Positions 1 to 64,000 of a stretch of 64,000 nucleotides of DNA are shown here, one piece after another; position 1 is the stretch's first letter, and every line of letters starts with the position of its first letter. The notes under the pieces were generated by a model. The model was not told the DNA's origin. It did not search any database and was given only the letters and a program-made list of their open reading frames with translations. This DNA is from Sediminicoccus rosea (lineage in GTDB: Bacteria; Pseudomonadota; Alphaproteobacteria; Acetobacterales; Acetobacteraceae). The DNA is taken from assembly GCF_033547095.1 (NCBI RefSeq), contig NZ_CP137852.1, positions 4,675,001 to 4,739,000 of the forward strand. The letters run 5' to 3'. The translations under genes and the position numbers were made by a program.

Positions 1-194
1 GGCATGTTCAGCAGGGCCAGGTGGTCCGCCATGAAGAAGGCGTCGAACTTCGCCGCTTCCAGTGCCTGGATGAGCGTCCTGAGCTTGGGGAAGCTGAAAT
101 TCGCATCCGGCCAGGCGCCGGGATAGCGCCAGCCGCCGGTGTGAATGACGACGGGGCGCATGAAAGCGCCCAGGTGAAGCTGCTTTTGCGCCAT
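1..194 (-). CDS. FMN-dependent monooxygenase, NtaA/SnaA/DszA family (N-terminal part only)
   Basis: Only the first 64 codons are inside the window; the gene runs off the left edge. The peptide starts MAQKQLHLGAFMRP, continues with a GGWRYPGAWPDAN stretch and then KFDAFFMADHLAL. This is the typical opening of the luciferase-fold, FMN-reductase-dependent monooxygenases that attack nitrilotriacetate, dibenzothiophene sulfone and related compounds. The ATG at 194 is preceded by GGAGG about 9 bases upstream on the minus strand. The substrate cannot be predicted from this fragment. The family call rests on the N-terminal motif alone. Confidence 0.75.
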   Translation of the reverse strand, partial: MAQKQLHLGAFMRPVVIHTGGWRYPGAWPDANFSFPKLRTLIQALEAAKFDAFFMADHLALLNM

Positions 195-279
195 CTGCGC
201 CAACCCCTCCGGATGTGTCAGTCATCTGGCTTCGCCGCCGGCCTTCCGTCAGGGCGCGGCGCGCAGCCCTGCCATGCGG

Positions 280-1731
280 TCAGACCGGAAGGCGCATCCG
301 CGCGCGCAGCCCGCCCATCGGGCTCTCCTCCAGCAGGATCTCGCCGCCATGGGCGCGGACGATGTCCCGCGCGATGGCGAGGCCGAGCCCGGTGCCGGTG
401 GCCGAGCCCGAGCTGAAGGGGCGGAAGGCCTCGGCGCGGTCGGCCGCCGGGATGCCGGGGCCGTCATCGTCCACGGTCAGCTCCGCCCAGTGGCGCCCCG
501 CCTCCTGCACCTCGGCCACGGCGATGGCGATGCGCTTCGCGTGCCGCCGTGCATTGTCGAGCAGGTTGCCCAGCGCGCGCTTCAGCGCATCCGCGCGCAA
601 CGGCAAGGTGAGCGCCTCGGGCAGGTTCACGCTCACATCCGCGCCGCTGCGGCGGGACTTGGCGGCCATCTCCTCGACCAGCTCCACGAGGTCGGCCGGG
701 CGCGGCGCCTCGATGCCCTCGCCGCGGGCGAAGGCGAGGTAGGTCTCGACCATGCGCTCCATCTCCTCGAGGTCCTGGTTGAGCGCCTCCAGATCCTCCG
801 CCGTCTCGGCCGAGCGCGGCAGCATGGCGATGGCGAGCCGCATGCGCGTGAGCGGCGTGCGCAGGTCATGGCTGATGCCGGCCAGCATCTCCGTGCGCTG
901 GCTGACGAAGCGCAGGATGCGGCCCTGCATGGCGTTGAAGGCCAGCGCCGCCTGCCGCACCTCGCGCGCGCCCTCGGGCTTGATGGGGGCGGTGTCGCGC
1001 CCGAGGCCGAAGGATTCCGCGGCTTCCGCGAGGCGGCGGATGGCGCGCACCTGGTTCTTCATGAAAAGGATGGCGATGCCCGCCAGCAGCAGGGCGGAAC
1101 CGACGAGCCAAAGCACGAAGACGTAGAGCGTGGTGCTGAACAGCCGCTTGCGCGGCGCCTCGACCGAGAGCAGCCCCGTGCCGGTCTGCACGCGGATGAC
1201 GATGGCCTGCGGGTCGCTGTGCCAGTCGGCGTCGAAGGTGAAGCTCATCCGCTCGCGCAGCGCGTGGTCCAGATCCTCCTCCAGCGGCAGGAAGGGCATC
1301 CAGGCGGGTCGGGCGGGCGGCGTGCCGAGCAGCTGCCCCGGCTCGAAGCCGAGCGAGAGGCCGAGGCGCCAATTGGCCTCGCGCAGGATCTGGCCTCGCA
1401 TCGCCTCGGGCACCTGGTCCACCAGATTGGCCACGAAGGCGACATCGCCGGCGAGGCCGGCGGAGAGCCGGCGCGAGATGACGTCGAGATGCCCGCCATA
1501 GAAGAGCTGGAGCGCGACACCCTGCAGCACGACCAGCGGCAGCAGCATGATGAGCAGGGTGCGGGCCAGCAGGCCGCGCGGCAGCAGGCCGCCCAGGCCC
1601 CGCAGCAGCGACTTGTCCGGCCGCTTCGCGACGGGCCGCGCCAGGCCTTGGCTCACCGGGCCCTGGCCCATGGGTCCCTGGCCCAATGGCCGCTCGCTCA
1701 TGGGCCCTTGGTTCATGGGCCCTTGGTTCAT
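280..1731 (-). CDS. Sensor histidine kinase, EnvZ-like, partner of the adjacent OmpR-type regulator
   Basis: A membrane-bound two-component kinase of about 483 residues. A first membrane segment lies at about residues 51-75, a periplasmic domain follows, and a second segment lies at about 201-224. A HAMP linker comes next, then the HisKA box with phospho-acceptor His288 in the SHDLRTPLTRMR motif. The C-terminal ATPase domain shows LGNLLDNARRHA (N box), DDDGPGIP (G1) and GTGLGLAI (G2). Its ATG overlaps the TGA of the upstream response regulator (ATGA at 1728-1731), so the two are co-translated. The first 25 residues are a low-complexity run of MNQGP-like repeats encoded by repeated DNA; initiation at internal Met codons is also possible. 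The signal sensed is unknown. Confidence 0.93.
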   Translation of the reverse strand: MNQGPMNQGPMSERPLGQGPMGQGPVSQGLARPVAKRPDKSLLRGLGGLLPRGLLARTLLIMLLPLVVLQGVALQLFYGGHLDVISRRLSAGLAGDVAFVANLVDQVPEAMRGQILREANWRLGLSLGFEPGQLLGTPPARPAWMPFLPLEEDLDHALRERMSFTFDADWHSDPQAIVIRVQTGTGLLSVEAPRKRLFSTTLYVFVLWLVGSALLLAGIAILFMKNQVRAIRRLAEAAESFGLGRDTAPIKPEGAREVRQAALAFNAMQGRILRFVSQRTEMLAGISHDLRTPLTRMRLAIAMLPRSAETAEDLEALNQDLEEMERMVETYLAFARGEGIEAPRPADLVELVEEMAAKSRRSGADVSVNLPEALTLPLRADALKRALGNLLDNARRHAKRIAIAVAEVQEAGRHWAELTVDDDGPGIPAADRAEAFRPFSSGSATGTGLGLAIARDIVRAHGGEILLEESPMGGLRARMRLPV

Positions 1732-1738
1732 GGGCCCG
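1699..1738. repeat. 15-bp direct repeat at the 5' end of the kinase gene
   Basis: The unit CATGGGCCCTTGGTT occurs twice in tandem (1699-1713 and 1714-1728), followed by a third partial copy to 1738. Degenerate relatives (CCCATGGGTCCCTGG) continue to about 1665. The repeats encode the MNQGP repeats of the kinase N-terminus and overlap the last codons and stop of the response regulator. Each copy supplies an in-frame ATG. Confidence 0.8.
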
Positions 1739-2432
1739 GTCTCAGCACATAGCCCTTGTGCCGGATGGTGTGCAGGAAGCGCGGCTCGCGCGGGTCCACC
1801 TCGATCTTGCGGCGCAGGCGCGTCACCTGCACGTCCACGCTGCGCTCTCCCGCATCGGGCGTGCCGAGCGCCACCGCGATCTCCTCGCGCGAGAGCACCT
1901 CGCCCGCGCGGCGCGCGAGCGCGGTGAGCAGCGCGGCCTCGCCGCCCGTCAGGCGCTGGGTGCCGTCGGGGCCGCGCAGCTCGCAGCGCTCGGCGTCGAA
2001 CCAGCGCTGGCCCAGCTGCATCGGGCCCTCGGGCAGGGCGGCGGGGGCGGCGCGGGGCGCCGCGCGGCGCAGGATGGTGCGGATCCGCAGCGCCAGCTCG
2101 CGCGGGTCGAAGGGCTTGGCCAGGTAGTCATCCGCGCCGTGCTCGAAGCCCGCCACGCGGTCATCGGGCGCGCCGCGCGCGGTCAGCATCAGGATGGGCG
2201 TCTCATGCCCCTCACGCCGCAGATGCTCGGCCAGTTGCAGCCCGGTCTCGCCCGGCATCATCACGTCGAGCACCAGCAGGTCGAAGGCCATCGCCTCGAT
2301 CGCGGCGCGCGCCTCGGTCGCGTCCCCGGCGACGGCGACGCGGTGGCCCTGCTCGGTCAGGAAGCGCTGCAGCAACGCGCGCAGCCGCGCGTCATCATCC
2401 ACCACCAGGATGTCGGCACTCGTCTCGGCCAT
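1728..2432 (-). CDS. Response regulator, OmpR/PhoB family (PetR-like)
   Basis: 234 residues. The receiver domain (1-~120) shows VVDDDARLR and the phosphorylation site in DLLVLDVMMPGETG, with the conserved Lys in LAKPFDPREL. A C-terminal winged-helix domain ends with VDVQVTRLRRKIE and IRHKGYVL, the PhoB-type DNA-binding signature. It starts three bases after the MarR-family gene, and its GGAGG ribosome site overlaps that gene's stop codon. Its own stop overlaps the kinase start. A MarR gene followed by an OmpR-type regulator beside ilvE resembles the petP-petR arrangement of Rhodobacter. The targets are not evident here. Confidence 0.93.
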   Translation of the reverse strand: MAETSADILVVDDDARLRALLQRFLTEQGHRVAVAGDATEARAAIEAMAFDLLVLDVMMPGETGLQLAEHLRREGHETPILMLTARGAPDDRVAGFEHGADDYLAKPFDPRELALRIRTILRRAAPRAAPAALPEGPMQLGQRWFDAERCELRGPDGTQRLTGGEAALLTALARRAGEVLSREEIAVALGTPDAGERSVDVQVTRLRRKIEVDPREPRFLHTIRHKGYVLRPGP

Positions 2433-2435
2433 GGA

Positions 2436-3101
2436 TCAGCCTCCTCGGGTCTCGAAGCGCGGGGCGGGGTTGGGGGAGAAGGTGGGCGTGGTGCGGCCGG
2501 GCGCGGCGCTGCGCTCCAGTGCCTCGAACTGGGCGCGCGCCTCGGGGCCCATCAGGCCGCGCATCACCTGGCGGAAGCCTTCCACCGCCTGGGGCCCCGC
2601 CTCGCGATAGGCGCGCAGCACCCATTCGCGCTGCGCGTCGAACAGGCGGCGCTCCAGCGCGGCACCCTGCTCGGTCAGGCTCAGCAGGCGCTGGCGCTTG
2701 TCGGTGACGCCGGGCGCCTGATGGACATAGCCATCCTCGATCATCGGCTGCAGGACGCGGCCGAGCGACTGCTTCGTGATGTCCAGGATGGCGAGCAGCT
2801 CACCCACCTTGATGCCCGGCGCGCGGCCGACGAAGTGCAGCACGCGGTGATGCGCGCGGCCCATGCCGAGGGTGGCGAGGATGCGGTCCGCCCCGGCGGT
2901 GAAGTCCCGGTAGCCGAAATACAGCAGGTCCTGCGCCAGGCGCAGCTCCTCCTCGCGCAGGAAGAGCAGGCTGCGCGTGCCGCCCGGCGCACGGGAGGGC
3001 TCCGCCCGGGATGGCTCGAGGCGGGGCGTTTCGGGGCGGGCGAGTTCGGACTTCAGTGTTTCCGGCATGGCAGCCATGATTCCATTTTCGGTCAGGTTCA
3101 T
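2436..3101 (-). CDS. MarR-family transcriptional regulator (PetP-like)
   Basis: A winged-helix repressor of about 221 residues. The core has FVGRAPGIKVGELLAILDITKQSLGRVLQ (described here by its ends: recognition helix within residues ~115-145) followed by the wing with GVTDKRQRLLSLTEQG, both typical of MarR proteins. It is the first gene of a three-gene operon with the OmpR-type regulator and the kinase. The start is uncertain: Met codons at 3122, 3101, 3077 and 3068 are all in frame and none has a strong ribosome site. I chose 3101. Starts beyond 3122 would run into the divergent ilvE. The ligand is unknown. Confidence 0.85.
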   Translation of the reverse strand: MNLTENGIMAAMPETLKSELARPETPRLEPSRAEPSRAPGGTRSLLFLREEELRLAQDLLYFGYRDFTAGADRILATLGMGRAHHRVLHFVGRAPGIKVGELLAILDITKQSLGRVLQPMIEDGYVHQAPGVTDKRQRLLSLTEQGAALERRLFDAQREWVLRAYREAGPQAVEGFRQVMRGLMGPEARAQFEALERSAAPGRTTPTFSPNPAPRFETRGG

Positions 3102-3129
3102 TGACACATTTTTTGCGGTCATTCTACAT
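3101..3129 (+). promoter_or_regulatory. Possible sigma70-type promoter for ilvE
   Basis: A consensus TTGACA at 3101-3106 is followed 17 bases later by a weak -10 (CTACAT, 3124-3129). It would give a leader of about 75-80 bases before ilvE. It lies over the start region of the divergent MarR gene, so autoregulation is possible. The -10 is poor, so this is tentative. Confidence 0.35.
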
Positions 3130-3213
3130 GGGCACGGGAAAACGACAGGATGATGCGCCCATTCCGCCCCCGGCGTTCCGTTCGGGTCTCTTACGGCGCC
3201 AAGGAGGAAAGAC

Positions 3214-4092
3214 ATGGCCCTGGTTCCCTTCGATGATCGCGACGGCGTGATCTGGTGGAATGGCGAATTCCGCCCCTGGCGCGATTCGAAGCTGCACGTC
3301 CTGTCCCATGGCCTCCATTATGCCTCCGCCGTCTTCGAGGGCGAGCGTTGCTACGGCGGCGAGATCTTCAAGCTGCGCGAGCACACGGAACGCCTGCTCC
3401 AGTCCGGCCGGATCCTCGGCTTCGAGATCCCTTATACCGCACAGCAGATTGATGATGCGTGCAACGAGACGATTCGTCGCAATGGCCTGACCAACGCCTA
3501 TGTCCGCCCGATCGCCTGGCGCGGCGCCGAGGAGATGGGCGTGGCCGCGAAGGCGACCACCGTGCAGCTCGCCATCGCCGTCTGGGAGTGGGGCGCCTAT
3601 TTCGGCGTGGAGCAGCGCATGAAGGGCGTGAACCTCGCCATGGCCAAGTGGCGCCGCCCGCATCCCGAGACCGCACCCACCGCCTCCAAGGCGGCCGGCC
3701 TCTACATGATCGGCACGATGAGCAAGGAGGCCGCCATGGATGAAGGCGCCGACGACGCCATGATGCTCGACTGGAAGGGCGACCTGGCCGAGGCCACCGG
3801 TGCCAACGCCTTCTTCGTGATGGATGGCGAGGTGCACACGCCCAAGCCCACCTGCTTCCTGGACGGCATCACCCGCCGCACCGTGATGGACCTGGCCCGC
3901 AAGCGCCAGATGAAGGTGGTGGAGCGCGTGATCCATCCGGACGAGCTGCCCAAGGCGAGCGAGGTCTTCCTGGCCGGCACCGCCGCCGAGGTGACGCCGG
4001 TGCGGCGCATCGGCACGCAGGACTTCACGCCCGGCGCCATCACCGAGACGCTGATGAAGGATTATGACGCGCTGGTGAATCGTCGCGGCTGA
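3214..4092 (+). CDS. ilvE: Branched-chain amino acid aminotransferase
   Basis: 292 residues, PLP-dependent fold-type IV aminotransferase. It catalyses the last step of valine, leucine and isoleucine synthesis and the first step of their breakdown, with 2-oxoglutarate/glutamate as partner. Visible signatures are SHGLHYASAVFEGERCY near the N-terminus, the catalytic Lys159 in PTASKAAGLYM, the glutamate region LAEATGANAFFV, and LDGITRRTVMDLA for cofactor phosphate binding. The start has a clear AAGGAGG ribosome site eight bases upstream. It is divergent from the MarR/regulator/kinase operon. Length and motifs match the family fully. Confidence 0.96.
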   Translation: MALVPFDDRDGVIWWNGEFRPWRDSKLHVLSHGLHYASAVFEGERCYGGEIFKLREHTERLLQSGRILGFEIPYTAQQIDDACNETIRRNGLTNAYVRPIAWRGAEEMGVAAKATTVQLAIAVWEWGAYFGVEQRMKGVNLAMAKWRRPHPETAPTASKAAGLYMIGTMSKEAAMDEGADDAMMLDWKGDLAEATGANAFFVMDGEVHTPKPTCFLDGITRRTVMDLARKRQMKVVERVIHPDELPKASEVFLAGTAAEVTPVRRIGTQDFTPGAITETLMKDYDALVNRRG

Positions 4093-4148
4093 GCCGCGCG
4101 GGCGAATTGTAGCTGAGTCGCGCGGGCGAATGTTGGCGCGGCTCAGCC
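4087..4148 (+). terminator. Nested direct and inverted repeat after ilvE, possible terminator
   Basis: GGCTGAGCCGCGC (4087-4099, overlapping the ilvE stop) pairs perfectly over 13 bases with GCGCGGCTCAGCC (4136-4148). The long loop carries a near-copy of the left arm (GCTGAGTCGCGCGGGCGAAT versus GCTGAGCCGCGCGGGCGAAT). There is no T-run, so it would be a structural or Rho-assisted stop rather than a classical intrinsic terminator. Confidence 0.45.
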
Positions 4149-4231
4149 GGAGAATGGCGGACCAAGCCCCGGCGCGCTTGACGGGGCGCGCCACTCCGGG
4201 GGATTGAAGTTACATCCCCCGGAGCACGTGC

Positions 4232-7150
4232 TTGAACCCATTCGCCTTTCTCACCCGCTTCCTGGCCGGGCGTGCCGCTGAACGGGAGCGGGCGGTAAAG
4301 CGCATGGCCGCGCTGGCGGCGCGGCGCGACGGCGATGCCGCGCGCGACCGGCGCGACTGGGCCGAGGCCGCGGCCCATTACGAACGCTACCTCGCCCTCG
4401 CCCCCGATGACGCGGCGCTCTGGGTGCAGCTCGGCCATGCCCGCAAGGAAGCGGGTGACCTGCCGGCGGCCGAGCAGGCCTATCGCACCGCCCAGGAACG
4501 CCGGCCACGCGACCACGACATCGCGCTCCAGCTCGGCCATGCGCTCAAGCTGCAGGGCCGCCTGGAGGAGGCGGCGGCGGCCTATGCGCTCTCCGACCAG
4601 CTGGCGCCCGTCAACCACGCGGCGGAAGAACTCGCGGCCCTGGCCGGCGTGGAGATCCGCCCGCGGCCGGCCGGCGTCACGGCCCGCCAGATCTCGGAGC
4701 GCGAGCGCCTGGCGCTCGAACGCCTGCGCGAGGCCGAGCTCGATGTCGCGCGCGCGCCGGAAAATCCCGCCACCCACCGCGCCCTGTCCGAGGCGCTGCT
4801 CCAGGCCGGCCGGCGCAACGCCGCCATCGCCGCCGCGCGCGAGGCCTTCCGCCTGGAGCCCGAGCGGCGCAACTGGCAGGCGATCCGCCGCGTCGGCGGC
4901 GCCCCCCCGGATGAGGGAACGCCCGGCGGCCCCCAGCTGCATGACGTGACCGACCTGCTGACCATGGTGCGCGACACCGGCCGCGCCACCGGTATCCAGC
5001 GCGTCCAGCTCGGCCTGGCCGAGGGCATCCTGGCCGACCCGGTGGCGGCCGAGCAGGCCCGCTTCGTCTTCCTGGCCGAGCGCTTCGGCCCGCTCTGGAC
5101 CCTGGCGCGCGAGGACATCGCGGCCATCATCGCCTATTGCCTGCACGAGCCGCATGACGCGCTCCGCGCCGAGGCGCTGGTGCATGGCGCGATGGACCGC
5201 GCGCGACCGACGCACCTGCCCTCGGCGCGCGTCTTCTTCATCATGGGCGCCTTCTGGTTCTGGGCGGGCGTGCCCTCGGCGCTGGCGCGGCTGCGCGCGG
5301 CGGGGCTGCGGATCGGCGTGCTGATCTACGACCTCATCCCCCTCAGCCATCCCGAACACACCAGCGAAGGCACGGTCGCCGCCTTCCGCCAGGGGCTGGA
5401 GGAGGGCGCCACCCTCTGGGACTTCGCGCTGACCATTTCGGAATTCACCGCGCGCGAGCTGGGGCGGCAACTCGCCGCCATCGAGGCGCCGAGCATCCCG
5501 ATCCGCCCGGTGCCGCTGGCCCATCGCATCAGCCCGCCCGACAAGCCCGACGCGCTCGCCTTCCCCGAGGCGGTGCGCGACCTGCAGGGGCAGGACTACG
5601 TGCTCTGCGTCGGCACCATCGAATCCCGCAAGAACCACCTGGCGCTGTTCCAGGCCTGGCAGATCCTGCTGCGCGAGGGGCTGGACCCGCCGCCGCTGGT
5701 GCTGGTCGGCCGGCCCGGCTGGCGCGTGACGGACCTGATGGAGCAGCTGGAGGCGACGCGCTTCCTGGGCGGGCGCGTGCGCCTCGTGCATGGCGTGTCA
5801 GACCCCGAGCTGGAGGGGCTCTATCGTGGCTGCCTTTTCACCATCTTCCCCTCCTTCACCGAGGGCTGGGGCCTGCCGGTGGGCGAATCCCTGGCGCTGG
5901 GCAAGCTCTGCCTCGCCGCCCTCGAGGGCGCCACGCCGGAAGCGGCGGGCGGCTTCGCCGAGCCGATCGACGCCTATAGCCCGCGCGACATCGCTGCCCG
6001 GGTGCGACACTTCGTGACCGACCGCGCAGCGCTGGCCGCCGCCGAGGCGAAGCTGCGGGAGGGCTTCACGCCGCGCGGCTGGCCGGATGTGACGCGCCAC
6101 TTCCTGGAGGAGCTTTCGGGCTGCCTGGCCGCGCCGCCCCCGCAGCGGGCGGCACCGGAACCGCCCCGCCTGGCCCCCGGCCAACGCCTCCTCTTCGCAC
6201 CCGGCGCGGCGGTGGGGGACCTTCTCGTCCTCGGCGCGGGCTTCGAGCCGCCGGAGGCGCCCGGCGCCTGGCTCATCGGCACCTCGGGCACGCTGCATCT
6301 CGATTGCGCGGCGCCGCTGCGGCTCTGGTTCCGGCTGCGCGCCGCCCCCTGGGCCATGGAAAACCGCACCGGGATCGCGCTGGGCGACGGCCCGCTGCAA
6401 TGGGCCGAGGTTGAGCCCGGGCAGGAGGCGATGCTGGCGCTGGACGTGCCGGCCGGCCCCGCCACGCTGCGCCTCGTCGTGGACGGGCCGACCCACCCGC
6501 CGCCGGACGGCGAACGCCGGCCGATCCGCGTGGCGCTGAGCGAGATCACCGCCGCCGCGCAGGAGACGGGGCGCCTCGTCCCCGGGCGCGCCGTGGTCTT
6601 TGGCGCCGCCGCCGCCACGCAGGACTGGCTTTCCCTGCTCGCCGAGGGCTGGAGCCAGACGGCCAATGGCCAGGGCGTGAGTGCCCTGGCGGCCGATCCG
6701 GCGCTGCGCCTCGCCCTGCCCCTCGAGGCGGCGGGCGAGGTCCGCGTGCTGCTCCACCTGCATGTCCGCGCCGGCGCGCATGGCCGGCTGCGCCATCCCG
6801 GCGGCCTGACCGACCTGCCGGAGGGCGGCGGCGCGCTGCTGCTGCCGCTGCAGATCCGGACGGATGCCGAGGGCATGGCCCGCATCGCGCTGAGCATGGA
6901 GGATCGCAGCGTGCCGCCGATCCGCATCGCCGCGCTGCAATGGGCCGCCGAGGGCGACATGGCCGCACGGCTGGCCATGATCGAATCCGTGATGCTGCCC
7001 GAGGGCGGCGCCGCGCACGCCCTCTCGCCCACGCGCCTGATGGCGCTGGAGGCGCGGCTGCGCGCCGAGACGACCGAGCCCGCCACCCCGCTGCCGGGCG
7101 GCGAGGCGGGGCGGGCGGCGCTGCGCCTCGTCACCTCGCGCAAGGGCTGA
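4232..7150 (+). CDS. Large TPR-glycosyltransferase (GT4-type) with C-terminal accessory domain
   Basis: 972 residues. Residues ~35-200 are tetratricopeptide-like helices (AAAHYERYLALAPDDAALW and similar). A GT-B glycosyltransferase follows at ~235-610, with GRATGIQRVQLGLAEG near its start, VLCVGTIESRKNHLALFQAW and the donor-binding FPSFTEGWGLPVGESLALG. The last ~330 residues are beta-rich and unrecognised. The start is a TTG at 4232 with GGAG about nine bases upstream; no ATG fits the N-terminus. The next glycosyltransferase gene begins seven bases after its stop, so the two form an operon. It probably adds sugars to a surface polysaccharide or a protein glycan; donor and acceptor are unknown. 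Confidence 0.85.
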   Translation: MNPFAFLTRFLAGRAAERERAVKRMAALAARRDGDAARDRRDWAEAAAHYERYLALAPDDAALWVQLGHARKEAGDLPAAEQAYRTAQERRPRDHDIALQLGHALKLQGRLEEAAAAYALSDQLAPVNHAAEELAALAGVEIRPRPAGVTARQISERERLALERLREAELDVARAPENPATHRALSEALLQAGRRNAAIAAAREAFRLEPERRNWQAIRRVGGAPPDEGTPGGPQLHDVTDLLTMVRDTGRATGIQRVQLGLAEGILADPVAAEQARFVFLAERFGPLWTLAREDIAAIIAYCLHEPHDALRAEALVHGAMDRARPTHLPSARVFFIMGAFWFWAGVPSALARLRAAGLRIGVLIYDLIPLSHPEHTSEGTVAAFRQGLEEGATLWDFALTISEFTARELGRQLAAIEAPSIPIRPVPLAHRISPPDKPDALAFPEAVRDLQGQDYVLCVGTIESRKNHLALFQAWQILLREGLDPPPLVLVGRPGWRVTDLMEQLEATRFLGGRVRLVHGVSDPELEGLYRGCLFTIFPSFTEGWGLPVGESLALGKLCLAALEGATPEAAGGFAEPIDAYSPRDIAARVRHFVTDRAALAAAEAKLREGFTPRGWPDVTRHFLEELSGCLAAPPPQRAAPEPPRLAPGQRLLFAPGAAVGDLLVLGAGFEPPEAPGAWLIGTSGTLHLDCAAPLRLWFRLRAAPWAMENRTGIALGDGPLQWAEVEPGQEAMLALDVPAGPATLRLVVDGPTHPPPDGERRPIRVALSEITAAAQETGRLVPGRAVVFGAAAATQDWLSLLAEGWSQTANGQGVSALAADPALRLALPLEAAGEVRVLLHLHVRAGAHGRLRHPGGLTDLPEGGGALLLPLQIRTDAEGMARIALSMEDRSVPPIRIAALQWAAEGDMAARLAMIESVMLPEGGAAHALSPTRLMALEARLRAETTEPATPLPGGEAGRAALRLVTSRKG

Positions 7151-7157
7151 GCGCCCG

Positions 7158-10007
7158 ATGCGCCTTATGCTGGACCTCCAGGGGGTGCAGGGGGCGGCGC
7201 GGCATGCGGGCCTGGGCCGCTACAGCCTGGAACTGGCGCGCGCCCTGGTGCGCGGGCGCGGCCAGCACGAGGTGCAGATCCTGCTCAATCTGCGCCTCGC
7301 GGATTCGGCGGCGCGGCTGGCGGCGGAATTCGCCCCGCTGCTTGGGCCGGAGGGGATCCGGCGCTGGACCGCGCCGCCGGGCTGCGCCGCGGGGCAGCAT
7401 CCCCAGGCGTCGCTGCGCCGCCTCGCCGAGCATCTGCGCGCCGAGGCGGTGAGCGCCGCCGCCCCGGACCTGCTGCATCTCGGCTCGGTCTTCGAGGGGC
7501 TGCGGCACGATGTCGTCACCACCTGGCCGGCGGAGCTGGAGCGGCCGCGCATCGCCGCGACCGTGCATGACCTGATCCCGATGACGCTGCGCGAGATGTA
7601 TCTCGACGGGCATTGGCGCGAGGCCGGCCTCGTGCCCTGGTATGCGCGGTGCCTGGACGAACTCGCCGCCTGCGCGCCGCTGCTCGCCAATTCCGAAGCG
7701 ACGCGCGCCGAGGTGCTGCGCCATCTGTCCCTGCCGCCGGAGCGCGTGGTGGTGGTGGGCGGCGGCGCCTCGCCCGGCTTCGCGCCCCCGCCGCCCGACC
7801 CGGTTGCGCGTGAGGCGCTGCTGCGGCGCTACGACCTGGCCGAGGGCTACCTGCTCTACCTGGGGGCCGGGGATTTCCGGAAGAACGAAGGGCTGCTGCT
7901 GCGCGCCTATGCCGCGCTGCCCGAGGGGCTGCGGGCCCGCCACCGCCTGGCGATCGGGCATGTGAACCCGCCGCACCTGCGCGAGATGGCGCGCGGCGCC
8001 GGCGTGGCCGAGGGCGAAATGGTGTGCCTGCCCTTCATCCCGGACCGCGACCTGCCCGGCCTCTATGCGGCGGCGGGCCTCTTCGTCATGCCCTCGCTGG
8101 CCGAGGGCTTCGGCCTGCCGTTGCTGGAGGCGATGGCCTGCGGCGCGCCCTGCATCGCGAGCAACCGTTCCGCCCTGCCCGAGGTGCTGGCCCGCAGCGA
8201 CGCGCTGTTCGACCCGGAGGATGCCGAGGGGCTGACCCGCCTGATGCAGCGCCTGCTGGAAGCGCCCGAGCTGCGCGCCGACCTCGCTGCCTATGGCCCG
8301 CGCCGCGCGCGCGATTTCAGCTGGGACCGCGTAGCGGCGGAGGCCTGGGCCGCCTTCGAGCGCGCCCGCCCCGTGGCGCCGAAGGGCCGGTTGGGGCGCA
8401 AGAAGAGCCTCGCGGTCATCTCCCCCCTGCCGCCGACGCCGAGCGGCATCGCCGACTACACGGCGGAACTCGCCCCCGCGCTGGCCGCGCATTACGCGGT
8501 GACGGTGGTCAGCGCGGTCCGGCCGGAAGGGCCGCTCACCGGGCGCCTGCCCTGGATGAGCGAGGATGATTTCGCCGAACAGGGCGGCCGCTTCGACCGC
8601 GTGCTCTATCACATCGGCAACAACCCGATGCACACGCGCATCCTGCAGGATCTGCTGCCGCGCATCCCGGGTGTGGTCACGCTGCACGAGGCCGCGATCA
8701 CCGACCTGCGCAACTGGCTCGACCGCCGCGCCGATGCGGCCGAGCCGCGGACGACGCGCGTGGTGCGCGAAGAGGGCTACCCCGCGCTCTTCGCCCCCTA
8801 CGAGCTGGCCGGCAGCGCAGGGCCGATGGCCGAGGCGCTCGCCCTCGTGCTGCATTCCGGCCATGCGCGCTGGCTCCTCGAGATGCAATACGGCAATGCC
8901 GCCCTCGCGCACGCCCATGTCCTGCCGCTGATGCGCCAGCCCGTGTTGCTGCCCTCGCGCGAGGCGGCGCGGGCCTCGCTCGGCGTCGCGGAGGAGGAGC
9001 TGATCGTCGCCTCCTTCGGCATCGTCACGCCGCAGAAGCTGCCCGAACGCCTGCTCGCCGGCTTCGCCGCCCTGGCCCGTTCCGTGCCCGCCGCGCGCCT
9101 GGTCTTCGTGGGCGAGGCGCAGGATGGCAGCACGGCCCTCATGGCCGCGGCCGAGCGCCAGGGCCTGGCCGGGCGCGTCAGCGTGGCGGGGCGGGTGCCG
9201 CCCGGCATCTACCAGGCCTGGCTCGCCGCCTGCGACCTCGCGGTGCAATTGCGGCGCGGCAGCCGGGGCGAGACCTCCGCCGCCGCCAAGGATGTGCTGA
9301 TGGCCGGCCGGCCGCTGATCTCCAACCGGCATGGCGCGATGGCGGAGATGGAAGCCTCCGGCTGCCGCCTGATCGGTGAGCCGGCCGAGACCGCCGAACT
9401 CGCCGCCGCCCTGCTCGAGATCGGCCGCGACGCGGCGCTGCGCAGCCAGATGGGCGAAGCCGCCCGGCGCTGGGCGCTGCGGGAGCTGAACCCGGACCGC
9501 GTCGCCGCCGCCTACGCCGCCGTGCTGGAGCACGCCTATGTCCACGGACCGCAGGCCGGGCTCGCGCATCTGCTCGCCATCAGCCGCGACCTGCCGCTCT
9601 CCGCGCGGGATGCGGCCGCGGCGGGGCTGTCCCTGGCCACCACTTTCCCCGGGGTGCGCCAGCCGCGCCTCTGGCTCGACACCGGCCTCGCCGGCCTGGA
9701 GGAGGGCACGCTGACCATGCTGCGCGAGGGCCTGGGCGCGATGCGGCCCGAACCTTGCGCGCAGGCCGGCCAGGGCTGGGTCACCGCGCATGGCTGGGCC
9801 TGGGAGAGGCTAGACCTGCCGGACCAGCCGCCGCCGGAGGGGCCCGCCATCATGGCCCCGGGCGATGCGCTGGTGGCCCCGCCCGGCCTCGCGCGCGACC
9901 TCGCGGCGGCGCAGGGCGTACGCGTGCTGGACGGGCTTCACCCCGGCCTGCAGCGCGGCGAGGGCCCGGCCCAGCGCATGCTGGTGGAGCGGCTGCTCGG
10001 CGCCTAG
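7158..10007 (+). CDS. Double-domain glycosyltransferase (two GT-B/GT4 modules)
   Basis: 949 residues carrying two complete glycosyltransferase modules. Module 1 (about 1-395) has GLGRYSLELARALV, YLLYLGAGDFRKNEGLLL and PSLAEGFGLPLLEAMACG. Module 2 (about 400-775) opens with SPLPPTPSGIADYTAELAP, then shows ASFGIVTPQKLPERLL and a diverged donor site, GETSAAAKDVLMAGRPLIS. The last ~170 residues are not recognised. It directly follows the TPR-glycosyltransferase and probably adds two successive sugars to the same glycan. A dispersed palindromic repeat begins at its stop codon. Confidence 0.87.
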   Translation: MRLMLDLQGVQGAARHAGLGRYSLELARALVRGRGQHEVQILLNLRLADSAARLAAEFAPLLGPEGIRRWTAPPGCAAGQHPQASLRRLAEHLRAEAVSAAAPDLLHLGSVFEGLRHDVVTTWPAELERPRIAATVHDLIPMTLREMYLDGHWREAGLVPWYARCLDELAACAPLLANSEATRAEVLRHLSLPPERVVVVGGGASPGFAPPPPDPVAREALLRRYDLAEGYLLYLGAGDFRKNEGLLLRAYAALPEGLRARHRLAIGHVNPPHLREMARGAGVAEGEMVCLPFIPDRDLPGLYAAAGLFVMPSLAEGFGLPLLEAMACGAPCIASNRSALPEVLARSDALFDPEDAEGLTRLMQRLLEAPELRADLAAYGPRRARDFSWDRVAAEAWAAFERARPVAPKGRLGRKKSLAVISPLPPTPSGIADYTAELAPALAAHYAVTVVSAVRPEGPLTGRLPWMSEDDFAEQGGRFDRVLYHIGNNPMHTRILQDLLPRIPGVVTLHEAAITDLRNWLDRRADAAEPRTTRVVREEGYPALFAPYELAGSAGPMAEALALVLHSGHARWLLEMQYGNAALAHAHVLPLMRQPVLLPSREAARASLGVAEEELIVASFGIVTPQKLPERLLAGFAALARSVPAARLVFVGEAQDGSTALMAAAERQGLAGRVSVAGRVPPGIYQAWLAACDLAVQLRRGSRGETSAAAKDVLMAGRPLISNRHGAMAEMEASGCRLIGEPAETAELAAALLEIGRDAALRSQMGEAARRWALRELNPDRVAAAYAAVLEHAYVHGPQAGLAHLLAISRDLPLSARDAAAAGLSLATTFPGVRQPRLWLDTGLAGLEEGTLTMLREGLGAMRPEPCAQAGQGWVTAHGWAWERLDLPDQPPPEGPAIMAPGDALVAPPGLARDLAAAQGVRVLDGLHPGLQRGEGPAQRMLVERLLGA

Positions 10008-10094
10008 ACCACGCCGCGTTCACGCAGCATGGTCTGGCCTTGGCTGAGAGGATGATTCAGCGTTTCGGCGATGCCGCCTCAACGCATCATGCTC
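10007..10094 (+). repeat. 88-bp dispersed palindromic element, copy A
   Basis: This stretch matches the reverse complement of 24309-24396 at 76 of 88 positions by hand alignment, with no gaps. It holds an imperfect hairpin (GACCACGC/GCATGGTC) and an invariant core (GAGGATGATTCAGCGTTTCGG, described by its two ends) at about 10050-10070. It begins on the last base of the preceding stop codon and fills most of the space before the convergent alpha-2-macroglobulin gene, so it may end transcription from one or both sides. Confidence 0.75.
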
Positions 10095-10106
10095 CCGGGC
10101 GCCGGG

Positions 10107-13100
10107 CTATGGCAGGACGGTGATCCGACCCGCCGCCTGCCGCGCGAAGAAGGCCGGGCGGTACATGTCCGCGACCTCGGCGCCCGGCAGCTCGAACCGC
10201 CCCGCCGTCACCGCCCGCAGCCGCACCGCGAGGCGGAACTCCCGCAGCTCGGGCGAGAAGGTGAAGGCGGCCACGACCCGGTCATCGAGGGCGGGCTGCG
10301 CATCGGCCTCGGGCAATTCGCCCAGGCCGGGCAGGCCGGGCACGGGGCCCGGGCCGAGCCGGGCCTCGACCTCCCAGCCCGCGGGCAGGCCCTGGCTGAT
10401 CATCGACATGTGGTTCTGGCTGGACTCCGCCCGGCCCTCGATCACCATGATGAAGGAGGTGCCAGAGCGCAGCTGGTCGAGGTTCAGCGCCATGCCCTCC
10501 AGGTTGAGGAAGCGGCGGCGGATCTGCATGGCGTTGCGCCCGGCGGGCAAGGCCTCGGCCGGGATGCCGCTGACCGTGAGGCTGACCGGCAGGGGCGCAT
10601 CACCGAGGTTGCGCAGCGTGCCGCCCGCCGTCGCGTTCACGACGCGGCCAGGCGCCGCCGTGCCGTCCAGGCTGGCCCGCACCGGGCGGCCATCGCGGCC
10701 CAGCGTGGCGGCGGCAAGCACCGCCCAGGCCTGCTCCTGCGTCGAGGCCAACGCGGGCGTCAGCTCCGGCCCCGGCAGGCGGCCCAGCGCCGCGCTGAGC
10801 ATCGCGGCCGGCATCCGGCCCTCCTGCGCGAGGACGAGGATCGCCATCGCATCCCGCGCGCCGCTGCCATAGTCGTAGATCCAGTCGCGCCGTGCGGGCG
10901 CGGCGAGCGCGGCGGTGAAGGCACGCGTCGCGCGCTCCGTGTCGCCCGCGCGGGCGAAGGCGGCGCCGAGCTGCGCGCGGGCCAGCGGCGTGGGCAGCCG
11001 GTCCAGGTTCTCCATCAGCCGGCGCGCCGCGCCGAGCCGGTGCCGCCCGGCCAGCGAGAGCGCGCTGAGCCGTGCCGCCTGCGCCGCGTATTCGGCGGGC
11101 TCGGTCGGGTTGGTTTCCTCGAGCCGCTCGGAGAGGCTGACCAGCGCCGCCTCCAGCGCGGCATCCGCGACGGCGGCGCCGGCCGCCTTGGCGCGCAGCA
11201 GCGCCTCCACCGCATAGCCGGAGGTCCAGTATTCCGGCTCGCCCTGGGCGGACCAGAGGCCGAAGCTGCCATCGAAGCGCTGCCGCGCCAGCACGCCATC
11301 CACCGCGCGCTGCAACCGCGCCGCCTGCGCGGGCGTGCTCGCCTCGGTGATCGCGGCGGCGAGGCCGATCGCCTGCGAGGAAAGCTGCTCCAGGCAGGCG
11401 AGCGGGAAGGCCTCCAGCGCGCGCAGCATGCCCTCGGCGTCGTAGCGGACCGGCGTGCCGAGCCGTGCCGTGGCGCGCCAGCCGGGCAGGAAGCGCGCGG
11501 CATCGGGCGCGAGCCGCACCTCCTGCCCCGGCGCGATCTCGATCAGGCTCGCCACCGCCAGCGGCGCGCGGGAGGAGCGCACCTCGATGCGGGCCTCGCG
11601 CGTCGTGGTGAAGCCCTCGGGCCCGGCGATGGCCAGGCGCAGCACGCCCTCGCCCGGGCCGTTCGCACGCAGCGTGGCCGTGGGCTGCGCGCGCGCGCCG
11701 GTGGCGAGGCGCGCGGCGAGGCGCTCCGGGCCGGCCAGGGCGATGGCGCCCTCGGCCGTCAGCGTGGCGCTGACCTCGCCGGCCGGGAGTTCGAGATTGT
11801 GCAGCAGGACCGCAATGCTCGCCTCGTCGCCCGGGGCGAGGAAGCGCGGCAGGATCGCCTCGGCCAGCACGGCGTCGCGCACCAGCAGCGTGCGCGCGGC
11901 GGAACCGACGCGCGCACCGTCCCAGGCGACCGCCATCAGGCGAAGCTCGCCCGCGAAATCCGGGATCTCGAGCGGGATCTCCGCGCGGCCCTGGGCATCG
12001 GTGGTCACCACGCCGCTGAACAGCACAACGTTGCGCTGCGGGATGCGCAGCGCGGCGAGGTCGCCCAGCTCGTCGCCGCCCTGGCGCAGCACGGCGAGCG
12101 TGCCGTCACCGGGGCGGATCAGCCGGCCGTAGTCGTCGCGGATGTCGGTGCCGAGCGTGCGCCGGCCCGCGTAATGCGCGAGCGGATCGGGCGTCGCGAA
12201 GCGCGTCAGGCGCAGGATGCCCTCATCCACCGCGGCGAGCGTGAGATGCACCGGCCCCTGCCCGCCGGTGACGCTCACCGGGATGGTGACGCGGCGCTGC
12301 GGGCGCACGCGCTCCTCGCCGCCGATCGCGACCTCGAGGCGGCGCGCGGCGGGGTCGATCTGCAGCCATGTCAGGCCAAGGGCGCGGCCGGGCGCCTGCG
12401 CCGCCTCACCCTGGCGGAACACCGTCACGGCGGCATAGGCGCCGGCACCCCAGGCGGGGTCGGCCTCCAGCGTCACCTCGGCGCCGGCGGCCGGCACCTC
12501 GATCTCGCGCAGCGCGACCAGACGGTCGGTCAGGATGGCGAGGCTCGCGCGGCCGGCGAAGGGCGCCGTGACGCGCAACGTGATCGGCTGGCCCGGCGCA
12601 TAGGCGCGACGGTCGGCCGCCACATCCACCTTGTCCGGCACCTCGGCCGATTCCGAGGCGGTCCAGCCGGAGCGGAAGCGCACGGAGGCGAGCGCCATGC
12701 CGCCGGCCTCCTGCGCCTCCAGCCGGTAGCGGCCGAAGGGCAGGCTGCGGGCGAAGCGGCCCGGCGCGGTCGCCGTGACGGCGAGGCTCGCCGTGTCCAC
12801 GGGCTCATCGGTCCAGACCGTCTCGTAGCGCGCCTGGCCGGAGCGCAGGACGATGCGCCAATCCGGTCGCTCGCGCACGAGGCGCAGGTTGAGCTGCCCG
12901 GCCTGCGGCTGGCCGGCCGGGTTCACGATGACGAAGTCGAAGGCGGCCTCGCTGTTCGCATCCACCGATTGCGGGCCGCGGATGCCGACGAGGCGCGGCG
13001 CGCCGGCCACGGCCAGCGGCAGTTGCGCGCTGCTGGCGCGGCCGCCCGGCTCCTCCACCTGCAAGGTCAGTTCCGCGCGCAGCGGGCGCGTGGTGTCGGG

Positions 13101-15167
13101 CGCGCGTTCCAGGTTCAGCGTCAGGGTGGCGCGGCCCTGGGCATCCGTCTCGGGCAGTTCGGCCGAGAGCATGTCGGGCGCGAAGACCTCGTCCTCCAGC
13201 CCGAAGAGGAAGCCCTGCAGGGCCGGGAAGGGGCTGCGCTCGGTGATCAGGCGGTATTGCGCGTTGCCGGTGAGGCCCGAGCCCGGCGCGCCATAGAGGA
13301 AGCGCGCGGTCACCGGGATCTCGAGCGGTTGGCCGGGTGTCAGCGGCCCGGGCGCGGGCCCGACCTCGACGGCGAGGCGCTCGGGCACGAAGGCCTCCAC
13401 GCGCAGCGTCACCTCGCCCACGGACGGCGCGTTCGGGTCGGTCAGCGCTTCGATCTTCCAGGCGCCGGCCGGGGCGGCGGCGGGCAGCGTCACGGGCCAA
13501 TGCCCGCCATCGCGCAGCACCGTCTCGGCGGCGACCTGCCCGTTCGGGCGGCGCAGGCGCAGGCGCACCGGCAGGTTCGCCGGCTGCCCCGCCACATCGC
13601 GCAGCAGCATCATGGCCTGCACCGTCTCGCCCGGCCGGTAGATGCCGCGATCGAGCCAGAGGAAGGCATCGAGCGGGCCGGGATACGGGCGCCCGGCGAC
13701 ACCGCGATCGGAGAGGTCGAAGGCCGCGGCCTCGAGGTCGAGCGCGACCAGGTCATCCGCCGTGCTGGCATGGAGTGCGACGGGCGCCATCGGCCCCTCG
13801 CCCCGCAGCAGGGCGGCGGCGAAGCGGACCAGTCCGTCGGCGCCGGCCTCCGCCTCGGCCAGGATTTCGTTGTTGCGGGCCATCAGGGCCACGCGGGTGC
13901 CGGCGGCCGGCCGCGCATCGCCCAGGTGGCGCGCCTGCACGGCGAGCCCGCCCGCGCCCCGCCAGGCGGTGAGGCCGAGATCGGTGACGATCAGGGGCTG
14001 CGCCGTGGCGAGGCTCGACGCGTTGTTCGTGCCGTCATCGGGCAGCGCCACCATGATGTAGAGGCCGGGCCCCGCGCTCCGCACCGCATCGGGCACCGGA
14101 ATGGCGAGGCGCTGCAGGCTGTTGGCCGGATGGCGCGGCACCTCCACCTGGCCCTGCCAGACGACGCGGCCCCAGCTTTCCTGGAGATCCTGCGCCATCC
14201 AGGAATCCAGCTGGTCACCCAGGCGCCAGTCGCGCGTGAGGGGGACGAGGTTGCGCTCGGCCACGCGGATGATGCGCAGCTGCACGGCCGAGACGTTCAT
14301 GAGCGCGAGCGGCACGCGCGCCTGCTGCCCGCGCGGCAGCAGGAAGGCGCGGCTGTCGAAGGCCATGCGGGGCGCGCGGTCGGGCATGGCGATGTTGAGC
14401 GCGGTGTCGCGGTTCAGGCGCAGCCCATCCTCGCCCGGCAGGCCGGCGCGCAGCAGCAGCCGCGTGGTGCGGCCATGCGGCAGGCCGACGGCGCAGAGCG
14501 AATCGCCATCGCGCGTGATGGCGAGGCCGGGGATGGCGGGCTCGGCGCGGATCCAGTCCTGCGGCTGCCAGTCCTGGCGGCGCGCGGGCGGCAGCGTGAA
14601 GCTGAGGCAGGCGCGCGGCGGCTCGGCCTCGCTTTCCGTGTTCACGCGCGCGACGAGCAGGCCGGCGGCGCGGCGGGCCTGGGTGAGCGCCTCGGCGTAG
14701 CGCGCCTCGTTCGGGGCGCGCTGCAGCACGGCCTCCAGGGCGGCGATCTGCTGGGCCGGGCGGTCCATGCGGCCCAGCGCCTCGGCGATCAGCAGCAGCG
14801 AGGGAATCTCCGGCGTGCCGGCCGGCACCATCATGAAGTTCTGCCAGGCGGCCTGCACAGCGCGCGCCGGCTCGGGCGGGGCGCGCCGCAGCTGCGCGCG
14901 GGCCAGCGCCAGCCACTGCGCGGGCGTCATCTCGCCCATGCCGGCGCGTTCCTCCCAGGCCTGGGCGGCATTGGGCCAATTGTTCGCGCGCTCGGCCGTG
15001 GCGGCGCGTTGCTCGGCCGCCTGGCGCTGCTGCGGCGTGCCGCCGGCCGGGAAGCGGCGCTCGAGCTGCTCGCGATACTGGCCGGAATCTCGGGAGAGGC
15101 CAGGAAGGTCGAAGGCCTGCGCCGGAATTGTGAAGAACAGGGCAAGCACAACCAGCCAGCGAAACAT
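10107..15167 (-). CDS. Bacterial alpha-2-macroglobulin (YfhM type) with thioester motif
   Basis: 1686 residues from the ATG at 15167, which has AAGGAAGG about five bases upstream and starts an obvious signal peptide (MFRWLVVLALFFTIPAQA). The body has many beta-rich macroglobulin-like domains. A CLEQ thioester motif lies at about residues 1258-1261, followed by the helical thioester-domain repeats (FDGSFGLWSAQGEPEYWTSG). Proteins of this class are periplasmic protease traps. Unlike E. coli YfhM there is no lipobox, so this one is probably soluble in the periplasm. The usual partner gene pbpC is not adjacent. It is convergent with the glycosyltransferases and divergent from the RND efflux genes. 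Confidence 0.92.
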   Translation of the reverse strand: MFRWLVVLALFFTIPAQAFDLPGLSRDSGQYREQLERRFPAGGTPQQRQAAEQRAATAERANNWPNAAQAWEERAGMGEMTPAQWLALARAQLRRAPPEPARAVQAAWQNFMMVPAGTPEIPSLLLIAEALGRMDRPAQQIAALEAVLQRAPNEARYAEALTQARRAAGLLVARVNTESEAEPPRACLSFTLPPARRQDWQPQDWIRAEPAIPGLAITRDGDSLCAVGLPHGRTTRLLLRAGLPGEDGLRLNRDTALNIAMPDRAPRMAFDSRAFLLPRGQQARVPLALMNVSAVQLRIIRVAERNLVPLTRDWRLGDQLDSWMAQDLQESWGRVVWQGQVEVPRHPANSLQRLAIPVPDAVRSAGPGLYIMVALPDDGTNNASSLATAQPLIVTDLGLTAWRGAGGLAVQARHLGDARPAAGTRVALMARNNEILAEAEAGADGLVRFAAALLRGEGPMAPVALHASTADDLVALDLEAAAFDLSDRGVAGRPYPGPLDAFLWLDRGIYRPGETVQAMMLLRDVAGQPANLPVRLRLRRPNGQVAAETVLRDGGHWPVTLPAAAPAGAWKIEALTDPNAPSVGEVTLRVEAFVPERLAVEVGPAPGPLTPGQPLEIPVTARFLYGAPGSGLTGNAQYRLITERSPFPALQGFLFGLEDEVFAPDMLSAELPETDAQGRATLTLNLERAPDTTRPLRAELTLQVEEPGGRASSAQLPLAVAGAPRLVGIRGPQSVDANSEAAFDFVIVNPAGQPQAGQLNLRLVRERPDWRIVLRSGQARYETVWTDEPVDTASLAVTATAPGRFARSLPFGRYRLEAQEAGGMALASVRFRSGWTASESAEVPDKVDVAADRRAYAPGQPITLRVTAPFAGRASLAILTDRLVALREIEVPAAGAEVTLEADPAWGAGAYAAVTVFRQGEAAQAPGRALGLTWLQIDPAARRLEVAIGGEERVRPQRRVTIPVSVTGGQGPVHLTLAAVDEGILRLTRFATPDPLAHYAGRRTLGTDIRDDYGRLIRPGDGTLAVLRQGGDELGDLAALRIPQRNVVLFSGVVTTDAQGRAEIPLEIPDFAGELRLMAVAWDGARVGSAARTLLVRDAVLAEAILPRFLAPGDEASIAVLLHNLELPAGEVSATLTAEGAIALAGPERLAARLATGARAQPTATLRANGPGEGVLRLAIAGPEGFTTTREARIEVRSSRAPLAVASLIEIAPGQEVRLAPDAARFLPGWRATARLGTPVRYDAEGMLRALEAFPLACLEQLSSQAIGLAAAITEASTPAQAARLQRAVDGVLARQRFDGSFGLWSAQGEPEYWTSGYAVEALLRAKAAGAAVADAALEAALVSLSERLEETNPTEPAEYAAQAARLSALSLAGRHRLGAARRLMENLDRLPTPLARAQLGAAFARAGDTERATRAFTAALAAPARRDWIYDYGSGARDAMAILVLAQEGRMPAAMLSAALGRLPGPELTPALASTQEQAWAVLAAATLGRDGRPVRASLDGTAAPGRVVNATAGGTLRNLGDAPLPVSLTVSGIPAEALPAGRNAMQIRRRFLNLEGMALNLDQLRSGTSFIMVIEGRAESSQNHMSMISQGLPAGWEVEARLGPGPVPGLPGLGELPEADAQPALDDRVVAAFTFSPELREFRLAVRLRAVTAGRFELPGAEVADMYRPAFFARQAAGRITVLP

Positions 15168-15200
15168 GCGACGCCTTCCTTTCCTCAATACCGGCATCAT

Positions 15201-15213
15201 GCACATTTTGTGC
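15201..15213. promoter_or_regulatory. Short palindrome between divergent genes
   Basis: GCACATTTTGTGC is a 13-base palindrome with a 3-base centre, 34 bases upstream of the alpha-2-macroglobulin start. It could be an operator for that gene. There is no further support. Confidence 0.2.
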
Positions 15214-15360
15214 TGAACTCCCAGAAGAACCCGGGGTGACGAAGGGTAACCTTTCCGCCTTGTCACTCGGCTTTTCAGGACGGTGCTGTTGAATCGCATG
15301 AACCCCGCGGCCCGCCGCGCGGGAATGGATGATCTCGCCCCGACCGGAGCCCCGCCCCGC

Positions 15361-16473
15361 ATGCTGTCCCGCCTGTTTCCGTTCCTCCTCGCGCTGCTGC
15401 TGCCGCTGGCCGCCGCCGCGCAGCCGGCCGTCCCGGTCACGACGGAGGCGGCGCGCATCGGGCCCCTGCCGGTCGAGATCCTGGCCAATGGCACGGTCGT
15501 GTCGGAGAGCGTGGTCACCATCCGCACGCGGGTGGACGGGCAGATCACGCAGGTGCACGTGACGGAGGGGCAGCTGGTGCGGCGCGGCCAGGTGCTGTTC
15601 ACGCTCGACTCGCGGCTGAACCAGGCGATCCTGGCGCAGCAGGAGGCGCAGCTCGCCGCCAACCGGGCGCAGATCGTCCGCTTCCAGGCCGATGCGGTGC
15701 GCTACCAGTCGCTGCGCGGCGAGGGCTTCGCGGCGCAGCAGCGCTTCGAGCAGGCGACGGCCGAGGCCGCGGCCGCCGTCGCCAACGCGCGCGCGACCGA
15801 GGCGCTGATCCAGCAGACCCGGCTCAACATCGAATTCGCCACCATCACCGCCGAGACGGAGGGCAAGCTCGGCGTGCTGCCGCTGCGCGTGGGCAATGTC
15901 GTCCGCCAGGCGGAGAACGTGCCGATGGCGACCATCACGCAGATGGACCCCATCCTGGTGCAGTTCAGCGTGCCGGAGCGCTGGCTGCCGCAGATCCGCG
16001 CCGCGCTGAACGCGGGCGAGGTGCCGGTGCAGGCGCTGGGCGATGGCGAGACCGGCCAGCCCGCCGAAGGCGCGCTGGTCTTCGTGGACAGCGCGGTGGA
16101 TGTCGCGACCGGCACCATCCAGCTGCGCGCCCGCTTCGACAATCCGGGCGGCACGCTCTGGCCCGGGCAATATGTGCGCGTGACCGTGGTGCCCAGCGTG
16201 GAACAGGACGCCATCTCCATCCCCTCGGCGGCGGTGCAGACCGGCCAGCAGGGCCGCTACATCTTCGTGCTGGCGCCCGACGGCACGGCGCGGCGGCGCG
16301 CCGTGCAGCTGGTGCGGACCCTGCGGGACCGCGCCGTGGTGCGCGGCGAGATCGCGGCGGGCGACAAGATCATCGTGGACGGCGCGCAGCGCGTGACCGA
16401 GGGCGCGCGCGCCGTCGAGCGGAACGCGCCGCCCGCGGCACCGGCGCCGCAGCGCGTCTCCTCCGCGAACTGA
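15361..16473 (+). CDS. RND efflux periplasmic adaptor (membrane fusion protein)
   Basis: 370 residues from the ATG at 15361, which begins a clear signal peptide (MLSRLFPFLLALLLPLAAAA). Earlier in-frame starts exist (GTG 15283, ATG 15298, ATG 15325), but they would put a polar extension before the signal peptide. The lipoyl half-motifs appear in SVVTIRTRVDGQITQVHVTE and GQLVRRGQVLFTLD, a helical hairpin follows (LAQQEAQLAANRAQIVRFQA), then the barrel domain. Adaptors of this MdtA/AcrA class link the inner-membrane pump to an outer-membrane channel. The pump gene begins 10 bases downstream; no channel gene is nearby. Confidence 0.92.
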   Translation: MLSRLFPFLLALLLPLAAAAQPAVPVTTEAARIGPLPVEILANGTVVSESVVTIRTRVDGQITQVHVTEGQLVRRGQVLFTLDSRLNQAILAQQEAQLAANRAQIVRFQADAVRYQSLRGEGFAAQQRFEQATAEAAAAVANARATEALIQQTRLNIEFATITAETEGKLGVLPLRVGNVVRQAENVPMATITQMDPILVQFSVPERWLPQIRAALNAGEVPVQALGDGETGQPAEGALVFVDSAVDVATGTIQLRARFDNPGGTLWPGQYVRVTVVPSVEQDAISIPSAAVQTGQQGRYIFVLAPDGTARRRAVQLVRTLRDRAVVRGEIAAGDKIIVDGAQRVTEGARAVERNAPPAAPAPQRVSSAN

Positions 16474-16483
16474 AGGCGCCGCC

Positions 16484-19400
16484 ATGCACATCTCGGAGCT
16501 CTGCATCCGGCGCCCGGTGATGACGCTGCTGCTGACCATGGCGGCCGTCTTCGCCGGCGCCATCGCCTATACGCGCCTGCCGGTCGCCGCCGTGCCGCGC
16601 GTGGACTTCCCCGTCATCTCCGTCTTCGCGAACTTCCCTGGCGCCAGCCCGGAGACCATGGCGACCTCGGTGGCACTCCCGCTCGAGCGCGAGTTCAGCA
16701 CCATCGCGGGGCTGGAGAGCATGAGCTCCAACTCCGGGCAGGACACGCTGAACCTCACCCTGCAATTCCAGCTCGGCCGCAACATCGACAGCGCGGCGCA
16801 GGACGTGCAGGCCGCGCTGACCCGCGCGCAGCGACGCCTGCCGATCGAGATGACGGTGCCGCCCAGCTACCGGAAAGTGAACCCGGCCGATGCGCCGGTC
16901 CTGCTGCTGACGCTCTCGGGCGGCGACGTGCCGCTCTATCGCCTGCAGGACGTGGCGAGCACCATCATCGCCCCCGCGCTGTCCCGCGTGCAGGGTGTCG
17001 CGCAGGTGGTGACCTATGGCGAGCAGCTCTACTCGGTGCGCGTCCGCCTCGACCCCGACCGGATCGCGGCGATGGGCCTCGCCTTCGACACGGTCCAGCA
17101 ATCCATCCAGCAGGCCAATTCCAACGCGCCGGTCGGGCTGCTGAGCGGCGCGCGGCAGCAGCTCACGCTGCGCGCCACCGAACAGCCGCAGAATGCCGAG
17201 CAGTTCGGCCAGCTCGTCGTCGCCGGCCGCGCCAATGCGCCGGTCCGCCTGAACGAGATCGCGGAGGTGGCGGATGGCGTGCAGAACGAGCGCGTGGCGA
17301 GCTGGCGCGACGGAAGCCGCGCCCTGGTGCTCGCCGTTCAGCGCCAGCCCGATGCGAATACGGTGGATGTGGTGGATGGCGTGCTGCGCAGCGTGGAGGC
17401 GCTGCAATCGGCCCTGCCGCCCGGCGCGCGCCTCGGCGTCATGCTCGACCGCAGCCGCTCGATCCGCGACGCGGTGCATGACGTGCAGGAATCGCTGCTG
17501 ATCGCGATCGGCCTCGTCGTCCTGGTCTGCTTCCTCTTCCTGCGCCGGCTGAGCGCGACGCTGATTCCCTCCATCGCCGTGCCCATCAGCCTCTGCATCA
17601 CCTTCGGCCTCATGTATGTGCTGGGCTACGGCATCGACAACGTGACGCTGCTCGGCCTCACCATCGCGGTGGGGCTGGTCGTGGATGACGCGATCGTCGT
17701 GCTGGAAGCGATCGTCCGCCACATCGAGGAGGGGATGCATCCCGTCGCCGCCGCGATCCGCGGCGCCAAGGAGGTGGGCTTCACCGTTCTCTCCATCACG
17801 CTCTCGCTGATCGCGGTCTTCCTGCCCATCCTGCTGATGGGCGGCGTGGTGGGCCGCGTGTTCAACGCCTTCGCCGCCACCGTCAGCCTCGCCGTCATCG
17901 CCTCGCTCGTCGTCTCGCTGACGCTGACGCCGCTCATGGCCAGCCGCATGAAGGGCCAGCACAAGGCGCCGGGCCTGCTCGACCGCATGCTGGAACGCGG
18001 CTTCGTCGCCATCGAGAAGGGCTACGCCTTCCTGCTCGACCTCGCGCTGCGCTTCCGCCTGATCATCTGGGCGCTGTTCCTGGCCTCGCTGGTCGGCGCC
18101 GCCTGGATGGCGGTGAAGCTGCCCAAGGGCTTCTTCCCGGTCGAGGACACCGGCCTCGTCATCGTCAACACCGAAGGGCCGCGTGGCGCCTCGATCGAGG
18201 CGATGGCCGAGAAGCAGCAGCGCATCGCGCAGATCTTCACCGCCTCGCCCTACGTGAACAGCGTGGTGGCGACGGTGGGCGCGGTGGGCGGTTCGGCCTC
18301 GATCAACCAGGGGCGGCTCTTCGTCGAGCTGAAGCCGCGCAACCAGCGCCCGGACATCACGACCATCCTGCAGGATCTGCGGCGCCAGGCCTCGGGCGTG
18401 CCGGGCATGCGCGTCTTCCTGCAGCCCATCCAGAACATCAATTTCGGCGCACGGCAGACCCGCACCCTCTACATCTACACCATGCAGGGGCTGCGCCTGG
18501 ACGAGCTCTATGACTGGGCGCCGCGGCTGGAAGCGCGGCTCGCCCGCCTGCCGCAGCTGCAGGACGTGAACACCGACCTGCAGCTCGACAGCCCCGTGGT
18601 CATGGTGAATGTGGACCGCGACCGCGCGACGGCGCTCGGCGTCTCCATCGAGCAGGTGCGCCAGGCGCTGTATTCGGCCTTCGGCTCACGCCAGATCAGC
18701 ACGATCTACGGCCAGGCCAATGCCTATCCCGTCATCCTGGAGGCCCTGCCCGAGGACCAGCGCGACGAGACGGGCCTCGCCAAGCTCTACCTGCGATCCG
18801 TGACGGGGCGCCTCGTCCCGCTCTCCGCCGTCGCCAGCATCGAGCGCCGCTCGGGGCCGCTCACCGTCGGCCACCAGGGGCAGCTGCCCGCCGTCACCAT
18901 CGGCTTCAACACACCCCCGGGAGTGGCGCTGGGCGATGCGGTGAACGCGATCCGCGCGGTGGAGCGCGAGATGGGGCTGCCGCCCACCATCGTCTCCGGC
19001 TTCTCAGGCTCGGCGCAGGTCTTCCAGCAGGCGCTGGCCGGCCAGGGTGCCTTGGTGCTGGCCGCCGTGCTGATCATGTATGTGGTGCTGGGCGTGCTCT
19101 ATGAGAGCTTCATCCATCCGCTGACCATCCTCTCGGGCCTGCCGGCCGCCGCACTCGGCGCCTTCGCCACGCTTTGGCTCTCCGGCCTCGATCTCTCGGT
19201 GATCGCGGTGATCGGCGTGCTGCTGCTGATCGGGCTGGTGAAGAAGAACGCGATCATGGTGGTGGATGTGGCGCTGCAGCGGCAGCGCGCGGGCGAAGCG
19301 CCGGCGGATGCGGTGCGCCACGCGAGCCTGCTGCGCTTCCGCCCGATCCTGATGACGACGCTGGCCGCGGCGGCCGGCGCCGTGCCCATCGCGGCCGGCT

Positions 19401-19582
19401 GGGGTGCCGCGGCGGAGCTGCGCCAGCCGCTCGGCCTTGCCGTCATTGGCGGGCTCGTCGTCAGCCAGGCGCTCACGCTCTTCGTGACGCCCGTGCTGTA
19501 TTTGGGCTTTGACGGGCTGGCGCGGCGCTTCAGCCGCGGGCGCGGCAAGGCGGAGGGGCCGAGCCCGGCGCCGGCCGAATGA
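16484..19582 (+). CDS. RND efflux pump, inner-membrane permease (AcrB/MdtBC-like)
   Basis: 1032 residues, the normal size of hydrophobe/amphiphile RND pumps. It starts with ISELCIRRPVMTLLLTMAAV, the usual first membrane helix. Proton-relay acidic residues D401-D402 lie in GLVVDDAIVVLEAI, and the matching lysine pair K920-K921 lies in LLIGLVKKNAIMVVDVAL. Two large periplasmic loops separate the two six-helix halves. It is translated just after its adaptor (10-base gap). The substrate is not predictable; multidrug or solvent export is typical. Its stop overlaps the upstream part of the following small exported-protein frame. Confidence 0.95.
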   Translation: MHISELCIRRPVMTLLLTMAAVFAGAIAYTRLPVAAVPRVDFPVISVFANFPGASPETMATSVALPLEREFSTIAGLESMSSNSGQDTLNLTLQFQLGRNIDSAAQDVQAALTRAQRRLPIEMTVPPSYRKVNPADAPVLLLTLSGGDVPLYRLQDVASTIIAPALSRVQGVAQVVTYGEQLYSVRVRLDPDRIAAMGLAFDTVQQSIQQANSNAPVGLLSGARQQLTLRATEQPQNAEQFGQLVVAGRANAPVRLNEIAEVADGVQNERVASWRDGSRALVLAVQRQPDANTVDVVDGVLRSVEALQSALPPGARLGVMLDRSRSIRDAVHDVQESLLIAIGLVVLVCFLFLRRLSATLIPSIAVPISLCITFGLMYVLGYGIDNVTLLGLTIAVGLVVDDAIVVLEAIVRHIEEGMHPVAAAIRGAKEVGFTVLSITLSLIAVFLPILLMGGVVGRVFNAFAATVSLAVIASLVVSLTLTPLMASRMKGQHKAPGLLDRMLERGFVAIEKGYAFLLDLALRFRLIIWALFLASLVGAAWMAVKLPKGFFPVEDTGLVIVNTEGPRGASIEAMAEKQQRIAQIFTASPYVNSVVATVGAVGGSASINQGRLFVELKPRNQRPDITTILQDLRRQASGVPGMRVFLQPIQNINFGARQTRTLYIYTMQGLRLDELYDWAPRLEARLARLPQLQDVNTDLQLDSPVVMVNVDRDRATALGVSIEQVRQALYSAFGSRQISTIYGQANAYPVILEALPEDQRDETGLAKLYLRSVTGRLVPLSAVASIERRSGPLTVGHQGQLPAVTIGFNTPPGVALGDAVNAIRAVEREMGLPPTIVSGFSGSAQVFQQALAGQGALVLAAVLIMYVVLGVLYESFIHPLTILSGLPAAALGAFATLWLSGLDLSVIAVIGVLLLIGLVKKNAIMVVDVALQRQRAGEAPADAVRHASLLRFRPILMTTLAAAAGAVPIAAGWGAAAELRQPLGLAVIGGLVVSQALTLFVTPVLYLGFDGLARRFSRGRGKAEGPSPAPAE

Positions 19583-19644
19583 GGCCCTGTGACTTTGCCG
19601 CGATCTTGCTAGGCTGCCGGTCGGAATTCTCGTCGGAGACACGC

Positions 19645-20010
19645 ATGCTGACCGTCACTCGCCCGGGGGCCGGGCGCCTTCTGCTCCTCACGGTCACGCT
19701 GCTGGCCGGCGCCGCCGAGGCGCAGACCCCGCCGCGGCAGAACCAGGGCCAGGCGGTGGACCAGATCTATCGCGAGCTGATGGGCCAGAGCCCCAATGCG
19801 CCCGGCACCCTGCCGCCGCCCGCGCTGAACGCCACTCCCAGCCAGGATGCCCGGCGCGAGGCGGAGATCTTCCGTGAGGAAACCGGCCGCAGCCAGAGCG
19901 CGCCGAGCCGCGCGACGCCGCCCCCGGCCTCGGGCAGCGTGGCGCAGGATGCGCGGCGCGAGGAGCAGATCCTGCGCGAGTTGAGCAATCCCGCGCTGGT
20001 GCCGCGCTGA
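19645..20010 (+). CDS. Small exported protein with repeated QDARREE motifs, unknown function
   Basis: 121 residues from the ATG at 19645, preceded by GGAGA. A hydrophobic signal peptide ends near GAAEAQ. The mature part is Pro/Ala/Gln-rich with three related segments: VDQIYRELMGQSPNAP, QDARREAEIFREETGRSQ and QDARREEQILRELSNPA. Each looks like a short amphipathic helix followed by a proline-rich linker. It follows the RND pump by 62 bases and may be co-transcribed. I do not recognise the family. Confidence 0.6.
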   Translation: MLTVTRPGAGRLLLLTVTLLAGAAEAQTPPRQNQGQAVDQIYRELMGQSPNAPGTLPPPALNATPSQDARREAEIFREETGRSQSAPSRATPPPASGSVAQDARREEQILRELSNPALVPR

Positions 20011-20208
20011 CCGCTCCAGAGGCGTGCCGCCCCGGTCCCGGCCACATCGCCCGGACCGATGGCGGCAAGCGGCAGGGACGATTTCCGCGCACCCCGCATC
20101 CGCGCCTAGACTGCCCCCCGAAGGCCAGGCTTGCGGGCCTTCCGGCTGCGGGGTGACTGGCCGCCCACGCCGCCGCCAGGGAACCCGCCAGGATCGAGGA
20201 CCTCCGCC

Positions 20209-20625
20209 ATGTCCCCTTCCCGCGCCACGCTGCTTGCGGCCCTCGGGCTCGCTCTCGCACAGCCGGCCCTGGCGCAGCAGGGGCCCATCGCCACGCCCTG
20301 CGCCGGCAACATCACCATCGGACCGCAACTGGTCCGTCAGCAGGTGGCGCCCGATGGCTCCTCGGCCTGGGCGGTGCTGCTGGGCAATGCGCGCACCCAC
20401 TCCATCGCCGTCGTCGTCACCGCCTCGGGTTTTCCGCCCAACCTGCGCACGCCCTCGCCCGAGCGCCGGATGATCGTGACCGCGGGCACCAGCAACGTGC
20501 CGCTTCTGATGGTGGAGGCGGCGGCCGGCGTCACCGCCATGCCGGGCAACATCTCCCTGGTGCTGGACCAGCAAGCCGCGTCCGGCGGGCCGGTGATCCG
20601 CGTCAGCAACTGCTCGCGCTGGTAG
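20209..20625 (+). CDS. Small periplasmic protein, unknown function
   Basis: 138 residues from the ATG at 20209. A signal peptide ends at PALAQQ. The mature protein is beta-rich, with one Cys near the new N-terminus (ATPCAGN) and one four residues from the end (SNCSRW). These could form a disulfide that ties the two ends of a small beta-sandwich together. Upstream in-frame extension is possible but lacks signal character. It sits between the RND operon and a convergent MFS exporter. No family is recognised. Confidence 0.55.
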   Translation: MSPSRATLLAALGLALAQPALAQQGPIATPCAGNITIGPQLVRQQVAPDGSSAWAVLLGNARTHSIAVVVTASGFPPNLRTPSPERRMIVTAGTSNVPLLMVEAAAGVTAMPGNISLVLDQQAASGGPVIRVSNCSRW

Positions 20626-20637
20626 CCCGCCGCGCGC

Positions 20638-22026
20638 TCAGCGCTTGCCGCTGACCTCCGCCCCCGCATCGCGCGGCAGCCGCGCGAAGAGCGGCGTGGC
20701 GGAGAGCACGACCAGCCCGGCGATCAGGAAGGCGGCCGTGAAATCGCCCGGCAGCAGCGCCTCGTGCCCCGCCATGTGGCGGCTCACTTCGAGCGAGCTG
20801 GTGGCGAGCACCACGCCCAGGGCCGGCGGCAATTGCTGCGCCGTGCCGTAGAAGCTGGTGCCCGCGCTCAGCTTCTCACGCGGGAGGTCGGCGAAGGCCA
20901 GCGTGTTCAGCGCGGTGAATTGCAGCGAGCGGAACAGCCCGCCCAGCGCCAGCACCACGAACATGGCCGCGATGGGCCAGGCGGGCGTGAAGGCGGCGCC
21001 GATCGCCACGCCCAAGGCGGCCAGCACGCCATTGCCCATCAGCACGGTGCGGAAGCCGAAGCGGCGCAGGATGGGGCGCGTCAGCGGCTTCATGGCGAAG
21101 GCGCCGATGGCGGTGGCGAAGGCGACGAAGCCCGCCTCCGTCGCGCCCCAGCCGAAGCCCACCTGCAGCAGCATGGGCACGAGGAAGGGCACGCCCCCGG
21201 CACCCATGCGGAACAGGCTGCCGGAGAGTGCCGCGTGGCGGAAGCTCGGATGGCGCAGCAGCGTGAGGTCGAGCGCCGGCGCCTCGGCGCGCCGGCAATG
21301 CCGCAGCGCGAGCCAGCCCAGCACCGCGCCCAGCAGGAGCAGCACGCCCGGCCAGTGATCCGGCAGCACGCCGCGCCCCACCGTCTCGATCCCGGCCATC
21401 AGAGTGGCCAGCGCGCCGCCGACGAGGGCGAGCCCCCGCAGATCGGGCGGGCCTGGGTTGGCGGGCGGCAGCGGCGTGATCTTCCAGGCCACCATGACCA
21501 GCCCGAAGGCGGCGACCGGCAGGTTGATCCAGAAGACGCTGCGCCAGCCGAAGAGGTCGGTCAGGATGCCGCCGAGCGGCGGCCCGAGGATGGGCCCCAG
21601 CATGGCCGGCATGGTCAGCCAGGTCATCGCCGTCAGCATCTCGTCCTTGCGGATGCCGCTGAGCAGGAGCAGGCGGCCGACCGGCACCATCATCGCGCCC
21701 GCCATGCCCTGCATCACCCGCGCCGCCACCAGCTCGCCCAGGCTGTTGGACAGGCCGCAGGCGGCGGAGGACAGGCCGAAGAGCGCGATGGCGATGAGGA
21801 AGACGCGCTTCGCCCCGAAGCGGTCCGCCACATAGCCGGAGACGGGGATGAAGACCGTCAGCGCCACAAGGTAGGAGGTGATGGCGACCCCCAGCCGCGC
21901 CGGGTCCTCGTTCAGCTCCCGCGCCATCGAGGGCAGGGCGGTCACCACCGCCGCGCTGTCCAGGTTCTGCATGAACAGCGCGGAGGCGACGATCACGGCG
22001 GTCACGCGCGCATCGGCCATTCCCAC
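20638..22026 (-). CDS. MFS drug exporter, DHA2 (14-helix, EmrB/MdtD-like) family
   Basis: 462 residues, almost wholly hydrophobic. The first helix carries FMQNLDSAAVVTALPSMARE, the DHA2 motif D1. GYVADRFGAKRVFL is the loop 2-3 motif A, and an intact motif C-like stretch (PAMLGPILGPPLGGILTD) follows in helix 5. The predicted role is proton-driven export of toxic organic compounds. It is convergent with the small periplasmic protein upstream on the map and divergent from the PhnW-like aminotransferase, with about 95 bases between the two starts. No adaptor or regulator gene is adjacent. Confidence 0.92.
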   Translation of the reverse strand: MGMADARVTAVIVASALFMQNLDSAAVVTALPSMARELNEDPARLGVAITSYLVALTVFIPVSGYVADRFGAKRVFLIAIALFGLSSAACGLSNSLGELVAARVMQGMAGAMMVPVGRLLLLSGIRKDEMLTAMTWLTMPAMLGPILGPPLGGILTDLFGWRSVFWINLPVAAFGLVMVAWKITPLPPANPGPPDLRGLALVGGALATLMAGIETVGRGVLPDHWPGVLLLLGAVLGWLALRHCRRAEAPALDLTLLRHPSFRHAALSGSLFRMGAGGVPFLVPMLLQVGFGWGATEAGFVAFATAIGAFAMKPLTRPILRRFGFRTVLMGNGVLAALGVAIGAAFTPAWPIAAMFVVLALGGLFRSLQFTALNTLAFADLPREKLSAGTSFYGTAQQLPPALGVVLATSSLEVSRHMAGHEALLPGDFTAAFLIAGLVVLSATPLFARLPRDAGAEVSGKR

Positions 22027-22121
22027 AGGGTAGAGGTTTATGCGCCCAAGTCACCCGTCGCGGGGTTCCCCAACCGATGAATTCGCGGCAAGAGCCGCTG
22101 CTCAGACCAGGAAGACCCGCG

Positions 22122-23225
22122 ATGCTGCTCCTCACCCCCGGCCCCGTGCAGACCCATCCCTCGGTGCGCGCCGCCATGGCCGAGGACATCGCCCCCTGGG
22201 ATGCCGCCTTCCGCCCCTTCTACACCCGCCTGCGCGAGCGCATCCGCGCCATCGCCGGCGGCGTGGAGGGCGAGCATGTGACGCTGCCGCTGCAAGGCGC
22301 GGGGCACATGATCCTCGAAGCGGCGATCCGCACCTATGTCGCGCCTGGCGGCGCCATCCTGATCCCGATGAACGGCGAATACGCGGTGCGCATGGCGCGC
22401 CTCGCGCGCGAGGCGGGGCGTGAGGTGGTGGAGCTGCACGCCCCCGACACGCGCGGCATCACGCCCGGCGAAGTGGCGGCGGCCCTCGCCGCCCACCCGG
22501 AATGCGGCCATCTCGGCATGGTGCAGAGCGAGACGGGCAGCGGCATCGTGAACGACCCGGCCGCAATCGGCGCCGTGGTGCGCGCGGCCGGGCGGCGGAT
22601 GATCCTGGACGCCGTCTCCGCCTTCGGCGCCCTGCCGCTCGACCTCGCGGCGCAGCCTGAGATGGACGCGGTGGTCTTCACCTCCAACAAGTGCCTGGAG
22701 GGGCTGCCCGGCTTCGGCTTCGCCGTCGCGCGGGTGGACCGGACGGAGCAATGCGCGGGGAATGCGCGCTCCTGGAGCCTCGACCTCTCGGATGTGCTCG
22801 CGAACAGCCGGCAGAACGGCATGGGCAGCCTGCGCTTCACCGGGCCCGTGCAGACGCTGCGCGCGCTCGACGTGGCACTGGACCGCTTCGACGCCGAGGG
22901 CGGCCGCGCCGTGCGCCTCGCGCGGTACCAGGCCAATGCGGCCGCCCTGCATCGCGGCCTCAAGGCGCTGGGCCTCAAGCCCTATCTGGAGGAAGCCGAT
23001 CAGGGGCCGATCGTCGTCACCGTGCACCAGCCGGCCGGCCTCGTGCTGGCCGACTTCGTGGCCGCCCTGAAGCGCCAGGGTGTCACGATCAGCAGCTATT
23101 TCACCACCGAGGCGCCGAGCTTCCGCATCGGCGCCATCGGCGATATCGGCTTGCCGGAGATCGCGCAGGTGCTGCGCGCGGTCGAGGCCGCGTTGGCGGA
23201 ACTCGGGCTGCGCCAGGCGGCCTGA
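22122..23225 (+). CDS. phnW: PhnW-like aminotransferase (2-aminoethylphosphonate-pyruvate transaminase family)
   Basis: 367 residues from the ATG at 22122, with AGGAAG seven bases upstream; an ATG at 22077 would add a non-conserved stretch. A fold-type I PLP enzyme. LLLTPGPVQT opens it, PLQGAGHMILEA and IPMNGEYAVRMA follow, Asp163 lies in LDAVSAFGA, and the PLP lysine is Lys190 in TSNKCLEGLPGFGF. The NKCLEGLPGFGF form is close to PhnW, which turns 2-aminoethylphosphonate plus pyruvate into phosphonoacetaldehyde plus alanine. No phosphonatase or transport gene is nearby, so an alanine-glyoxylate or serine-type aminotransferase remains possible. Confidence 0.7.
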   Translation: MLLLTPGPVQTHPSVRAAMAEDIAPWDAAFRPFYTRLRERIRAIAGGVEGEHVTLPLQGAGHMILEAAIRTYVAPGGAILIPMNGEYAVRMARLAREAGREVVELHAPDTRGITPGEVAAALAAHPECGHLGMVQSETGSGIVNDPAAIGAVVRAAGRRMILDAVSAFGALPLDLAAQPEMDAVVFTSNKCLEGLPGFGFAVARVDRTEQCAGNARSWSLDLSDVLANSRQNGMGSLRFTGPVQTLRALDVALDRFDAEGGRAVRLARYQANAAALHRGLKALGLKPYLEEADQGPIVVTVHQPAGLVLADFVAALKRQGVTISSYFTTEAPSFRIGAIGDIGLPEIAQVLRAVEAALAELGLRQAA

Positions 23226-23273
23226 TTCCCTGGTTCCAGCCGGCGGGCGCATGCTCTGGATCGCGATCGGAGG

Positions 23274-23312
23274 CTGATTCACGCCTTTGGTGTTTCCACC
23301 AAAGGCGATCAG
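23274..23312 (+). terminator. Strong hairpin between the aminotransferase and the ATP12 gene
   Basis: CGCCTTTGGTG (23282-23292), a TTTC loop and CACCAAAGGCG (23297-23307) form a perfect 11-bp stem. It is extended by CTGAT/ATCAG below a 3-base bulge. No T-run follows, so it may be an attenuator, mRNA-stabilising structure or Rho-assisted stop. Confidence 0.5.
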
Positions 23313-23332
23313 GCTCTAAGAACGGCGCCGTC

Positions 23333-24037
23333 ATGAAACGCTTCTGGAACCAGGCCACCTGCGTCGCCGAGGGCGACGGCTTCGCCATCCATCTCGACGG
23401 CCGGCCCGTGAAACTGCCGACCGGCGCTTCGCTGCGCGTCGCCACGCGCGAACTGGGCGAGGCGCTGGCAGCCGAATGGCAGGCCGCGGGCGGCGAGCGC
23501 GGCGGCGAGATGAGCTGGGAGGATGTCCCCCTCACCCGGCTGACCGGCACGGCGGCCGAGCGCATCGCGCCCGATCCCGCCGCCACCATCGCCGCCATCG
23601 CCAAATACGCCGAGACCGACCTGCTCTGCTATCGCGCCGAGGATGACGCGCTGGCCGCCCGGCAGGACGCGGCCTGGCAGCCCTGGCTCGACTGGGCGCG
23701 CAGCAGCTTCGGCGCCGATCTGCGGATCACGCGCGGCATCATGCCGGTGGCGCAGACGCCCGAGGCGCTGACCGCGCTGCATGACGCGGTGGCGGGGCTC
23801 TCGCCCGTCGCGCTCTCGGCGCTGGGCGTGCTGGTGCCGGCGCTGGGCAGCTGCGTGCTCGGCCTCGCCGTCATCCATGGCGCGCTGGAACCGGGCGACG
23901 CGCATCGCCTGGCCGTGCTGGACGAACTCTTCCAGGAGGAACGCTGGGGCCTGGACTGGGAGGCGGAGGAGCGCCGCGAGAAGGTCGCGGCCGACCTGGC
24001 CCTCGCCGCGCGGCTGGCGGCGCTGAGCCAGGGATGA
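23333..24037 (+). CDS. ATP12-type chaperone for F1-ATPase assembly
   Basis: 234 residues starting at MKRFWNQATC. The N-terminal part has the ATP12 pattern FAIHLDGRPVKLPTG, followed by LAAEWQAAGG, and DVPLTRLTGTAAERI. The C-terminal helical part includes YAETDLLCYRAE and ELFQEERWGLDWEAEERRE. In mitochondria ATP12 binds the F1 alpha subunit before assembly; alphaproteobacterial homologues are assumed to do the same in the cytoplasm. Its TGA overlaps the ATG of the acylphosphatase gene, so the pair is translationally coupled. Confidence 0.9.
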   Translation: MKRFWNQATCVAEGDGFAIHLDGRPVKLPTGASLRVATRELGEALAAEWQAAGGERGGEMSWEDVPLTRLTGTAAERIAPDPAATIAAIAKYAETDLLCYRAEDDALAARQDAAWQPWLDWARSSFGADLRITRGIMPVAQTPEALTALHDAVAGLSPVALSALGVLVPALGSCVLGLAVIHGALEPGDAHRLAVLDELFQEERWGLDWEAEERREKVAADLALAARLAALSQG

Positions 24038-24309
24038 CGGCCCGCCTGCTCCGCATCGCCGGGCGCGTGCAGGGGGTGGGCTACCGCGACTGGCTGGTGC
24101 GCGAGGCAAGGCGCCACGGGATTTCCGGCTGGGTCCGTAACCGCGCGGATGGCACGGTCGAGGCCCTGCTGGCCGGCGAGGAGGATGGGCTGAACGCGGT
24201 GCTGACCGCGTGCCGGCGCGGCCCGCCTCTGGCGCAGGTGACACGGATCGAGGAGCAATTCGCCGAGCCGCCGGCGGAGCCCGGCTTCACCAGGCGGCCC
24301 AGCCTTTAG
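24034..24309 (+). CDS. acyP: Acylphosphatase
   Basis: 91 residues, the normal length. The active-site signature GRVQGVGYRDWL contains the phosphate-binding loop with Arg18, and GWVRNRADGTVEALL carries the catalytic Asn36. It hydrolyses acyl phosphates such as carbamoyl or acetyl phosphate in the cytoplasm. The ATGA overlap with the ATP12 gene shows co-translation. A dispersed palindromic element begins on the last base of its stop. Confidence 0.95.
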   Translation: MTARLLRIAGRVQGVGYRDWLVREARRHGISGWVRNRADGTVEALLAGEEDGLNAVLTACRRGPPLAQVTRIEEQFAEPPAEPGFTRRPSL

Positions 24310-24396
24310 AGCATGAGGCGTTGAGCCGGCATCGCCGAAACGCTGAATCATCCTCCGAGACAAGGCTGGACCACGCGGCGTGAGGGCAGCGTGGTC
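24309..24396 (-). repeat. 88-bp dispersed palindromic element, copy B (inverted relative to copy A)
   Basis: The reverse complement of this stretch matches 10007-10094 at 76 of 88 positions without gaps. On the plus strand it ends in a good hairpin, CTGGACCACGC/GCGTGGTCCAG (24366-24376 and 24389-24399), with a 12-base loop. Like copy A it abuts a stop codon. It separates acyP from the following lipoprotein gene. Confidence 0.78.
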
Positions 24397-24465
24397 CAGC
24401 TTCCCAGGGCAGATCGGCGCCCGCTAGGCTCCGGACGCACTGAACCTCGCCGCAAGGAAGGCCCG

Positions 24466-25215
24466 ATGTCCCACGCCCCGCAGCCCGGCCGCCGCGCCGC
24501 CCTCGCCCTCGCGCCCGGCCTGGCCCTCGCGGCCTGCACGGCGCCGCAGGTGGAACAGACGGCCGGCTATTCGGGCGGGCGACTGCCCCGGCCGGAGCGC
24601 ATCTATGTGGTGGACCCCGGCGTCGCCGCCGACGATGTGAAGCTCGATGACGGCGTCCGCCAGCGCCTTGCGCAGATGACGAGCGACCAGTCGCTCAGCC
24701 AGCAACGCCTGGCCGCCGGGCGCCAGGCGGCGGGCGGCGTGGCGGCGGAGGTGACGGCCAAGCTGCAGAGCTTCGGCCTGCCGGCCGAGCGCGTGGGCCG
24801 CGCCCCGCCGCCCGGCGCGGGGCGGGTGGTGATCGTCGAAGGGCATCTGCTCTCGGTGGATCAGGGCAACCAGACGCGGCGCAACCTGATCGGCTTCGGC
24901 CGGGGGCGCAGCAGCGTGACGGTGGAGGTGCAGGTCTATTACCGCGACGGCCAGGCCGCGCCCCGGCTGATCAGCAGCTTCGAGGCGACGGCGCAGAGCC
25001 CGATGACGCCGGGCGCCCTGGGCACCATGGGCGCGGGGGCCGTGGTGGGGCGCGTGGCGGAGGTCGCCGCCTCCAATGCCATCCTCTCCAATGTGAGCAA
25101 TGCGCGCTCGGCCGATACCGGCTCGGAAGGCCGGCGGATCGGCGATGCGCTGGGGCTGCGGCTTGGCCGGATCTTCGCCGAGCAGGGCTGGATTCCGGAA
25201 TCGGCGGTGCATTAG
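24466..25215 (+). CDS. DUF4410-like lipoprotein
   Basis: 249 residues from the ATG at 24466 with AAGGAAGG just upstream. The N-terminus has an Arg pair, a hydrophobic stretch and the lipobox LALAAC, so it should be a lipid-anchored envelope protein. The mature part contains ERIYVVDPGVAADDVKLD, VVIVEGHLLSVDQGNQTRR and GFGRGRSSVTVEVQVYY, the layout of DUF4410 proteins, and a Gly/Ala-rich stretch (TLGTMGAG-type) near residues 195-215. Function is unknown. It stands alone between the repeat element and the TRAP operon. Confidence 0.7.
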   Translation: MSHAPQPGRRAALALAPGLALAACTAPQVEQTAGYSGGRLPRPERIYVVDPGVAADDVKLDDGVRQRLAQMTSDQSLSQQRLAAGRQAAGGVAAEVTAKLQSFGLPAERVGRAPPPGAGRVVIVEGHLLSVDQGNQTRRNLIGFGRGRSSVTVEVQVYYRDGQAAPRLISSFEATAQSPMTPGALGTMGAGAVVGRVAEVAASNAILSNVSNARSADTGSEGRRIGDALGLRLGRIFAEQGWIPESAVH

Positions 25216-25383
25216 CCCGCGCCGGGCCCCGCCCCCACTGGCGCAGGCGCGACGAGGAAACGTGCAGCCGCTGCCCGCCGCGCAGGCGCTTATGCCCTCC
25301 GCGCGCGGATTTCCGCGACAGGCGCCTTGCCACGCTGCGCCAAAGCTTGCGACGCTTCATTCAAACCCAAGGAGAGCAGGCTC

Positions 25384-26439
25384 GTGCAACGACGTGACCT
25401 CATGAGCGCCGGTCTGGCGCTGGGCGCATTCGCGACCCCCCTGGCGGCACCGCTGGTGGCCCGCGCGCAGCAGACCTTCACGCTGCGGCTGCACAGCTTC
25501 TCCTCGCCCACGGCGCTGGACCACACGATCCACCTCGACCGCTGGGCCGAGCGCGTGAACCAGCAGTCGCAGGGGCGGATCATCATCCAGAGCTTCCCGG
25601 CCATGCAGCTGGGCGGCCAGCCGCGCGACCTGCCGCAGCAGCTGGAAGACGGCGTGGTGGACATCATCTGGACCGTGCCCGGCTTCACGCCCGGCCGCTT
25701 CATGGGGACGGAAGGGCTGGAGATGCCCTTCATGAACACCGGCCGCAGCGCCACCATGTCCCAGGCCGCCTTCGAGTATGTCTCGCAGAACCTGGCGGAC
25801 ACCGAGTATCGCGGCATCAAGATCATCTCGATCCACTCGACCGACCGCGCGCTGATCCATACCTCGCGCCGGCCCGTGCGCACGCTGGAGGATTTCCGCG
25901 GGCTGCGGCTGCGCGTGGCCGGCCGCTTCATCGGCGAGGCGGTGACCGCGATGGGTGCCACCCCCGTCGGTATTCCGCTGGGCGGCGTCTATGAGGCGGC
26001 GTCGCGCAACCAGGTGGACGGCTTCCTGATCAACTGGGCCATCACCCAGCCCTTCCGCCTCTTCGAGGTCTCGAAATACCACAGCGAGCCGCCGGGCGTG
26101 GGCCTCTTCCAAGGCATGCTGCTCACGCTGATGAACCAGCGCAGCTACATGCGCCTGCCGCCCGAGCTGCGCGCCGTGATCGACGCCAATTCCGGCGCGG
26201 CCCTCTCAAAGCAGCTGGGCGAGGCGTGGGACACGCAGACCCAGCCCGCCATCGATGCCGCGCGCAATGCCGGCAACGAGATCATCGAGATCAGCCCGGC
26301 GGAGATGGCGCGCTGGCGCACCGCCGTCGCACCGGCCTATGAGGCCTGGATGGGCGAGATGACGCGGCGCAACCGCAATGGCCGCCAGCTCTTCGAGACC
26401 ATCCAGACGATCACCGCGCGCTACGGCCGCCCGGCTTGA
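25384..26439 (+). CDS. dctP: TRAP transporter solute-binding protein, DctP family
   Basis: 351 residues from a GTG at 25384, with AGGAG upstream. The N-terminus has VQRRDLMSAGLALGAF, a twin-arginine-like signal ending near ARAQQ. The mature protein shows WAERVNQQSQGRIIIQSFPAMQLG and the key Arg region LRGLRLRVAGRF-type (here EDFRGLRLRVAGR), typical of DctP receptors for carboxylates. It delivers substrate to the DctQM permease encoded directly downstream. Which acid it binds cannot be told. Confidence 0.93.
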   Translation: MQRRDLMSAGLALGAFATPLAAPLVARAQQTFTLRLHSFSSPTALDHTIHLDRWAERVNQQSQGRIIIQSFPAMQLGGQPRDLPQQLEDGVVDIIWTVPGFTPGRFMGTEGLEMPFMNTGRSATMSQAAFEYVSQNLADTEYRGIKIISIHSTDRALIHTSRRPVRTLEDFRGLRLRVAGRFIGEAVTAMGATPVGIPLGGVYEAASRNQVDGFLINWAITQPFRLFEVSKYHSEPPGVGLFQGMLLTLMNQRSYMRLPPELRAVIDANSGAALSKQLGEAWDTQTQPAIDAARNAGNEIIEISPAEMARWRTAVAPAYEAWMGEMTRRNRNGRQLFETIQTITARYGRPA

Positions 26440-26984
26440 GCACGCCGGAGGTCACGGAGCACGGCGTCCTCGCGGCGCCGGCTTTCGTTCCCTTCCCCCG
26501 GCTGCGCGCGGTGCTGGAATCCGTCGCCACCTGGGCGGCGCTTCTGGCGGGCGCACTGCTGCTCGCCGCCGTCGCCGTCACGGCCGGCTCGGTGCTGCGG
26601 GGGGCGTTGATCAACAAGCCGATCCTGGGCGATTCCGAGATCGTCGAGATGCTGCTCGGCGTCGCCGTCGCCTTCTGCCTGCCGCTGGCCGAGATGCGCG
26701 GCGCGCATGTGATGGTGGATTTCTTCACGCAGAAGCTGCCCGCGCGCGGCCTTGCCGGCCTCGATGCGCTGATGCGCAGCGTGGCGGCGGCCGTGGTCTT
26801 CGTGCTGGCCTGGCGGCTCGCCATCGGCGGCTACAACAACTGGGACCGTGAGCGCGAGACCATGTTCCTCGAGATCCCCTTCTGGTGGGGCTATGCGGGC
26901 GCGGCCATCGGCATGGCGCTCTGGATGGTCTGCGCCGCCTTCGTGGCGCTGGAGAGCGCGGCGCGCGTGAGGCGTTCCGCATGA
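26436..26984 (+). CDS. dctQ: TRAP transporter small permease, DctQ family
   Basis: 182 residues with four predicted membrane helices. NKPILGDSEIVEMLLGVAVAF and MRGAHVMVDFFTQKLP are typical of DctQ. The predicted start is a TTG at 26436 overlapping the dctP stop; there is no ATG before the first helix, so a later GTG is the only clear alternative. Its stop overlaps the dctM start (ATGA). DctQ holds the large permease subunit in the membrane. Confidence 0.9.
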   Translation: MSTPEVTEHGVLAAPAFVPFPRLRAVLESVATWAALLAGALLLAAVAVTAGSVLRGALINKPILGDSEIVEMLLGVAVAFCLPLAEMRGAHVMVDFFTQKLPARGLAGLDALMRSVAAAVVFVLAWRLAIGGYNNWDRERETMFLEIPFWWGYAGAAIGMALWMVCAAFVALESAARVRRSA

Positions 26985-28297
26985 GCGACTTCGACATCGG
27001 CCTGGCGATGTTCGCCGCCGCCCTCGTGCTCATCGCGCTGCGGATGCCGGTGGGGGTGGCGATGCTGCTGGTGGGCGGCGTGGGCTTCGCCACCATCGGC
27101 GGGTGGGACCGGCTCTTCGCCACGCTGAACTCGATGACCTTCAGCCGGTTTTCCTCCTACACGCTCTCGGTCATCCCGCTCTTCCTGCTGATGGGCGATT
27201 TCGCCACCAAGGGCGGCATGAACCGCGCGCTGTTCCGCTGCGCGCGCGCCTGGATGGGGCATTGGCGGGGCGGCCTCGCGGTCGCCACCATCGGCGGCTG
27301 CGCGGCCTTCGGCGCCATCTGCGGTTCCTCGCTGGCCACCGCCGCCACGATGAGCCAGGTGGCGGGGCCCGAGATGCGCCGCCATGGCTATTCGCCGGCC
27401 CTGGCCACCGGCACGCTGGCCGCCGGCGGCACGCTCGGCATCCTGATCCCGCCCAGCGTCATCCTCGTGATCTATGCGATCTACACGGAGATGAGCATCG
27501 GCACGCTCTTCGTCGCCGCCGTCATCCCCGGCCTGATCGCGACCGCGGGCTACATGCTGGTGGTCAACATCTATGCCCGCCTGCACCCCGATGCCGCGCC
27601 GCCCGCCCCCGCGCTGGATTTCCGCGAGAAGCTGCGCGCGACCGCCGAGGTCTGGCCCGTCGCGATGGTCTTCATCCTCGTCGTCACCGGCATCTATGGC
27701 GGCTGGTTCAGCGCGACCGAGGGGGCGGCCATCGGCGCCGCCGCCACCTTCCTGCTGGCGGTGACGCTGGGCGGCATGCGCTGGGAGGGGCTGAAGGAGA
27801 GCCTGCTCTCCACCACCGTCACCACCGGCCTGATCTTCGTGGTGCTGCTGGGGGCGGAGCTGTTCAGCGCGGCGCTCGCCCTCTCCCGCCTTCCCGCCGA
27901 GCTCTCGGCCGTGGTCGCCACCTTCGACGTGGCGCCCATCGTCATCCTGCTGATGATCCTGCTGATCTACTTCATCCTGGGCTGCTTCATGGAGAGCCTG
28001 GCGATGGTGCTGCTGACGCTGCCCATCTTCATCCCGCTGATGCTCTCGCTGGACTTCGGGCTGGGCCGGGAGCAGGTGCTGGTCTGGTTCGGCATCCTGG
28101 TGCTGATGTCGGTGGAGGTGGGGATGATCTCGCCGCCCTTCGGCCTCAACCTCTTCGTCATCAACGCCATGGCGAAGGACGTGCCGATGGGCGAGACCTA
28201 TCGGGGCGTGATGGGCTTTGTCGCCTCGGACTTCGTGCGGATCATCCTGCTGGCGCTGCTGCCCGCGATTTCCCTCTGGCTGCCCGGCCTCTGGTAG
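26981..28297 (+). CDS. dctM: TRAP transporter large permease, DctM family
   Basis: 438 residues, about 12 membrane segments. The start at MSDFDIGL overlaps the dctQ stop. LRMPVGVAMLLVGGVGF, FGAICGSSLATAATMSQV, TLAAGGTLGILIPPSVIL and GMISPPFGLNLFVINAM are hallmark DctM motifs around the sodium and substrate sites. With DctP and DctQ it forms a sodium-driven uptake system for an organic acid in the inner membrane. It is the last gene of the operon. Confidence 0.95.
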   Translation: MSDFDIGLAMFAAALVLIALRMPVGVAMLLVGGVGFATIGGWDRLFATLNSMTFSRFSSYTLSVIPLFLLMGDFATKGGMNRALFRCARAWMGHWRGGLAVATIGGCAAFGAICGSSLATAATMSQVAGPEMRRHGYSPALATGTLAAGGTLGILIPPSVILVIYAIYTEMSIGTLFVAAVIPGLIATAGYMLVVNIYARLHPDAAPPAPALDFREKLRATAEVWPVAMVFILVVTGIYGGWFSATEGAAIGAAATFLLAVTLGGMRWEGLKESLLSTTVTTGLIFVVLLGAELFSAALALSRLPAELSAVVATFDVAPIVILLMILLIYFILGCFMESLAMVLLTLPIFIPLMLSLDFGLGREQVLVWFGILVLMSVEVGMISPPFGLNLFVINAMAKDVPMGETYRGVMGFVASDFVRIILLALLPAISLWLPGLW

Positions 28298-28561
28298 CGG
28301 CCGCGCATGCCCGACATGCGTGGTGCGGATTTGCCTTGCGCTTTGTTTTGCGATGCACCATACCACGGCCATCAAGCGGGCATGCATGCTCGCCAGGTCC
28401 CGGTCGCGTGAGCGGCGCCGCGCTTCAGCCCAGCTGAAGCGCCTCAAGGCAGCCGAACTGCCGGAACCTTCGATGTATCTCCCGGATCAGCCCAGCCACG
28501 CGGGGTGTCCAACCCTGAACTTCCGCGGCCGCGAAGCGCGCGCCGCGCAGCTGGATTTATC

Positions 28562-29968
28562 ATGACCACTTTCCAAGAACTCGGCCTCAACCCGCTCCTC
28601 CTGAGCGCGCTGGAACAGGCCGGCTACACCACTCCCACGCCCATCCAGGCGCAGGCGATTCCCGCCGCGCTGCAGGGGCGTGACATCCTGGGCATCGCGC
28701 AGACCGGCACCGGCAAGACCGCCGCCTTCGCGCTGCCCATCCTGCATCGCCTGGCCGAAATGGGCGGCCACCCGCCGCGCGGCGGCTGCCGCGTGCTGGT
28801 GCTGAGCCCGACGCGCGAGCTGGCCAGCCAGATCGCCGAGAGCTTCAAGACCTATGGCCGCCACATGGGCTATTCCGTCGCCACCGTCTTCGGCGGCGTC
28901 GGCCATGTGCCGCAGCAGCGGGCGCTGGCCCGCGGCGTGGACGTGCTGGTCGCCACCCCCGGCCGCCTGATGGACCACATGGGCACCAAGCATGCCCGGC
29001 TGGACCACACGCAGATCCTCGTGCTGGACGAGGCCGACCAGATGCTCGACCAGGGCTTCCTGCCGGCCATCCGCAAGATCGTCGCGACCGTGCCGAAGGA
29101 GCGCCGGACGCTCTTCTTCAGCGCGACCATGCCGCCCGACATCGCGCGCCTCGCCGCCGACATGCTGATCGACCCGGTCCGCGTGGAGGTCACCCCCGTC
29201 TCCACCACGGCCGAGCGCGTGAACCAGAAGGTCATCTTCCTGGATGGCGCGGGCAAGCGCGCCGCACTCACCGGCATCCTGCGCGGCGAGGGCGTGGGCC
29301 GCGTGCTCATCTTCTCGCGCACCAAGCATGGCGCGGACAAGATCGTGAAGTCGCTGGAGCAGGACGGCATCGCCGCCAATGCGATCCATGGCAACAAGGG
29401 CCAGTCGCAGCGCGAGCGGGCGCTGGCCGAGTTCAAGTCCGGCCGCGCGCCGGTGCTGGTGGCGACCGACATCGCCGCCCGCGGCATCGACGTGCCGGAA
29501 GTCACGCACGTCATCCAGCATGAGCTGCCGGAAGTGCCCGAGACCTACGTCCATCGCATCGGCCGCACCGCGCGCGCCGGCGCCTCGGGCGTCGCGATCG
29601 CGCTGGTGGCGCCGGATGAGGTCGGCCTGCTGCGCGCCATCGAGAAGGTGACGCGCCAGAAGATCGACAGCGAGGATCGCCGCTCCAACCCGACGGTGCC
29701 GCTGAATGACCGCGCCGTGCCGACGCGCCCGCAGCGCGGCCGCGGCGGCGCGCCGCAGCAGAACCAGCGCGCGCCGAAGCGGGAGCATGGCGCGCGTGAG
29801 CATGGCGGCGGGCGCGACCATGACCGCCGCGAGCACCACCGCGACGAGCCGCGCGCGCCGAACCGGCCCGCCGCGCCGGAGCGCGCCTGGGTGAAGCCGC
29901 TTGGCGATGCGGGGCGGAAGCGCCCGGCGGCGCCGGCGCAGCGCGGGTTTCTCGCGCGCGGGCGGTAA
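28562..29968 (+). CDS. rhlE: DEAD-box RNA helicase, RhlE type
   Basis: 468 residues from the ATG at 28562. The motifs appear in order: the Q motif (TPTPIQAQAIPAAL), Walker A AQTGTGKT, PTRELASQI, TPGRLMD, DEAD in VLDEADQML, SAT in FFSATMPPDI, ARGIDVPEVTHVI and HRIGRTARAG. The last ~100 residues form a basic, Arg/Pro-rich tail that probably binds RNA. It unwinds RNA duplexes during ribosome assembly or mRNA decay. The 264-base upstream gap holds no recognisable gene; a GTG at 28505 would give a longer, less likely form. Confidence 0.92.
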   Translation: MTTFQELGLNPLLLSALEQAGYTTPTPIQAQAIPAALQGRDILGIAQTGTGKTAAFALPILHRLAEMGGHPPRGGCRVLVLSPTRELASQIAESFKTYGRHMGYSVATVFGGVGHVPQQRALARGVDVLVATPGRLMDHMGTKHARLDHTQILVLDEADQMLDQGFLPAIRKIVATVPKERRTLFFSATMPPDIARLAADMLIDPVRVEVTPVSTTAERVNQKVIFLDGAGKRAALTGILRGEGVGRVLIFSRTKHGADKIVKSLEQDGIAANAIHGNKGQSQRERALAEFKSGRAPVLVATDIAARGIDVPEVTHVIQHELPEVPETYVHRIGRTARAGASGVAIALVAPDEVGLLRAIEKVTRQKIDSEDRRSNPTVPLNDRAVPTRPQRGRGGAPQQNQRAPKREHGAREHGGGRDHDRREHHRDEPRAPNRPAAPERAWVKPLGDAGRKRPAAPAQRGFLARGR

Positions 29969-30005
29969 GGGCTGATCCGGGGGCGCCTGCCTCCGGACCC
30001 CGCCT

Positions 30006-31400
30006 TCAGATCGCCTGGGCCGTCACGCCCCGGCGACGCAGCAGCGGCAGCATCACCACCAGCGCCGCCAGCAGCAGCACGATCTCCAGCGCATAGACGC
30101 TGGCATAGCCCAGCATGGCGCCGGTCCCCTTGGGGCCGGCCCAGCTGCTCACCACATCCCGGATTACGCCGCCCAGCGCCATCGCGGCGCCGGCGGCGGT
30201 CGCCTGCACGGCGCCCCAGGCGCCCAGCGCCAAGCCTACCTGGTCGCGGGGCGCGAGGTTCATGGTCGCCGTCAGCGTGCCATGGCTGAACAGCCCGCCC
30301 CCGAAGCCGATCAGCAGCACGCCCAGGCCGAAGAGGACAGGCGCCTGCAGGGGTGCGGCCAGGATCACCAGCGCGAAGCCGGGGATGCCCCAGATCACGC
30401 CGTTGCTGGCCATCCGGAAGGGGTCCGTGCCGCGGCTCAGCACGCGCGAGGCGTAGCTGAAGCCGATCAGGCCGCCCAGGGCGAGGCTCGCGGTCAGCGT
30501 GGTGGTGGCGGAGACGGTGAGGCCCAGGATCTGGCCGCCATAGGGCTCCAGCAGCACGTCCTGCATGGAGAAGGCGGCCGTGCCGAGGCCGAGCGCCGCG
30601 AGGCGGCGCAGCGCCTGCTCGCCCTCGATGAAGCTGCCCCAGGATTCGCGGAAGCTCGGCTCGGGCAGATGGAAGGCGGTGCGCGCGGGGTTGCGCGCCT
30701 CCTGCTTCCACAGCGCGATCGTGTTCAGGACGAGGGTCACCACGGCCGAGGCCTGGATCACCTGGATCAGCTTGCCCGGCGTGAAGTCGGCCAGCAGCGC
30801 GCCGAAGACGATGGCGCTGCCGATCATGCCGACCAGCAGCATCACATACATGAGGCCGACGATCTTGGGCTGAGCCTCGGGCGGTGCCAGGTCCGTCGCC
30901 AGGGCGAGGCCCACCGTCTGCGTGGTGTGCAGCCCCGCGCCGACCATGAGGAAGGCGAGGCCGGCGCCGGCCAGGCCGATCCAGCGCGGCGCATCCATGG
31001 CCTCCCCCTCGCCCGCCAGCACGAGCAGCGCGAAGGGCATGATGGCGAGGCCGCCGAACTGGATCAGCGTGCCCTGCCAGATGAAGGGCACCCGCCGCCA
31101 ACCGAGGAAGGAGCGGTGCGTGTCCGAGCGGAAGCCGATCAGCGCGCGGAAGGGCGCGAAGACCAGCGGCAGCGAGAGCATGATGGCGACAAGCGAGGCC
31201 GGGACCGCGAGTTCCACGATCATCACGCGGTTCAGCGTGCCGATCAGCAGCACCATCGCCATGCCGACCGAGACCTGGAAGAGCGAAAGCCGCAGCAGGC
31301 GCGAGAGCGGCATCTCGGGCGTGGCGGCGTCGGCGAAGGGCAGGAAGCGCGGGCCGAGCCGCGCCCAGCCTTCGATCACCTTGCGCGAGAGCGGGTTCAT
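30006..31400 (-). CDS. pucC: Light-harvesting complex assembly protein PucC
   Basis: 464 residues with about 12 membrane segments, a member of the PucC/LhaA/BchP-associated MFS branch. Signatures are FRALIGFRSDTHRSFLGWRR, PFIWQGTLIQFGG and MQDVLLEPYGGQILGL, all conserved in this bacteriochlorophyll-related family. PucC is needed for full levels of the peripheral antenna, probably by guiding or shielding the alpha/beta peptides during assembly. It lies 94 bases downstream of pucA on the same strand, with a hairpin between them. The position directly after pucBA favours PucC over LhaA. Confidence 0.93.
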   Translation of the reverse strand: MNPLSRKVIEGWARLGPRFLPFADAATPEMPLSRLLRLSLFQVSVGMAMVLLIGTLNRVMIVELAVPASLVAIMLSLPLVFAPFRALIGFRSDTHRSFLGWRRVPFIWQGTLIQFGGLAIMPFALLVLAGEGEAMDAPRWIGLAGAGLAFLMVGAGLHTTQTVGLALATDLAPPEAQPKIVGLMYVMLLVGMIGSAIVFGALLADFTPGKLIQVIQASAVVTLVLNTIALWKQEARNPARTAFHLPEPSFRESWGSFIEGEQALRRLAALGLGTAAFSMQDVLLEPYGGQILGLTVSATTTLTASLALGGLIGFSYASRVLSRGTDPFRMASNGVIWGIPGFALVILAAPLQAPVLFGLGVLLIGFGGGLFSHGTLTATMNLAPRDQVGLALGAWGAVQATAAGAAMALGGVIRDVVSSWAGPKGTGAMLGYASVYALEIVLLLAALVVMLPLLRRRGVTAQAI

Positions 31401-31476
31401 GCGCCGTTCATCCCGTGCGGGCCCTGTTCGGGGGAGGGGGTGAGGGGTCGGTCCAAGCGGGCCGGCCCCCCGTCAA

Positions 31477-31493
31477 GCCAGGACGGGCCTGGC
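31477..31493 (-). ncRNA. Intercistronic mRNA hairpin between pucA and pucC
   Basis: On the transcript GCCAGG, a 5-base loop and CCTGGC form a perfect 6-bp stem immediately after the pucA stop. A second GC-rich palindrome (GGGCCGGCCC) follows. Stem-loops at this point in known puc operons protect the abundant pucBA message while the pucC part decays; the same role is inferred here. It is a structural element, not an independent RNA gene. Confidence 0.5.
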
Positions 31494-31494
31494 C

Positions 31495-31737
31495 CTATTT
31501 CACCGCGAGCGAGGCGAACTCGGCCGGTGTTCCCGGCTTTGCCAGCGCGACGGCGGGGGCGTTCCCGTCATTCAGGCTCGCCGCGGCGCGCGGCTTGCCC
31601 TGCAGGAAGGCGGGGAACCAGGTGGTGTTGGCCAGGATCGCCGTGTGCACGGCGAGCGAGGCGACCACCACGCCGCCCAGCATCAGGGGGATGCCGACGG
31701 TGGGCTTCACCACCAGCCACATCTTGCCATTGATCAT
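31495..31737 (-). CDS. pucA: Peripheral antenna alpha peptide PucA with LH3-type residues and a long tail
   Basis: 80 residues. The first ~47 align without gaps to LH2 alpha peptides: NGKMWLVVKPTVGIP at the cytoplasmic side, one membrane helix, the bacteriochlorophyll ligand His31 (SLAVHTAIL) and TTWFPAFLQG at the periplasmic side. Positions 44-45 are Phe-Leu, as in B800-820 (LH3) complexes, not Tyr-Trp or Tyr-Tyr as in B800-850. An Ala/Pro-rich tail of about 33 residues follows; known alpha peptides stop near residue 53-60. The GGAGGAGG ribosome site starts on the last base of the pucB stop codon. Confidence 0.95.
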   Translation of the reverse strand: MINGKMWLVVKPTVGIPLMLGGVVVASLAVHTAILANTTWFPAFLQGKPRAAASLNDGNAPAVALAKPGTPAEFASLAVK

Positions 31738-31749
31738 GGGGGCCTCCTC

Positions 31750-31902
31750 CTACTTGAGCCAGGGGGAGAGGGTGTAGGCGAGGAAATGCGCGCAGGCGGC
31801 GATGAAGCCGAATGTGCGCGTCCCGCTGATCAGGTAGCGGTGGAGTTCTTCCGCCTCCCCGACGGTCAGGCCGGTCGGCCAGACCTTGCTTTCGTCAGAC
31901 AT
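31750..31902 (-). CDS. pucB: Peripheral antenna beta peptide PucB
   Basis: 50 residues, the usual size. It starts MSDESKVWPTGLTVGEAEEL, has His21 near the B800 pigment region, one membrane helix and the bacteriochlorophyll ligand His39 in ACAHFLAY, and ends SPWLK. It pairs with PucA to build the ring-shaped peripheral antenna in the intracytoplasmic membrane. An AGGAGGG ribosome site lies nine bases before the ATG. It is the first gene of pucBAC, and its reading was made directly from the minus strand. Confidence 0.95.
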   Translation of the reverse strand: MSDESKVWPTGLTVGEAEELHRYLISGTRTFGFIAACAHFLAYTLSPWLK

Positions 31903-32126
31903 GGTTCAGTCCCTCCTTTAGAGACCTGTGGACGTTGCGTGATGAACCCAGGAGCGGGTTCCTCGGGGCTTCGGCACCCAGGCTTCGCGCGGGAGGACCG
32001 CGCGCCAAGGACGGAAGCAGTGGGGGGTGGGGCGGTGCGGATGGGCACACGGCAGGGCGGCGGCGCAGGGCCGCGCGATCTCCGCCTGTGGGTCGTGTCC
32101 CATTGCGATCTTGACCTTGCCCAGAA

Positions 32127-32144
32127 TGTCAATCTAGATTGACA
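32127..32144. promoter_or_regulatory. PpsR/CrtJ-type operator 1 upstream of pucB
   Basis: TGTCAATCTAGATTGACA is a perfect 18-base palindrome matching TGT-N12-ACA, the binding site of the redox- and light-responsive repressor PpsR/CrtJ that controls photosynthesis genes. It contains a -35-like TTGACA on the minus strand. It lies 225 bases before pucB. The 31903-32126 leader between operator and gene has no reading frame of note, only short GC-rich inverted repeats, and ends in the pucB ribosome site. Confidence 0.8.
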
Positions 32145-32151
32145 AATCAAC

Positions 32152-32169
32152 TGTCAATTTGATTGGACA
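32152..32169. promoter_or_regulatory. PpsR/CrtJ-type operator 2 upstream of pucB
   Basis: TGTCAATTTGATTGGACA also fits TGT-N12-ACA, with an imperfect inner palindrome. It is separated from operator 1 by seven bases, so the centres are 25 bases apart. PpsR/CrtJ binds such closely spaced pairs cooperatively in other phototrophs. No clear -10 element can be chosen for the minus strand. Confidence 0.75.
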
Positions 32170-32239
32170 TTCGTTCCGGTCGCTGTGTCAAGCGTTCTGG
32201 CACCCCAACAGTGACAGCCAGCCGCCAGTGTGGCGCGAA

Positions 32240-32938
32240 TCAGACACCCGCGCCCGTGCCGAACACCTCGTCCCAGGCCGCCATCAGGGCCGCATCCGCC
32301 TCTTCCATCGTCGCCAGGACGCCCAGGTCATGCAGGCTGGTCACGCCGTGCTCGGCGATGCCGCAGGGGACGATGCCGCCGAAATGCGCGAGGTCCGGCT
32401 CCACATTCAGCGCGATCCCGTGCCAGGAGACCCAGCGCGTGACGCGCACGCCGATGGCGCCGATCTTGAACTCGCCCAGGCCCGGCTTCACCACCCAGAT
32501 GCCGACACGCCCTTCCCGCCGCTCACCGCGGATGTTGAAGCGATCGAGCGCGCGGATCATCCATTCCTCGAGGCCATGCACATAGGCGCGCACGTCGCGC
32601 GGCGGCACGCGGCCATGGCGGCGCGTCAGGTCGAGCATCACATAGGCGGTGCGCTGGCCCGGCCCGTGATAGGTCCATTGCCCGCCGCGGCCCGCCGCGT
32701 AATGCGGGAAGCGCTGCTCGATCAGCTCCTCGGGCCGGGCGCTGGTGCCGGCGGTGTAGCTCGGCGGATGCTCCACCAGCCAGACCGTCTCGGCCTCGCT
32801 TCCCGCGCGGATCGCGGCCACGCGGGCTTCCATCGCGGCCAGCGCCTCGGGATAAGGGGTGAGGCCCTCGCTGATCCGCCATTGCGGTTCTGGCCCCGAA
32901 GGATTTTGGTCTGGGTCGGTTGAACAGGGCGGGATCAT
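32240..32938 (-). CDS. lipB: Octanoyl-[ACP]:protein octanoyltransferase LipB
   Basis: 232 residues. It moves octanoate from acyl carrier protein to the lipoyl domains of 2-oxoacid dehydrogenases and the glycine cleavage H protein, the first step of lipoate synthesis. The signature [20 protein letters not shown] is followed by catalytic Lys158 in [10 protein letters not shown] and Cys192 in GGIVPCGI. The ATG at 32938 lies only 20 bases from the divergent tRNA gene and has no clear ribosome site. There is no other start that keeps [15 protein letters not shown]. The puc operon lies downstream on the same strand. Confidence 0.95.
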
Positions 32939-32948
32939 GCGCTAGGAC
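32920..32948 (+). promoter_or_regulatory. Predicted promoter of tRNA-Leu
   Basis: TTGAAC (32920-32925), a 17-base spacer and TAGGAC (32943-32948) are well placed for a transcript starting a few bases before the tRNA at 32959. The promoter covers the first codons of the divergent lipB gene. Confidence 0.4.
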
Positions 32949-32958
32949 GCTCTCGTCT

Positions 32959-33044
32959 GCGGTCGTGGTGGAATGGTAGACACGCCAGCTTGAGGTGCTG
33001 GTGGGGGAAACCCCTTGGAAGTTCGAATCTTCTCGACCGCACCA
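32959..33044 (+). tRNA. tRNA-Leu (anticodon GAG)
   Basis: 86 bases including an encoded CCA end. The acceptor arms are GCGGTCG and CGACCGC. The anticodon stem CCAGC/GCTGG encloses the loop TTGAGGT, giving GAG, which reads CUC and CUU. A long variable arm (GGGG AAA CCCC) confirms the leucine class II type. The T-loop is TTCGAAT. A 119-bp tandem repeat array begins 16 bases after its 3' end. There is no integrase gene or repeated tRNA tail, so it does not look like an integration site. Confidence 0.96.
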
Positions 33045-33060
33045 TATTCTTACCCTCAGA

Positions 33061-33558
33061 CGCCGGGCGCCCACTCCGTGGGCTTGGCTTCGCCGCGCCA
33101 CGGGCCTCCCCGACATCGCAGGCCATTGGGCGGCGCCGGCCGCCATGCGGCCGGATGCACGCCCTCTTAGACCCCCGGACGCCGGGCGCCCACTCCGTGG
33201 GCTTGGCTTCGCCGCGCCACGGGCCTCCCCGACATCGCAGGCCATTGGGCGGCGCCGGCCGCCATGCGGCCGGATGCACGCCCTCTTAGACCCCCGGACG
33301 CCGGGCGCCCACTCCGTGGGCTTGGCTTCGCCGCGCCACGGGCCTCCCCGACATCGCAGGCCATTGGGCGGCGCCGGCCGCCATGCGGCCGGATGCACGC
33401 CCTCATAGACCCCCGGACGCCGGGCGCCCACTCCGTGGGCTTGGCTTCGCCGCGCCACGGGCCTCCCCGACATCGCAGGCCATTGGGCGGCGCAGGCCGC
33501 CATGCGGCCGGATGCACGCCCTCTTAGACCCCCGGACGCCGGCCGCCCACTCCGTGGG
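33061..33558. repeat. 119-bp tandem repeat array, 4.2 copies
   Basis: Four full units start at 33061, 33180, 33299 and 33418, and a partial fifth runs from 33537 to about 33558. Units 1 and 2 are identical; units 3 and 4 each differ by about one base. Each unit can fold into several hairpins, the best being CCGGCCGC/GCGGCCGG with a CAT loop; others are CCCAC/GTGGG, GGCCT/AGGCC and CCCGG/CCGGG. As 119 is not a multiple of three, the open frames through the array shift at each unit and are unlikely to be genes. The array fills most of the 585-base gap between tRNA-Leu and maeB. Confidence 0.93.
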
Positions 33559-33629
33559 GCGGGATGCGCGAGCGGTTGCGGCTGCGCCCATTACCTCGCA
33601 TCTTGCCGGAGGTTCAGAAAGGGTTCGCC

Positions 33630-35897
33630 ATGGACGATGATTTCCGCCGCGCCGCGCTCGACTACCACCGCTTCCCGCGGCCGGGGAAACTCGCCATCGA
33701 GCCCACCAAGCGCATGGCCTCCCAGCGCGACCTGGCGCTGGCCTATTCCCCCGGCGTCGCCGCCGCCTGCGAGGAAATCGCGGCCGATCCCGCCAAGGCC
33801 TGGGACTACACCACGCGCGGCAACATGGTCGCCGTCATCACCAATGGAACGGCGGTGCTGGGCCTGGGCAATATCGGCCCGCTCGCATCCAAGCCGGTGA
33901 TGGAGGGCAAGGCTGTCCTCTTCAAGCGCTTCGCCGGCATCGATTCCATCGATATCGAGGTGAAGGCCAACGAGATCGATCATTTCGTCGAGGTCGTGGC
34001 CGCGCTGGAGCCCAGCTTCGGCGCCATCAACCTGGAAGACATCAAGGCGCCCGAATGCTTCGAGATCGAGGCCCGGCTGCGCGCGCGGATGAACATCCCC
34101 GTCTTCCACGATGACCAGCACGGCACCGCCATCATCGTCGCCGCTGCCGTGCGCAACGGGTTGCTGCTGCAGGGCAAGAACCTCGCCGATGTGAAGCTGG
34201 TGAACACGGGCGGCGGGGCGGCGGCGCTGGCCTGCCTCGACCTGCTGCTGACCATGGGCCTGAAGCGCGAGAACGTGACGGTCTGCGACATCGAGGGCGT
34301 GGTCTACAAGGGCCGCCCCGGCCTGGATGACACCAAGGCGCGCTACGCGCAGGACACCAGCGCCCGCACCCTGCCCGAGGTGCTGGACGGCGCGGATGTG
34401 TTCCTGGGCCTCTCCGCGCCCCGCGTGCTGAAGGGCGAGTGGCTGCACAAGCTGGCGCCCAAGCCGCTCGTCCTCGCCCTCGCCAACCCCGACCCCGAGA
34501 TCCTGCCCGAGGCGGTGCGCGCCGCGCGGCCGGATGCGATCGTGGCGACGGGACGGACCGACTACCCGAACCAGGTCAATAACGTCCTCTGCTTCCCCTT
34601 CATCTTCCGCGGCGCGCTGGATGCGGGCGCCACCACGATCAATGAGGCGATGAAGGTGGCCGCGGTCGAGGCCATCGCGGCCCTCGCCCGCGTGGAGGCG
34701 AGCGAGGTGGTGGCCGCGGCCTATGGCGGCACGGCGCCGGTCTTCGGGCCCGAATACATCATCCCCAAGCCCTTCGACCCGCGCCTGATCCTGGAGGTCG
34801 CGCCCGCGGTCGCCAAGGCCGCGATGGACAGCGGCGTGGCCCGCCGTCCCATCGCGGATTTCGAGGCCTATCGCGCCGATCTCAGCCGTTTCGTCTTCCG
34901 CTCCGGCAACCTGATGCGGCCGGTGCAGGAATCCGCCCGCCGCCGGCCCGCGCGGATCGTCTTCGCCGAGGGCGAGGATGAACGCACGCTGCGCGCCGTG
35001 CAGACCGTGCTGGACGAAGGCACGGCCGAGCCCATCCTGGTCGGCCGCACGTCGGTCATCGAGGCGAAGCTGAAGGCGCTCGGCCTGCGCATGGCGCTCG
35101 GTCAGTCGGTGCGCGTGATGCATCCGGAGGAGCAGCCGGAGTTGTTCGCGCCCCTGGTGGAGCTCTACCAGTCCAAGGTCTGCCGGCGCGGCATCACGCC
35201 CGCGGCGGCCAAGCGCCGCGTCGCCTCCCGACCGACGGTCGTGGCCGGCCTGCTGCTGGAGGCGGGCCACGCCGATGCCGCCATCGTCGGCGGCCATGGC
35301 GACTGGATGAGCGAGTGGGAACACGCGCTCGGCATCATCGGCGCGCGCGCCGAGGTCAGCCGCGCCTATGCCTGCACCGCCGTCATCACGCAGAACGGCA
35401 CGCTCTTCTTCGTGGATACGCATCTGCTGGTGGACCCCAGCGCCGCGCAGATCTCCGAGATGACGCTGCTCGCGGCCGAGCAGGTGCGCAACTTCGGGCT
35501 GACGCCCAAGGTGGCGCTGCTCAGCCATTCCTCCTTCGGTGCCTCGGGCGCGCCCTCGGCGCGGAAGATGCGCGCGGCGCTGAAGCTGATCCACGCCGCG
35601 GCACCCGATCTCGAGGTGGATGGCGAGATGCACGCGGATGCCGCGCTGGTGCCGCTGATCCGCGCCCGCGCCGTGCCGGATTCGCCCCTGGAAGGCACGG
35701 CCAATCTGCTGGTCTTCCCGAACATCGATGCGGCCAACATCGCCTTCAACCTGGTGAAGGCAGTGGCGGATGGGCTTCAGGTCGGGCCCATGCTGCTGGG
35801 GATGAACAAGCCCATCCATGTCCTCACGCCGAGTGTCACGGCGCGCGGCATCGCGAACCTCGCTGCCGTCGCCGGCAGCCAGGTCGCGCGGGGGTAA
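33630..35897 (+). CDS. maeB: NADP-dependent malic enzyme with phosphotransacetylase-like domain
   Basis: 755 residues from the ATG at 33630, with GAAAGGG upstream. The N-terminal ~430 residues are the malic enzyme: [51 protein letters not shown] and the nucleotide-binding [15 protein letters not shown]. The C-terminal ~320 residues resemble phosphate acetyltransferase ([18 protein letters not shown], then [13 protein letters not shown]) and usually serve allosteric control by acetyl-CoA. It turns malate into pyruvate, CO2 and NADPH. It follows the repeat array and ends before a hairpin. Confidence 0.95.
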
Positions 35898-35919
35898 CAC
35901 CCAGGAAGGGCCTCCGGCG

Positions 35920-35940
35920 GCTGGGGCCTCAAACCCCAGC
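35920..35940 (+). terminator. Hairpin between convergent maeB and the DUF1254 gene
   Basis: GCTGGGG and CCCCAGC form a perfect 7-bp stem with a 7-base loop, 22 bases after the maeB stop and just beyond the end of the convergent DUF1254 gene. It could serve both directions. There is no T-run. Confidence 0.45.
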
Positions 35941-35968
35941 TCTCCGCGATGAGTCTGCGAGGCTCCGA

Positions 35969-37381
35969 TCAGACCTTGTTGACGGCCGGGATGGTCCAGC
36001 TGCCATCCAGGATCGAAGGGTCATGCTCGCGCGGCCAGTAGAGGCGCATCATCAGCACGAATTTGCCCGCGGGTGCCGGGAGCCAGTTGGATTCGCGATC
36101 CGCGCCTGGTGAGGCGTGCTGAATCAGCAGGTCCACCGAGCCATCCGGATTGCGCTTCAGATCCTGCCGCGCGCTGATCGAGTAGCGGTTGATCGGGTTC
36201 GCGACGAAGAAGTAGTCGGCGTCGTACATCGTCAGCGACCAGAAGCCGTCGGCTGGCGGCAGCTGGCCGGGCGGGAAGCGCATCACATAGCGGTTGGCGC
36301 CGCTGTAATCGTGCCCATGCGCGTCCTTCTGCGAGGTCGGATAGACCGCATCCTGCGGGCGGTTGGCGCCGAGGCCGATGGCGGTGATCAGCGCGCGCAT
36401 CAGGTAGTCGGTGCCATAGATGCCGGTGCGCGTGGTGAAGGCCCAGCCATTCTTGTTCGTGACCGCGGGGTTGATCCGGAACTGGATCATGATGCGATCG
36501 AAGGAGACGGAGGGGATGCGGCTCACGAAATCGGCGCGCAGCTTGCTCGCGTCGAAATCCTGGCCGGGTACCAGGCCGATGCGGGCGAAGCGCGCCACGT
36601 GCTCCGCATCGCCGGGATTGGGCGGGTTCTGCTTCATCAGCTGCGCCAGCAGCGTGAAGTACTCCACCGCGCTCATGCGGTTCACCTGGTCACGCACCGC
36701 GGTGCGCATGTCGATCGCGGGGTCCACGCGGCCCGGCGGCGGCGTATAGGGCCGGCCATAGGCGCTGAGCGGCACCAGCGAGACCTGGTCCTGCAGCGCA
36801 TGCACCTCGCGGTAATCCTCGGGCGTGCCGGTGCAGTAGATGCGGCCCAGCAGCCAGACGATGTTGGTGCGCGACTTGTATTCAGTGACGCCGGGCGGCA
36901 GCGTGCCGCGCCAGCCGGGACCAGTGATGGCATAGACCTGCGGCCCTGTGCCGGTGGTGCGCTTGCCCGGGACCTGGAACACCGTGGTCCAGCCATCGAG
37001 CAGCGGGAAGAGCGCGTAGCGCCCCTTCATGTCGGGCAGCGAGAGCACCATCGGCTCCTGCCCCACATCGAAGAAGGAGGTGGTGTAGAGCGTGTCGGCG
37101 TTCGGCGCCGTGACGTCGCGGAAGCTGGAATTCGGATATTCGCGCAGCTTGATGATGTGCCCCATCGGGCCGCGCGTGCCCTGCACGGCCGGCACATTGG
37201 TGATGATGCGGCGCGTCATCTCCATGGTGACGAGCGGATAGCCATAGACATAGGCTTCGCTGGCCAGCCAGAAATCCTCCATCCCCTCGAAGAGGCGCAG
37301 GCCCTCGGCCAGCGCGCCGGTGGCGGGCACCATGCCCATGAGGCCCATCCCGGCCAGCGCGGAGCGGCGTGAGATCGTCAT
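35969..37381 (-). CDS. DUF1254/DUF1214 protein with twin-arginine signal
   Basis: 470 residues. The N-terminus ISRRSALAGMGLMGM is a Tat-like export signal. The DUF1254 part covers AYVYGYPLVTMEMTRRIIT and DVTAPNADTLYTTSFFDV; the DUF1214 part covers PPADGFWSLTMYDADYFFV and NRYSISARQDLKRNPDGSVD, and the sequence ends RLYWPREHDPSILDGSW. Both domains are common in exported bacterial proteins of unknown biochemical role. A GAGGAAGGA ribosome site precedes the ATG. It is the last gene of a minus-strand series that starts with the hyu operon, but a 175-base gap argues for its own promoter. Confidence 0.9.
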   Translation of the reverse strand: MTISRRSALAGMGLMGMVPATGALAEGLRLFEGMEDFWLASEAYVYGYPLVTMEMTRRIITNVPAVQGTRGPMGHIIKLREYPNSSFRDVTAPNADTLYTTSFFDVGQEPMVLSLPDMKGRYALFPLLDGWTTVFQVPGKRTTGTGPQVYAITGPGWRGTLPPGVTEYKSRTNIVWLLGRIYCTGTPEDYREVHALQDQVSLVPLSAYGRPYTPPPGRVDPAIDMRTAVRDQVNRMSAVEYFTLLAQLMKQNPPNPGDAEHVARFARIGLVPGQDFDASKLRADFVSRIPSVSFDRIMIQFRINPAVTNKNGWAFTTRTGIYGTDYLMRALITAIGLGANRPQDAVYPTSQKDAHGHDYSGANRYVMRFPPGQLPPADGFWSLTMYDADYFFVANPINRYSISARQDLKRNPDGSVDLLIQHASPGADRESNWLPAPAGKFVLMMRLYWPREHDPSILDGSWTIPAVNKV

Positions 37382-37556
37382 CCTGTTGTCCTTCCTCTTT
37401 CTGGCGAAGGATCGCCGTGTGGTGGTCGACCCGCGCCGTCGGCATCGCCCCCGAAGGGCCGGGCCGGGCGACTTACAATCGGCATCATGCGAAAAAATAA
37501 GGCCGATGCGCCATCACGATTCCGTGTCGCCCGCGTTACGTCGAGGTCAGCCGGTT

Positions 37557-38384
37557 TCAGCGCGGGAAGAGGAAGGAGACCTGGAAGCGGATCTGCCAGG
37601 AGGCGGCATCATCCGGCCGGACCACGTTGTAATAGGCGCCGAGCTGCGCGTTCACCGCCTGACCCGAGACGCGGAAGACCTGCCCGAGTGCCAGGCCCAC
37701 CGGCACTGTCCATTGCTGGCCGCTGCGCGCCATCCAGTTCGACGTGATGATCGGCGAGCTCGAGAGATAGGTGCCCGGCGAATGGGGGAAGTTGTAGTTG
37801 ATGAAGGGCTGCGTGGTGAAGGTGTTGTAGGAGTTGTGCCGCGCGCCGCCGAAGGACCAGACATTGTTCACCAGCGCGCCGATCACCCAGGGCCCGCGCA
37901 TGGTGAGCGCTACGGCCGAAGGGCCAGCGCCCCAGATGTTGCTGCCCAGCGCCTGATCCGTCGTCGTCGGCACCTGGATGATCGGGCCGGCGCCCCAGAT
38001 GAGGCCATCGGTCGGCCGCGCGGGGGAAAGGAAGGCGGTGAACTGCGTGGCGCCCAGGCCGAAGCTGGTGCCCTGCCCCGGCATCATGCCCGGCTGCGAC
38101 ATCACCGGCAGGATGGTGCGGGTGATCAGGTTCCAGTCGCTGTTGAGCGAGAAGGGCACGACGGGCTGGATGTTGAGGATGTTCTGCGTGTGCTTGCGCG
38201 GGCCCGCATCCAGGTTCGTGTTGTTCTGGAAGGGCAGGCTCGACATGTTGGCGACCGGGTTCTGCACCGCCCGCGCCAACGCCGCCGTGCTGTTCGGGTC
38301 CTCCGCATGCGGCTGCGCCAGGGCGGGGCACGCGGCGACGCACAGGAGCGCTGCTGCAGCCCGATGGAGGGGAACGGCCGTCAT
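37557..38384 (-). CDS. Exported barrel-like protein ('neuromedin U'-annotated family), paralogue 1
   Basis: 275 residues from the ATG at 38384, with GAGG just upstream and a signal peptide ending PALAQ. The mature protein has SLPFQNNTNLDAGPRKHTQN, NIQPVVPFSLNSDWNLITRT and an aromatic C-terminus ending SFLFPR. Such proteins appear in databases under the misleading name neuromedin U and look like outer-membrane beta-barrels with alternating hydrophobic strands. It is about 60% similar by eye to the gene upstream at 38473-39309, so the pair is a tandem duplication. Function is unknown; passive transport is possible. Confidence 0.75.
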   Translation of the reverse strand: MTAVPLHRAAAALLCVAACPALAQPHAEDPNSTAALARAVQNPVANMSSLPFQNNTNLDAGPRKHTQNILNIQPVVPFSLNSDWNLITRTILPVMSQPGMMPGQGTSFGLGATQFTAFLSPARPTDGLIWGAGPIIQVPTTTDQALGSNIWGAGPSAVALTMRGPWVIGALVNNVWSFGGARHNSYNTFTTQPFINYNFPHSPGTYLSSSPIITSNWMARSGQQWTVPVGLALGQVFRVSGQAVNAQLGAYYNVVRPDDAASWQIRFQVSFLFPR

Positions 38385-38472
38385 GCTCAACCTCGCTGCC
38401 AATGCGTCGCATGGCGAACCATGCACCGGCAGCTTGGACCCACGCCTTGAGGTGCCGCAAGCTGCCGCGGAT

Positions 38473-39309
38473 TCAGCGCGGAAAGAGAAAAACAAGCTGG
38501 AAGCGCACCTGCCAGGCGGGCGCGTTGTCCGGCCGGATCACGTTGTAATAGGCCCCGAGATTGGCGTTCATCGGCTGGCCATGGACGCGGAAGACCTGCC
38601 CGAGCGCGAGGCCCACCGGCACCGTCCAGCGCTGCCCCGGCGGCGCCAGCCAATCCGCCGTGATGAGCGGCTGGGTGGAGAGATAGGTGCCCGGGGAATG
38701 CGCAAAATTGTAGTTGATCAGCGGCTGGAAGGTGAAGGTGTTGTAGGCATCCTGCGGCCCGCCGCCGAAGGACCAGACGTTGTTCAGCAGCGTGCCCACC
38801 ACCCACGGGCCGCGCATGGCGAGCGCGATGCCGGACGGCCCGGCGCCCCAGACGCGGCTGCCCAGCGCCGGATCGGTCACGCTCGGCGCCTGCACCAGCA
38901 CCCCCGCACCCCAGCCGATGCCCGCCGTCTGCCGCGCCGGCGAGAGGAAGAAGGAGCCCTGCGTGGCGCCCAGCCCGAAGCTGCTGCCCTGCCCCGGGGT
39001 GAGGCCGGGCTGGGAGGTGACGGGAAAGACCGTGCGGGTGATCAGGTTCCAGTCGTCATTGAGGCCGAAGGGCAGCACCGGCTGGATGTTGAGGATGTTC
39101 TCCGTCTGCTTGCGCGGCCCCATGCCGAAATTCGTGTTGTTCTGGAAGGGCACGCTATAGACCTTGGCGAGCGGGTTCTGCGCGATGCGTGCCAGCGCCG
39201 CCAGGCTCAGCGGCTCGTGCGGGTGGCCCGGCGCCGGCGCGGCGGGCTGGGCGGCGGCGGGCAGGCTGGCGGCGGCGAGACAGGCCGCAGCGATCAGGAT
39301 CCTCAACAC
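38473..39309 (-). CDS. Exported barrel-like protein ('neuromedin U'-annotated family), paralogue 2
   Basis: 278 residues from a GTG at 39309 that begins a signal peptide (VLRILIAAACLAAASLPAAA). It shares SVPFQNNTNFGMGPRKQTEN, NIQPVLPFGLNDDWNLITRT, GAGPSGIALAMRGPWVVG and NYNFAHSPGTYLS with paralogue 1, and ends FQLVFLFPR, an aromatic end typical of outer-membrane barrels. It begins 29 bases after the upstream Bug receptor gene and is followed 88 bases later by its paralogue. The position after a periplasmic receptor suggests, but does not prove, a role in passage of the same solute through the outer membrane. Confidence 0.75.
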   Translation of the reverse strand: MLRILIAAACLAAASLPAAAQPAAPAPGHPHEPLSLAALARIAQNPLAKVYSVPFQNNTNFGMGPRKQTENILNIQPVLPFGLNDDWNLITRTVFPVTSQPGLTPGQGSSFGLGATQGSFFLSPARQTAGIGWGAGVLVQAPSVTDPALGSRVWGAGPSGIALAMRGPWVVGTLLNNVWSFGGGPQDAYNTFTFQPLINYNFAHSPGTYLSTQPLITADWLAPPGQRWTVPVGLALGQVFRVHGQPMNANLGAYYNVIRPDNAPAWQVRFQLVFLFPR

Positions 39310-39338
39310 CGACAAGCCCGATCGCCCCTGCCTCGAGA

Positions 39339-40274
39339 TCAGCCGCGCAGGGCGGCACCGAAGCGCGCATAGCCGTCGCGGATGGCGCGCGTATAGGCCT
39401 CGGCGTCCAGATAATCCGGCACGGCGTAGATGCGGCGGAGGGCCTCGATGAAGGCCGGGTCCTGTGTGGTCTCGCGGATCACCTCCTGCCACCAGAGCAC
39501 CGCCTGGCGCGGGATGCCGGGCGGGCCGACCACGCCATAGGCCACGGCGTCGGAGAGCGGGTAGCCGAGTTCGCGGAAGGTCGGCACATCCGGGTGGCCG
39601 GGCACCTTGTTGGGGCCGGTCTCGGCCAGCAGCCGCACGGCGCCCTGCGCCAGGAGCGGCCCGAAATCCGCCGAGGCGACGGCGTCGATATGGCCGCCCA
39701 TCATAGAAGCGATGGCCTCCGCCCCGCCGCGGAAGGGCACCGTGCTGGTCTGCACGCCCTCATGCCGGAAGGCGGCCTCCACCAGCACCTCGGCGAAGCC
39801 GCGCGAGCCCGTGGTGCCCCAGCTGAGCTTGCCCGGATTGCTGCGCGCATAGGCCAGCAGATCGGCCCAACTGCGCAGCGGGCTGTCGGTCTTCACATAG
39901 ACGGCGAGCGGATGGCCGCTGATCTGGCCGAGGCCGGTGAGTTGCCGTGGGTCATAGCCCAGCTGCTGCTGGTGCGGGATGATCCAGAGCGCGCTGACCG
40001 AGCCCAACGCCACCTGCGTGCCATCCGGGGTGGCGCGCGCGATGCGGTCCAGCGAGAGGGCGCTGCCGGCGCCGGGGCGGAAATCCACCACGGTCTGCAC
40101 ACCGCGCTTGGCGCGCGCGGATTCCGAGAGCTGCCGCATCACCATGTCACCCACGCCGCCCGGGGCGAAACCCACCGTGAGCGTCAGCGTGCGGTTGCCG
40201 GGGAAGGCCTCCTGCGCGTGGATGGCCGGGGCTGCGAGCGTTCCAGCCAGGATCAGGGCATCGCGGCGCTGCAT
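39339..40274 (-). CDS. Bug/TctC-family periplasmic solute receptor (distal member of hyu operon)
   Basis: 311 residues from the ATG at 40274 with GAGGAG upstream. The signal MQRRDALILAGTLAAPAIHA has a twin-arginine look. The Bug motifs are visible: TLTVGFAPGGVGDMVMRQLS in the first lobe, VVDFRPGAGSALSLDRIARA in the second, and FRELGYPLSDAVAYGVVGPP in the hinge. Bug proteins bind small carboxylates or amides for tripartite tricarboxylate transporters, or act as signalling receptors. It follows the DUF1028 gene by 16 bases. No TctA/TctB membrane gene is present in the window. Confidence 0.93.
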   Translation of the reverse strand: MQRRDALILAGTLAAPAIHAQEAFPGNRTLTLTVGFAPGGVGDMVMRQLSESARAKRGVQTVVDFRPGAGSALSLDRIARATPDGTQVALGSVSALWIIPHQQQLGYDPRQLTGLGQISGHPLAVYVKTDSPLRSWADLLAYARSNPGKLSWGTTGSRGFAEVLVEAAFRHEGVQTSTVPFRGGAEAIASMMGGHIDAVASADFGPLLAQGAVRLLAETGPNKVPGHPDVPTFRELGYPLSDAVAYGVVGPPGIPRQAVLWWQEVIRETTQDPAFIEALRRIYAVPDYLDAEAYTRAIRDGYARFGAALRG

Positions 40275-40290
40275 GCGGGGCTCCTCTTCG

Positions 40291-40986
40291 TCAACGATGC
40301 GCGGGCGGGTGGCCATTGTCGGCCAGCCATTTGCTGTGCGTGGCCAGGCGCGGGTTGTAGGGGCGCTCCTGGAAATAGGGCAGCAGTGGGCGGAAGCGGT
40401 CGAGGATGCTGCGGAGTTCGTGCACCGGCGTGTCGTGCAGATCCACGCGCAGGTCGAGATAACTGAAGGGCTCATCCGCGTAGATCAGCATGGCGGAGGA
40501 GTTGAGCGGCTTGTGCTCGCCCCCTGCATCGCGCCCGGCCTCCAGCGCCAGCATCAGCCGGACTTCGATCGGCTCTTCCACGCTGGCGGTGAGCGAGGCG
40601 GCGATGGCGGGCACCACGCCGTCATTGGCCAGCGCGTTGCCCATGGCGACGAAGCCCGGGCCCAGGATATGCGCGGCGTGCACGCCATTGCCGGCACCGG
40701 TGAAGCCCGCCGCATGACCATAGGCATCCACCACGCCAATCTGCCGCAAGTCACGCTCGGGGTCGCCCGTCGCCAACTCCTCCACCACCTTGGGCGCGTG
40801 CAGGCCAAGCCCGATGAGGCGCGCGCAGGTGAGGGTGAGGCGCGGATCGGCGATCGCCTGAACTCCCGCCGCGCCCATGCGCGGCACCACCACGGGGCAG
40901 CGATTGCCAACGGCGATGGAGCTGGTGGCCATGGCCACGCCCAGCATCTTGCTGCGAGGGCAGCGCAGGACGGCGGTGAAAGTCAT
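40291..40986 (-). CDS. DUF1028 protein (Ntn-hydrolase-like)
   Basis: 231 residues. The N-terminus TFTAVLRCPRSKMLGVAMAT, followed by AVGNRCPVVVPRMGAAGVQA and DLRQIGVVDAYGHAAGFTG, matches DUF1028 proteins, which have an N-terminal-nucleophile hydrolase fold. In this sequence Thr2 could act as nucleophile after removal of Met1, which is an inference. A C-terminal part includes SYLDLRVDLHDTPVHELRSI. It sits seven bases after hyuB in the operon and is a good candidate for an extra amide-bond hydrolase of the pathway. Confidence 0.82.
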   Translation of the reverse strand: MTFTAVLRCPRSKMLGVAMATSSIAVGNRCPVVVPRMGAAGVQAIADPRLTLTCARLIGLGLHAPKVVEELATGDPERDLRQIGVVDAYGHAAGFTGAGNGVHAAHILGPGFVAMGNALANDGVVPAIAASLTASVEEPIEVRLMLALEAGRDAGGEHKPLNSSAMLIYADEPFSYLDLRVDLHDTPVHELRSILDRFRPLLPYFQERPYNPRLATHSKWLADNGHPPAHR

Positions 40987-40993
40987 GGGCGTG

Positions 40994-42553
40994 TCACTCC
41001 GTCTCGGGCGGGTGCATGCCGCCGCCGCCCGGCATTTCGACGATAAGCCGGTCGCCAGCTGGAATCACCTGGAATCCCTTGGCCTTGAGCGTGGCACCAG
41101 ATGCCAGCCGGACGACCCCGCGCGCCCCATCCGCGCCGCCATGGCGGCCACGCGCCGGGTGATGCACGCGTTCGAAGGTCGCGAAGATGCCAAACGCCTC
41201 GCCATGGCGATGCGCCACCTCCATGACCTGCCCGTCGCCGCCGCGGTACCGTCCCGCGCCGCCCGAGCCGTCGCGCAGATCCTTCCGCCAGACGACGATG
41301 GGGGCCACCGTCTCGGTCACCTCCACCGGCACGTTCTTCACGCCCGAGGGGTAGGGTGTCGCGGAGAGCCCATCCTGTGCGGGGCGCGCGCCGGCACCGC
41401 CCGAATGGAACATCGTCACCATGAAGGGGCGCTGCGTCATGCCCGTCAGCCCCTGTCCGGCGCCGAGCTTGAGGTTCCAGAGGTTCGACGTGCCTTCGGC
41501 CGGCACGCGGCCCGGCAGCGCCTGGTCCAGCGCGCCGAAGACCACGTCCGGCAGCATGTGCCCCATGGTGCTGCGCGCATTCACCGCGGCGGGCGAGAGC
41601 GCATTGAGGATGCTGCCCTCCGGCGCCGTCACGCGGATCAGGTCCAGCGTGCCGGCATTGTTCGGGATCTCGGGCCCGATGATGCAGCGGATGCCGAAGG
41701 CGGTGTAGGCGTCGGTATAGCAGAGCGGGCAGTTGATGCCGTAGCCGCTCTGCGCCGAGGTGCCGGCGTAGTCCACCGCGATGTGATCCTCGGCAATGGT
41801 GAGGGTGGCGTGGAGATCGATCGGCGCCTCCATGCCGTCGATCCGCATGTGGCTCTTCCAGCTGCCCTTCGGCAGCTTCGCGATCTCCGCCCGCATCGCC
41901 GCCTCGGAGCGCGCGATGATGTGCGCGCCGAGCACCTCCAGGTCGTCCAGGCCGTTCTCGGCCAGCATGGCGGAGAGGCGGCGCTCGCCCGTCTCGTTGC
42001 AGGCCATCAGCGCGTAGAGGTCGCCCTCCACCTGCACCGGCTCGCGCACATTCGCGCGGATCAGCTTCACCAGCCACGGGTCCACCACGCCCTGGCGCGC
42101 CAGCGGCATGATGGGAATCCGCAGCCCTTCGTGGAACACCTGGCGCCCATCAGGCGAGAGGCCGATGCCGCCGATATCCACCACATGCACCGTGCAGGAA
42201 AACAGGCCGACCAGCTTGCCCTGGTGAAAGGCGGGCGAGGTCACGACCACGTCGTAGAGGTGCCCGGTGCCCTGCCAGGGATCATTGGTGATGTAGTGGT
42301 CGCCCTCGCGCATGCTCTCGGCGGGAATGGCGGCGAGGAAGTGCTTCACGCTGCGTGCCATGGAGTTCACATGGCCCGGCGTGCCCGTGACCGCCTGGGC
42401 CAGCATGCGGCCCTCCACGTCGAAGACGCCGGCCGAGATGTCCCCCGCCTCGCGCGCGCTGGTGGAGAAGGCGGTGCGGACCAGGGTGCGGGCCTGCTCC
42501 TCCACCACGGAGAGCAGGCGGTTCCACATCACCTGCAAACGGATGTCGTTCAT
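40994..42553 (-). CDS. hyuB: Hydantoinase B/oxoprolinase-type subunit
   Basis: 519 residues. Signatures are AGDISAGVFDVEGRMLAQAV, AIPAESMREGDHYITNDPWQ, GHLYDVVVTSPAFHQGKLVG and TMGHMLPDVVFGALDQALPG, all typical of HyuB. With HyuA it makes an ATP-dependent amidohydrolase that opens rings such as hydantoins, 5-oxoproline or, in related acetone/acetophenone enzymes, carboxylates ketones. The ATG overlaps the hyuA stop by four bases, showing co-translation and a fixed subunit ratio. The exact substrate cannot be read from sequence. Confidence 0.93.
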   Translation of the reverse strand: MNDIRLQVMWNRLLSVVEEQARTLVRTAFSTSAREAGDISAGVFDVEGRMLAQAVTGTPGHVNSMARSVKHFLAAIPAESMREGDHYITNDPWQGTGHLYDVVVTSPAFHQGKLVGLFSCTVHVVDIGGIGLSPDGRQVFHEGLRIPIMPLARQGVVDPWLVKLIRANVREPVQVEGDLYALMACNETGERRLSAMLAENGLDDLEVLGAHIIARSEAAMRAEIAKLPKGSWKSHMRIDGMEAPIDLHATLTIAEDHIAVDYAGTSAQSGYGINCPLCYTDAYTAFGIRCIIGPEIPNNAGTLDLIRVTAPEGSILNALSPAAVNARSTMGHMLPDVVFGALDQALPGRVPAEGTSNLWNLKLGAGQGLTGMTQRPFMVTMFHSGGAGARPAQDGLSATPYPSGVKNVPVEVTETVAPIVVWRKDLRDGSGGAGRYRGGDGQVMEVAHRHGEAFGIFATFERVHHPARGRHGGADGARGVVRLASGATLKAKGFQVIPAGDRLIVEMPGGGGMHPPETE

Positions 42554-44589
42554 GGGCTGTGCTCCAGCACGATCTGCTCGGCCGCGTTGATGGTGGCGGA
42601 CCAGCCGGCGGGCACCACGGTTGTCGTCTCATCCTCGATGATGAGGGCGGGGCCCGGCACGCGGGCGCCGGGCTTCAGCGCGTCACGCACCTGGATGGCG
42701 GCGGGCGCGGTGAGGCCCGTCGCCGGGTCCACCAGGGCGCGGTGCTGCGCCGCCGCTGGCGCATCCCGCCCGGTGATTTCGGCGAGGCGCGTCGGTGGCG
42801 GGACCGGGTGCGAGAGCGCCAGCGCCCAGGTCATCACCTCGGGTTGCAGGCCCGGGATGGCGCGGCCGAAGATGCCGCGATAGGCGGCGGTGAAGGCCTC
42901 CTGCAACGCCGCCGCGCCGATGCCGGCCGTGATCGGCACCGCGATCTCATGCCCCTGGCCGCGGTAGCGCATGAAGGCGGTGCGGGCTTCCACCAGGCCC
43001 TCGCGCGGGGCGGCCTGCAACACCACCGCCTCCGCCTCGCGCCGCATCTCGGCGAACATCGCCTCCAGCGCCGCCTCGTCCAGCGCATCGAGCCGCGTGT
43101 AGCGCGTGCGCACCACCTCGAAGCCGATCGGCGCCTGGAGGAAGCCATGCGCGGAGCCCACCCCCGCGCCGCGCGGCACCAGCACGCGCGTGATGCCGAG
43201 CTTCTGCGCGAGGCGCGCGGCATGCAGCGGGGCGGCGCCGCCAAAGGCGATCATGGTGCGCCCGGCCGTGTCCTCGCCATTCTCGACGGCATGCACCCGC
43301 GCCGCGCTTGCCATGGTCTCGTCCACGATCTCCGCCACGCCCACCGGCGCATCGGCGCCCAGCGGCGCGAACGCGTCACGCGCGGCATCCTCATCCAGCG
43401 GGATGCTGCCGCCCGCGAACATGGCGGGGTCCAGCCGGCCCAGCAGGAGGTCGGCATCGGTCACCGTCGGCGCGGTGCCGCCCAGGCCGTAGCAGGCCGG
43501 GCCTGGCGCGCTGCCGGCGCTGTCCGGCCCGACCTGGATGCGGCCCAGCACGTCGCGCCGCGCGATGGAGCCGCCGCCCGCGCCGATCTCCACCAGCTCG
43601 ATCACCGGGATGCGGATGGGCAATCCGCTGCCCTGCACGAAGCGATAGGCGCGCGCCACCTCGAAGCTACGGGCCATGTGGAAGCGGCCATCGTCGATCA
43701 GCGTCAGCTTCGCCGTGGTCCCGCCCATGTCGAAGGCCAGCACGCGCGTGAGGCCGTTCTGCGCCGCCACATGCCGCGCGAGGATGGCGCCGCCCGCCGG
43801 CCCGCTCTCGACCAGGCGCACCGGGAAGCGCCGCGCCGCACCCACGGTGCAGAGCCCGCCGGAGGACATCATCATCAGCACCGGCGCCGCGATGCCCTGC
43901 GCGCGCAGCCCGTCTTCCAGCCGCGCCAGGTAGCCATCCATCAGCGGGCGCACATAAGCATTCGCGAGGGTGGTGCTGGCGCGGTCATATTCGCGCACCT
44001 CGGGGCAGACCTCGCAGGAGAGCGAGAGCGAGACGCCGGGCAGCAGCGCGGAAAGGACCTCCGCCGCGCGGCGCTCATGCGCGTCATTGGTGAAGCTGTG
44101 CAGGAAGCAGATGGCGAGCGCGGTCACGCCATCGGCGCGCGCCTGTTCCGCCACGCCCTCCAGCGCCGCCTCGTCCAGCGGCAGCAGCACGCCGCCATCG
44201 GCCGCGATGCGCTCGGGCACGGTGTAGCGCAGCGCGCGCGGGGCGAGCGGGGCGGGGCGCTCCATCGTCAGGTCGTATTGCGCGAAGCGGTGCTCATAGG
44301 CGATCTCGACGCTGTCGCGGAAACCCTGCGTGGTGAGCAGCGCGGTGCGTGCCCCCTTGCGCTCGATCAGCGCATTGGTGGCGAGCGTCGTGCCGTGCAG
44401 CACGAGGCTGAGCGCGCCAGGCGCCACGCCGGCCGATGCCAGCAGCAGGCGCGCCCCCTCCAGCACTGCGCGCTCCGGCGCATCGGGCGTGGTGAGCAGC
44501 TTGTGCGAATGCGTGCGCCCGGGGGTTTCAAGGACGAGATCGGTGAAGGTCCCGCCGATATCCACGGCGAGGCGATGGCCCATCAGCAA
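42550..44589 (-). CDS. hyuA: Hydantoinase A/oxoprolinase-type ATPase subunit
   Basis: About 679 residues. The ASKHA-type ATPase motifs are RLAVDIGGTFTDLVLE at the N-terminus, VLHGTTLATNALIERKGA, and VLAFDMGGTTAKLTLI in the middle, followed by GAGGGSIARRDVLGRIQVGP. It couples ATP hydrolysis to ring opening with HyuB. The start may be TTG at 44589, seven bases after a GGAG, or ATG at 44583. The upstream Bug gene ends two bases before, so the receptor, hyuA and hyuB are one transcription unit. Confidence 0.93.
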   Translation of the reverse strand: MLMGHRLAVDIGGTFTDLVLETPGRTHSHKLLTTPDAPERAVLEGARLLLASAGVAPGALSLVLHGTTLATNALIERKGARTALLTTQGFRDSVEIAYEHRFAQYDLTMERPAPLAPRALRYTVPERIAADGGVLLPLDEAALEGVAEQARADGVTALAICFLHSFTNDAHERRAAEVLSALLPGVSLSLSCEVCPEVREYDRASTTLANAYVRPLMDGYLARLEDGLRAQGIAAPVLMMMSSGGLCTVGAARRFPVRLVESGPAGGAILARHVAAQNGLTRVLAFDMGGTTAKLTLIDDGRFHMARSFEVARAYRFVQGSGLPIRIPVIELVEIGAGGGSIARRDVLGRIQVGPDSAGSAPGPACYGLGGTAPTVTDADLLLGRLDPAMFAGGSIPLDEDAARDAFAPLGADAPVGVAEIVDETMASAARVHAVENGEDTAGRTMIAFGGAAPLHAARLAQKLGITRVLVPRGAGVGSAHGFLQAPIGFEVVRTRYTRLDALDEAALEAMFAEMRREAEAVVLQAAPREGLVEARTAFMRYRGQGHEIAVPITAGIGAAALQEAFTAAYRGIFGRAIPGLQPEVMTWALALSHPVPPPTRLAEITGRDAPAAAQHRALVDPATGLTAPAAIQVRDALKPGARVPGPALIIEDETTTVVPAGWSATINAAEQIVLEHSP

Positions 44590-44591
44590 GT

Positions 44592-45551
44592 CTAGTCTCC
44601 GATCCTGATGTTCCCGGTGCGCACCACCCGCCCCCAGACCTCGCTGTCGGCGCGCAGGAAGGCGAGATATTCGGCGCGCGGCAGCGTCGCGGGATGCAGC
44701 CCGGCCTCGTCGAAGCGGCGCTTCGTGTCGGGCTCGGCCATCACGCGCAGCACCTGCGCGTTGATCGCGTCCAGCAGCGCGTCGGGCGTGCCGGCGGGCG
44801 CGGCCAGGCCATACCAGTTCTCGGCGACGTAGCCGGGCACGGCCTCGATCGCGGCGGGCGTGTTGGGCAGCAGCGGCCAGCGCTCGGGCGAGGTGACGGC
44901 GATGGCGCGCGCCTGCCCGCCCTGGATGAGGCCGAGCGTCGCGGGATCGCCGTAATAGGCATCCACCACGCGGGCCGCGAGGTCGTTCAGCGCGGGGCCG
45001 GTGCCGCGATAGGGCACATGCTCGATGGAGACACCGGCCAGCTGGTTGAACAGCTCGCCCGCCAGATGCTGGCTGGTGCCCGGGCCGCCGCTCGCGTAGC
45101 GCAGCCCGCCGCGCCGGGCGAGGGCCAGGAACTCCGTGAGGTTCGCCGCCGGCAGGTCGGTGCGGACGGCGAGGATGAAGGGCATCCGCACCAGCCGCGT
45201 GATGTGCCCGAGCCCCAGCGCATCATAGGGCAGGCGGCGCAGATGCGGCCCGGCGGTGATGGTGCCGGCCCCGGTGAGGGAGAGGGTGTAGCCATCGGGC
45301 GCGGCGCGCGACATGGCCTCGACGCCGATCACGCCGCCCGCCCCGCCGCGATTCTCGACCACCACGGTCTGCCCCACGGCGCGGCCCAGCGGTTCGGCCA
45401 GCAAGCGCGCGGTGAGGTCCACGCCACCGCCCGGCGGGAAGGGCGCGATGAGCCGGATCGGGCGGTTGGGCCAGCCGGGCGCCTGGGCGTGCGCGACGGC
45501 AGGGGTCGCGAGCAGCGCGGCCAGGCTGCGGCGAGGGAGGAGATGTTGCAT
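44592..45551 (-). CDS. Bug/TctC-family periplasmic solute receptor (proximal member of hyu operon)
   Basis: 319 residues. A signal with LPRRSLAALLATPAVAHAQ starts it. The body has PNRPIRLIAPFPPGGGVDLT, VVVENRGGAGGVIGVEAMS and HVPYRGTGPALNDLAARVVD, all standard Bug motifs. It begins three bases after the preceding small exported-protein gene and ends two bases before hyuA. It most likely captures the substrate that HyuAB opens. The second receptor at the other end of the operon (39339-40274) is only distantly similar, so it may bind a different ligand. Confidence 0.94.
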   Translation of the reverse strand: MQHLLPRRSLAALLATPAVAHAQAPGWPNRPIRLIAPFPPGGGVDLTARLLAEPLGRAVGQTVVVENRGGAGGVIGVEAMSRAAPDGYTLSLTGAGTITAGPHLRRLPYDALGLGHITRLVRMPFILAVRTDLPAANLTEFLALARRGGLRYASGGPGTSQHLAGELFNQLAGVSIEHVPYRGTGPALNDLAARVVDAYYGDPATLGLIQGGQARAIAVTSPERWPLLPNTPAAIEAVPGYVAENWYGLAAPAGTPDALLDAINAQVLRVMAEPDTKRRFDEAGLHPATLPRAEYLAFLRADSEVWGRVVRTGNIRIGD

Positions 45552-45554
45552 GGT

Positions 45555-46199
45555 TCAGCGCCCCGGCATGTTGAGGCCGGGCGGCGGGATCGCCGTGCCG
45601 CGCGGCATGCCCCCGGCGCCGATTTCGGCAGGCGGCGGCAATTGCAGGTTCTGATAGCCCGAGGGGCGCTGGAAGCGGGATGCCTCCTGCGGGCCGAAGC
45701 TCACCTGCGTGGCTTCGAGCAGGCCCGGAACCGGGCCCGTGGCATTGCGCGAGAGGGTCTCGCTGCGCAGCATCACGCCATCGGCGGTGAGGCAGATGCG
45801 GGCGGCCTGGCCCTGCTCCTCGACGCGCCAGTTCACGCATTCGGTGTTGGCGATGCGGGCGGGGCCTTCACGGGTGAAGCGGGCCGCGGCACTGGGCGCC
45901 ATGCGCGCGGCGATGGGCGTGGCCGGCATGTCGAGGATCATGCGCTGCGCCGCCATGGCCATGAAGGCGGTGCCGGACCCCATGTCGAGGACGATCCAGC
46001 CCTGCCCGCCCGGCATGTCCATCCGCATCAGGCGGCGCTGGGCCAGCCAGGCCATGCGCATCTCGCCGGGCGGCTGGCCCTCCGCCGTCACGCGGTAGGT
46101 GACGGCGACGTCGCGTGCGGGTGTGAGGGTCGGGCGCTCCTGCGCGGCGGCAGGACCTGCCATGGCGAGGAGGAGAACGAGGAGCGACGCGGGTTTCAT
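45555..46199 (-). CDS. Exported protein of unknown function upstream of the hyu operon
   Basis: 214 residues from the ATG at 46199, with GGAAGG upstream and a signal peptide ending GPAAAQ. The mature part has DVAVTYRVTAEGQPPGEMRM and LMRMDMPGGQGWIVLDMGSG, a layout like DUF4412 or LolA-type envelope proteins, plus a Cys pair (NTECVNW and ARICLTADG) that could form a disulfide. The C-terminus is Pro/Gly-rich. It stops three bases before the first Bug gene, so it may lead that operon. The family assignment is weak. Confidence 0.65.
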   Translation of the reverse strand: MKPASLLVLLLAMAGPAAAQERPTLTPARDVAVTYRVTAEGQPPGEMRMAWLAQRRLMRMDMPGGQGWIVLDMGSGTAFMAMAAQRMILDMPATPIAARMAPSAAARFTREGPARIANTECVNWRVEEQGQAARICLTADGVMLRSETLSRNATGPVPGLLEATQVSFGPQEASRFQRPSGYQNLQLPPPAEIGAGGMPRGTAIPPPGLNMPGR

Positions 46200-46288
46200 G
46201 AACCTGCCTTCCGAAGAGGAAGGGGGAGCGTCCGCCCGCGCCAGCGCCGGGTCAACACCCGGCCATGGGGGCCGGGTGTCGTTCACGC

Positions 46289-47065
46289 TCAGAACCGGAA
46301 GGCGATCGAGGCCAGGGCGCGGGCGCTACAGATGTTCTGCGCCGTGCCGTAGATGCAGTCCTGCTTGCTGATCGAGGTGTCGTAGTAGCCCACGCTCGCG
46401 ACCACCGTGCCGATATTGGCGATGGGGAATTCGCGGGTGACGGCGATGGACCACCACGCATAGTCCGGCGTGCCGAAGACGGCGTTGCGCTGGATCCACT
46501 GGTAGCCGATGCGGCCGCCCAGCGTGAGGTCCCAGACGCCGGTCTTCCAGTCGGCGCCGCCCTCGACATAGAAGCCATCGCCCGAACGCCCGAAGAAGTT
46601 GGGCGAGTAGTTGAAGGCGCCCAGCAGGTTCACGGGGCCGATCTCATAGGTCGCCTTGGCGTAGATTTCCGCGTAGTCGAGCACGGGGGAGACGCCGCCG
46701 GGCGGACGGGTATAGCCGGGATAGAGGTAGCCGATGCCGCCGAAATCCAGGTTCACGCCACCGAGCGTGACGCGGTAGCCGCCATAGACGTCCACCTCCT
46801 GCCGCGCATCCAGGCCCTGGAAGCTGACATTGGAGATGAAGCCGCCGACATAGACGCCGCTCGTGTGCACCGCCTCGGACGCCGCCTGGTAGGCCATGCG
46901 GGAGCGGGTCTGGCTGATGCCGCGGAAGAGGTAGTCGCTGGCATAGGTGCCGGTGGTGGTGACGGTGATCCCGCTCTCGCCGATCGGGATCTGGGCCTGG
47001 GCCGGCTGGATCATGGCGAAGCCCGCCAAGGTGGCACAGGCCAGGAAAAGCTTGCGGATGGGCAT
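46289..47065 (-). CDS. TorF-type putative porin
   Basis: 258 residues. A signal peptide ends QPAQAQ. The mature sequence TGTYASDYLFRGISQTRSRM and QEVDVYGGYRVTLGG, with a C-terminal ALASIAFRF, fits the TorF family of outer-membrane barrels (first described as a conserved proteobacterial porin-like family). The terminal Phe is the usual barrel-assembly signal. An AGGT-type ribosome site lies near the ATG. It is encoded 89 bases upstream of the preceding small exported protein on the same strand and could serve solute entry for the downstream hyu module. Confidence 0.85.
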   Translation of the reverse strand: MPIRKLFLACATLAGFAMIQPAQAQIPIGESGITVTTTGTYASDYLFRGISQTRSRMAYQAASEAVHTSGVYVGGFISNVSFQGLDARQEVDVYGGYRVTLGGVNLDFGGIGYLYPGYTRPPGGVSPVLDYAEIYAKATYEIGPVNLLGAFNYSPNFFGRSGDGFYVEGGADWKTGVWDLTLGGRIGYQWIQRNAVFGTPDYAWWSIAVTREFPIANIGTVVASVGYYDTSISKQDCIYGTAQNICSARALASIAFRF

Positions 47066-47258
47066 GAGACCTCCGGGAGGTGGGAACGACGTTGCACCGC
47101 AGCATATCGCGGCGCAAAAAACCGTCCCATCAGGGAGGCATCATTTTCAGGCGCCCCTCACATAAATCGCGCATAAATAATGCACGAGCGCAATCCGTGA
47201 GCAAAACATAGGCAAGACGCGACCAATCGCAGGCCAAGCCGGTCGCCGGCGGGCCGGG

Positions 47259-47480
47259 TCAGACCCGCAGGTCGAGCAGCGACCCACGCGGCAAGGGCTT
47301 GCTCGGGGCCGGGGGCACCGCCTCGAGCCGGCGCTGCGCCACCTGCTCGGCGCCCATCGTGGCGCCATCGCCCGGCATCTGGCGGCGGATGGCGGCGGCC
47401 TCCGTCACCGGGCGCTCGGCAATGCGGTTCTGGGGGGCGACCTCCTTGGTGAAGGCCGCCAGGGAATTGGTGGTGATCAT
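47259..47480 (-). CDS. Small conserved-looking protein, unknown
   Basis: 73 residues from the ATG at 47480. The sequence starts MITTNSLAAFTKEVAPQNR, continues with a polar EAAAIRRQMPGDGATMGAEQ stretch and ends GSLLDLRV. No membrane segment, signal or Cys. An ATG at 47612 in frame would add 44 residues, but the ribosome site AGGTGG-type just upstream of 47480 favours the short form. It is the only plausible gene between TorF and the third Bug receptor. Function unknown. Confidence 0.5.
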   Translation of the reverse strand: MITTNSLAAFTKEVAPQNRIAERPVTEAAAIRRQMPGDGATMGAEQVAQRRLEAVPPAPSKPLPRGSLLDLRV

Positions 47481-47641
47481 GCGCACCACCTGCCACCGCA
47501 AGGATGAAGGTTTCCTGAAGATCCGCGCGGATTCCGGGGCGCTCCGGCCGGCAGCGGCGATGAGGCGGTTGCTGATCATGCCCGGGAACTTGCGCTCCCG
47601 GGCCGTTAACACTCCAGCAACCTATGGATGTATCGTGAAGA

Positions 47642-48634
47642 TCATTCGACGCGGATGTTCTTCTCGTTCACCAGTTGCGCCCATTGCACGCGCTCCCGCG
47701 CGGCGAAGGCGGCCAGCTCCTCGGGCGTCGAGGGCTCGGCCGCCCCCGCCTGCTGTCGGAAGACGGCCTGCGTCTGCTCGTTGCGCATGCCCTCGCGCAC
47801 GGCGGCGTTCAGCCGGGCGATGATCGGCGCGGGGGTGCGGGCCGGCGCGTAGAGCGCGAGCCAGAGGCCGGTGGCCAGCGGCACGCCGAGTTCGGTCAAT
47901 GTCGGCACATTCGGGGTGAGTTCGATGCGCGTCGGGTGGGCGAGGGCCAGGATGCGGGCTCGGTTGTCCACCGCCAGGCTGTTGGCGCCACCCACCGGCA
48001 GCATCATGGAGTCCACCTGGCCCGAGGCGACGGCCTGCATGCCCGGTGCCTGCGCGGCGAAGGGCACGTGCAGCTTCTCGAAGCGCTCCGCCCGGGCCAC
48101 GAACTCGAAGGCGAGGTGCGAGGAGGAGCCGACGCCCCAGGAGGCATGGCTGAGGCGCCCGGCCTCGCGCCGCGCCTCGCGGATGAAGCTCGCATAATCC
48201 GTGATCTCGCGGCGATGCGCGCCCACCATGAGCGCGAAGGGGACGCGCGTGACCATGGAAATGGGCACGAAGTCGTTCTCGTCGCTGTAGGGGAGCGAGC
48301 GGAAGGTGGAGCGGTTGATGGCGAAGGTGTCGGTGATGCCCATGGTCAGGGTGGTGCCATCGGCCGGGGCGCGCGCCGCCACCAGCGTGCCCACGGTGCC
48401 ATTGGCGCCCGGCCGGTTCTCGACCACCACGGGCTGGCCCAGCGTGCCCTGCAGGCCGACCGCCATGCCACGGCTGATCACATCCGTGATGCCGCCCGCC
48501 GCATAGGGGACGATGATGCGGATCGGCCGGTCCGGCCAATTGGCGGGCAGCGCCGGTTGAGCCAGGGCGGATTTGCCGGCAAGCAAGCCGGTGGCGCTGG
48601 CGGCCAGGAGGCCGCGGCGGGATGTCAGAAGCAT
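47642..48634 (-). CDS. Bug/TctC-family periplasmic solute receptor (stand-alone)
   Basis: 330 residues with a Tat-like signal (TSRRGLLAASATGLLAGKSA). Bug motifs: WPDRPIRIIVPYAAGGITDV, VVVENRPGANGTVGTLVAA and TLTELGVPLATGLWLALYAP. The start has GGAG five to eight bases upstream. It has no transporter gene beside it. A promoter with an 18-base palindrome lies just upstream, so it is probably regulated on its own. The ligand is unknown; Bug families are large in environmental proteobacteria. Confidence 0.94.
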   Translation of the reverse strand: MLLTSRRGLLAASATGLLAGKSALAQPALPANWPDRPIRIIVPYAAGGITDVISRGMAVGLQGTLGQPVVVENRPGANGTVGTLVAARAPADGTTLTMGITDTFAINRSTFRSLPYSDENDFVPISMVTRVPFALMVGAHRREITDYASFIREARREAGRLSHASWGVGSSSHLAFEFVARAERFEKLHVPFAAQAPGMQAVASGQVDSMMLPVGGANSLAVDNRARILALAHPTRIELTPNVPTLTELGVPLATGLWLALYAPARTPAPIIARLNAAVREGMRNEQTQAVFRQQAGAAEPSTPEELAAFAARERVQWAQLVNEKNIRVE

Positions 48635-48672
48635 GGATGTCTCCAGGATGGATTTTTGGTTAACTGAAATTC

Positions 48673-48701
48673 ATGTAGAAATGTTTACATTCCATCGCAA
48701 G
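48673..48701 (-). promoter_or_regulatory. Promoter with overlapping palindrome for the stand-alone Bug gene
   Basis: On the minus strand TTGCGA (48701-48696) and TACATG (48678-48673) are 17 bases apart. The palindrome ATGTA-N8-TACAT (48674-48691) covers the -10 and spacer, a good position for a repressor. The regulator is not encoded nearby. Confidence 0.4.
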
Positions 48702-48747
48702 AGGGTTTCGGCCGCGTCACAATTCGTGATCGGCGGCGGCGCGCCCC

Positions 48748-50982
<2,235 letters not shown>

Positions 50983-50985
50983 GCC

Positions 50986-52113
50986 TCAGACCCGCATCGG
51001 CATCAGGACGTAGAGCGCGTCGTCATCCGCCGCGTCCTGCACCACGGTCGGCGCGCTGCCATCGGAGAACTTGAAGCGCAGCGTCTCGCCCACCTGCTCG
51101 GTGATGTCGTTCAGGTAGCGCGCCTGGAAACCGATCTCGATGGGCGAGGAGGCATAGGTGACCAGCCCCTCATCCAGCTCCTCGCGCGCTTCGCCCTGCT
51201 CGGCGCTGGAGGCCGTCAGCAGCAGGTTGTCGCTGGAGATGCTGAGCTTCACCGGGCGCGACCGCTCGCTGGAGATCGCGGCCACCCGGCCCACCGCCTG
51301 GGCGAAGGCCTGGGTGCCGACTTCCATGACCTTGTCGTTGTTGCGCGGGATCACGCGCTCATAATCCGGGAAGGTGCCGTCGATCAGCTTGCTGGTCAGC
51401 GTGACGGTGCCGACGCGGAAGCTGATCTTGGTGTCGGAGAGGCGGAACTCGATCTCGTCGCGCGTCTCCTCGGCGAGCTTGTTCAGCTCGTTGACGGTCT
51501 TGCGCGGGATGATGACGCCCGGCATCGCCGAGGCGCCGTCCGGCAGGTCGGTCTCGACACGGGCCAGGCGGTGGCCGTCGGTCGCGGCGGCGCGGAGCTT
51601 GCGGCCCGAGGCGTCCTCGGCGACGTGCAGGTAGATGCCGTTCAGGTAGTAGCGGGTTTCCTCGGTGGAGATGGCGAAGCGCGTGCGGGCGATCATGCCG
51701 CGCAGCTTGGCCGCCTCCAGCTTGAATTGATGCGGCAGCGCGCCCTCGGTCATCGAGGGGAAGTCCTCGACCGGGAGCACCGGCAGGCTGGTGCTGAAGC
51801 GGCCGGCGCGCAGCGTCAGGGGCGCGTCGCCGCCCTTGTGGTCGAGCTCGACCGTCGCGCCATCCGGCAGCTTGCGGACGATTTCATAAAGGGTGGCGGC
51901 GGGGGCGGTGGTGCGGCCGGGGCGGGCCACCTGCACGCCGGGCACTTCCTCGACGATGGCGATTTCCATGTCGGTCGCGGTCAGGCGCAGCGTGCCTTCC
52001 TTCGCGTCCAGCAGGATATTGGCGAGGATGGGAATGGTGTTCCGGCGCTCGACCACGGATTGCGTGTGCCCGAGGGCCTTGAGCAGGATGGCGCGCTCGA
52101 CGCTGAACTTCAT
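50986..52113 (-). CDS. dnaN: DNA polymerase III beta subunit (sliding clamp)
   Basis: 375 residues, normal for the clamp. Three repeated domains are seen from MKFSVERAILLKALGHTQSV to the C-terminal DDALYVLMPMRV, which is the hallmark clamp ending. YYLNGIYLHV and ATDGHRLARVE in domain 2 are conserved. It forms a ring on DNA and holds the polymerase and repair enzymes. It follows dnaA on the same strand after 133 bases with two hairpins. recF, usually next, is absent; the neighbour is convergent. Confidence 0.97.
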   Translation of the reverse strand: MKFSVERAILLKALGHTQSVVERRNTIPILANILLDAKEGTLRLTATDMEIAIVEEVPGVQVARPGRTTAPAATLYEIVRKLPDGATVELDHKGGDAPLTLRAGRFSTSLPVLPVEDFPSMTEGALPHQFKLEAAKLRGMIARTRFAISTEETRYYLNGIYLHVAEDASGRKLRAAATDGHRLARVETDLPDGASAMPGVIIPRKTVNELNKLAEETRDEIEFRLSDTKISFRVGTVTLTSKLIDGTFPDYERVIPRNNDKVMEVGTQAFAQAVGRVAAISSERSRPVKLSISSDNLLLTASSAEQGEAREELDEGLVTYASSPIEIGFQARYLNDITEQVGETLRFKFSDGSAPTVVQDAADDDALYVLMPMRV

Positions 52114-52203
52114 CTCTCCCGGTCCCTTGCTGTCCGATGGCGCGAATCGCCGCGCAATACGGGGATTTCTGTAGCATCCCGGCCGAAACGGTCAAAGCAG
52201 GGT

Positions 52204-52246
52204 GCAGGGAGCAGGCTCCCTGCTGGGGTCTGAGGGGCAAAGCCCC
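52204..52246 (-). terminator. Two tandem hairpins between dnaA and dnaN
   Basis: GCAGGGAG/CTCCCTGC (52204-52223, 4-base loop) and GGGGC/GCCCC (52234-52246, 3-base loop) sit right after the dnaA stop. Neither has a T-run. They may end or weaken dnaA transcription, so dnaN could rely partly on its own promoter in 52114-52200. Confidence 0.45.
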
Positions 52247-53671
52247 TTACATCTCCAGCATCTTCCTGAGCAGGGTCACATCCTCGGCGAAAGCCGGATC
52301 CTCGGCCATCAGCTCCGTGATCTTGTTCACCGCGTGCAGCACGGTCGTGTGATCCCGGTTGCCGAAGCGCCGGCCGATCTCGGGCAGCGAGCGGGAGGTC
52401 AGCTGCTTCGCCAGATACATCGCCACCTGGCGCGGCCGGGCCACCGCGCGGGAGCGGCGGGCCGAGGCCATTTCGGTCAGGCGGATGTTATAGTGCTCGG
52501 CCACCTTGCGCTGGATGTCGTCGATCGAGAGGCGCTTGTCATGCGCGCGCAGGATGTCGGAGAGCACCTCGGGCACGGATTCCAGCGTGACCGGCCGGCC
52601 GAAGAGCTTGGCATGCGCCACCACGCGGTTCAGCGCGCCCTCCAGGTCCCGGACGTTGGAGGCGATCTTGCGGGCCAGCAGCTCCTGCACGCGGGGCGGC
52701 ACCTCGACGCCGGAGATGGTCGCCTTGGACTGCAGGATGGAGAGGCGCAGCTCATAGGTCGTCGCGTGCAGGTCGGCCACGATGCCGCCGGAGAGGCGGG
52801 TGCGCAGGCGGTCCTCGATGCCCGAGAGGTCATTCGGCGCCTTGTCGGCCGAGATGATGATCTGCTTGCCGGCGTCGATCAGCGCATTGAAGGTGTGGAA
52901 GAACTCCTCCTGCGTGTTGTCCTTGCCGATCAGGAACTGCAGGTCATCCACCATCAGCACATGGACCGAGCGCAGCTGCGTCTTGAACTCCATGGTGTTG
53001 TGGCTGCGGAGTGCCGCGATGAAGCGGTACATGAACTTCTCGGCCGACATGTAGGCGACGGAGAGGTTCGGGTCGCGCTCCCGCAGGGACCACGCGATGG
53101 CGTGCATCAGATGCGTCTTGCCCAGCCCCACGCCGCCATAGAGGAAGAGCGGGTTGAAGCCGGCCTGGGCGGGCTTCTCCGCCACGCGGCGGGCGCAGGC
53201 ATGCGCGAATTCATTGGGCTTGCCGACGACGAAGCTGTCGAAGGTAAAGCGGGGGTCGAGCGGCACCAGCCAGTCGTTGCGGACGGGCTCGGCCATCGCC
53301 GGCGTGGCGGCGGCGGGCGCGAGGCTCTCGGCGAGGGGCGAGGCCTCGGCCACCTCCTGCTCGATCGCGGCCTTCTCGGCGCGGGAGGCGGCCTGCACGC
53401 GCAGCTCCACCAGGCGCACGCCGGGCATCTCCGCCTGGCAGAGCAGGCGCAGCCGGTCGCCGTAATGGTCGCGCACCCAGTCCCGCAGGAAGCGCGTGGG
53501 CAGGTGGATGAGGACGCTTTCCCCCTCGACACCGGCCAGGCTCATCTGCCGCAGCCAGTTCCGGTACTCGACGTCACCCACCTCCTGTCGGAGGCGTGTG
53601 CGGACGCGGGCCCAGCAGGCGGCGATCTTTCCGGCGTTGGGCGGGGGGGTCTCGCCCGTGTCCTGATCCAT
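52247..53671 (-). CDS. dnaA: Chromosomal replication initiator DnaA
   Basis: 474 residues from the ATG at 53671, with AGGACAGGG upstream. Domain I has WARVRTRLRQEVGDVEYRNW. Domain III is an AAA+ ATPase: LYGGVGLGKTHLMHAIAW (Walker A), VLMVDDLQFLIGKD (Walker B) and LRTRLSGGIVADLH (sensor/arginine-finger region). Domain IV ends with RPRQVAMYLAKQLTSRSLPE and RDHTTVLHAV, the DnaA-box binding signature. The gene order echA-rpsT-dnaA-dnaN is the alphaproteobacterial one. A long-frame start further upstream would lack conservation. Confidence 0.97.
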   Translation of the reverse strand: MDQDTGETPPPNAGKIAACWARVRTRLRQEVGDVEYRNWLRQMSLAGVEGESVLIHLPTRFLRDWVRDHYGDRLRLLCQAEMPGVRLVELRVQAASRAEKAAIEQEVAEASPLAESLAPAAATPAMAEPVRNDWLVPLDPRFTFDSFVVGKPNEFAHACARRVAEKPAQAGFNPLFLYGGVGLGKTHLMHAIAWSLRERDPNLSVAYMSAEKFMYRFIAALRSHNTMEFKTQLRSVHVLMVDDLQFLIGKDNTQEEFFHTFNALIDAGKQIIISADKAPNDLSGIEDRLRTRLSGGIVADLHATTYELRLSILQSKATISGVEVPPRVQELLARKIASNVRDLEGALNRVVAHAKLFGRPVTLESVPEVLSDILRAHDKRLSIDDIQRKVAEHYNIRLTEMASARRSRAVARPRQVAMYLAKQLTSRSLPEIGRRFGNRDHTTVLHAVNKITELMAEDPAFAEDVTLLRKMLEM

Positions 53672-53862
53672 CCCTGTCCTCAGTCTCTCAACGCGTTCCT
53701 CGGGGGAGGCCGCATATTGGTTGCTCGTTTTTGAGGGCGGGGCCGCCCGGTACTCGACACTGGAATGCTCAACACCGACCGTGGCGCCACGCTGCATGGC
53801 ACCGCGATGATGGGGAAACGTTACCGCAGGTTTCAGCCGGGCTTGAAGTCGTTCAGGCGCCA

Positions 53863-53890
53863 TTTATCAAAAACACGCCCAGTGTGACAA
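53863..53890 (-). promoter_or_regulatory. Predicted dnaA promoter in the 325-base dnaA-rpsT gap
   Basis: On the minus strand TTGTCA (53890-53885), a 16-base spacer and GATAAA (53868-53863) make a fair sigma70-type promoter, giving a dnaA leader of roughly 185 bases. The rest of 53672-53996 holds the rpsT terminator and no reading frame. I find no TTATCCACA-type DnaA box (best is TTATCAAAA, 7 of 9) and no GANTC cluster. Confidence 0.45.
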
Positions 53891-53920
53891 ACAAGTCGCT
53901 ATGCGGTGACGTTCAGCCAC

Positions 53921-53966
53921 AAGAAAAAGCTCCGCCATGGGAAGAATAGCCTTCCCTCGGCAGAGC
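53921..53966 (-). terminator. Rho-independent terminator of rpsT
   Basis: On the minus strand GCTCTGCC pairs with GGCGGAGC and, inside a 2-base internal loop, GGGAAG pairs with CTTCCC around a 6-base loop. The stem is followed directly by TTTTTCTT. This is a textbook intrinsic terminator 31 bases after the rpsT stop, and it shields the dnaA promoter from read-through. Confidence 0.85.
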
Positions 53967-53996
53967 CGTTCCAATTGTCAGTAGTTGAAGGCGCGA

Positions 53997-54272
53997 TCAG
54001 GCCGAAGCGGTGTTCAGCGCCTTGATGCGAGCCGAGAGGCGCGACATCTTGCGGGCCACGGTGTTGCGATGGAGCACACCCTTGGTCACCGCCGTCTGCA
54101 TTTCCGGCTGCGCGGACTGGAACGCCGCGGCCGCCTGCTCCTTGTCGCCGCCGGCGATCGCCAGCTCGACCTTGCGCAGGAAGGTGCGCACGCGCGAACG
54201 GCGCATGCGGTTGCGCTCGGTGCGCTTCTCGGTCTGGCGGATGCGCTTGCGCGCGGAAGCATTGTTGGCCAT
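53997..54272 (-). CDS. rpsT: 30S ribosomal protein S20
   Basis: 91 residues, highly basic and helical. [20 protein letters not shown] and [20 protein letters not shown] are typical, and the C-terminus has [21 protein letters not shown]20 binds 16S rRNA early in small-subunit assembly. It is followed by a strong intrinsic terminator and then dnaA, the usual alphaproteobacterial order. Confidence 0.98.
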
Positions 54273-54391
54273 GGGCGTTGAGTGCGATCGCTTCTGGAGT
54301 GAGTGACAGGGACGGTGAAGGCCGCCCGAGGAAGCGAGGGTCTAAGCCCCCGCCCCCCTCATCGTCAAGACGGGAAGTGCGGCGGCGCCCC

Positions 54392-55168
54392 TCACCGGTT
54401 GCGGAAAGCGGGCTTGCGCTTCTCGGCGAAGGCCGACATGCCCTCCTTCTGGTCCTCGGTCGCGAAGAGCGAATAGAAGATCTTGCGCTCGAAGCGCACG
54501 CCCTCGGCCAGGGTCGTCTCGAAGGCGCGGTTCACCGCCTCCTTGGCGATGGCGACGGCGGGGCCCGAGAGGCTTGCGATCTTCTCGCCCACCTTCATCG
54601 CCTCGGCCATCAGCTGGTCCAGCGGGACCACGCGGGCGACGAGGCCGCTGCGCTCGGCCTCCGTCGCGTCCATCATGCGGGCGGTGAGCACGAGGTCCAT
54701 CGCCTTGGCCTTGCCCACCGCGCGCGTCAGGCGCTGGGTGCCGCCCGCACCGGGGATGATGCCGAGGTTGATCTCCGGCTGGCCGAACTTCGCGTTGTCG
54801 GCCGCGATGATCATGTCGCACATCATCGCCAGCTCGCAGCCCCCACCCAGCGCGAAGCCGGCCACCGCCGCGATGACGGGCTTCTTGATGGTGGTGACCG
54901 CCTCCCAGCGGGCGGTGATGAAGTCCTCGAAATAGACGCCCGGCCAGGTGCGGTCCTTCATCTCCTTGATATCGGCACCGGCGGCGAAGGCCTTCTCGGA
55001 GCCGGTCAGGATGATGGCGGCGATGGCGGGGTCGGCGTCGAAGCCGCGCAGCGCCTCGCCCAGCTCACCCATCAGCTGGTCGCAGAGCGCGTTCAGCGCC
55101 TGCGGCCGGTTCAGCCGGATCACGGCGACCGCGCCTTGCGTCTCTGTCAGGATCATTTCGTAGGCCAT
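54392..55168 (-). CDS. echA: Enoyl-CoA hydratase (crotonase family)
   Basis: 258 residues. It hydrates trans-2-enoyl-CoA to 3-hydroxyacyl-CoA in fatty acid or branched-chain oxidation. The oxyanion hole is formed in [13 protein letters not shown] and [18 protein letters not shown]; catalytic glutamates lie in [20 protein letters not shown], and the C-terminus has [10 protein letters not shown], common in short-chain hydratases. The place between mutM and rpsT is conserved in alphaproteobacteria. Confidence 0.95.
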
Positions 55169-55203
55169 GGCGTCCTCGGAGGTTGGCGGCCGCGGCGTGC
55201 CGC

Positions 55204-56100
55204 TCAGCGTTGATGTTTGGCGCAGTAGAAGGTGGATCGGCCCGACTGCACAAGCCGGGTGATCCCGGAGCAGGCGGGCGGGCCTGGGCAGCGCGCGCAG
55301 GGCTGGCCCGCGCGGTCATAGACGTCGAACCGTTCCTGGAAGACGCCGAGCTCGCCATCCGCCCGCACATAGTCGCGCAGGCTCGAGCCACCGGCCGCGA
55401 TCGCCTCGGTCAGGACCGAGGTGATGGCCGGCACCAGACGCCCGGCCCGGGCGCCCGGAATGGTGGCGGCCAGCCGCCGGGGCGAGATCCCGGCGCGGTA
55501 CAGCGCCTCGCTGACATAGATGTTGCCCAGGCCGGCGACGACCTTCTGGTCCAGCAGGGCGGCCTTGATCGGGGTGATCTTGCCGGTCAGCGCCGCCTCC
55601 AGCGCCTCGACCGTGAAGCCGGGCTCCAGCGGCTCCGGGCCCAGGCCGGCCAGCAGCTTGTGGCCGTCCTCGGCGTCGCGCGGGACGAGGTCCACGCAGC
55701 CGAAGCGGCGGGGGTCCACGAAGCCGACGCGCCAGCCGCCCTCCGTCTCCATCACCAGGTGCTCATGCGCCTCGGGCGGCTGGTTGTGGCCGCGGGCGTC
55801 GCTGGCGAGGCCCTGCGGGCCCATCCGGGCCACCACGGCGGCATCGCGGTGCCGCGCCACCATCCGGCCGGACATGCCGAGATGGATCAGCACGCTCTCC
55901 CGCCCCTCCAGGCGCATCAGCATGTATTTGCCGCGCCGCCGGAAGCCTTCCACCCGCGCGCCCGTGAGCGTCGCGGCCAGGCCGGGCGGGAAAGGCCAGC
56001 GCAGGCCGGCGCGGCGCGTCTCGGCATGGCAGATCACCTGGCCGCCGAGCACGGAAGCCAGGCCGCGCATGACGGTCTCGACCTCGGGCAATTCGGGGAT
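55204..56100 (-). CDS. mutM: Formamidopyrimidine-DNA glycosylase MutM/Fpg, apparent ATC start
   Basis: 298 codons if read from an ATC at 56100. The family always begins M-PELPEVET, with Pro1 as the nucleophile. Here the DNA reads ATC-CCC-GAA-TTG-CCC-GAG, giving [13 protein letters not shown], with GAGGAGG five bases before the ATC. The first standard start, TTG at 56091, would lose three residues and move the proline. Conserved parts include [20 protein letters not shown] and the C-terminal zinc finger, whose last ligand is His (FYCAKHQR) instead of Cys. It removes oxidised purines from DNA. ATC initiation is an inference. Confidence 0.85.
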
Positions 56101-56165
56101 GGCGGCCTCCTCTTTCTCCGGTCCCCCGCATGGCAGATTCGCCCTGTTGCCGCTATACCCGGCGG

Positions 56166-56915
56166 ATGACCGAGAACCCCGAGACCACCGCCGATTTCGG
56201 CTTTCGCAGCGTCCCCGCCGAGGAAAAGGCCGGGCTGGTGCGCGAAGTCTTCGACAGCGTGGCCCCCCGCTATGACGTGATGAACGACCTGATGTCCCTC
56301 GGCCTGCACCGGGCCTGGAAGCGCATCTTCGTCAACGCCATCCAGCCCCGCCCGGGCGAGACGCTGCTCGACCTCGCGGGCGGCACGGGGGACATCTCCT
56401 TCCTGGCGCTGGAGCGCGGCGCGGGCCGTGTCATCTGCTCGGACATCAATGCCGAAATGCTCTCGGTCGGCCAGTCGCGCGCGCTGAAGAAGGGGCTGGT
56501 GCGCGGCCTCTCCTTCCTGTGTGCCGATGCCGAGCACATCCCGCTGCCGGATCGCAGCGTGGAGAAGGTCAGCATGGCCTTCGGCCTGCGGAACTGCACC
56601 GACAAGGACGCCGTGCTGCGCGAGGTGCGGCGCGTGCTGCGCCCGGGCGGGCGCTTCCATTGCCTGGAATTCTCGCGCCTGGAGGTGGCCGCGCTGGCGC
56701 CGCTCTATGACGCCTGGTCCTTCAAGGCGCTGCCGGCGCTCGGCGGGCGCATCGCCCAGGATTCCGAGAGCTACCGCTACCTCGCGGAGAGCATCCGCAT
56801 GTTCCCCGACCAGGCGACGCTGGCCGCGATGATGGCGGCGGCCGGTCTGGAGCGCGTGCAGCACCGCAACCTCTCGGGCGGCATCGTCGCCATCCACACC
56901 GGCTGGCGCCTCTAG
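56166..56915 (+). CDS. ubiE: Demethylmenaquinone/2-methoxy-6-polyprenyl-benzoquinol methyltransferase
   Basis: 249 residues from the ATG at 56166 (an ATG at 56130 would add 12 residues). Conserved features are [20 protein letters not shown], the AdoMet site [16 protein letters not shown], and [19 protein letters not shown]. It makes the C-methylation step of ubiquinone synthesis, so it serves the respiratory and photosynthetic electron chains. It is divergent from mutM, as in many alphaproteobacteria, but ubiB does not follow. Confidence 0.95.
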
Positions 56916-56951
56916 CGCCCGCCCCAGGCCCCTCCTCATGAAGACCGAAAG

Positions 56952-57386
56952 ATGAGCATGCCGCACAAGGACCTCCAGGCCCGCATCGAGGCAAGCTTCG
57001 CCCAGCAGGGGCTGATGCGCGTGATCGAGGCGCGCATCGCCTCCGTCTCGCCGGGCCGCTGCGTGATCGAGGCGCCTTTCCGCAAGACGATGACGCAGCA
57101 GCAGGGCTTCCTGCATGCCGGCGTGCTGACCACGCTGGCCGACAATGCCTGCGGCTATGCCACCCTCTCCCTGCTGCCGCCGGGGCAGGAGGTGCTGACG
57201 GCGGAGCTCAAGGTGAATTTCCTGCGCCCCGCGCGTGGTGTGCTGGCCATCGCCCGGGCCGAGGTGCTCAAGCTCGGCCGCACGCTGACCGTGGCGCGCG
57301 CCGAGGTCTGGATGCGGGCCGAGGATGGCTCGGAGAGCCTCTGCGCCGCGATGCAGGCGACGCTGGTTCCCTCGCTGACCGGCTGA
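56952..57386 (+). CDS. PaaI-family hotdog thioesterase
   Basis: 144 residues. The hotdog fold core reads GFLHAGVLTTLADNACGYAT, with the catalytic Asp/Asn region typical of PaaI, followed by LTAELKVNFLRPARG. It probably hydrolyses acyl-CoA or aryl-CoA thioesters in the cytoplasm. It lies 36 bases after ubiE, and its stop overlaps the aroE start (TGATG), so it may share the aroE-coaE-dnaQ transcript. Confidence 0.9.
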   Translation: MSMPHKDLQARIEASFAQQGLMRVIEARIASVSPGRCVIEAPFRKTMTQQQGFLHAGVLTTLADNACGYATLSLLPPGQEVLTAELKVNFLRPARGVLAIARAEVLKLGRTLTVARAEVWMRAEDGSESLCAAMQATLVPSLTG

Positions 57387-58222
57387 TGGTCACGGGCCGC
57401 ATTCTGACAGGCAAGGCCATGCTGGCGGGGGTGGCGGGCTGGCCCGTCTCCCATTCGCGCTCGCCGCTGCTGCATGGCACCTGGATCGCGCGGCACGGGC
57501 TCGATGCGGCCTATGTGCCGCTGCCCATCGCGCCCGAGAATTTCACCACGGCCGTGCGCGGCCTGATGGCCGCGGGCTTCCGCGGCATGAACGTCACCAT
57601 CCCGCACAAGGAGGCCGCCTTCGCGGTCTGCGACGAGGTGCTGCCCCGCGCGCATCGCGCCGGCGCGGTGAACACGCTGGTCTTCCGCGACGGCCGCATC
57701 ACCGGCGATTGCACGGATGGCTTCGGCTTCCTCGCCTCCCTGCCTGACTACGACCCGAGGCGCGGCCCGGCGGTGATCCTGGGCGCGGGCGGCGCGGCGC
57801 GCGCCATCGCCGCCGCGCTGCTCGACGCGGGCTGCCCGCATCTGACCCTGGTGAACCGCACGCCGCAGCGCGCCGAGGCGCTGGCCCGGGCGCTCGGCGG
57901 GAACATCGCCGTCAGCGCCATGCCGCCGCTCGAAGGCGCCGCGCTGCTGGTGAACAGCACGAGCCTCGGCATGGCCGGGCAGCCGCCGCTGGAGCTGGAT
58001 CTCGCGCCCCTGCCCGCGCATGCCGTCGTCGCCGACATCGTCTATGTGCCGCTGGAGACGCGGCTGCTCGCCGCCGCCCGCGCGCGCGGGCTGCTGGGCG
58101 TGGATGGCCTCGGCATGCTGCTGCATCAGGCGCGGCCCGGCTTCGAGGCCTGGTTCGGCGTGGCGCCGGTGGTGGATGAGGAACTGCGCCGCATCGTCGC
58201 CGCGGACATCCCGCCGCGATGA
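57386..58222 (+). CDS. aroE: Shikimate dehydrogenase
   Basis: 278 residues. It reduces 3-dehydroshikimate with NADPH in the aromatic amino acid pathway. GWPVSHSRSPLLHG binds shikimate, MNVTIPHKEAAF carries the catalytic Lys75, and GDCTDGFGFLAS holds the conserved Asp; the NADP fold has ILGAGGAARAIAAALL and VNRTPQRAEAL. The TGATG overlap with the thioesterase and an ATGA overlap with coaE give tight coupling. Confidence 0.96.
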   Translation: MVTGRILTGKAMLAGVAGWPVSHSRSPLLHGTWIARHGLDAAYVPLPIAPENFTTAVRGLMAAGFRGMNVTIPHKEAAFAVCDEVLPRAHRAGAVNTLVFRDGRITGDCTDGFGFLASLPDYDPRRGPAVILGAGGAARAIAAALLDAGCPHLTLVNRTPQRAEALARALGGNIAVSAMPPLEGAALLVNSTSLGMAGQPPLELDLAPLPAHAVVADIVYVPLETRLLAAARARGLLGVDGLGMLLHQARPGFEAWFGVAPVVDEELRRIVAADIPPR

Positions 58223-58836
58223 AGGTCTGGGGCCTCACCGGCAGCATCGGCATGGGCAAGTCCACCGCGGCGCGCGCCTTCCAGCGCCTGGGCGTCCCGG
58301 TCTTCGACGCCGATGCCGCGGTGCATGCCCTGCAGGCCCGGGGCGGCCGCGCGGTGCGGCCCATCGCCCGGGCCTTCCCGGGAACCGAGCGTGACGGCGC
58401 CACGGATCGCGAGGCGCTGCGCCGCGCGGTGCTCGGCCAGCCCGAGGCGCTGAAGCGGCTGGAGCGCATCATCCACCCGCTGGTGCGCGACGAGCAGGCG
58501 CGCTTTCTCAAGCGCTGGCGCGGGCGCGGCACGCGCATCGTCGTGCTCGACATCCCGCTGCTGTTCGAAACGCGACGTGACCTCCGTGAGTTCGACCGCA
58601 TCCTCGTCGTCTCCGCACCCGCCGCCGTGCAGCGCCGCCGCGTGCTGCTGCGCCCAGGCATGACCAAGGCGCGGCTCGACGCCATTCTCGCCCGCCAGAT
58701 GCCCGATGCCGAGAAGCGCCGCCGCGCCGATGTGGTGATCCCGACCGGCCTCTCGCGCCATCACGCCCAGGCCCGGGTGCGGCGCCTCGTGCATGCCGCG
58801 GTACGGCAAGAGGCGCGGGAGATGCGCGATGCGTGA
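58219..58836 (+). CDS. coaE: Dephospho-CoA kinase
   Basis: 205 residues. It phosphorylates dephospho-CoA in the last step of coenzyme A synthesis. The P-loop is GLTGSIGMGKSTAARAF at the N-terminus; VFDADAAVHALQ and IVVLDIPLLFETRRDLREFD follow, the last being the CoA-binding and lid region. It is coupled to aroE by ATGA and overlaps dnaQ by eight bases. The aroE-coaE-dnaQ order is a known origin-proximal cluster in alphaproteobacteria. Confidence 0.95.
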   Translation: MKVWGLTGSIGMGKSTAARAFQRLGVPVFDADAAVHALQARGGRAVRPIARAFPGTERDGATDREALRRAVLGQPEALKRLERIIHPLVRDEQARFLKRWRGRGTRIVVLDIPLLFETRRDLREFDRILVVSAPAAVQRRRVLLRPGMTKARLDAILARQMPDAEKRRRADVVIPTGLSRHHAQARVRRLVHAAVRQEAREMRDA

Positions 58837-59497
58837 GGTCGTCCTCGACACCGAGACCACCGGCTTCGAGCCGCTGGAGGGCCACCGCGTCATCGAGGTC
58901 GCCGCGATCGAGATCGTGAACCTCATGCCGACGGGCAAGGTGTTTCACACGCTGGTGGACCCGGAACGCGACGTGCCGCCGGAAGCCACGCGCGTGCACG
59001 GCTTCACCCGCGCCGACCTGGAGGGCAAGCCACGCTTCGCCGAGATCGCCGACGCGATGCTCGAATTCCTGGGCGACAGCCCCATCGTCGCGCACAACGC
59101 GCCCTTCGACTTCAAGCACCTGGATGCCGAGCTGTTCCGCTGCAAGCGGCCCACGCTCGACCCCGCGCGGATGGTGGACAGCCTGGCGCTCGCGCGCCTC
59201 GCCTTCCCCGGCGCGCAGAACAGCCTGGATGCGCTCTGCCGGCGCTACAACATCGATCTCTCGCAGCGCACGACGCACAATGCGCTGCTCGACGTGAAGC
59301 TGCTGGCCGAGGTCTATCTGGAGCTGAAGGGCGGCCGGCAGCCGGGCCTCGTGCTCGGCTCGGCGCCCGTGGTGCAGACCATCCTGCGCGAGGCCGGCGC
59401 GCCGCGCACGCCACGCCCCATGCAGCCGACGCCCGAGCAGGAGGAAGCCTTCCAGGCCTTCCTCACGAAGCTGAAGGACCCCCTCTGGCTGAAGTGA
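58829..59497 (+). CDS. dnaQ: DNA polymerase III epsilon subunit (proofreading exonuclease)
   Basis: 222 residues from the ATG at 58829, within the coaE end. The DEDDh exonuclease motifs are VVLDTETTGFEPL (Asp7, Glu9), VAHNAPFDFKHLD, and THNALLDVKLLAEVY (His and last Asp). It removes mismatched bases during replication. The last 35 bases overlap the 3' end of the convergent sugar transferase gene. secB, often next in this cluster, is not present. Confidence 0.95.
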   Translation: MREVVLDTETTGFEPLEGHRVIEVAAIEIVNLMPTGKVFHTLVDPERDVPPEATRVHGFTRADLEGKPRFAEIADAMLEFLGDSPIVAHNAPFDFKHLDAELFRCKRPTLDPARMVDSLALARLAFPGAQNSLDALCRRYNIDLSQRTTHNALLDVKLLAEVYLELKGGRQPGLVLGSAPVVQTILREAGAPRTPRPMQPTPEQEEAFQAFLTKLKDPLWLK

Positions 59498-60083
59498 GGG
59501 GCGCCATGGTCGCCTCGCCCGGCGCATGCGCGCCGTGGCCGCTCAGCAGCAGCCCGGCGCAACGCGCGAGGATCACGAGGTCGCCGCGCAGCGTCACACG
59601 CTCCACATAGCGCGCATCCCATTCGAGACGCGCGGGCCAGGGCACGGCGTTGCGCCCCTCCGCCTGCGCGAGGCCGCACAATCCGGGGCGCACCGCCAGC
59701 CGCGTCGCCTCGCGCGGGGTGTAGAGGGGCACATAGTCCAGCGGCAGGGGGCGCGGGCCGACCAGCGACATCTCGCCCCGCAGCACCAGCCAGAGCTGCG
59801 GCAATTCATCCAGCGCCAGCGCCCGGATGGCGCGGCCGAAGCGCGAGAGACGGAGCGCGTCGCTGCCGGGCCCGGCCGCCATGCTGCGGAATTTCACCAT
59901 GCGGAACGGCACGCCGTCCCGCCCCGCGCGCCATTCCCGGAACAGCACGGGCCGGCCGAGCATGACGCGCACCGCCAGCGCGGTGCCCAGCAGCAGCGGC
60001 AGGCCCGCCGCCAGCAGCAGCGCCGCGCCCAGCACGTCGAAGCCGCGCTTGCCCCAGCGCCGATAGGCCTCGCCGTCAGGCAT
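59463..60083 (-). CDS. Initiating sugar-phosphate transferase (WcaJ/ExoY type)
   Basis: 206 residues. A membrane helix at KRGFDVLGAALLLAAGLPLL is followed by the cytosolic catalytic domain: RMVKFRSMAAGPG, LDELPQLWLVLRGEMSLVGP and RPGLCGLAQAEGRN, all conserved in bacterial sugar transferases. It puts the first sugar phosphate on undecaprenyl phosphate to start a surface polysaccharide repeat. It is the last gene of the minus-strand polysaccharide operon; its start overlaps the polymerase gene. Its 3' end overlaps dnaQ on the other strand. Confidence 0.92.
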   Translation of the reverse strand: MPDGEAYRRWGKRGFDVLGAALLLAAGLPLLLGTALAVRVMLGRPVLFREWRAGRDGVPFRMVKFRSMAAGPGSDALRLSRFGRAIRALALDELPQLWLVLRGEMSLVGPRPLPLDYVPLYTPREATRLAVRPGLCGLAQAEGRNAVPWPARLEWDARYVERVTLRGDLVILARCAGLLLSGHGAHAPGEATMAPLTSARGGPSAS

Positions 60084-61281
60084 CCCGCGCCTCCACGCCG
60101 AGCGAGAGCACGAGGCCGAGCGCGAACCACACCATGCGGTTGCCGAGGTCGGTCGAGACCATGGCGGTCATCGCGACGGGCAGGGTCAGCGCGAGGATCA
60201 CCGCGGCCCGCTCCGGCGCGACGCGCGGCAGCCGCGCGAACGCGAGCAGCAGCGCGCCCCCGAAGACGGCGAGCCAGAGCAGCAGGCCCACCGCACCGCC
60301 CTCCACCAGCGCCTCGACCGCGTGGTTGTGCGGGTGCAGTCCGCGATCCTGGCCGACGCCGATGGCGGGCGGGAAGCCGCCAGGGCCAAGGCCCGCCACC
60401 CCCGCCAGCCGCCAGGCCTCGCCCCAGAGGATCAGCCGCGCGGAATCCTGCCCGCCGCCCGGGCGGAACAGGCGCTCCAGCGTGGCGAGGTCCTCGGCGC
60501 GCCCGGGATCGAGCAGCAGCAGGCCGAGCCCCGCCCCGCCCCCCGCTGCCACGAGGGCGATCCAGCCCAGCGCCGCCGCCCTGCGGCCTTCCAGCAGCCA
60601 GCGCAGGGCGGGCGCCAGCGCCACCACGGCGGCGAGTTGCAGCAGCGCCGCCCGCCCGCCCGGCAGCAGCACGCCCACCGCGAGTGCCAGCAGCAGCGCG
60701 AGCCAGACCGGCACCCACAACCCCCGCGCCGCCGTGGCGCGCAGCGCGACCAGCCCCGCCGCGCAGGCGATGGAGAGCCCGGCCACCTGATACTGCACCC
60801 GCACGCGGTAGGGGTCGGCACCCACCTGCCCGCCCAGCACCACGGCATCGGTGGCGAGCCCCCAGGCGATGGCGGCCGCGACATAGGCGCCAAGGCCGAT
60901 CACCGCCACGGCGAAGACCCGCCGCGCCGCGGGATCCGCGCCGATCAGCAGGCCGAGCGCGAGCATCAGCGGGCCCGCCAGCACGATCTCCGGCAGCCGG
61001 TCCGCGACGCCCTCCCCCCATGGGCTCCAGGTCGCGGCCAGCACCCACCAGGCCCAGAGCAGCCCGCAGGCGGCGAGCGGGGGGCCGAGGCCGCGCGAAA
61101 CCAGCCAGGCCCGGCCCAGAACGAGCACCGGCAGCAGCGCCAGCAGCACCAGCAGCGCGACCAGCGTGATGTCGAAGGTCAGGTTCGCCACGGCCTGGGT
61201 GGATTTCAGCGCGCCCGCGAAATGCAGCACCGCGCCGGCCATCCCCGCCAGCGCCGCGAAGAGCGGCGCCGTCCTCAGCAT
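60076..61281 (-). CDS. O-antigen ligase/Wzy-like polysaccharide polymerase
   Basis: 401 residues with about 10-12 membrane segments. The large periplasmic loop carries SARLILWGEAWRLAGVAGLG and the HPHNHAVEALVEGG stretch that marks the Wzy_C/WaaL family. It joins polysaccharide repeats or ligates them to an acceptor at the outer face of the inner membrane. It overlaps the Wzz-like gene by seven bases upstream and the sugar transferase by eight bases downstream. Polymerase and ligase roles cannot be separated from sequence. Confidence 0.88.
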   Translation of the reverse strand: MLRTAPLFAALAGMAGAVLHFAGALKSTQAVANLTFDITLVALLVLLALLPVLVLGRAWLVSRGLGPPLAACGLLWAWWVLAATWSPWGEGVADRLPEIVLAGPLMLALGLLIGADPAARRVFAVAVIGLGAYVAAAIAWGLATDAVVLGGQVGADPYRVRVQYQVAGLSIACAAGLVALRATAARGLWVPVWLALLLALAVGVLLPGGRAALLQLAAVVALAPALRWLLEGRRAAALGWIALVAAGGGAGLGLLLLDPGRAEDLATLERLFRPGGGQDSARLILWGEAWRLAGVAGLGPGGFPPAIGVGQDRGLHPHNHAVEALVEGGAVGLLLWLAVFGGALLLAFARLPRVAPERAAVILALTLPVAMTAMVSTDLGNRMVWFALGLVLSLGVEARDA

Positions 61282-62207
61282 GCGCCGTCGCCGCCCGGCA
61301 GGCGCGTGAGCACCGGCTCCTTGCGGGCCGGGGCGGGCTCGGCGGGCGGTCGCCAGGCGGGGGCCAGCGCGGACGGCAAGGGCGGCCGCAGCAGGATGCG
61401 GCAGGTGACGGCGAGCAGCACGGCACCCGGGATCACGATGGCGAGCAGCACCAGCAGCAGGGGCCGGTTGGGCACCGAGGGGCGGATCTCCACCATCGGC
61501 ACGGAGACGAGCCGCGCCGCCGCCGCCTCGTCGGCCGCCACCACCAGCGCCGCGCGCTGCTGCTGCGCCAGCAGGTCATAGAGGCTGTTGCGCAGGAAGA
61601 GGTCGGGCTCGACGCGCAGCCGCGCCTCCAGCGCCGCGATGCGCCGTCCGGCCAGCTCGGCCAGGGTTTCGCGAACCCGTCCCTCGGCCTGGGCATGCAG
61701 CCGTTGCAGCATGTCGAGGGCGGAATCACGGTCCCGGTGCACCAGCTCCAGCGTCCAGGTGACCGAGGTGAGCGAGGGGGTGGCGCCGAAGTTGCGCTCC
61801 AGGAAGCGCAGCGCATCATCCGTATCGGCCTGCAGGCGCAGGCCCAGCAGCCGGCGGATCGGGCCGAGCGGCAGGGCGGCGCGGCGCTCCTCGATTTGCG
61901 CCAGAAGTGGCGTGTCCCGCGCCAGCACGTTGGCCGCCTCCGGCGCGCGCAGGGCCGCCAGATAGACCGCGAAATTGCCGCCCGGCCGTTGGTCGAGCAG
62001 GGAGGGCTGCAGGAAGGCCGAGGGCGTGAGCAGCGAGGAGGTGGCGATGCCCGTCGTCTCGGAGGGCGCCACGATGGCGGTGGCGACGAAGCTGCGCGGC
62101 CAGTTCCAGAGCAACGTCGCGGCCAGGGCATAGACCACGGCGCAGCAGAGCAGGATGCCCATGCGCTGGCGCCACACCTCCCTGAGCAAAGCGTCCAGCG
62201 CCATCAT
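61275..62207 (-). CDS. Wzz-like polysaccharide chain-length/co-polymerase protein
   Basis: 310 residues from the ATG at 62207 (a second ATG follows at once). A first membrane helix lies at MGILLCCAVVYALAATLLW, a periplasmic coiled region follows at about 90-235, including LHAQAEGRVRETLAELAGRR, and a second helix at RPLLLVLLAIVIPGAVLLAV. This two-helix layout is that of Wzz/GumC-type co-polymerases. There is no C-terminal tyrosine kinase domain. It sits in the operon between the heparinase-like protein and the polymerase. Sequence similarity to Wzz motifs is modest. Confidence 0.82.
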   Translation of the reverse strand: MMALDALLREVWRQRMGILLCCAVVYALAATLLWNWPRSFVATAIVAPSETTGIATSSLLTPSAFLQPSLLDQRPGGNFAVYLAALRAPEAANVLARDTPLLAQIEERRAALPLGPIRRLLGLRLQADTDDALRFLERNFGATPSLTSVTWTLELVHRDRDSALDMLQRLHAQAEGRVRETLAELAGRRIAALEARLRVEPDLFLRNSLYDLLAQQQRAALVVAADEAAAARLVSVPMVEIRPSVPNRPLLLVLLAIVIPGAVLLAVTCRILLRPPLPSALAPAWRPPAEPAPARKEPVLTRLPGGDGAC

Positions 62208-62265
62208 GGCCTCACGTCGTGCAGGCAGGATGGGGGCGGAGATGCAGGAAATGCAACCTATGGGA

Positions 62266-63846
62266 TCATAAATTATGGATATGTGTCGTGATGCGGGAGG
62301 TCGTTTCGGAAATGCACGCCTCGAGCACCGGCAAGGGCGACACCTCCCCATAGGCGCGACTTTCCATCCCCCGCACCAGCCGAAGCGCCATGGGGCCATC
62401 GGCCGAAAGGCTGAGCCGCATCCCCGCCCCCGCCACCCCCTCGGCCCCGAGCGTCCAGTCCCCCGGCGCCAGCCGCCAGCGGAGCAGCGCCTCGCGGAAG
62501 GGACCTGACACCGCATCCTCCACGGCCAGCCCGCCGGGCGCGGCGCGCAGCACCCGGGCATGGCGACGGCCGCGATGGTCCCGCCACCAGCCACCGCCGG
62601 GCAGCGCGCCGGTCTCGGGCCAGTGGTGAAAGAGGAAGGGCCCAAGGCGCGGCATCTGGTCCTCGCCATCGAAGGCGATGCCGTTATGCGCCGCCGCCCC
62701 CTGGAAATAGTCCAACCAGGCGGGGTCGGCCGGGTTGTAGGCGCCGGTGCCGCCATCGCGCAGCAGGTTCTCCCCCTCGCGCCAGAGATCGAGATGCAGG
62801 AGGTCGGCATGGCCCGGGCGGAAGCGCAGCGGGCCGACGCGCAGGATAGCGCGGAAGCGGCCGAAGCGCCGCCCGAGCAACCCGCCCGCCTCCCAATCCG
62901 CTTCCGCCGCCAGCACCGCGGCCGGCAGGGTGAGGCCGAGGGCGGCACAGCCCGCATCCGCCGGCCAGCCGGCCGAAGCGCCGCAGAAGATCCGCGCCGC
63001 GCGCTCCAGGCTGGCGCTTGCGTCATCCGGCCCCGCCGCGGACAGGTCGGCCACATGCGAGCCATCCTGGTGCCCGATGCGGGGCAGCCGCCCGGTGACG
63101 GGGCAGGCGAGGCGATGCAGCCAGCGCGTCGCCGCCGCCATGCGCGCGAGGGTGAGGGGCGCGGCCTCGGGCCCACCGGCCCGGCGGCGCAGCCATTCGG
63201 TCACCGCCACCACGTCCAGCAGCATCCGGTGATAGGCCGGGCTCAGTTGCGCGAAGCCGCCATCCGCCGCCACCAGCCGGGCCACCGCCGCATCCAGCCG
63301 CCGCGCGCCGCGCCGGGCCAGCCCGCCCTCGCCCAGCGCCAGGCCGCAGATCAGCAGGCCGCAGGCCTCGCTGACCGGATGGTTGTTGTCCTGCGCCCAG
63401 GCATAGGCGGGGTTGGCGCCGATCCGCCGCGCCAGGGCGCGCATCGCCGCCTCGGGCGCGGGCGTGCCGGCCAGGGCCGCGGCAAGCGCGAGGTGGAGGA
63501 CCCGCAAGGCCGCCTCCTGCCCGCAGGCCCAGTTCACACCCCGGTAGGGCGGGTTGGCGGCAAACCAAGCCGCGACCCGGTCGGGAATCGCCCGCCCCTG
63601 CCCAGCCAGCGCCAGGCGCGGCAGTTCAGCCCAGCGATTCGCTTCCCAGAGCGGCCGCACATCCGGCCCCGCCATGAGGTCCGCGCCATCCGGCGGGAGG
63701 CCCCCGCGCAGCCGCCAGCGGAGCCAGCCACGCGCCCAGGGGCCGCGGCCCAGCAGCGACCAAGCCACAGGCCGCGCCCCCAAACGGCGAGCAGCATCCA
63801 ATTTTGCAATCCAGAGGCTTGACGAGGAGGGGAGGCTTCGCCGCAT
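62266..63846 (-). CDS. Heparinase II/III-family protein
   Basis: 526 residues. An N-terminal alpha-toroid part has PPYRGVNWACGQEAALRVLH, AYAWAQDNNHPVSEACGLLI and LSPAYHRMLLDVVAVTEW, with the Asn-His and Tyr-His residues of this fold. The C-terminal beta-part has HADLLHLDLWREGENLLRDG. Such proteins are polysaccharide lyases, often encoded with exopolysaccharide genes where they trim or release the polymer. No clear signal peptide is seen. It is the first gene of the minus-strand operon. There is no good ribosome site; the start region is AT-rich. Confidence 0.9.
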   Translation of the reverse strand: MRRSLPSSSSLWIAKLDAARRLGARPVAWSLLGRGPWARGWLRWRLRGGLPPDGADLMAGPDVRPLWEANRWAELPRLALAGQGRAIPDRVAAWFAANPPYRGVNWACGQEAALRVLHLALAAALAGTPAPEAAMRALARRIGANPAYAWAQDNNHPVSEACGLLICGLALGEGGLARRGARRLDAAVARLVAADGGFAQLSPAYHRMLLDVVAVTEWLRRRAGGPEAAPLTLARMAAATRWLHRLACPVTGRLPRIGHQDGSHVADLSAAGPDDASASLERAARIFCGASAGWPADAGCAALGLTLPAAVLAAEADWEAGGLLGRRFGRFRAILRVGPLRFRPGHADLLHLDLWREGENLLRDGGTGAYNPADPAWLDYFQGAAAHNGIAFDGEDQMPRLGPFLFHHWPETGALPGGGWWRDHRGRRHARVLRAAPGGLAVEDAVSGPFREALLRWRLAPGDWTLGAEGVAGAGMRLSLSADGPMALRLVRGMESRAYGEVSPLPVLEACISETTSRITTHIHNL

Positions 63847-63925
63847 GGTTGCAAATAATGCATCTTATTTTTTCATAACTAAATTTTCGATTTCTGTTCT
63901 TGCGCCAAAATGGGGAGCCCGTTCG
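63847..63925. promoter_or_regulatory. AT-rich divergent promoter region of the polysaccharide locus
   Basis: Between the heparinase-like gene and the divergent exported protein lies an AT-rich patch (for example TTATTTTTTCATAAC and AAATTTTCGATTTC), in sharp contrast to the GC-rich surroundings. It probably holds promoters for both directions. I cannot assign exact -35/-10 boxes. Confidence 0.4.
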
Positions 63926-64000
63926 TTGAAGCATGCCCGCGTCCTGGCCCTCTGGACCTTGGTGCTGGCCTTGCCCGCGGCCGCGCAGAACGCCCCCTCC
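63926..64000 (+). CDS. Exported protein, first 25 codons only
   Basis: From a TTG at 63926, eight bases after GGGGAG, the frame gives MKHARVLALWTLVLALPAAA followed by QNAPS, a clear signal peptide with a cleavage site at AAA-Q. It runs off the right edge. The place, divergent from the polysaccharide operon, would suit an outer-membrane polysaccharide export protein, but nothing in the visible part shows this. An ATG at 63910 is in another frame. Confidence 0.6.
   Translation, partial: MKHARVLALWTLVLALPAAAQNAPS

Follow-up and report, generated by a model that had tools for sequence, protein, structure and literature searches.

The only puc operon of Sediminicoccus rosea probably encodes a blue-shifted LH2-type antenna

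Introduction

Residues 44 and 45 of the LH2 alpha polypeptide are the usual hydrogen-bond donors to the C3-acetyl groups of the B850 bacteriochlorophylls, and a comparison of nine LH2 structures relates the number of these bonds to the position of the band: about 850 nm with two bonds, about 825 nm with one and about 800 nm with none (PMC9618040). In the LH3 complex of Rbl. acidophilus 7050 neither residue 44 nor residue 45 donates a bond any longer, and one is supplied by Tyr41 (PMC9618040). An R. sphaeroides LH2 mutant with Phe44 and Leu45 has its band at 826 nm and still forms the bond from Ser27 to a C13-1 keto group of B850.

In aerobic phototrophs, LH2 mostly deviates from the 800/850 nm pattern (PMC12654162). 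The F44L45 motif and one peak at 800-806 nm characterize the antennas of LH4 type in Roseobacter, Dinoroseobacter, Rubrimonas and others, and the LH4 of aerobic phototrophs is constitutive and their only peripheral antenna (PMC12654162); the obligate aerobe Pseudohaliea rubra absorbs at 804/821 nm. Two further organisms bear on the present case. Cells of Sediminicoccus sp. KRV36, which has a single chromosome of 4.91 Mb (PMC10949492), absorb at 871 and 798 nm, the latter peak being assigned to LH2 by its authors; its puc genes are among the most expressed, and a sucrose gradient showed only RC-LH1 and a free carotenoid band. The LH1 of Roseococcus thiosulfatophilus, a possible member of the GTDB genus discussed below, absorbs at 856 nm.

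The puc operon and its genomic setting

The window analysed here, the whole 64,000-nucleotide stretch of the Sediminicoccus rosea chromosome (NZ_CP137852.1, positions 4,675,001 to 4,739,000), contains three genes in the order pucBAC, all on the minus strand. The first, pucB (31750..31902), is an open reading frame for an LH2 beta apoprotein of 50 amino acids that matches the Pfam antenna family; it has both His residues and the LH2-beta TR motif, with a Tyr four residues past the B850-ligand His, and its N-terminus resembles that of R. sphaeroides LH2 beta. Between pucB and pucC lies pucA (31495..31737), identified as an open reading frame, by alignments and by Pfam (LHC family, 44.7 bits, the cut-off being 23); it starts with an ATG preceded by AGGAGG and encodes an LH2 alpha apoprotein of 80 amino acids. 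The third gene, pucC (30006..31400; Pfam PUCC, 516.6 bits), encodes a major-facilitator-type protein for LH2 assembly. The operon is thus of the LH2 type, with adjacent pucB and pucA genes for single-helix peptides of the LHC family that carry the bacteriochlorophyll-ligand His, with pucC downstream, and with puc at a distance of about 2.16 Mb from puf.

Upstream of the pucB start, at 225-242 bp, stands a palindrome of the PpsR/CrtJ type, TGTCAATCTAGATTGACA (32127..32144), with a second one, TGTCAATTTGATTGGACA (32152..32169), 25 bp from the first. These are the only two sites of the form TGTC-N10-GACA within the 64 kb, for which 0.49 are expected, and a spaced palindrome pair is found ahead of pucB in three other genomes of the genus as well (G008, G015a and G012, the last with the form TGT-N12-ACA). 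Such tandem palindromes fit PpsR/CrtJ operators, and PpsR would be predicted to bind them.

The host chromosome, of 5.12 Mb, has one pucBA, one pufBA and one pufLM, and a search of the whole genome revealed no further antenna gene pair beyond the first two, in agreement with the initial annotation, which had supposed that the puc pair might be the only one. A photosynthesis cluster at about 2.51-2.55 Mb includes PpsR, PufC and BchE, recognized by curated models, and a B12-domain protein that adjoins ppsR and resembles PpaA/AerR. Judging by eye, we take other open reading frames of the cluster to be BchB/N/H/L-like and PuhA-like, and one that matches the Rubrerythrin model to be an AcsF-like di-iron oxygenase; the anaerobic cyclase BchE and this AcsF-like oxygen-dependent cyclase occur together in the cluster (G000:C1 near 2531700-2532830; L114:9636-11249). 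The host is apparently an aerobic phototroph. Its nearest named relatives are MAGs of Acetobacteraceae and Roseococcus sp. SDR, assigned to the same genus, which bears out the affiliation with Acetobacteraceae first proposed from the letters of the DNA. Elsewhere in the window, directly after a tRNA-Leu(gag) gene (32959-33044), we noted a tandem array of a 119-bp unit (33052-33558; 4.3 copies, 98% matches), a spot at which BLAST matches vary among congeners.

Residues of PucA and the predicted absorption

A multiple alignment places the first 48-55 residues of PucA without gaps against the alpha chains of R. sphaeroides (7pbw) and of Rbl. acidophilus LH2 (1kzu) and LH3 (1ijd), with His31 (codon 31645-31647, minus strand, like all the codons below) invariant. 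The best solved-structure matches are LH2 alpha chains, the five alignments listed being gapless through residue 47; identity to wild-type R. sphaeroides LH2 alpha is 57% over 55 columns, and the N-terminus, beginning with Met1, fits the 9-fold LH2 types without gaps. A C-terminal extension of about 30 residues follows. The ungapped alignment and the ligand His31 described in the initial annotation are therefore confirmed, and so is its reading of residues 44 and 45 (31603..31608) as Phe (TTC, 31606-31608) and Leu (CTG, 31603-31605). Two more residues matter for what follows, Phe41 (TTC, 31615..31617) and Ser27 (TCG, 31657..31659).

The pucBAC operon would encode an ordinary ring-type LH2 peripheral antenna with a blue-shifted B850 ring. 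Phe44 and Leu45 would offer no hydrogen bond to the C3-acetyls of the coupled bacteriochlorophyll pair, which would shift B850 to the blue; the loss of both donors and the resulting blue shift, already proposed in the initial annotation, are supported as predictions from the sequence. Retention of the bacteriochlorophyll ligands and of the B800 site leads one to expect B800 together with a shifted band somewhere between about 800 and 830 nm. The shifted band would most likely lie at 815-830 nm, a range to which we give most weight since the R. sphaeroides F44/L45 mutant is the nearest tested case, and would less likely be merged with B800 near 800-806 nm. As the sole peripheral antenna, presumably made under PpsR control, the complex would pass energy downhill to LH1. 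We consider it probable, with good though not full confidence, that the operon specifies such a blue-shifted LH2, with a band at about 800-830 nm, acting as the only, PpsR-controlled antenna that feeds LH1; its spectrum, assembly and energy flow are deduced here from the genes. The ungapped match to solved LH2 alpha chains, the retained histidines of PucA and PucB, the 826 nm band of the R. sphaeroides mutant, the B-800/820 chain 9dwz (see below) and the 819 nm band of the single-puc Rhodoferax antarcticus speak for this reading, as do the PpsR gene and the photosynthesis cluster in the genome. Against it, other residues or contacts of the beta chain can supply hydrogen bonds, as in M. purpuratum and Phs. 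molischianum, where a bond is supplied through a beta Trp, and the beta chain of the window has the Tyr near the B850-ligand His noted above.

The initial annotation had gone further and likened PucA to the low-light LH3 antennas, and PucA does have Phe44-Leu45, identical to that of 1ijd, in place of Tyr44-Trp45. A strict B800-820 complex, which like that of Rbl. acidophilus 7050 would retain a single C3-acetyl hydrogen bond, is nevertheless unlikely, since that remaining bond comes from Tyr41 and residue 41 is Phe here; the combination Tyr41-Phe44-Leu45 does occur in three other Acetobacteraceae (G101, G125 and G213), which are three of the 11 genomes of the family with F44-L45. An LH3-like band without Tyr41 is possible, as the 826 nm of the R. 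sphaeroides mutant indicates. A solved chain labelled B-800/820 (9dwz), which reads TTWFPAFQQG, one residue off the TTWFPAFLQG of PucA, has Phe41 and Phe44 and suggests by analogy that Phe41 is compatible with 820 nm, but its Gln45 might donate a bond. The LH3 label is thus not borne out, and neither is the low-light form: low-light antenna switching, in which LH3 replaces a B800-850 form, is a trait of species with several puc copies, and regulation of this sort is inapplicable to a genome with a single puc pair and no second form to switch to.

A somewhat better, though still tentative, alternative is an LH4-like complex, which would lack both C3-acetyl bonds and show only one peak, at about 800-806 nm, from the merging of B800 with the shifted band, as in Roseobacter and in R. 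palustris PucD. F44L45 is the motif given for the LH4 of aerobic phototrophs, and there, as in the present genome, the complex is the exclusive peripheral antenna (PMC12654162); the structure of R. palustris PucD, devoid of C3-acetyl bonds, absorbs at 803 nm (PMC9618040); and PucA, with Phe41, offers no obvious donor. PucD, the only LH4 chain compared, nonetheless has Val27, Val41 and Met45, whereas PucA shares Ser27 with the 826 nm mutant of R. sphaeroides. The PucA proteins of the measured LH4 species (Roseobacter, Dinoroseobacter) were not found on the plasmid records searched. Since F44L45 is present both in LH4 of about 800-806 nm and in the 826 nm mutant, the pair is no guide to whether a complex absorbs at 820 or at 800 nm; the sequence of PucA supports a blue shift without fixing its size, and the common shortcut of reading the class of the complex from residues 44-45 alone is to be corrected.

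Distribution of the Phe44-Leu45 pair

Among 21 genomes of the genus, the host genome (G000) included, reaction-centre genes are present in 14 and a full-length PucA in six, several congeners with reaction-centre genes having no pucA; a seventh match (G005, E 0.0014) was judged not to be PucA on reading its sequence, and a pufL-like match in another genome (G003:C1:313210-313940) is split over two frames, by a possible frameshift or sequencing error. The string TTWFPAFLQGK is exactly kept in six PucA copies from five genomes (G000, G008, G009, G014 and two copies in G015). The two copies of G015, a MAG, come from two puc loci (L120 and L121; 96% and 86% identical to the PucA of the window), which may represent two strains, given 7% contamination. 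The puc locus is syntenic in the genus, and we take its neighbours, named by eye, to be a DEAD-box helicase gene on one side and lipB, tRNA-Leu and a malic-enzyme-like gene on the other. Third codon positions and silent sites differ around the kept motif, and dN/dS for pucA is 0.13-0.34 in pairs with the host genome. The Phe44-Leu45 motif is therefore more than chance, as five further copies in the genus keep it despite silent changes and a low dN/dS.

With dN/dS well below 1 in pucB, pucA and pucC alike, the operon is under purifying selection. This, together with the conserved operator-like pairs and the place of puc among the most strongly transcribed genes of KRV36, argues against the possibility that an intact operon yields little or no assembled LH2, so that the change at 44-45 would be spectrally inconsequential in cells. 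That possibility draws on the KRV36 gradient, with its RC-LH1 and carotenoid bands only, on the small peak at 798 nm and on the congeners that dispense with pucA; we regard it as improbable, more so than a strict LH3, even if the gradient hints, by analogy, that members of the genus may make little LH2 despite transcribing its genes.

Turning to the family, 31 genomes in a sample of 397 Acetobacteraceae gave a PucA match, which was judged spurious in two (G156 and G217). In the best copy of each of the remaining 29 genomes, residues 44-45 are Phe-Leu in 11, Tyr-Trp in 10, Tyr-Tyr in three, Phe-Phe and Phe-Tyr in two each and Phe-Trp in one; a second PucA copy in G271 has Phe-Trp. F44-L45 is found, too, in Beijerinckiaceae and other MAGs. 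Two loci of the family (L032 and L035) have two pucB-like genes ahead of pucA, and the pucA of L035 has the full LH3 signature, Tyr41-Phe44-Leu45. An antenna of this composition had been expected to be unusual for an aerobic phototroph; the review cited above, P. rubra and the 11 of 29 puc-bearing Acetobacteraceae tell otherwise, and the pucBA of the window is an Acetobacteraceae example of an already known class, the blue-shifted LH2 of aerobic phototrophs.

A Tyr44-Trp45 antenna at the same locus in a congener

What is new is that one congener, G012, which we infer to be Sediminicoccus sp. KRV36, has Tyr44-Trp45 at the same syntenic locus. Its PucA reads TTWFAAYWQGK and has Ala27 (locus L116, G012:C1:3920501-3940500; pucBA at about 9850-10300 within L116). 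A PucC tree places G012 inside the genus (support 100/99) and shows F44-L45 also in the sister group of the genus (94/87, below the 95/80 mark), so the pair was probably ancestral in the genus, judging from this tree. Between the host and G012, pucBA has a dS of 0.77 and a dN of 0.23; the values for pucC are 0.41 and 0.06, and dS is 0.36-0.48 in the flanking genes. When pucC codons were resampled 200 times, dS never rose as high as that of pucBA. As pucBA is about twice as divergent as pucC at silent sites, these values suggest that the pucBA cassette was replaced in G012 from a donor outside the sampled genomes. A similar swap of pufBA in G012 is not clear (dS 0.57-0.59 for pufA/pufB, 0.35 for pufL). 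The KRV36 spectrum is no test of what Tyr44-Trp45 predicts, because the 871 nm band could mask one at 850 nm.

The LH1 alpha chain of the genus has a long loop, SPRYCDHxGW, in which G012 has Trp at x and every other phototrophic member read has Leu. Loops of the type SPRYCDH(L/V/W)G(W/F) are seen in part of the family (L131, L133 and other LH1 loci), and the LH1 beta of the genus reads RPL where RPW is usual; the long loop and RPL may be connected with the reports of LH1 at 854-856 nm in some of these genera. It is conceivable, but in our estimate doubtful, that LH1 and LH2 were retuned together, F44-L45 going with CDH-Leu-GW (possibly about 856 nm) in most members, and a recombined-in Tyr44-Trp45 pucBA with CDH-Trp-GW and an LH1 at 871 nm in G012, which would preserve the step in energy between LH2 and LH1. 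Joint retuning is possible in the G012 line, which is one lineage only. A general rule linking F44-L45 to the long LH1 loop was rejected, as five genomes (G119, G271, G101, G125 and G160) pair F44-L45 with a standard NW-type LH1 alpha. The genus offers a natural experiment, with one syntenic locus, F44-L45 in most LH2-bearing members, Tyr44-Trp45 in one and close genetic backgrounds, and this contrast bears both on the natural effect of the 44-45 pair and on how LH1 and LH2 energies evolve together.

Comparison with known systems

The R. sphaeroides Tyr44Phe/Tyr45Leu mutant (B800-826) shares both F44-L45 and Ser27 with the PucA of the window, but it is engineered and its residue 41 is Leu rather than Phe. 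The LH3 of Rbl. acidophilus 7050 (1ijd) has F44-L45 and the gapless alignment in common with PucA; it differs in the Tyr41 donor, in Ala27 and in being a low-light form that replaces LH2, as opposed to Phe41, Ser27 and one puc pair here. With the LH4 or high-800 LH2 of aerobic phototrophs the present antenna shares F44L45 and the role of sole peripheral antenna, its own peak being a prediction, while R. palustris PucD departs from it at positions 27, 41 and 45. A single puc operon of a blue-shifted (LH3-type) antenna, absorbing at 819 nm, is known from Rhodoferax antarcticus; puc is likewise the only one here, but that species is a purple nonsulfur bacterium with F44-F45 and with puc inside the photosynthesis cluster. 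A further system is that of KRV36 (taken as G012), a member of the same genus with the same syntenic single puc locus and PpsR-type sites, which differs by Tyr44-Trp45 and Ala27 and, in the CDH loop of LH1 alpha, by Trp13 (counted from His0) instead of Leu.

Follow-up and report, generated by a model that had tools for sequence, protein, structure and literature searches.

A tandem array behind a tRNA-Leu gene as a probable local amplification of an interspersed palindromic repeat of Roseococcus and its relatives

The 119-bp tandem array directly behind the tRNA-Leu(GAG) gene of Sediminicoccus rosea is built from a unit that belongs to a genome-wide family of interspersed, non-coding, structured repeats, and the array as a whole is very likely a locally amplified copy of this family, which occurs in Roseococcus and in some of its family relatives. 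The unit is probably a REP/BIME-like repeat that was once mobile. The tie of the array to tRNA-Leu is not specific, and the array, though of a common type, has an unusual anatomy. No described family was found to match, and searches of the literature on intergenic palindromic repeats, REPs and MITEs (including that on Acetobacteraceae, Roseococcus, Roseomonas and Rhodospirillales) listed no account of it. Positions below are those of the window, i.e., the whole stretch of 64,000 nucleotides that was analysed; positions of matches to the covariance model R1 are genome (G000) coordinates minus 4675000.

In the window, TRF delimits the array to 33052-33558, with a period of 119, 4.3 copies, 98% matches, 0% indels and a score of 979, and the second-ranked tandem array has a score of 81. 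The preliminary description had reported a near-perfect array starting at 33061, 16 nt past the tRNA; that spacing is right, and the true start of the first element lies 9 nt earlier, 7 nt past the CCA of the tRNA (Table 1). Its near-identical units with a partial fifth were also recovered: between hairpin 1 and hairpin 3 the cores of copies 1-3 are identical, copy 4 carries one change, and a stub of a fifth copy closes the array. The three complete later copies (from 33171) depart from copy 1 mainly at the 5′ end, where ACCCTCAGA is replaced by ACCCCCGGA. Several strong hairpins had been noted in each unit, and this is borne out by an MFE of -66.5 kcal/mol (z -2.5) on the plus strand and of -71.6 kcal/mol (z -2.0) on the minus strand. 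A repeat protein and a CRISPR array had both been dismissed, and rightly: the period is no multiple of 3, and the linkers repeat together with the unit, with no unique spacers. The upstream gene is one that we take to be lipB-like, and the downstream malic enzyme-like gene, presumably maeB, has a start ATG at 33630 that is conserved among relatives. ORFs of 85-326 aa, which are likely spurious, cross the array on both strands, e.g., 32523-33503 (-) and 32995-33408 (+).

Table 1. Features of the array and its surroundings in the window.
Feature	Position	Strand	Basis
Upstream gene, ORF of 232 aa	32240..32938	-	ORF list
tRNA-Leu(GAG) gene, CCA encoded	32959..33044	+	ARAGORN; RF00005, 54.6 bits
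T-rich lead TATTCTT, from tRNA 3′ end to first element	33045..33051	+	sequence; logo of 69 loci
Element copy 1, 5′ end ACCCTCAGA (family consensus GCCCTCARR)	33052..33156	+	R1, 96.0 bits
Hairpin 1 of copy 1, GCCCAC-TCC-GTGGGC	33069..33083	+	helix 1 of covariation analysis
Hairpin 2 of copy 1, arms 33091-33096 and 33130-33135, variable middle between	33091..33135	+	helix 2
Hairpin 3 of copy 1, CCGGCCGC-CAT-GCGGCCGG	33136..33154	+	helix 3
Linker 1, 14 nt	33157..33170	+	sequence; joint survey
Element copy 2	33171..33275	+	R1, 87.1 bits
Linker 2, 14 nt	33276..33289	+	sequence; joint survey
Element copy 3	33290..33394	+	R1, 87.1 bits
Linker 3, 14 nt, 1 base differs (T/A)	33395..33408	+	sequence; joint survey
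Element copy 4, 1 base differs	33409..33513	+	R1, 82.3 bits
Linker 4 and truncated fifth copy, 45-nt stub in all	33514..33558	+	TRF; sequence
Downstream gene, malic enzyme-like	33630..35897	+	ORF list; relatives' loci; maeB tree

A search of the genome and of its relatives for the 119-bp unit, as the preliminary description had proposed, brought out the interspersed family, which is absent from that description's own reading. In the 5.14-Mb genome, the unit gave at least 55 matches with 40 of 184 first-look candidates scored. An alignment (A1) and the model R1 were built from 22 copies, and R1, with scores computed for 150 of 20324 candidates, gave at least 93 matches at E ≤ 0.01; the 22 model-building rows are among them and match by construction. 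These 93 matches group into 74 places, 9 of which proved to be head-to-tail arrays when their flanks were read out. The elements are about 80 or about 105 bp long, contain three hairpins and follow a common consensus: GCCCTCARRCGCCGGGCG, hairpin 1 with a changing stem, CTTGGCTTCG, one of several 3′ halves, hairpin 3 and GGAT. The subtypes are modular (A, B and C halves). The terminal inverted repeats have the consensus GCCCTC/GAGGGC, from which many copies deviate (logo of flanks), a T-rich lead stands before most copies (logo of 69 loci), and the 5′ flank often reads TTGAY. Several roles had been considered for the array on its own. A structured-RNA or protein-binding array alone leaves the other 73 places unexplained. 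A read-through terminator array for the tRNA finds no support: no intrinsic terminator (GC stem plus T run) is found in 32900-33700 (0 sites), and a sister species retains the tRNA and maeB without the array. There is likewise no consensus match to a promoter at the array, and Rfam finds no match to the unit, the tRNA being the sole hit in 32940-33640 at E ≤ 1, so that a known RNA family was rejected.

Head-to-tail arrays stand at 8 further places in the same genome, mostly with similar linkers. Counting joints within 60 nt, which are not independent within one array, 32 are head-to-tail and 1 is in the opposite orientation (19 and 1 in this genome, 13 and 0 in 56 pattern-chosen stretches of relatives). 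Linkers measure 12-14 nt at 21 of the 32 joints, the remainder being 6-9 or 27-41 nt, and linkers of 12-14 nt are present in 8 of the 9 arrays of this genome. Their sequences vary from array to array, and the 14-nt linkers of the window differ from the usual 3′ tail of the elements. In Rubritepida flocculans, four tandem copies have a period of 144 and 39-nt linkers (L072:5019-5555). The arrays might arise directly from single-strand (Y1, IS200/IS605-like) or rolling-circle transposition, a fixed tail of 12-14 nt joining one copy to the next. This would suit the hairpin near each end of the element (end-to-hairpin distances in A1 and A2), the T-rich 5′ flank, and joints whose length stays constant while the linker sequence changes from array to array. 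However, the REP-associated Y1 transposase (PF01797) is absent from this genome in a search whose controls worked, it is found in just 1 of the 21 genus genomes (G124, contigs 10, 14 and 19; L198-L200), where one match carries an internal stop, and no new insertion was seen, and direct formation by transposition is improbable. A search for IS91-type Y2 enzymes gave no match, with the positive controls silent as well.

The same site was followed in relatives with the N-terminal part of maeB as a probe, which matched in 19 of 21 genus genomes; the other orthologous maeB loci examined were 17 in number, each for up to 1.5 kb upstream. Among the loci that retain tRNA-Leu right before maeB, or whose sequence starts within the array, there are 3 copies with a period of 105, the third degraded, in G134 (MAG E1_MAG_00066), at least 4 copies with a period of 117 in G127 (Roseococcus sp. 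SDR), one copy and a damaged one in G128, and one copy of another subtype in G135; G130 has no element, and neither has G131, where a remnant, CCCTTCAGATG, is the most that may be left. The tRNA and maeB are separated by a further gene in G124 and G121, and at the other 9 loci no tRNA-Leu was found within the upstream sequence examined (up to 1.5 kb). Two contigs of SDR have an end within an array: contig 22 starts inside one that leads up to maeB, and contig 2 runs out inside one behind the tRNA; we take them to be opposite ends of a single array. Arrays do break assemblies, which speaks for an assembly artefact, a possibility that the preliminary description had raised; but the array of the window lies inside a single 5.12-Mb contig, and the arrays that SDR and E1_MAG_00066 carry at this site differ from it in period, which leaves an artefact barely credible.

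Copy numbers of 0, 1, 3 and at least 4 in sister species, with differing periods, indicate that the expansion took place independently in each lineage. The window copies have a hairpin 1 (GGCGCCCACTCCGTGGGCTTGGC) that occurs, among 298 loci, at the tRNA-maeB site only (in this genome, SDR and E1_MAG_00066), which suggests that a lone ancestral copy at this site was probably amplified separately. The core identity is 98.8-100% among the copies of this genome and at most 93% between species, the low within-species identities in this comparison stemming from the contig-end stub and the degraded copy. With 4.3, 3, at least 4, about 1.5, 1 and 0 copies across the related genomes, and periods of 119, 105 and 117, the instability, recent expansion and homogenisation that had been supposed from a single genome are supported. 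The variation of copy number and period by species, together with homogenisation inside a genome, would also be given by a simple minisatellite, in which GC-rich sequence beside the tRNA happened to be duplicated with nothing wider behind it. This explanation is contradicted because the unit has family membership, with head-to-tail arrays at those 8 further places, and is highly improbable.

The family was found in all 21 Roseococcus genomes searched, in very unequal copy numbers. With up to 150 candidates scored per genome and several low-count genomes incomplete (including the one with 1), the matches at E ≤ 1e-3 number at least 90 in this genome, at least 126 in SDR, 69 in G125, 67 in G134, 5 in G131, 4 in G132 and 1-44 in the others. 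A broader sample from the family to which the genus belongs gave matches at E ≤ 1e-4 in 16 of 120 genomes, representing 11 of 96 genera, and a pattern scan of named genomes returned 56 stretches in Roseococcus, Rubritepida, Roseomonas, Falsiroseomonas and Acetobacteraceae or Rhodospirillales MAGs. In a maeB tree (a single gene, midpoint root), G131 groups inside the clade of this genome, SDR, G134, G128 and G133. No element was found in 1.2 of its 4.9 Mb searched, its whole genome gives 5 weak matches, and none of the 20 places, out of 74, that map to it with both flanks holds an element. Its position inside an element-bearing clade and its empty mapped places suggest, on the strength of one gene tree, a wholesale loss of elements in G131. 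Element-free orthologous sites were found, but the sequence on their 3′ side is almost always so diverged that neither a target-site duplication nor a clean pair of empty and filled sites could be made out. A second palindromic repeat lies just after maeB at 35911-35928 (+), with the core CCTCCGGCGGCTGGGGCC, and at 12 further places in the genome. Its exact cores number 13 in this genome, 207 in G128, 343 in G133 and 59 in G131, with none in 14 of the 21 genus genomes; G128 and G133, rich in this repeat, have fewer elements of the window type.

The elements sit at gene boundaries, as judged from gene calls by a simple codon-usage caller trained on the window. Among the 73 of 74 places that could be classed, 49 are codirectional, 21 convergent and 3 divergent gaps; the 3 of 73 compare with 129 divergent gaps among 480 gaps of 60-400 nt in 1.2 Mb of one sister genome (binomial p 4e-7). 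Of the 51 places where the 5′ neighbour points towards the element, 38 have a stop codon 0-11 nt from the element 5′ end. When the neighbour has the opposite direction, a start codon lies 6-8 nt from that end at 15 of 23 places, with GAGGGC, the reverse complement of GCCCTC, at Shine-Dalgarno distance, and this end may act as a Shine-Dalgarno sequence. Whichever way the neighbour points, GCCCTC is preceded by T-rich sequence, and the T content of the last 12 coding bases is 23% in flush genes versus 14% in other genes. Intrinsic terminators were rejected as a general cause of the T-rich lead at protein genes, since a stem with 7 or more pairs and no mismatch precedes it at only 3 of the 74 places.

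Two places far from any called gene follow RNA genes of this genome, alpha-tmRNA with an array of four type-C copies directly behind it (L130:1185-2020) and 6S RNA with an array of two (L137:1321-1713). Across the genus genomes, 9 of 19 tmRNA loci and 7 of 19 6S RNA loci have an element behind the RNA gene, usually preceded by a long hairpin and a T-run (by eye). Behind 6S RNA in several of these genomes, the hairpin is long, near-perfect and of changing sequence, followed by the T-run and then the element (L281-L285, L293; by eye), and most 6S genes that have no element show no such long hairpin (by eye). In this genome, with Rfam applied to the window and 20 loci and ARAGORN to the window and 60 loci, all 3 places with an RNA gene detected directly upstream are arrays, versus 6 of the 71 others. 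The idea that RNA genes attract arrays is not pressed, because most 6S sites of relatives that have an element hold one copy.

The stems of the element covary. In type A the covariation score is 0.195, whereas sliding the partners gives no more than 0.031, with 33 cells changed on both sides versus 12.8 in shuffles; in type C it is 0.387 versus at most 0.075, with 54 cells versus 16.3. The rows compared are paralogues of one genome with a few from relatives, so that these counts are inflated by relatedness, and template switching at imperfect palindromes could yield some covariation without selection. The strong covariation, the T-enrichment that reaches into coding ends and the fixed placement could equally mean a selected function. 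One such reading is that the elements are RNA modules maintained by the host, the T-rich lead and the three hairpins forming a 3′ end for mRNAs, tRNA-Leu, tmRNA and 6S RNA (a transcript stabiliser, processing or termination zone whose strength arrays would add to), and in reverse a leader that ends in a Shine-Dalgarno sequence. It would accommodate the covarying stems, the flush placement, the avoidance of divergent gaps, the T-rich codons upstream and the elements behind tmRNA and 6S RNA, with the hairpin and T-run that usually precede them. Against it, a sister species has 5 weak matches instead of 90-126, the terminator consensus is missing at the array, a stem before the T-rich lead is as rare as noted above, and presence at a given gene is patchy across species; host maintenance is possible but on the unlikely side. 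It is doubtful that all the parts hold together in one. On such a reading, a gene-boundary family would provide transportable 3′ ends and 5′ leaders, its T-rich lead and covarying hairpins settling after stop codons and after tRNA, tmRNA and 6S genes, and in reverse supplying the following gene with a Shine-Dalgarno sequence; a single-strand or rolling-circle process would multiply it head-to-tail with a constant joint of 12-14 nt, and one sister species would have purged it almost entirely.

The reading preferred here, local amplification of an interspersed repeat, would run as follows. The family would have spread in an ancestor as a REP/MITE-like non-autonomous element whose transposase has since been lost or is not recognised; this mobile origin is one that we infer. 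Copies would have persisted where genes stayed intact, after stop codons and RNA 3′ ends or before start codons, where the GAGGGC end could serve as a Shine-Dalgarno sequence. From the moment that two units stood in tandem, the array could grow, shrink and be homogenised through unequal recombination or through slippage of replication at the hairpins. These processes, presumably now the main source of change in the family, would have made the tRNA-Leu array. An effect on the host, if any, would be that of a generic 3′-UTR hairpin block on mRNA ends or processing, with no service to tRNA-Leu.

What looked like a curious minisatellite is thereby turned into a family open to study, with 1 to at least 126 matches per genus genome, orthologous sites with and without elements, and arrays of unequal length at one conserved tRNA site. 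It allows testing of whether the intergenic palindromes of bacteria benefit their host or only themselves, of the origin of head-to-tail arrays and of what the shedding of nearly all copies costs a genome. It also carries a warning for annotation, in view of the spurious-looking ORFs in the array and the arrays at contig breaks.

Several known systems resemble the family in part. Tandem minisatellites or VNTRs consist of near-identical head-to-tail units whose copy number varies between relatives, as here, but the present unit belongs to an interspersed family. MITEs and non-autonomous elements of the IS200/IS605 type are short, non-coding and present in high copy, and the elements share these traits, along with a T-rich 5′ flank and a GCCCTC/GAGGGC inverted repeat in the consensus, from which many copies deviate; in contrast to them, a partner transposase was not found here. 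BIMEs are several palindromes joined by short linkers, in arrays of repeated units and with modular subtypes, which recalls the palindromes, linkers, unit arrays and A, B and C halves seen here, whereas in the present arrays the whole three-hairpin unit is repeated in one orientation with 12-14 nt linkers. Unlike with REPs that have a RAYT, no Y1 transposase (PF01797) was found in this genome. REPs of the GTAG and CGTC superfamilies, according to Di Nocera et al. (2013; PMC3733652), are single stem-loops of 20-40 bp, against 80-105 bp and three hairpins here. The paper reports CGTC repeats as missing from Acetobacteraceae and lists CCTC as a variant of the CGTC tag (PMC3733652); the present elements lack the GTAG/CGTC tag, their ends being GCCCTCARR and ...GGAT, with no 8-9 bp stem after CCTC. 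Head-to-tail REP dimers are described there as absent, under-represented or negligible, head-head or tail-tail ones predominating (PMC3733652), whereas the joints here are 32 to 1 in favour of head-to-tail. In other respects REPs are alike: they are short, GC-rich, palindromic intergenic repeats with heterogeneous stems that lie in unidirectional or convergent gaps near stop codons, and some of their families have no matching transposase (PMC3733652).
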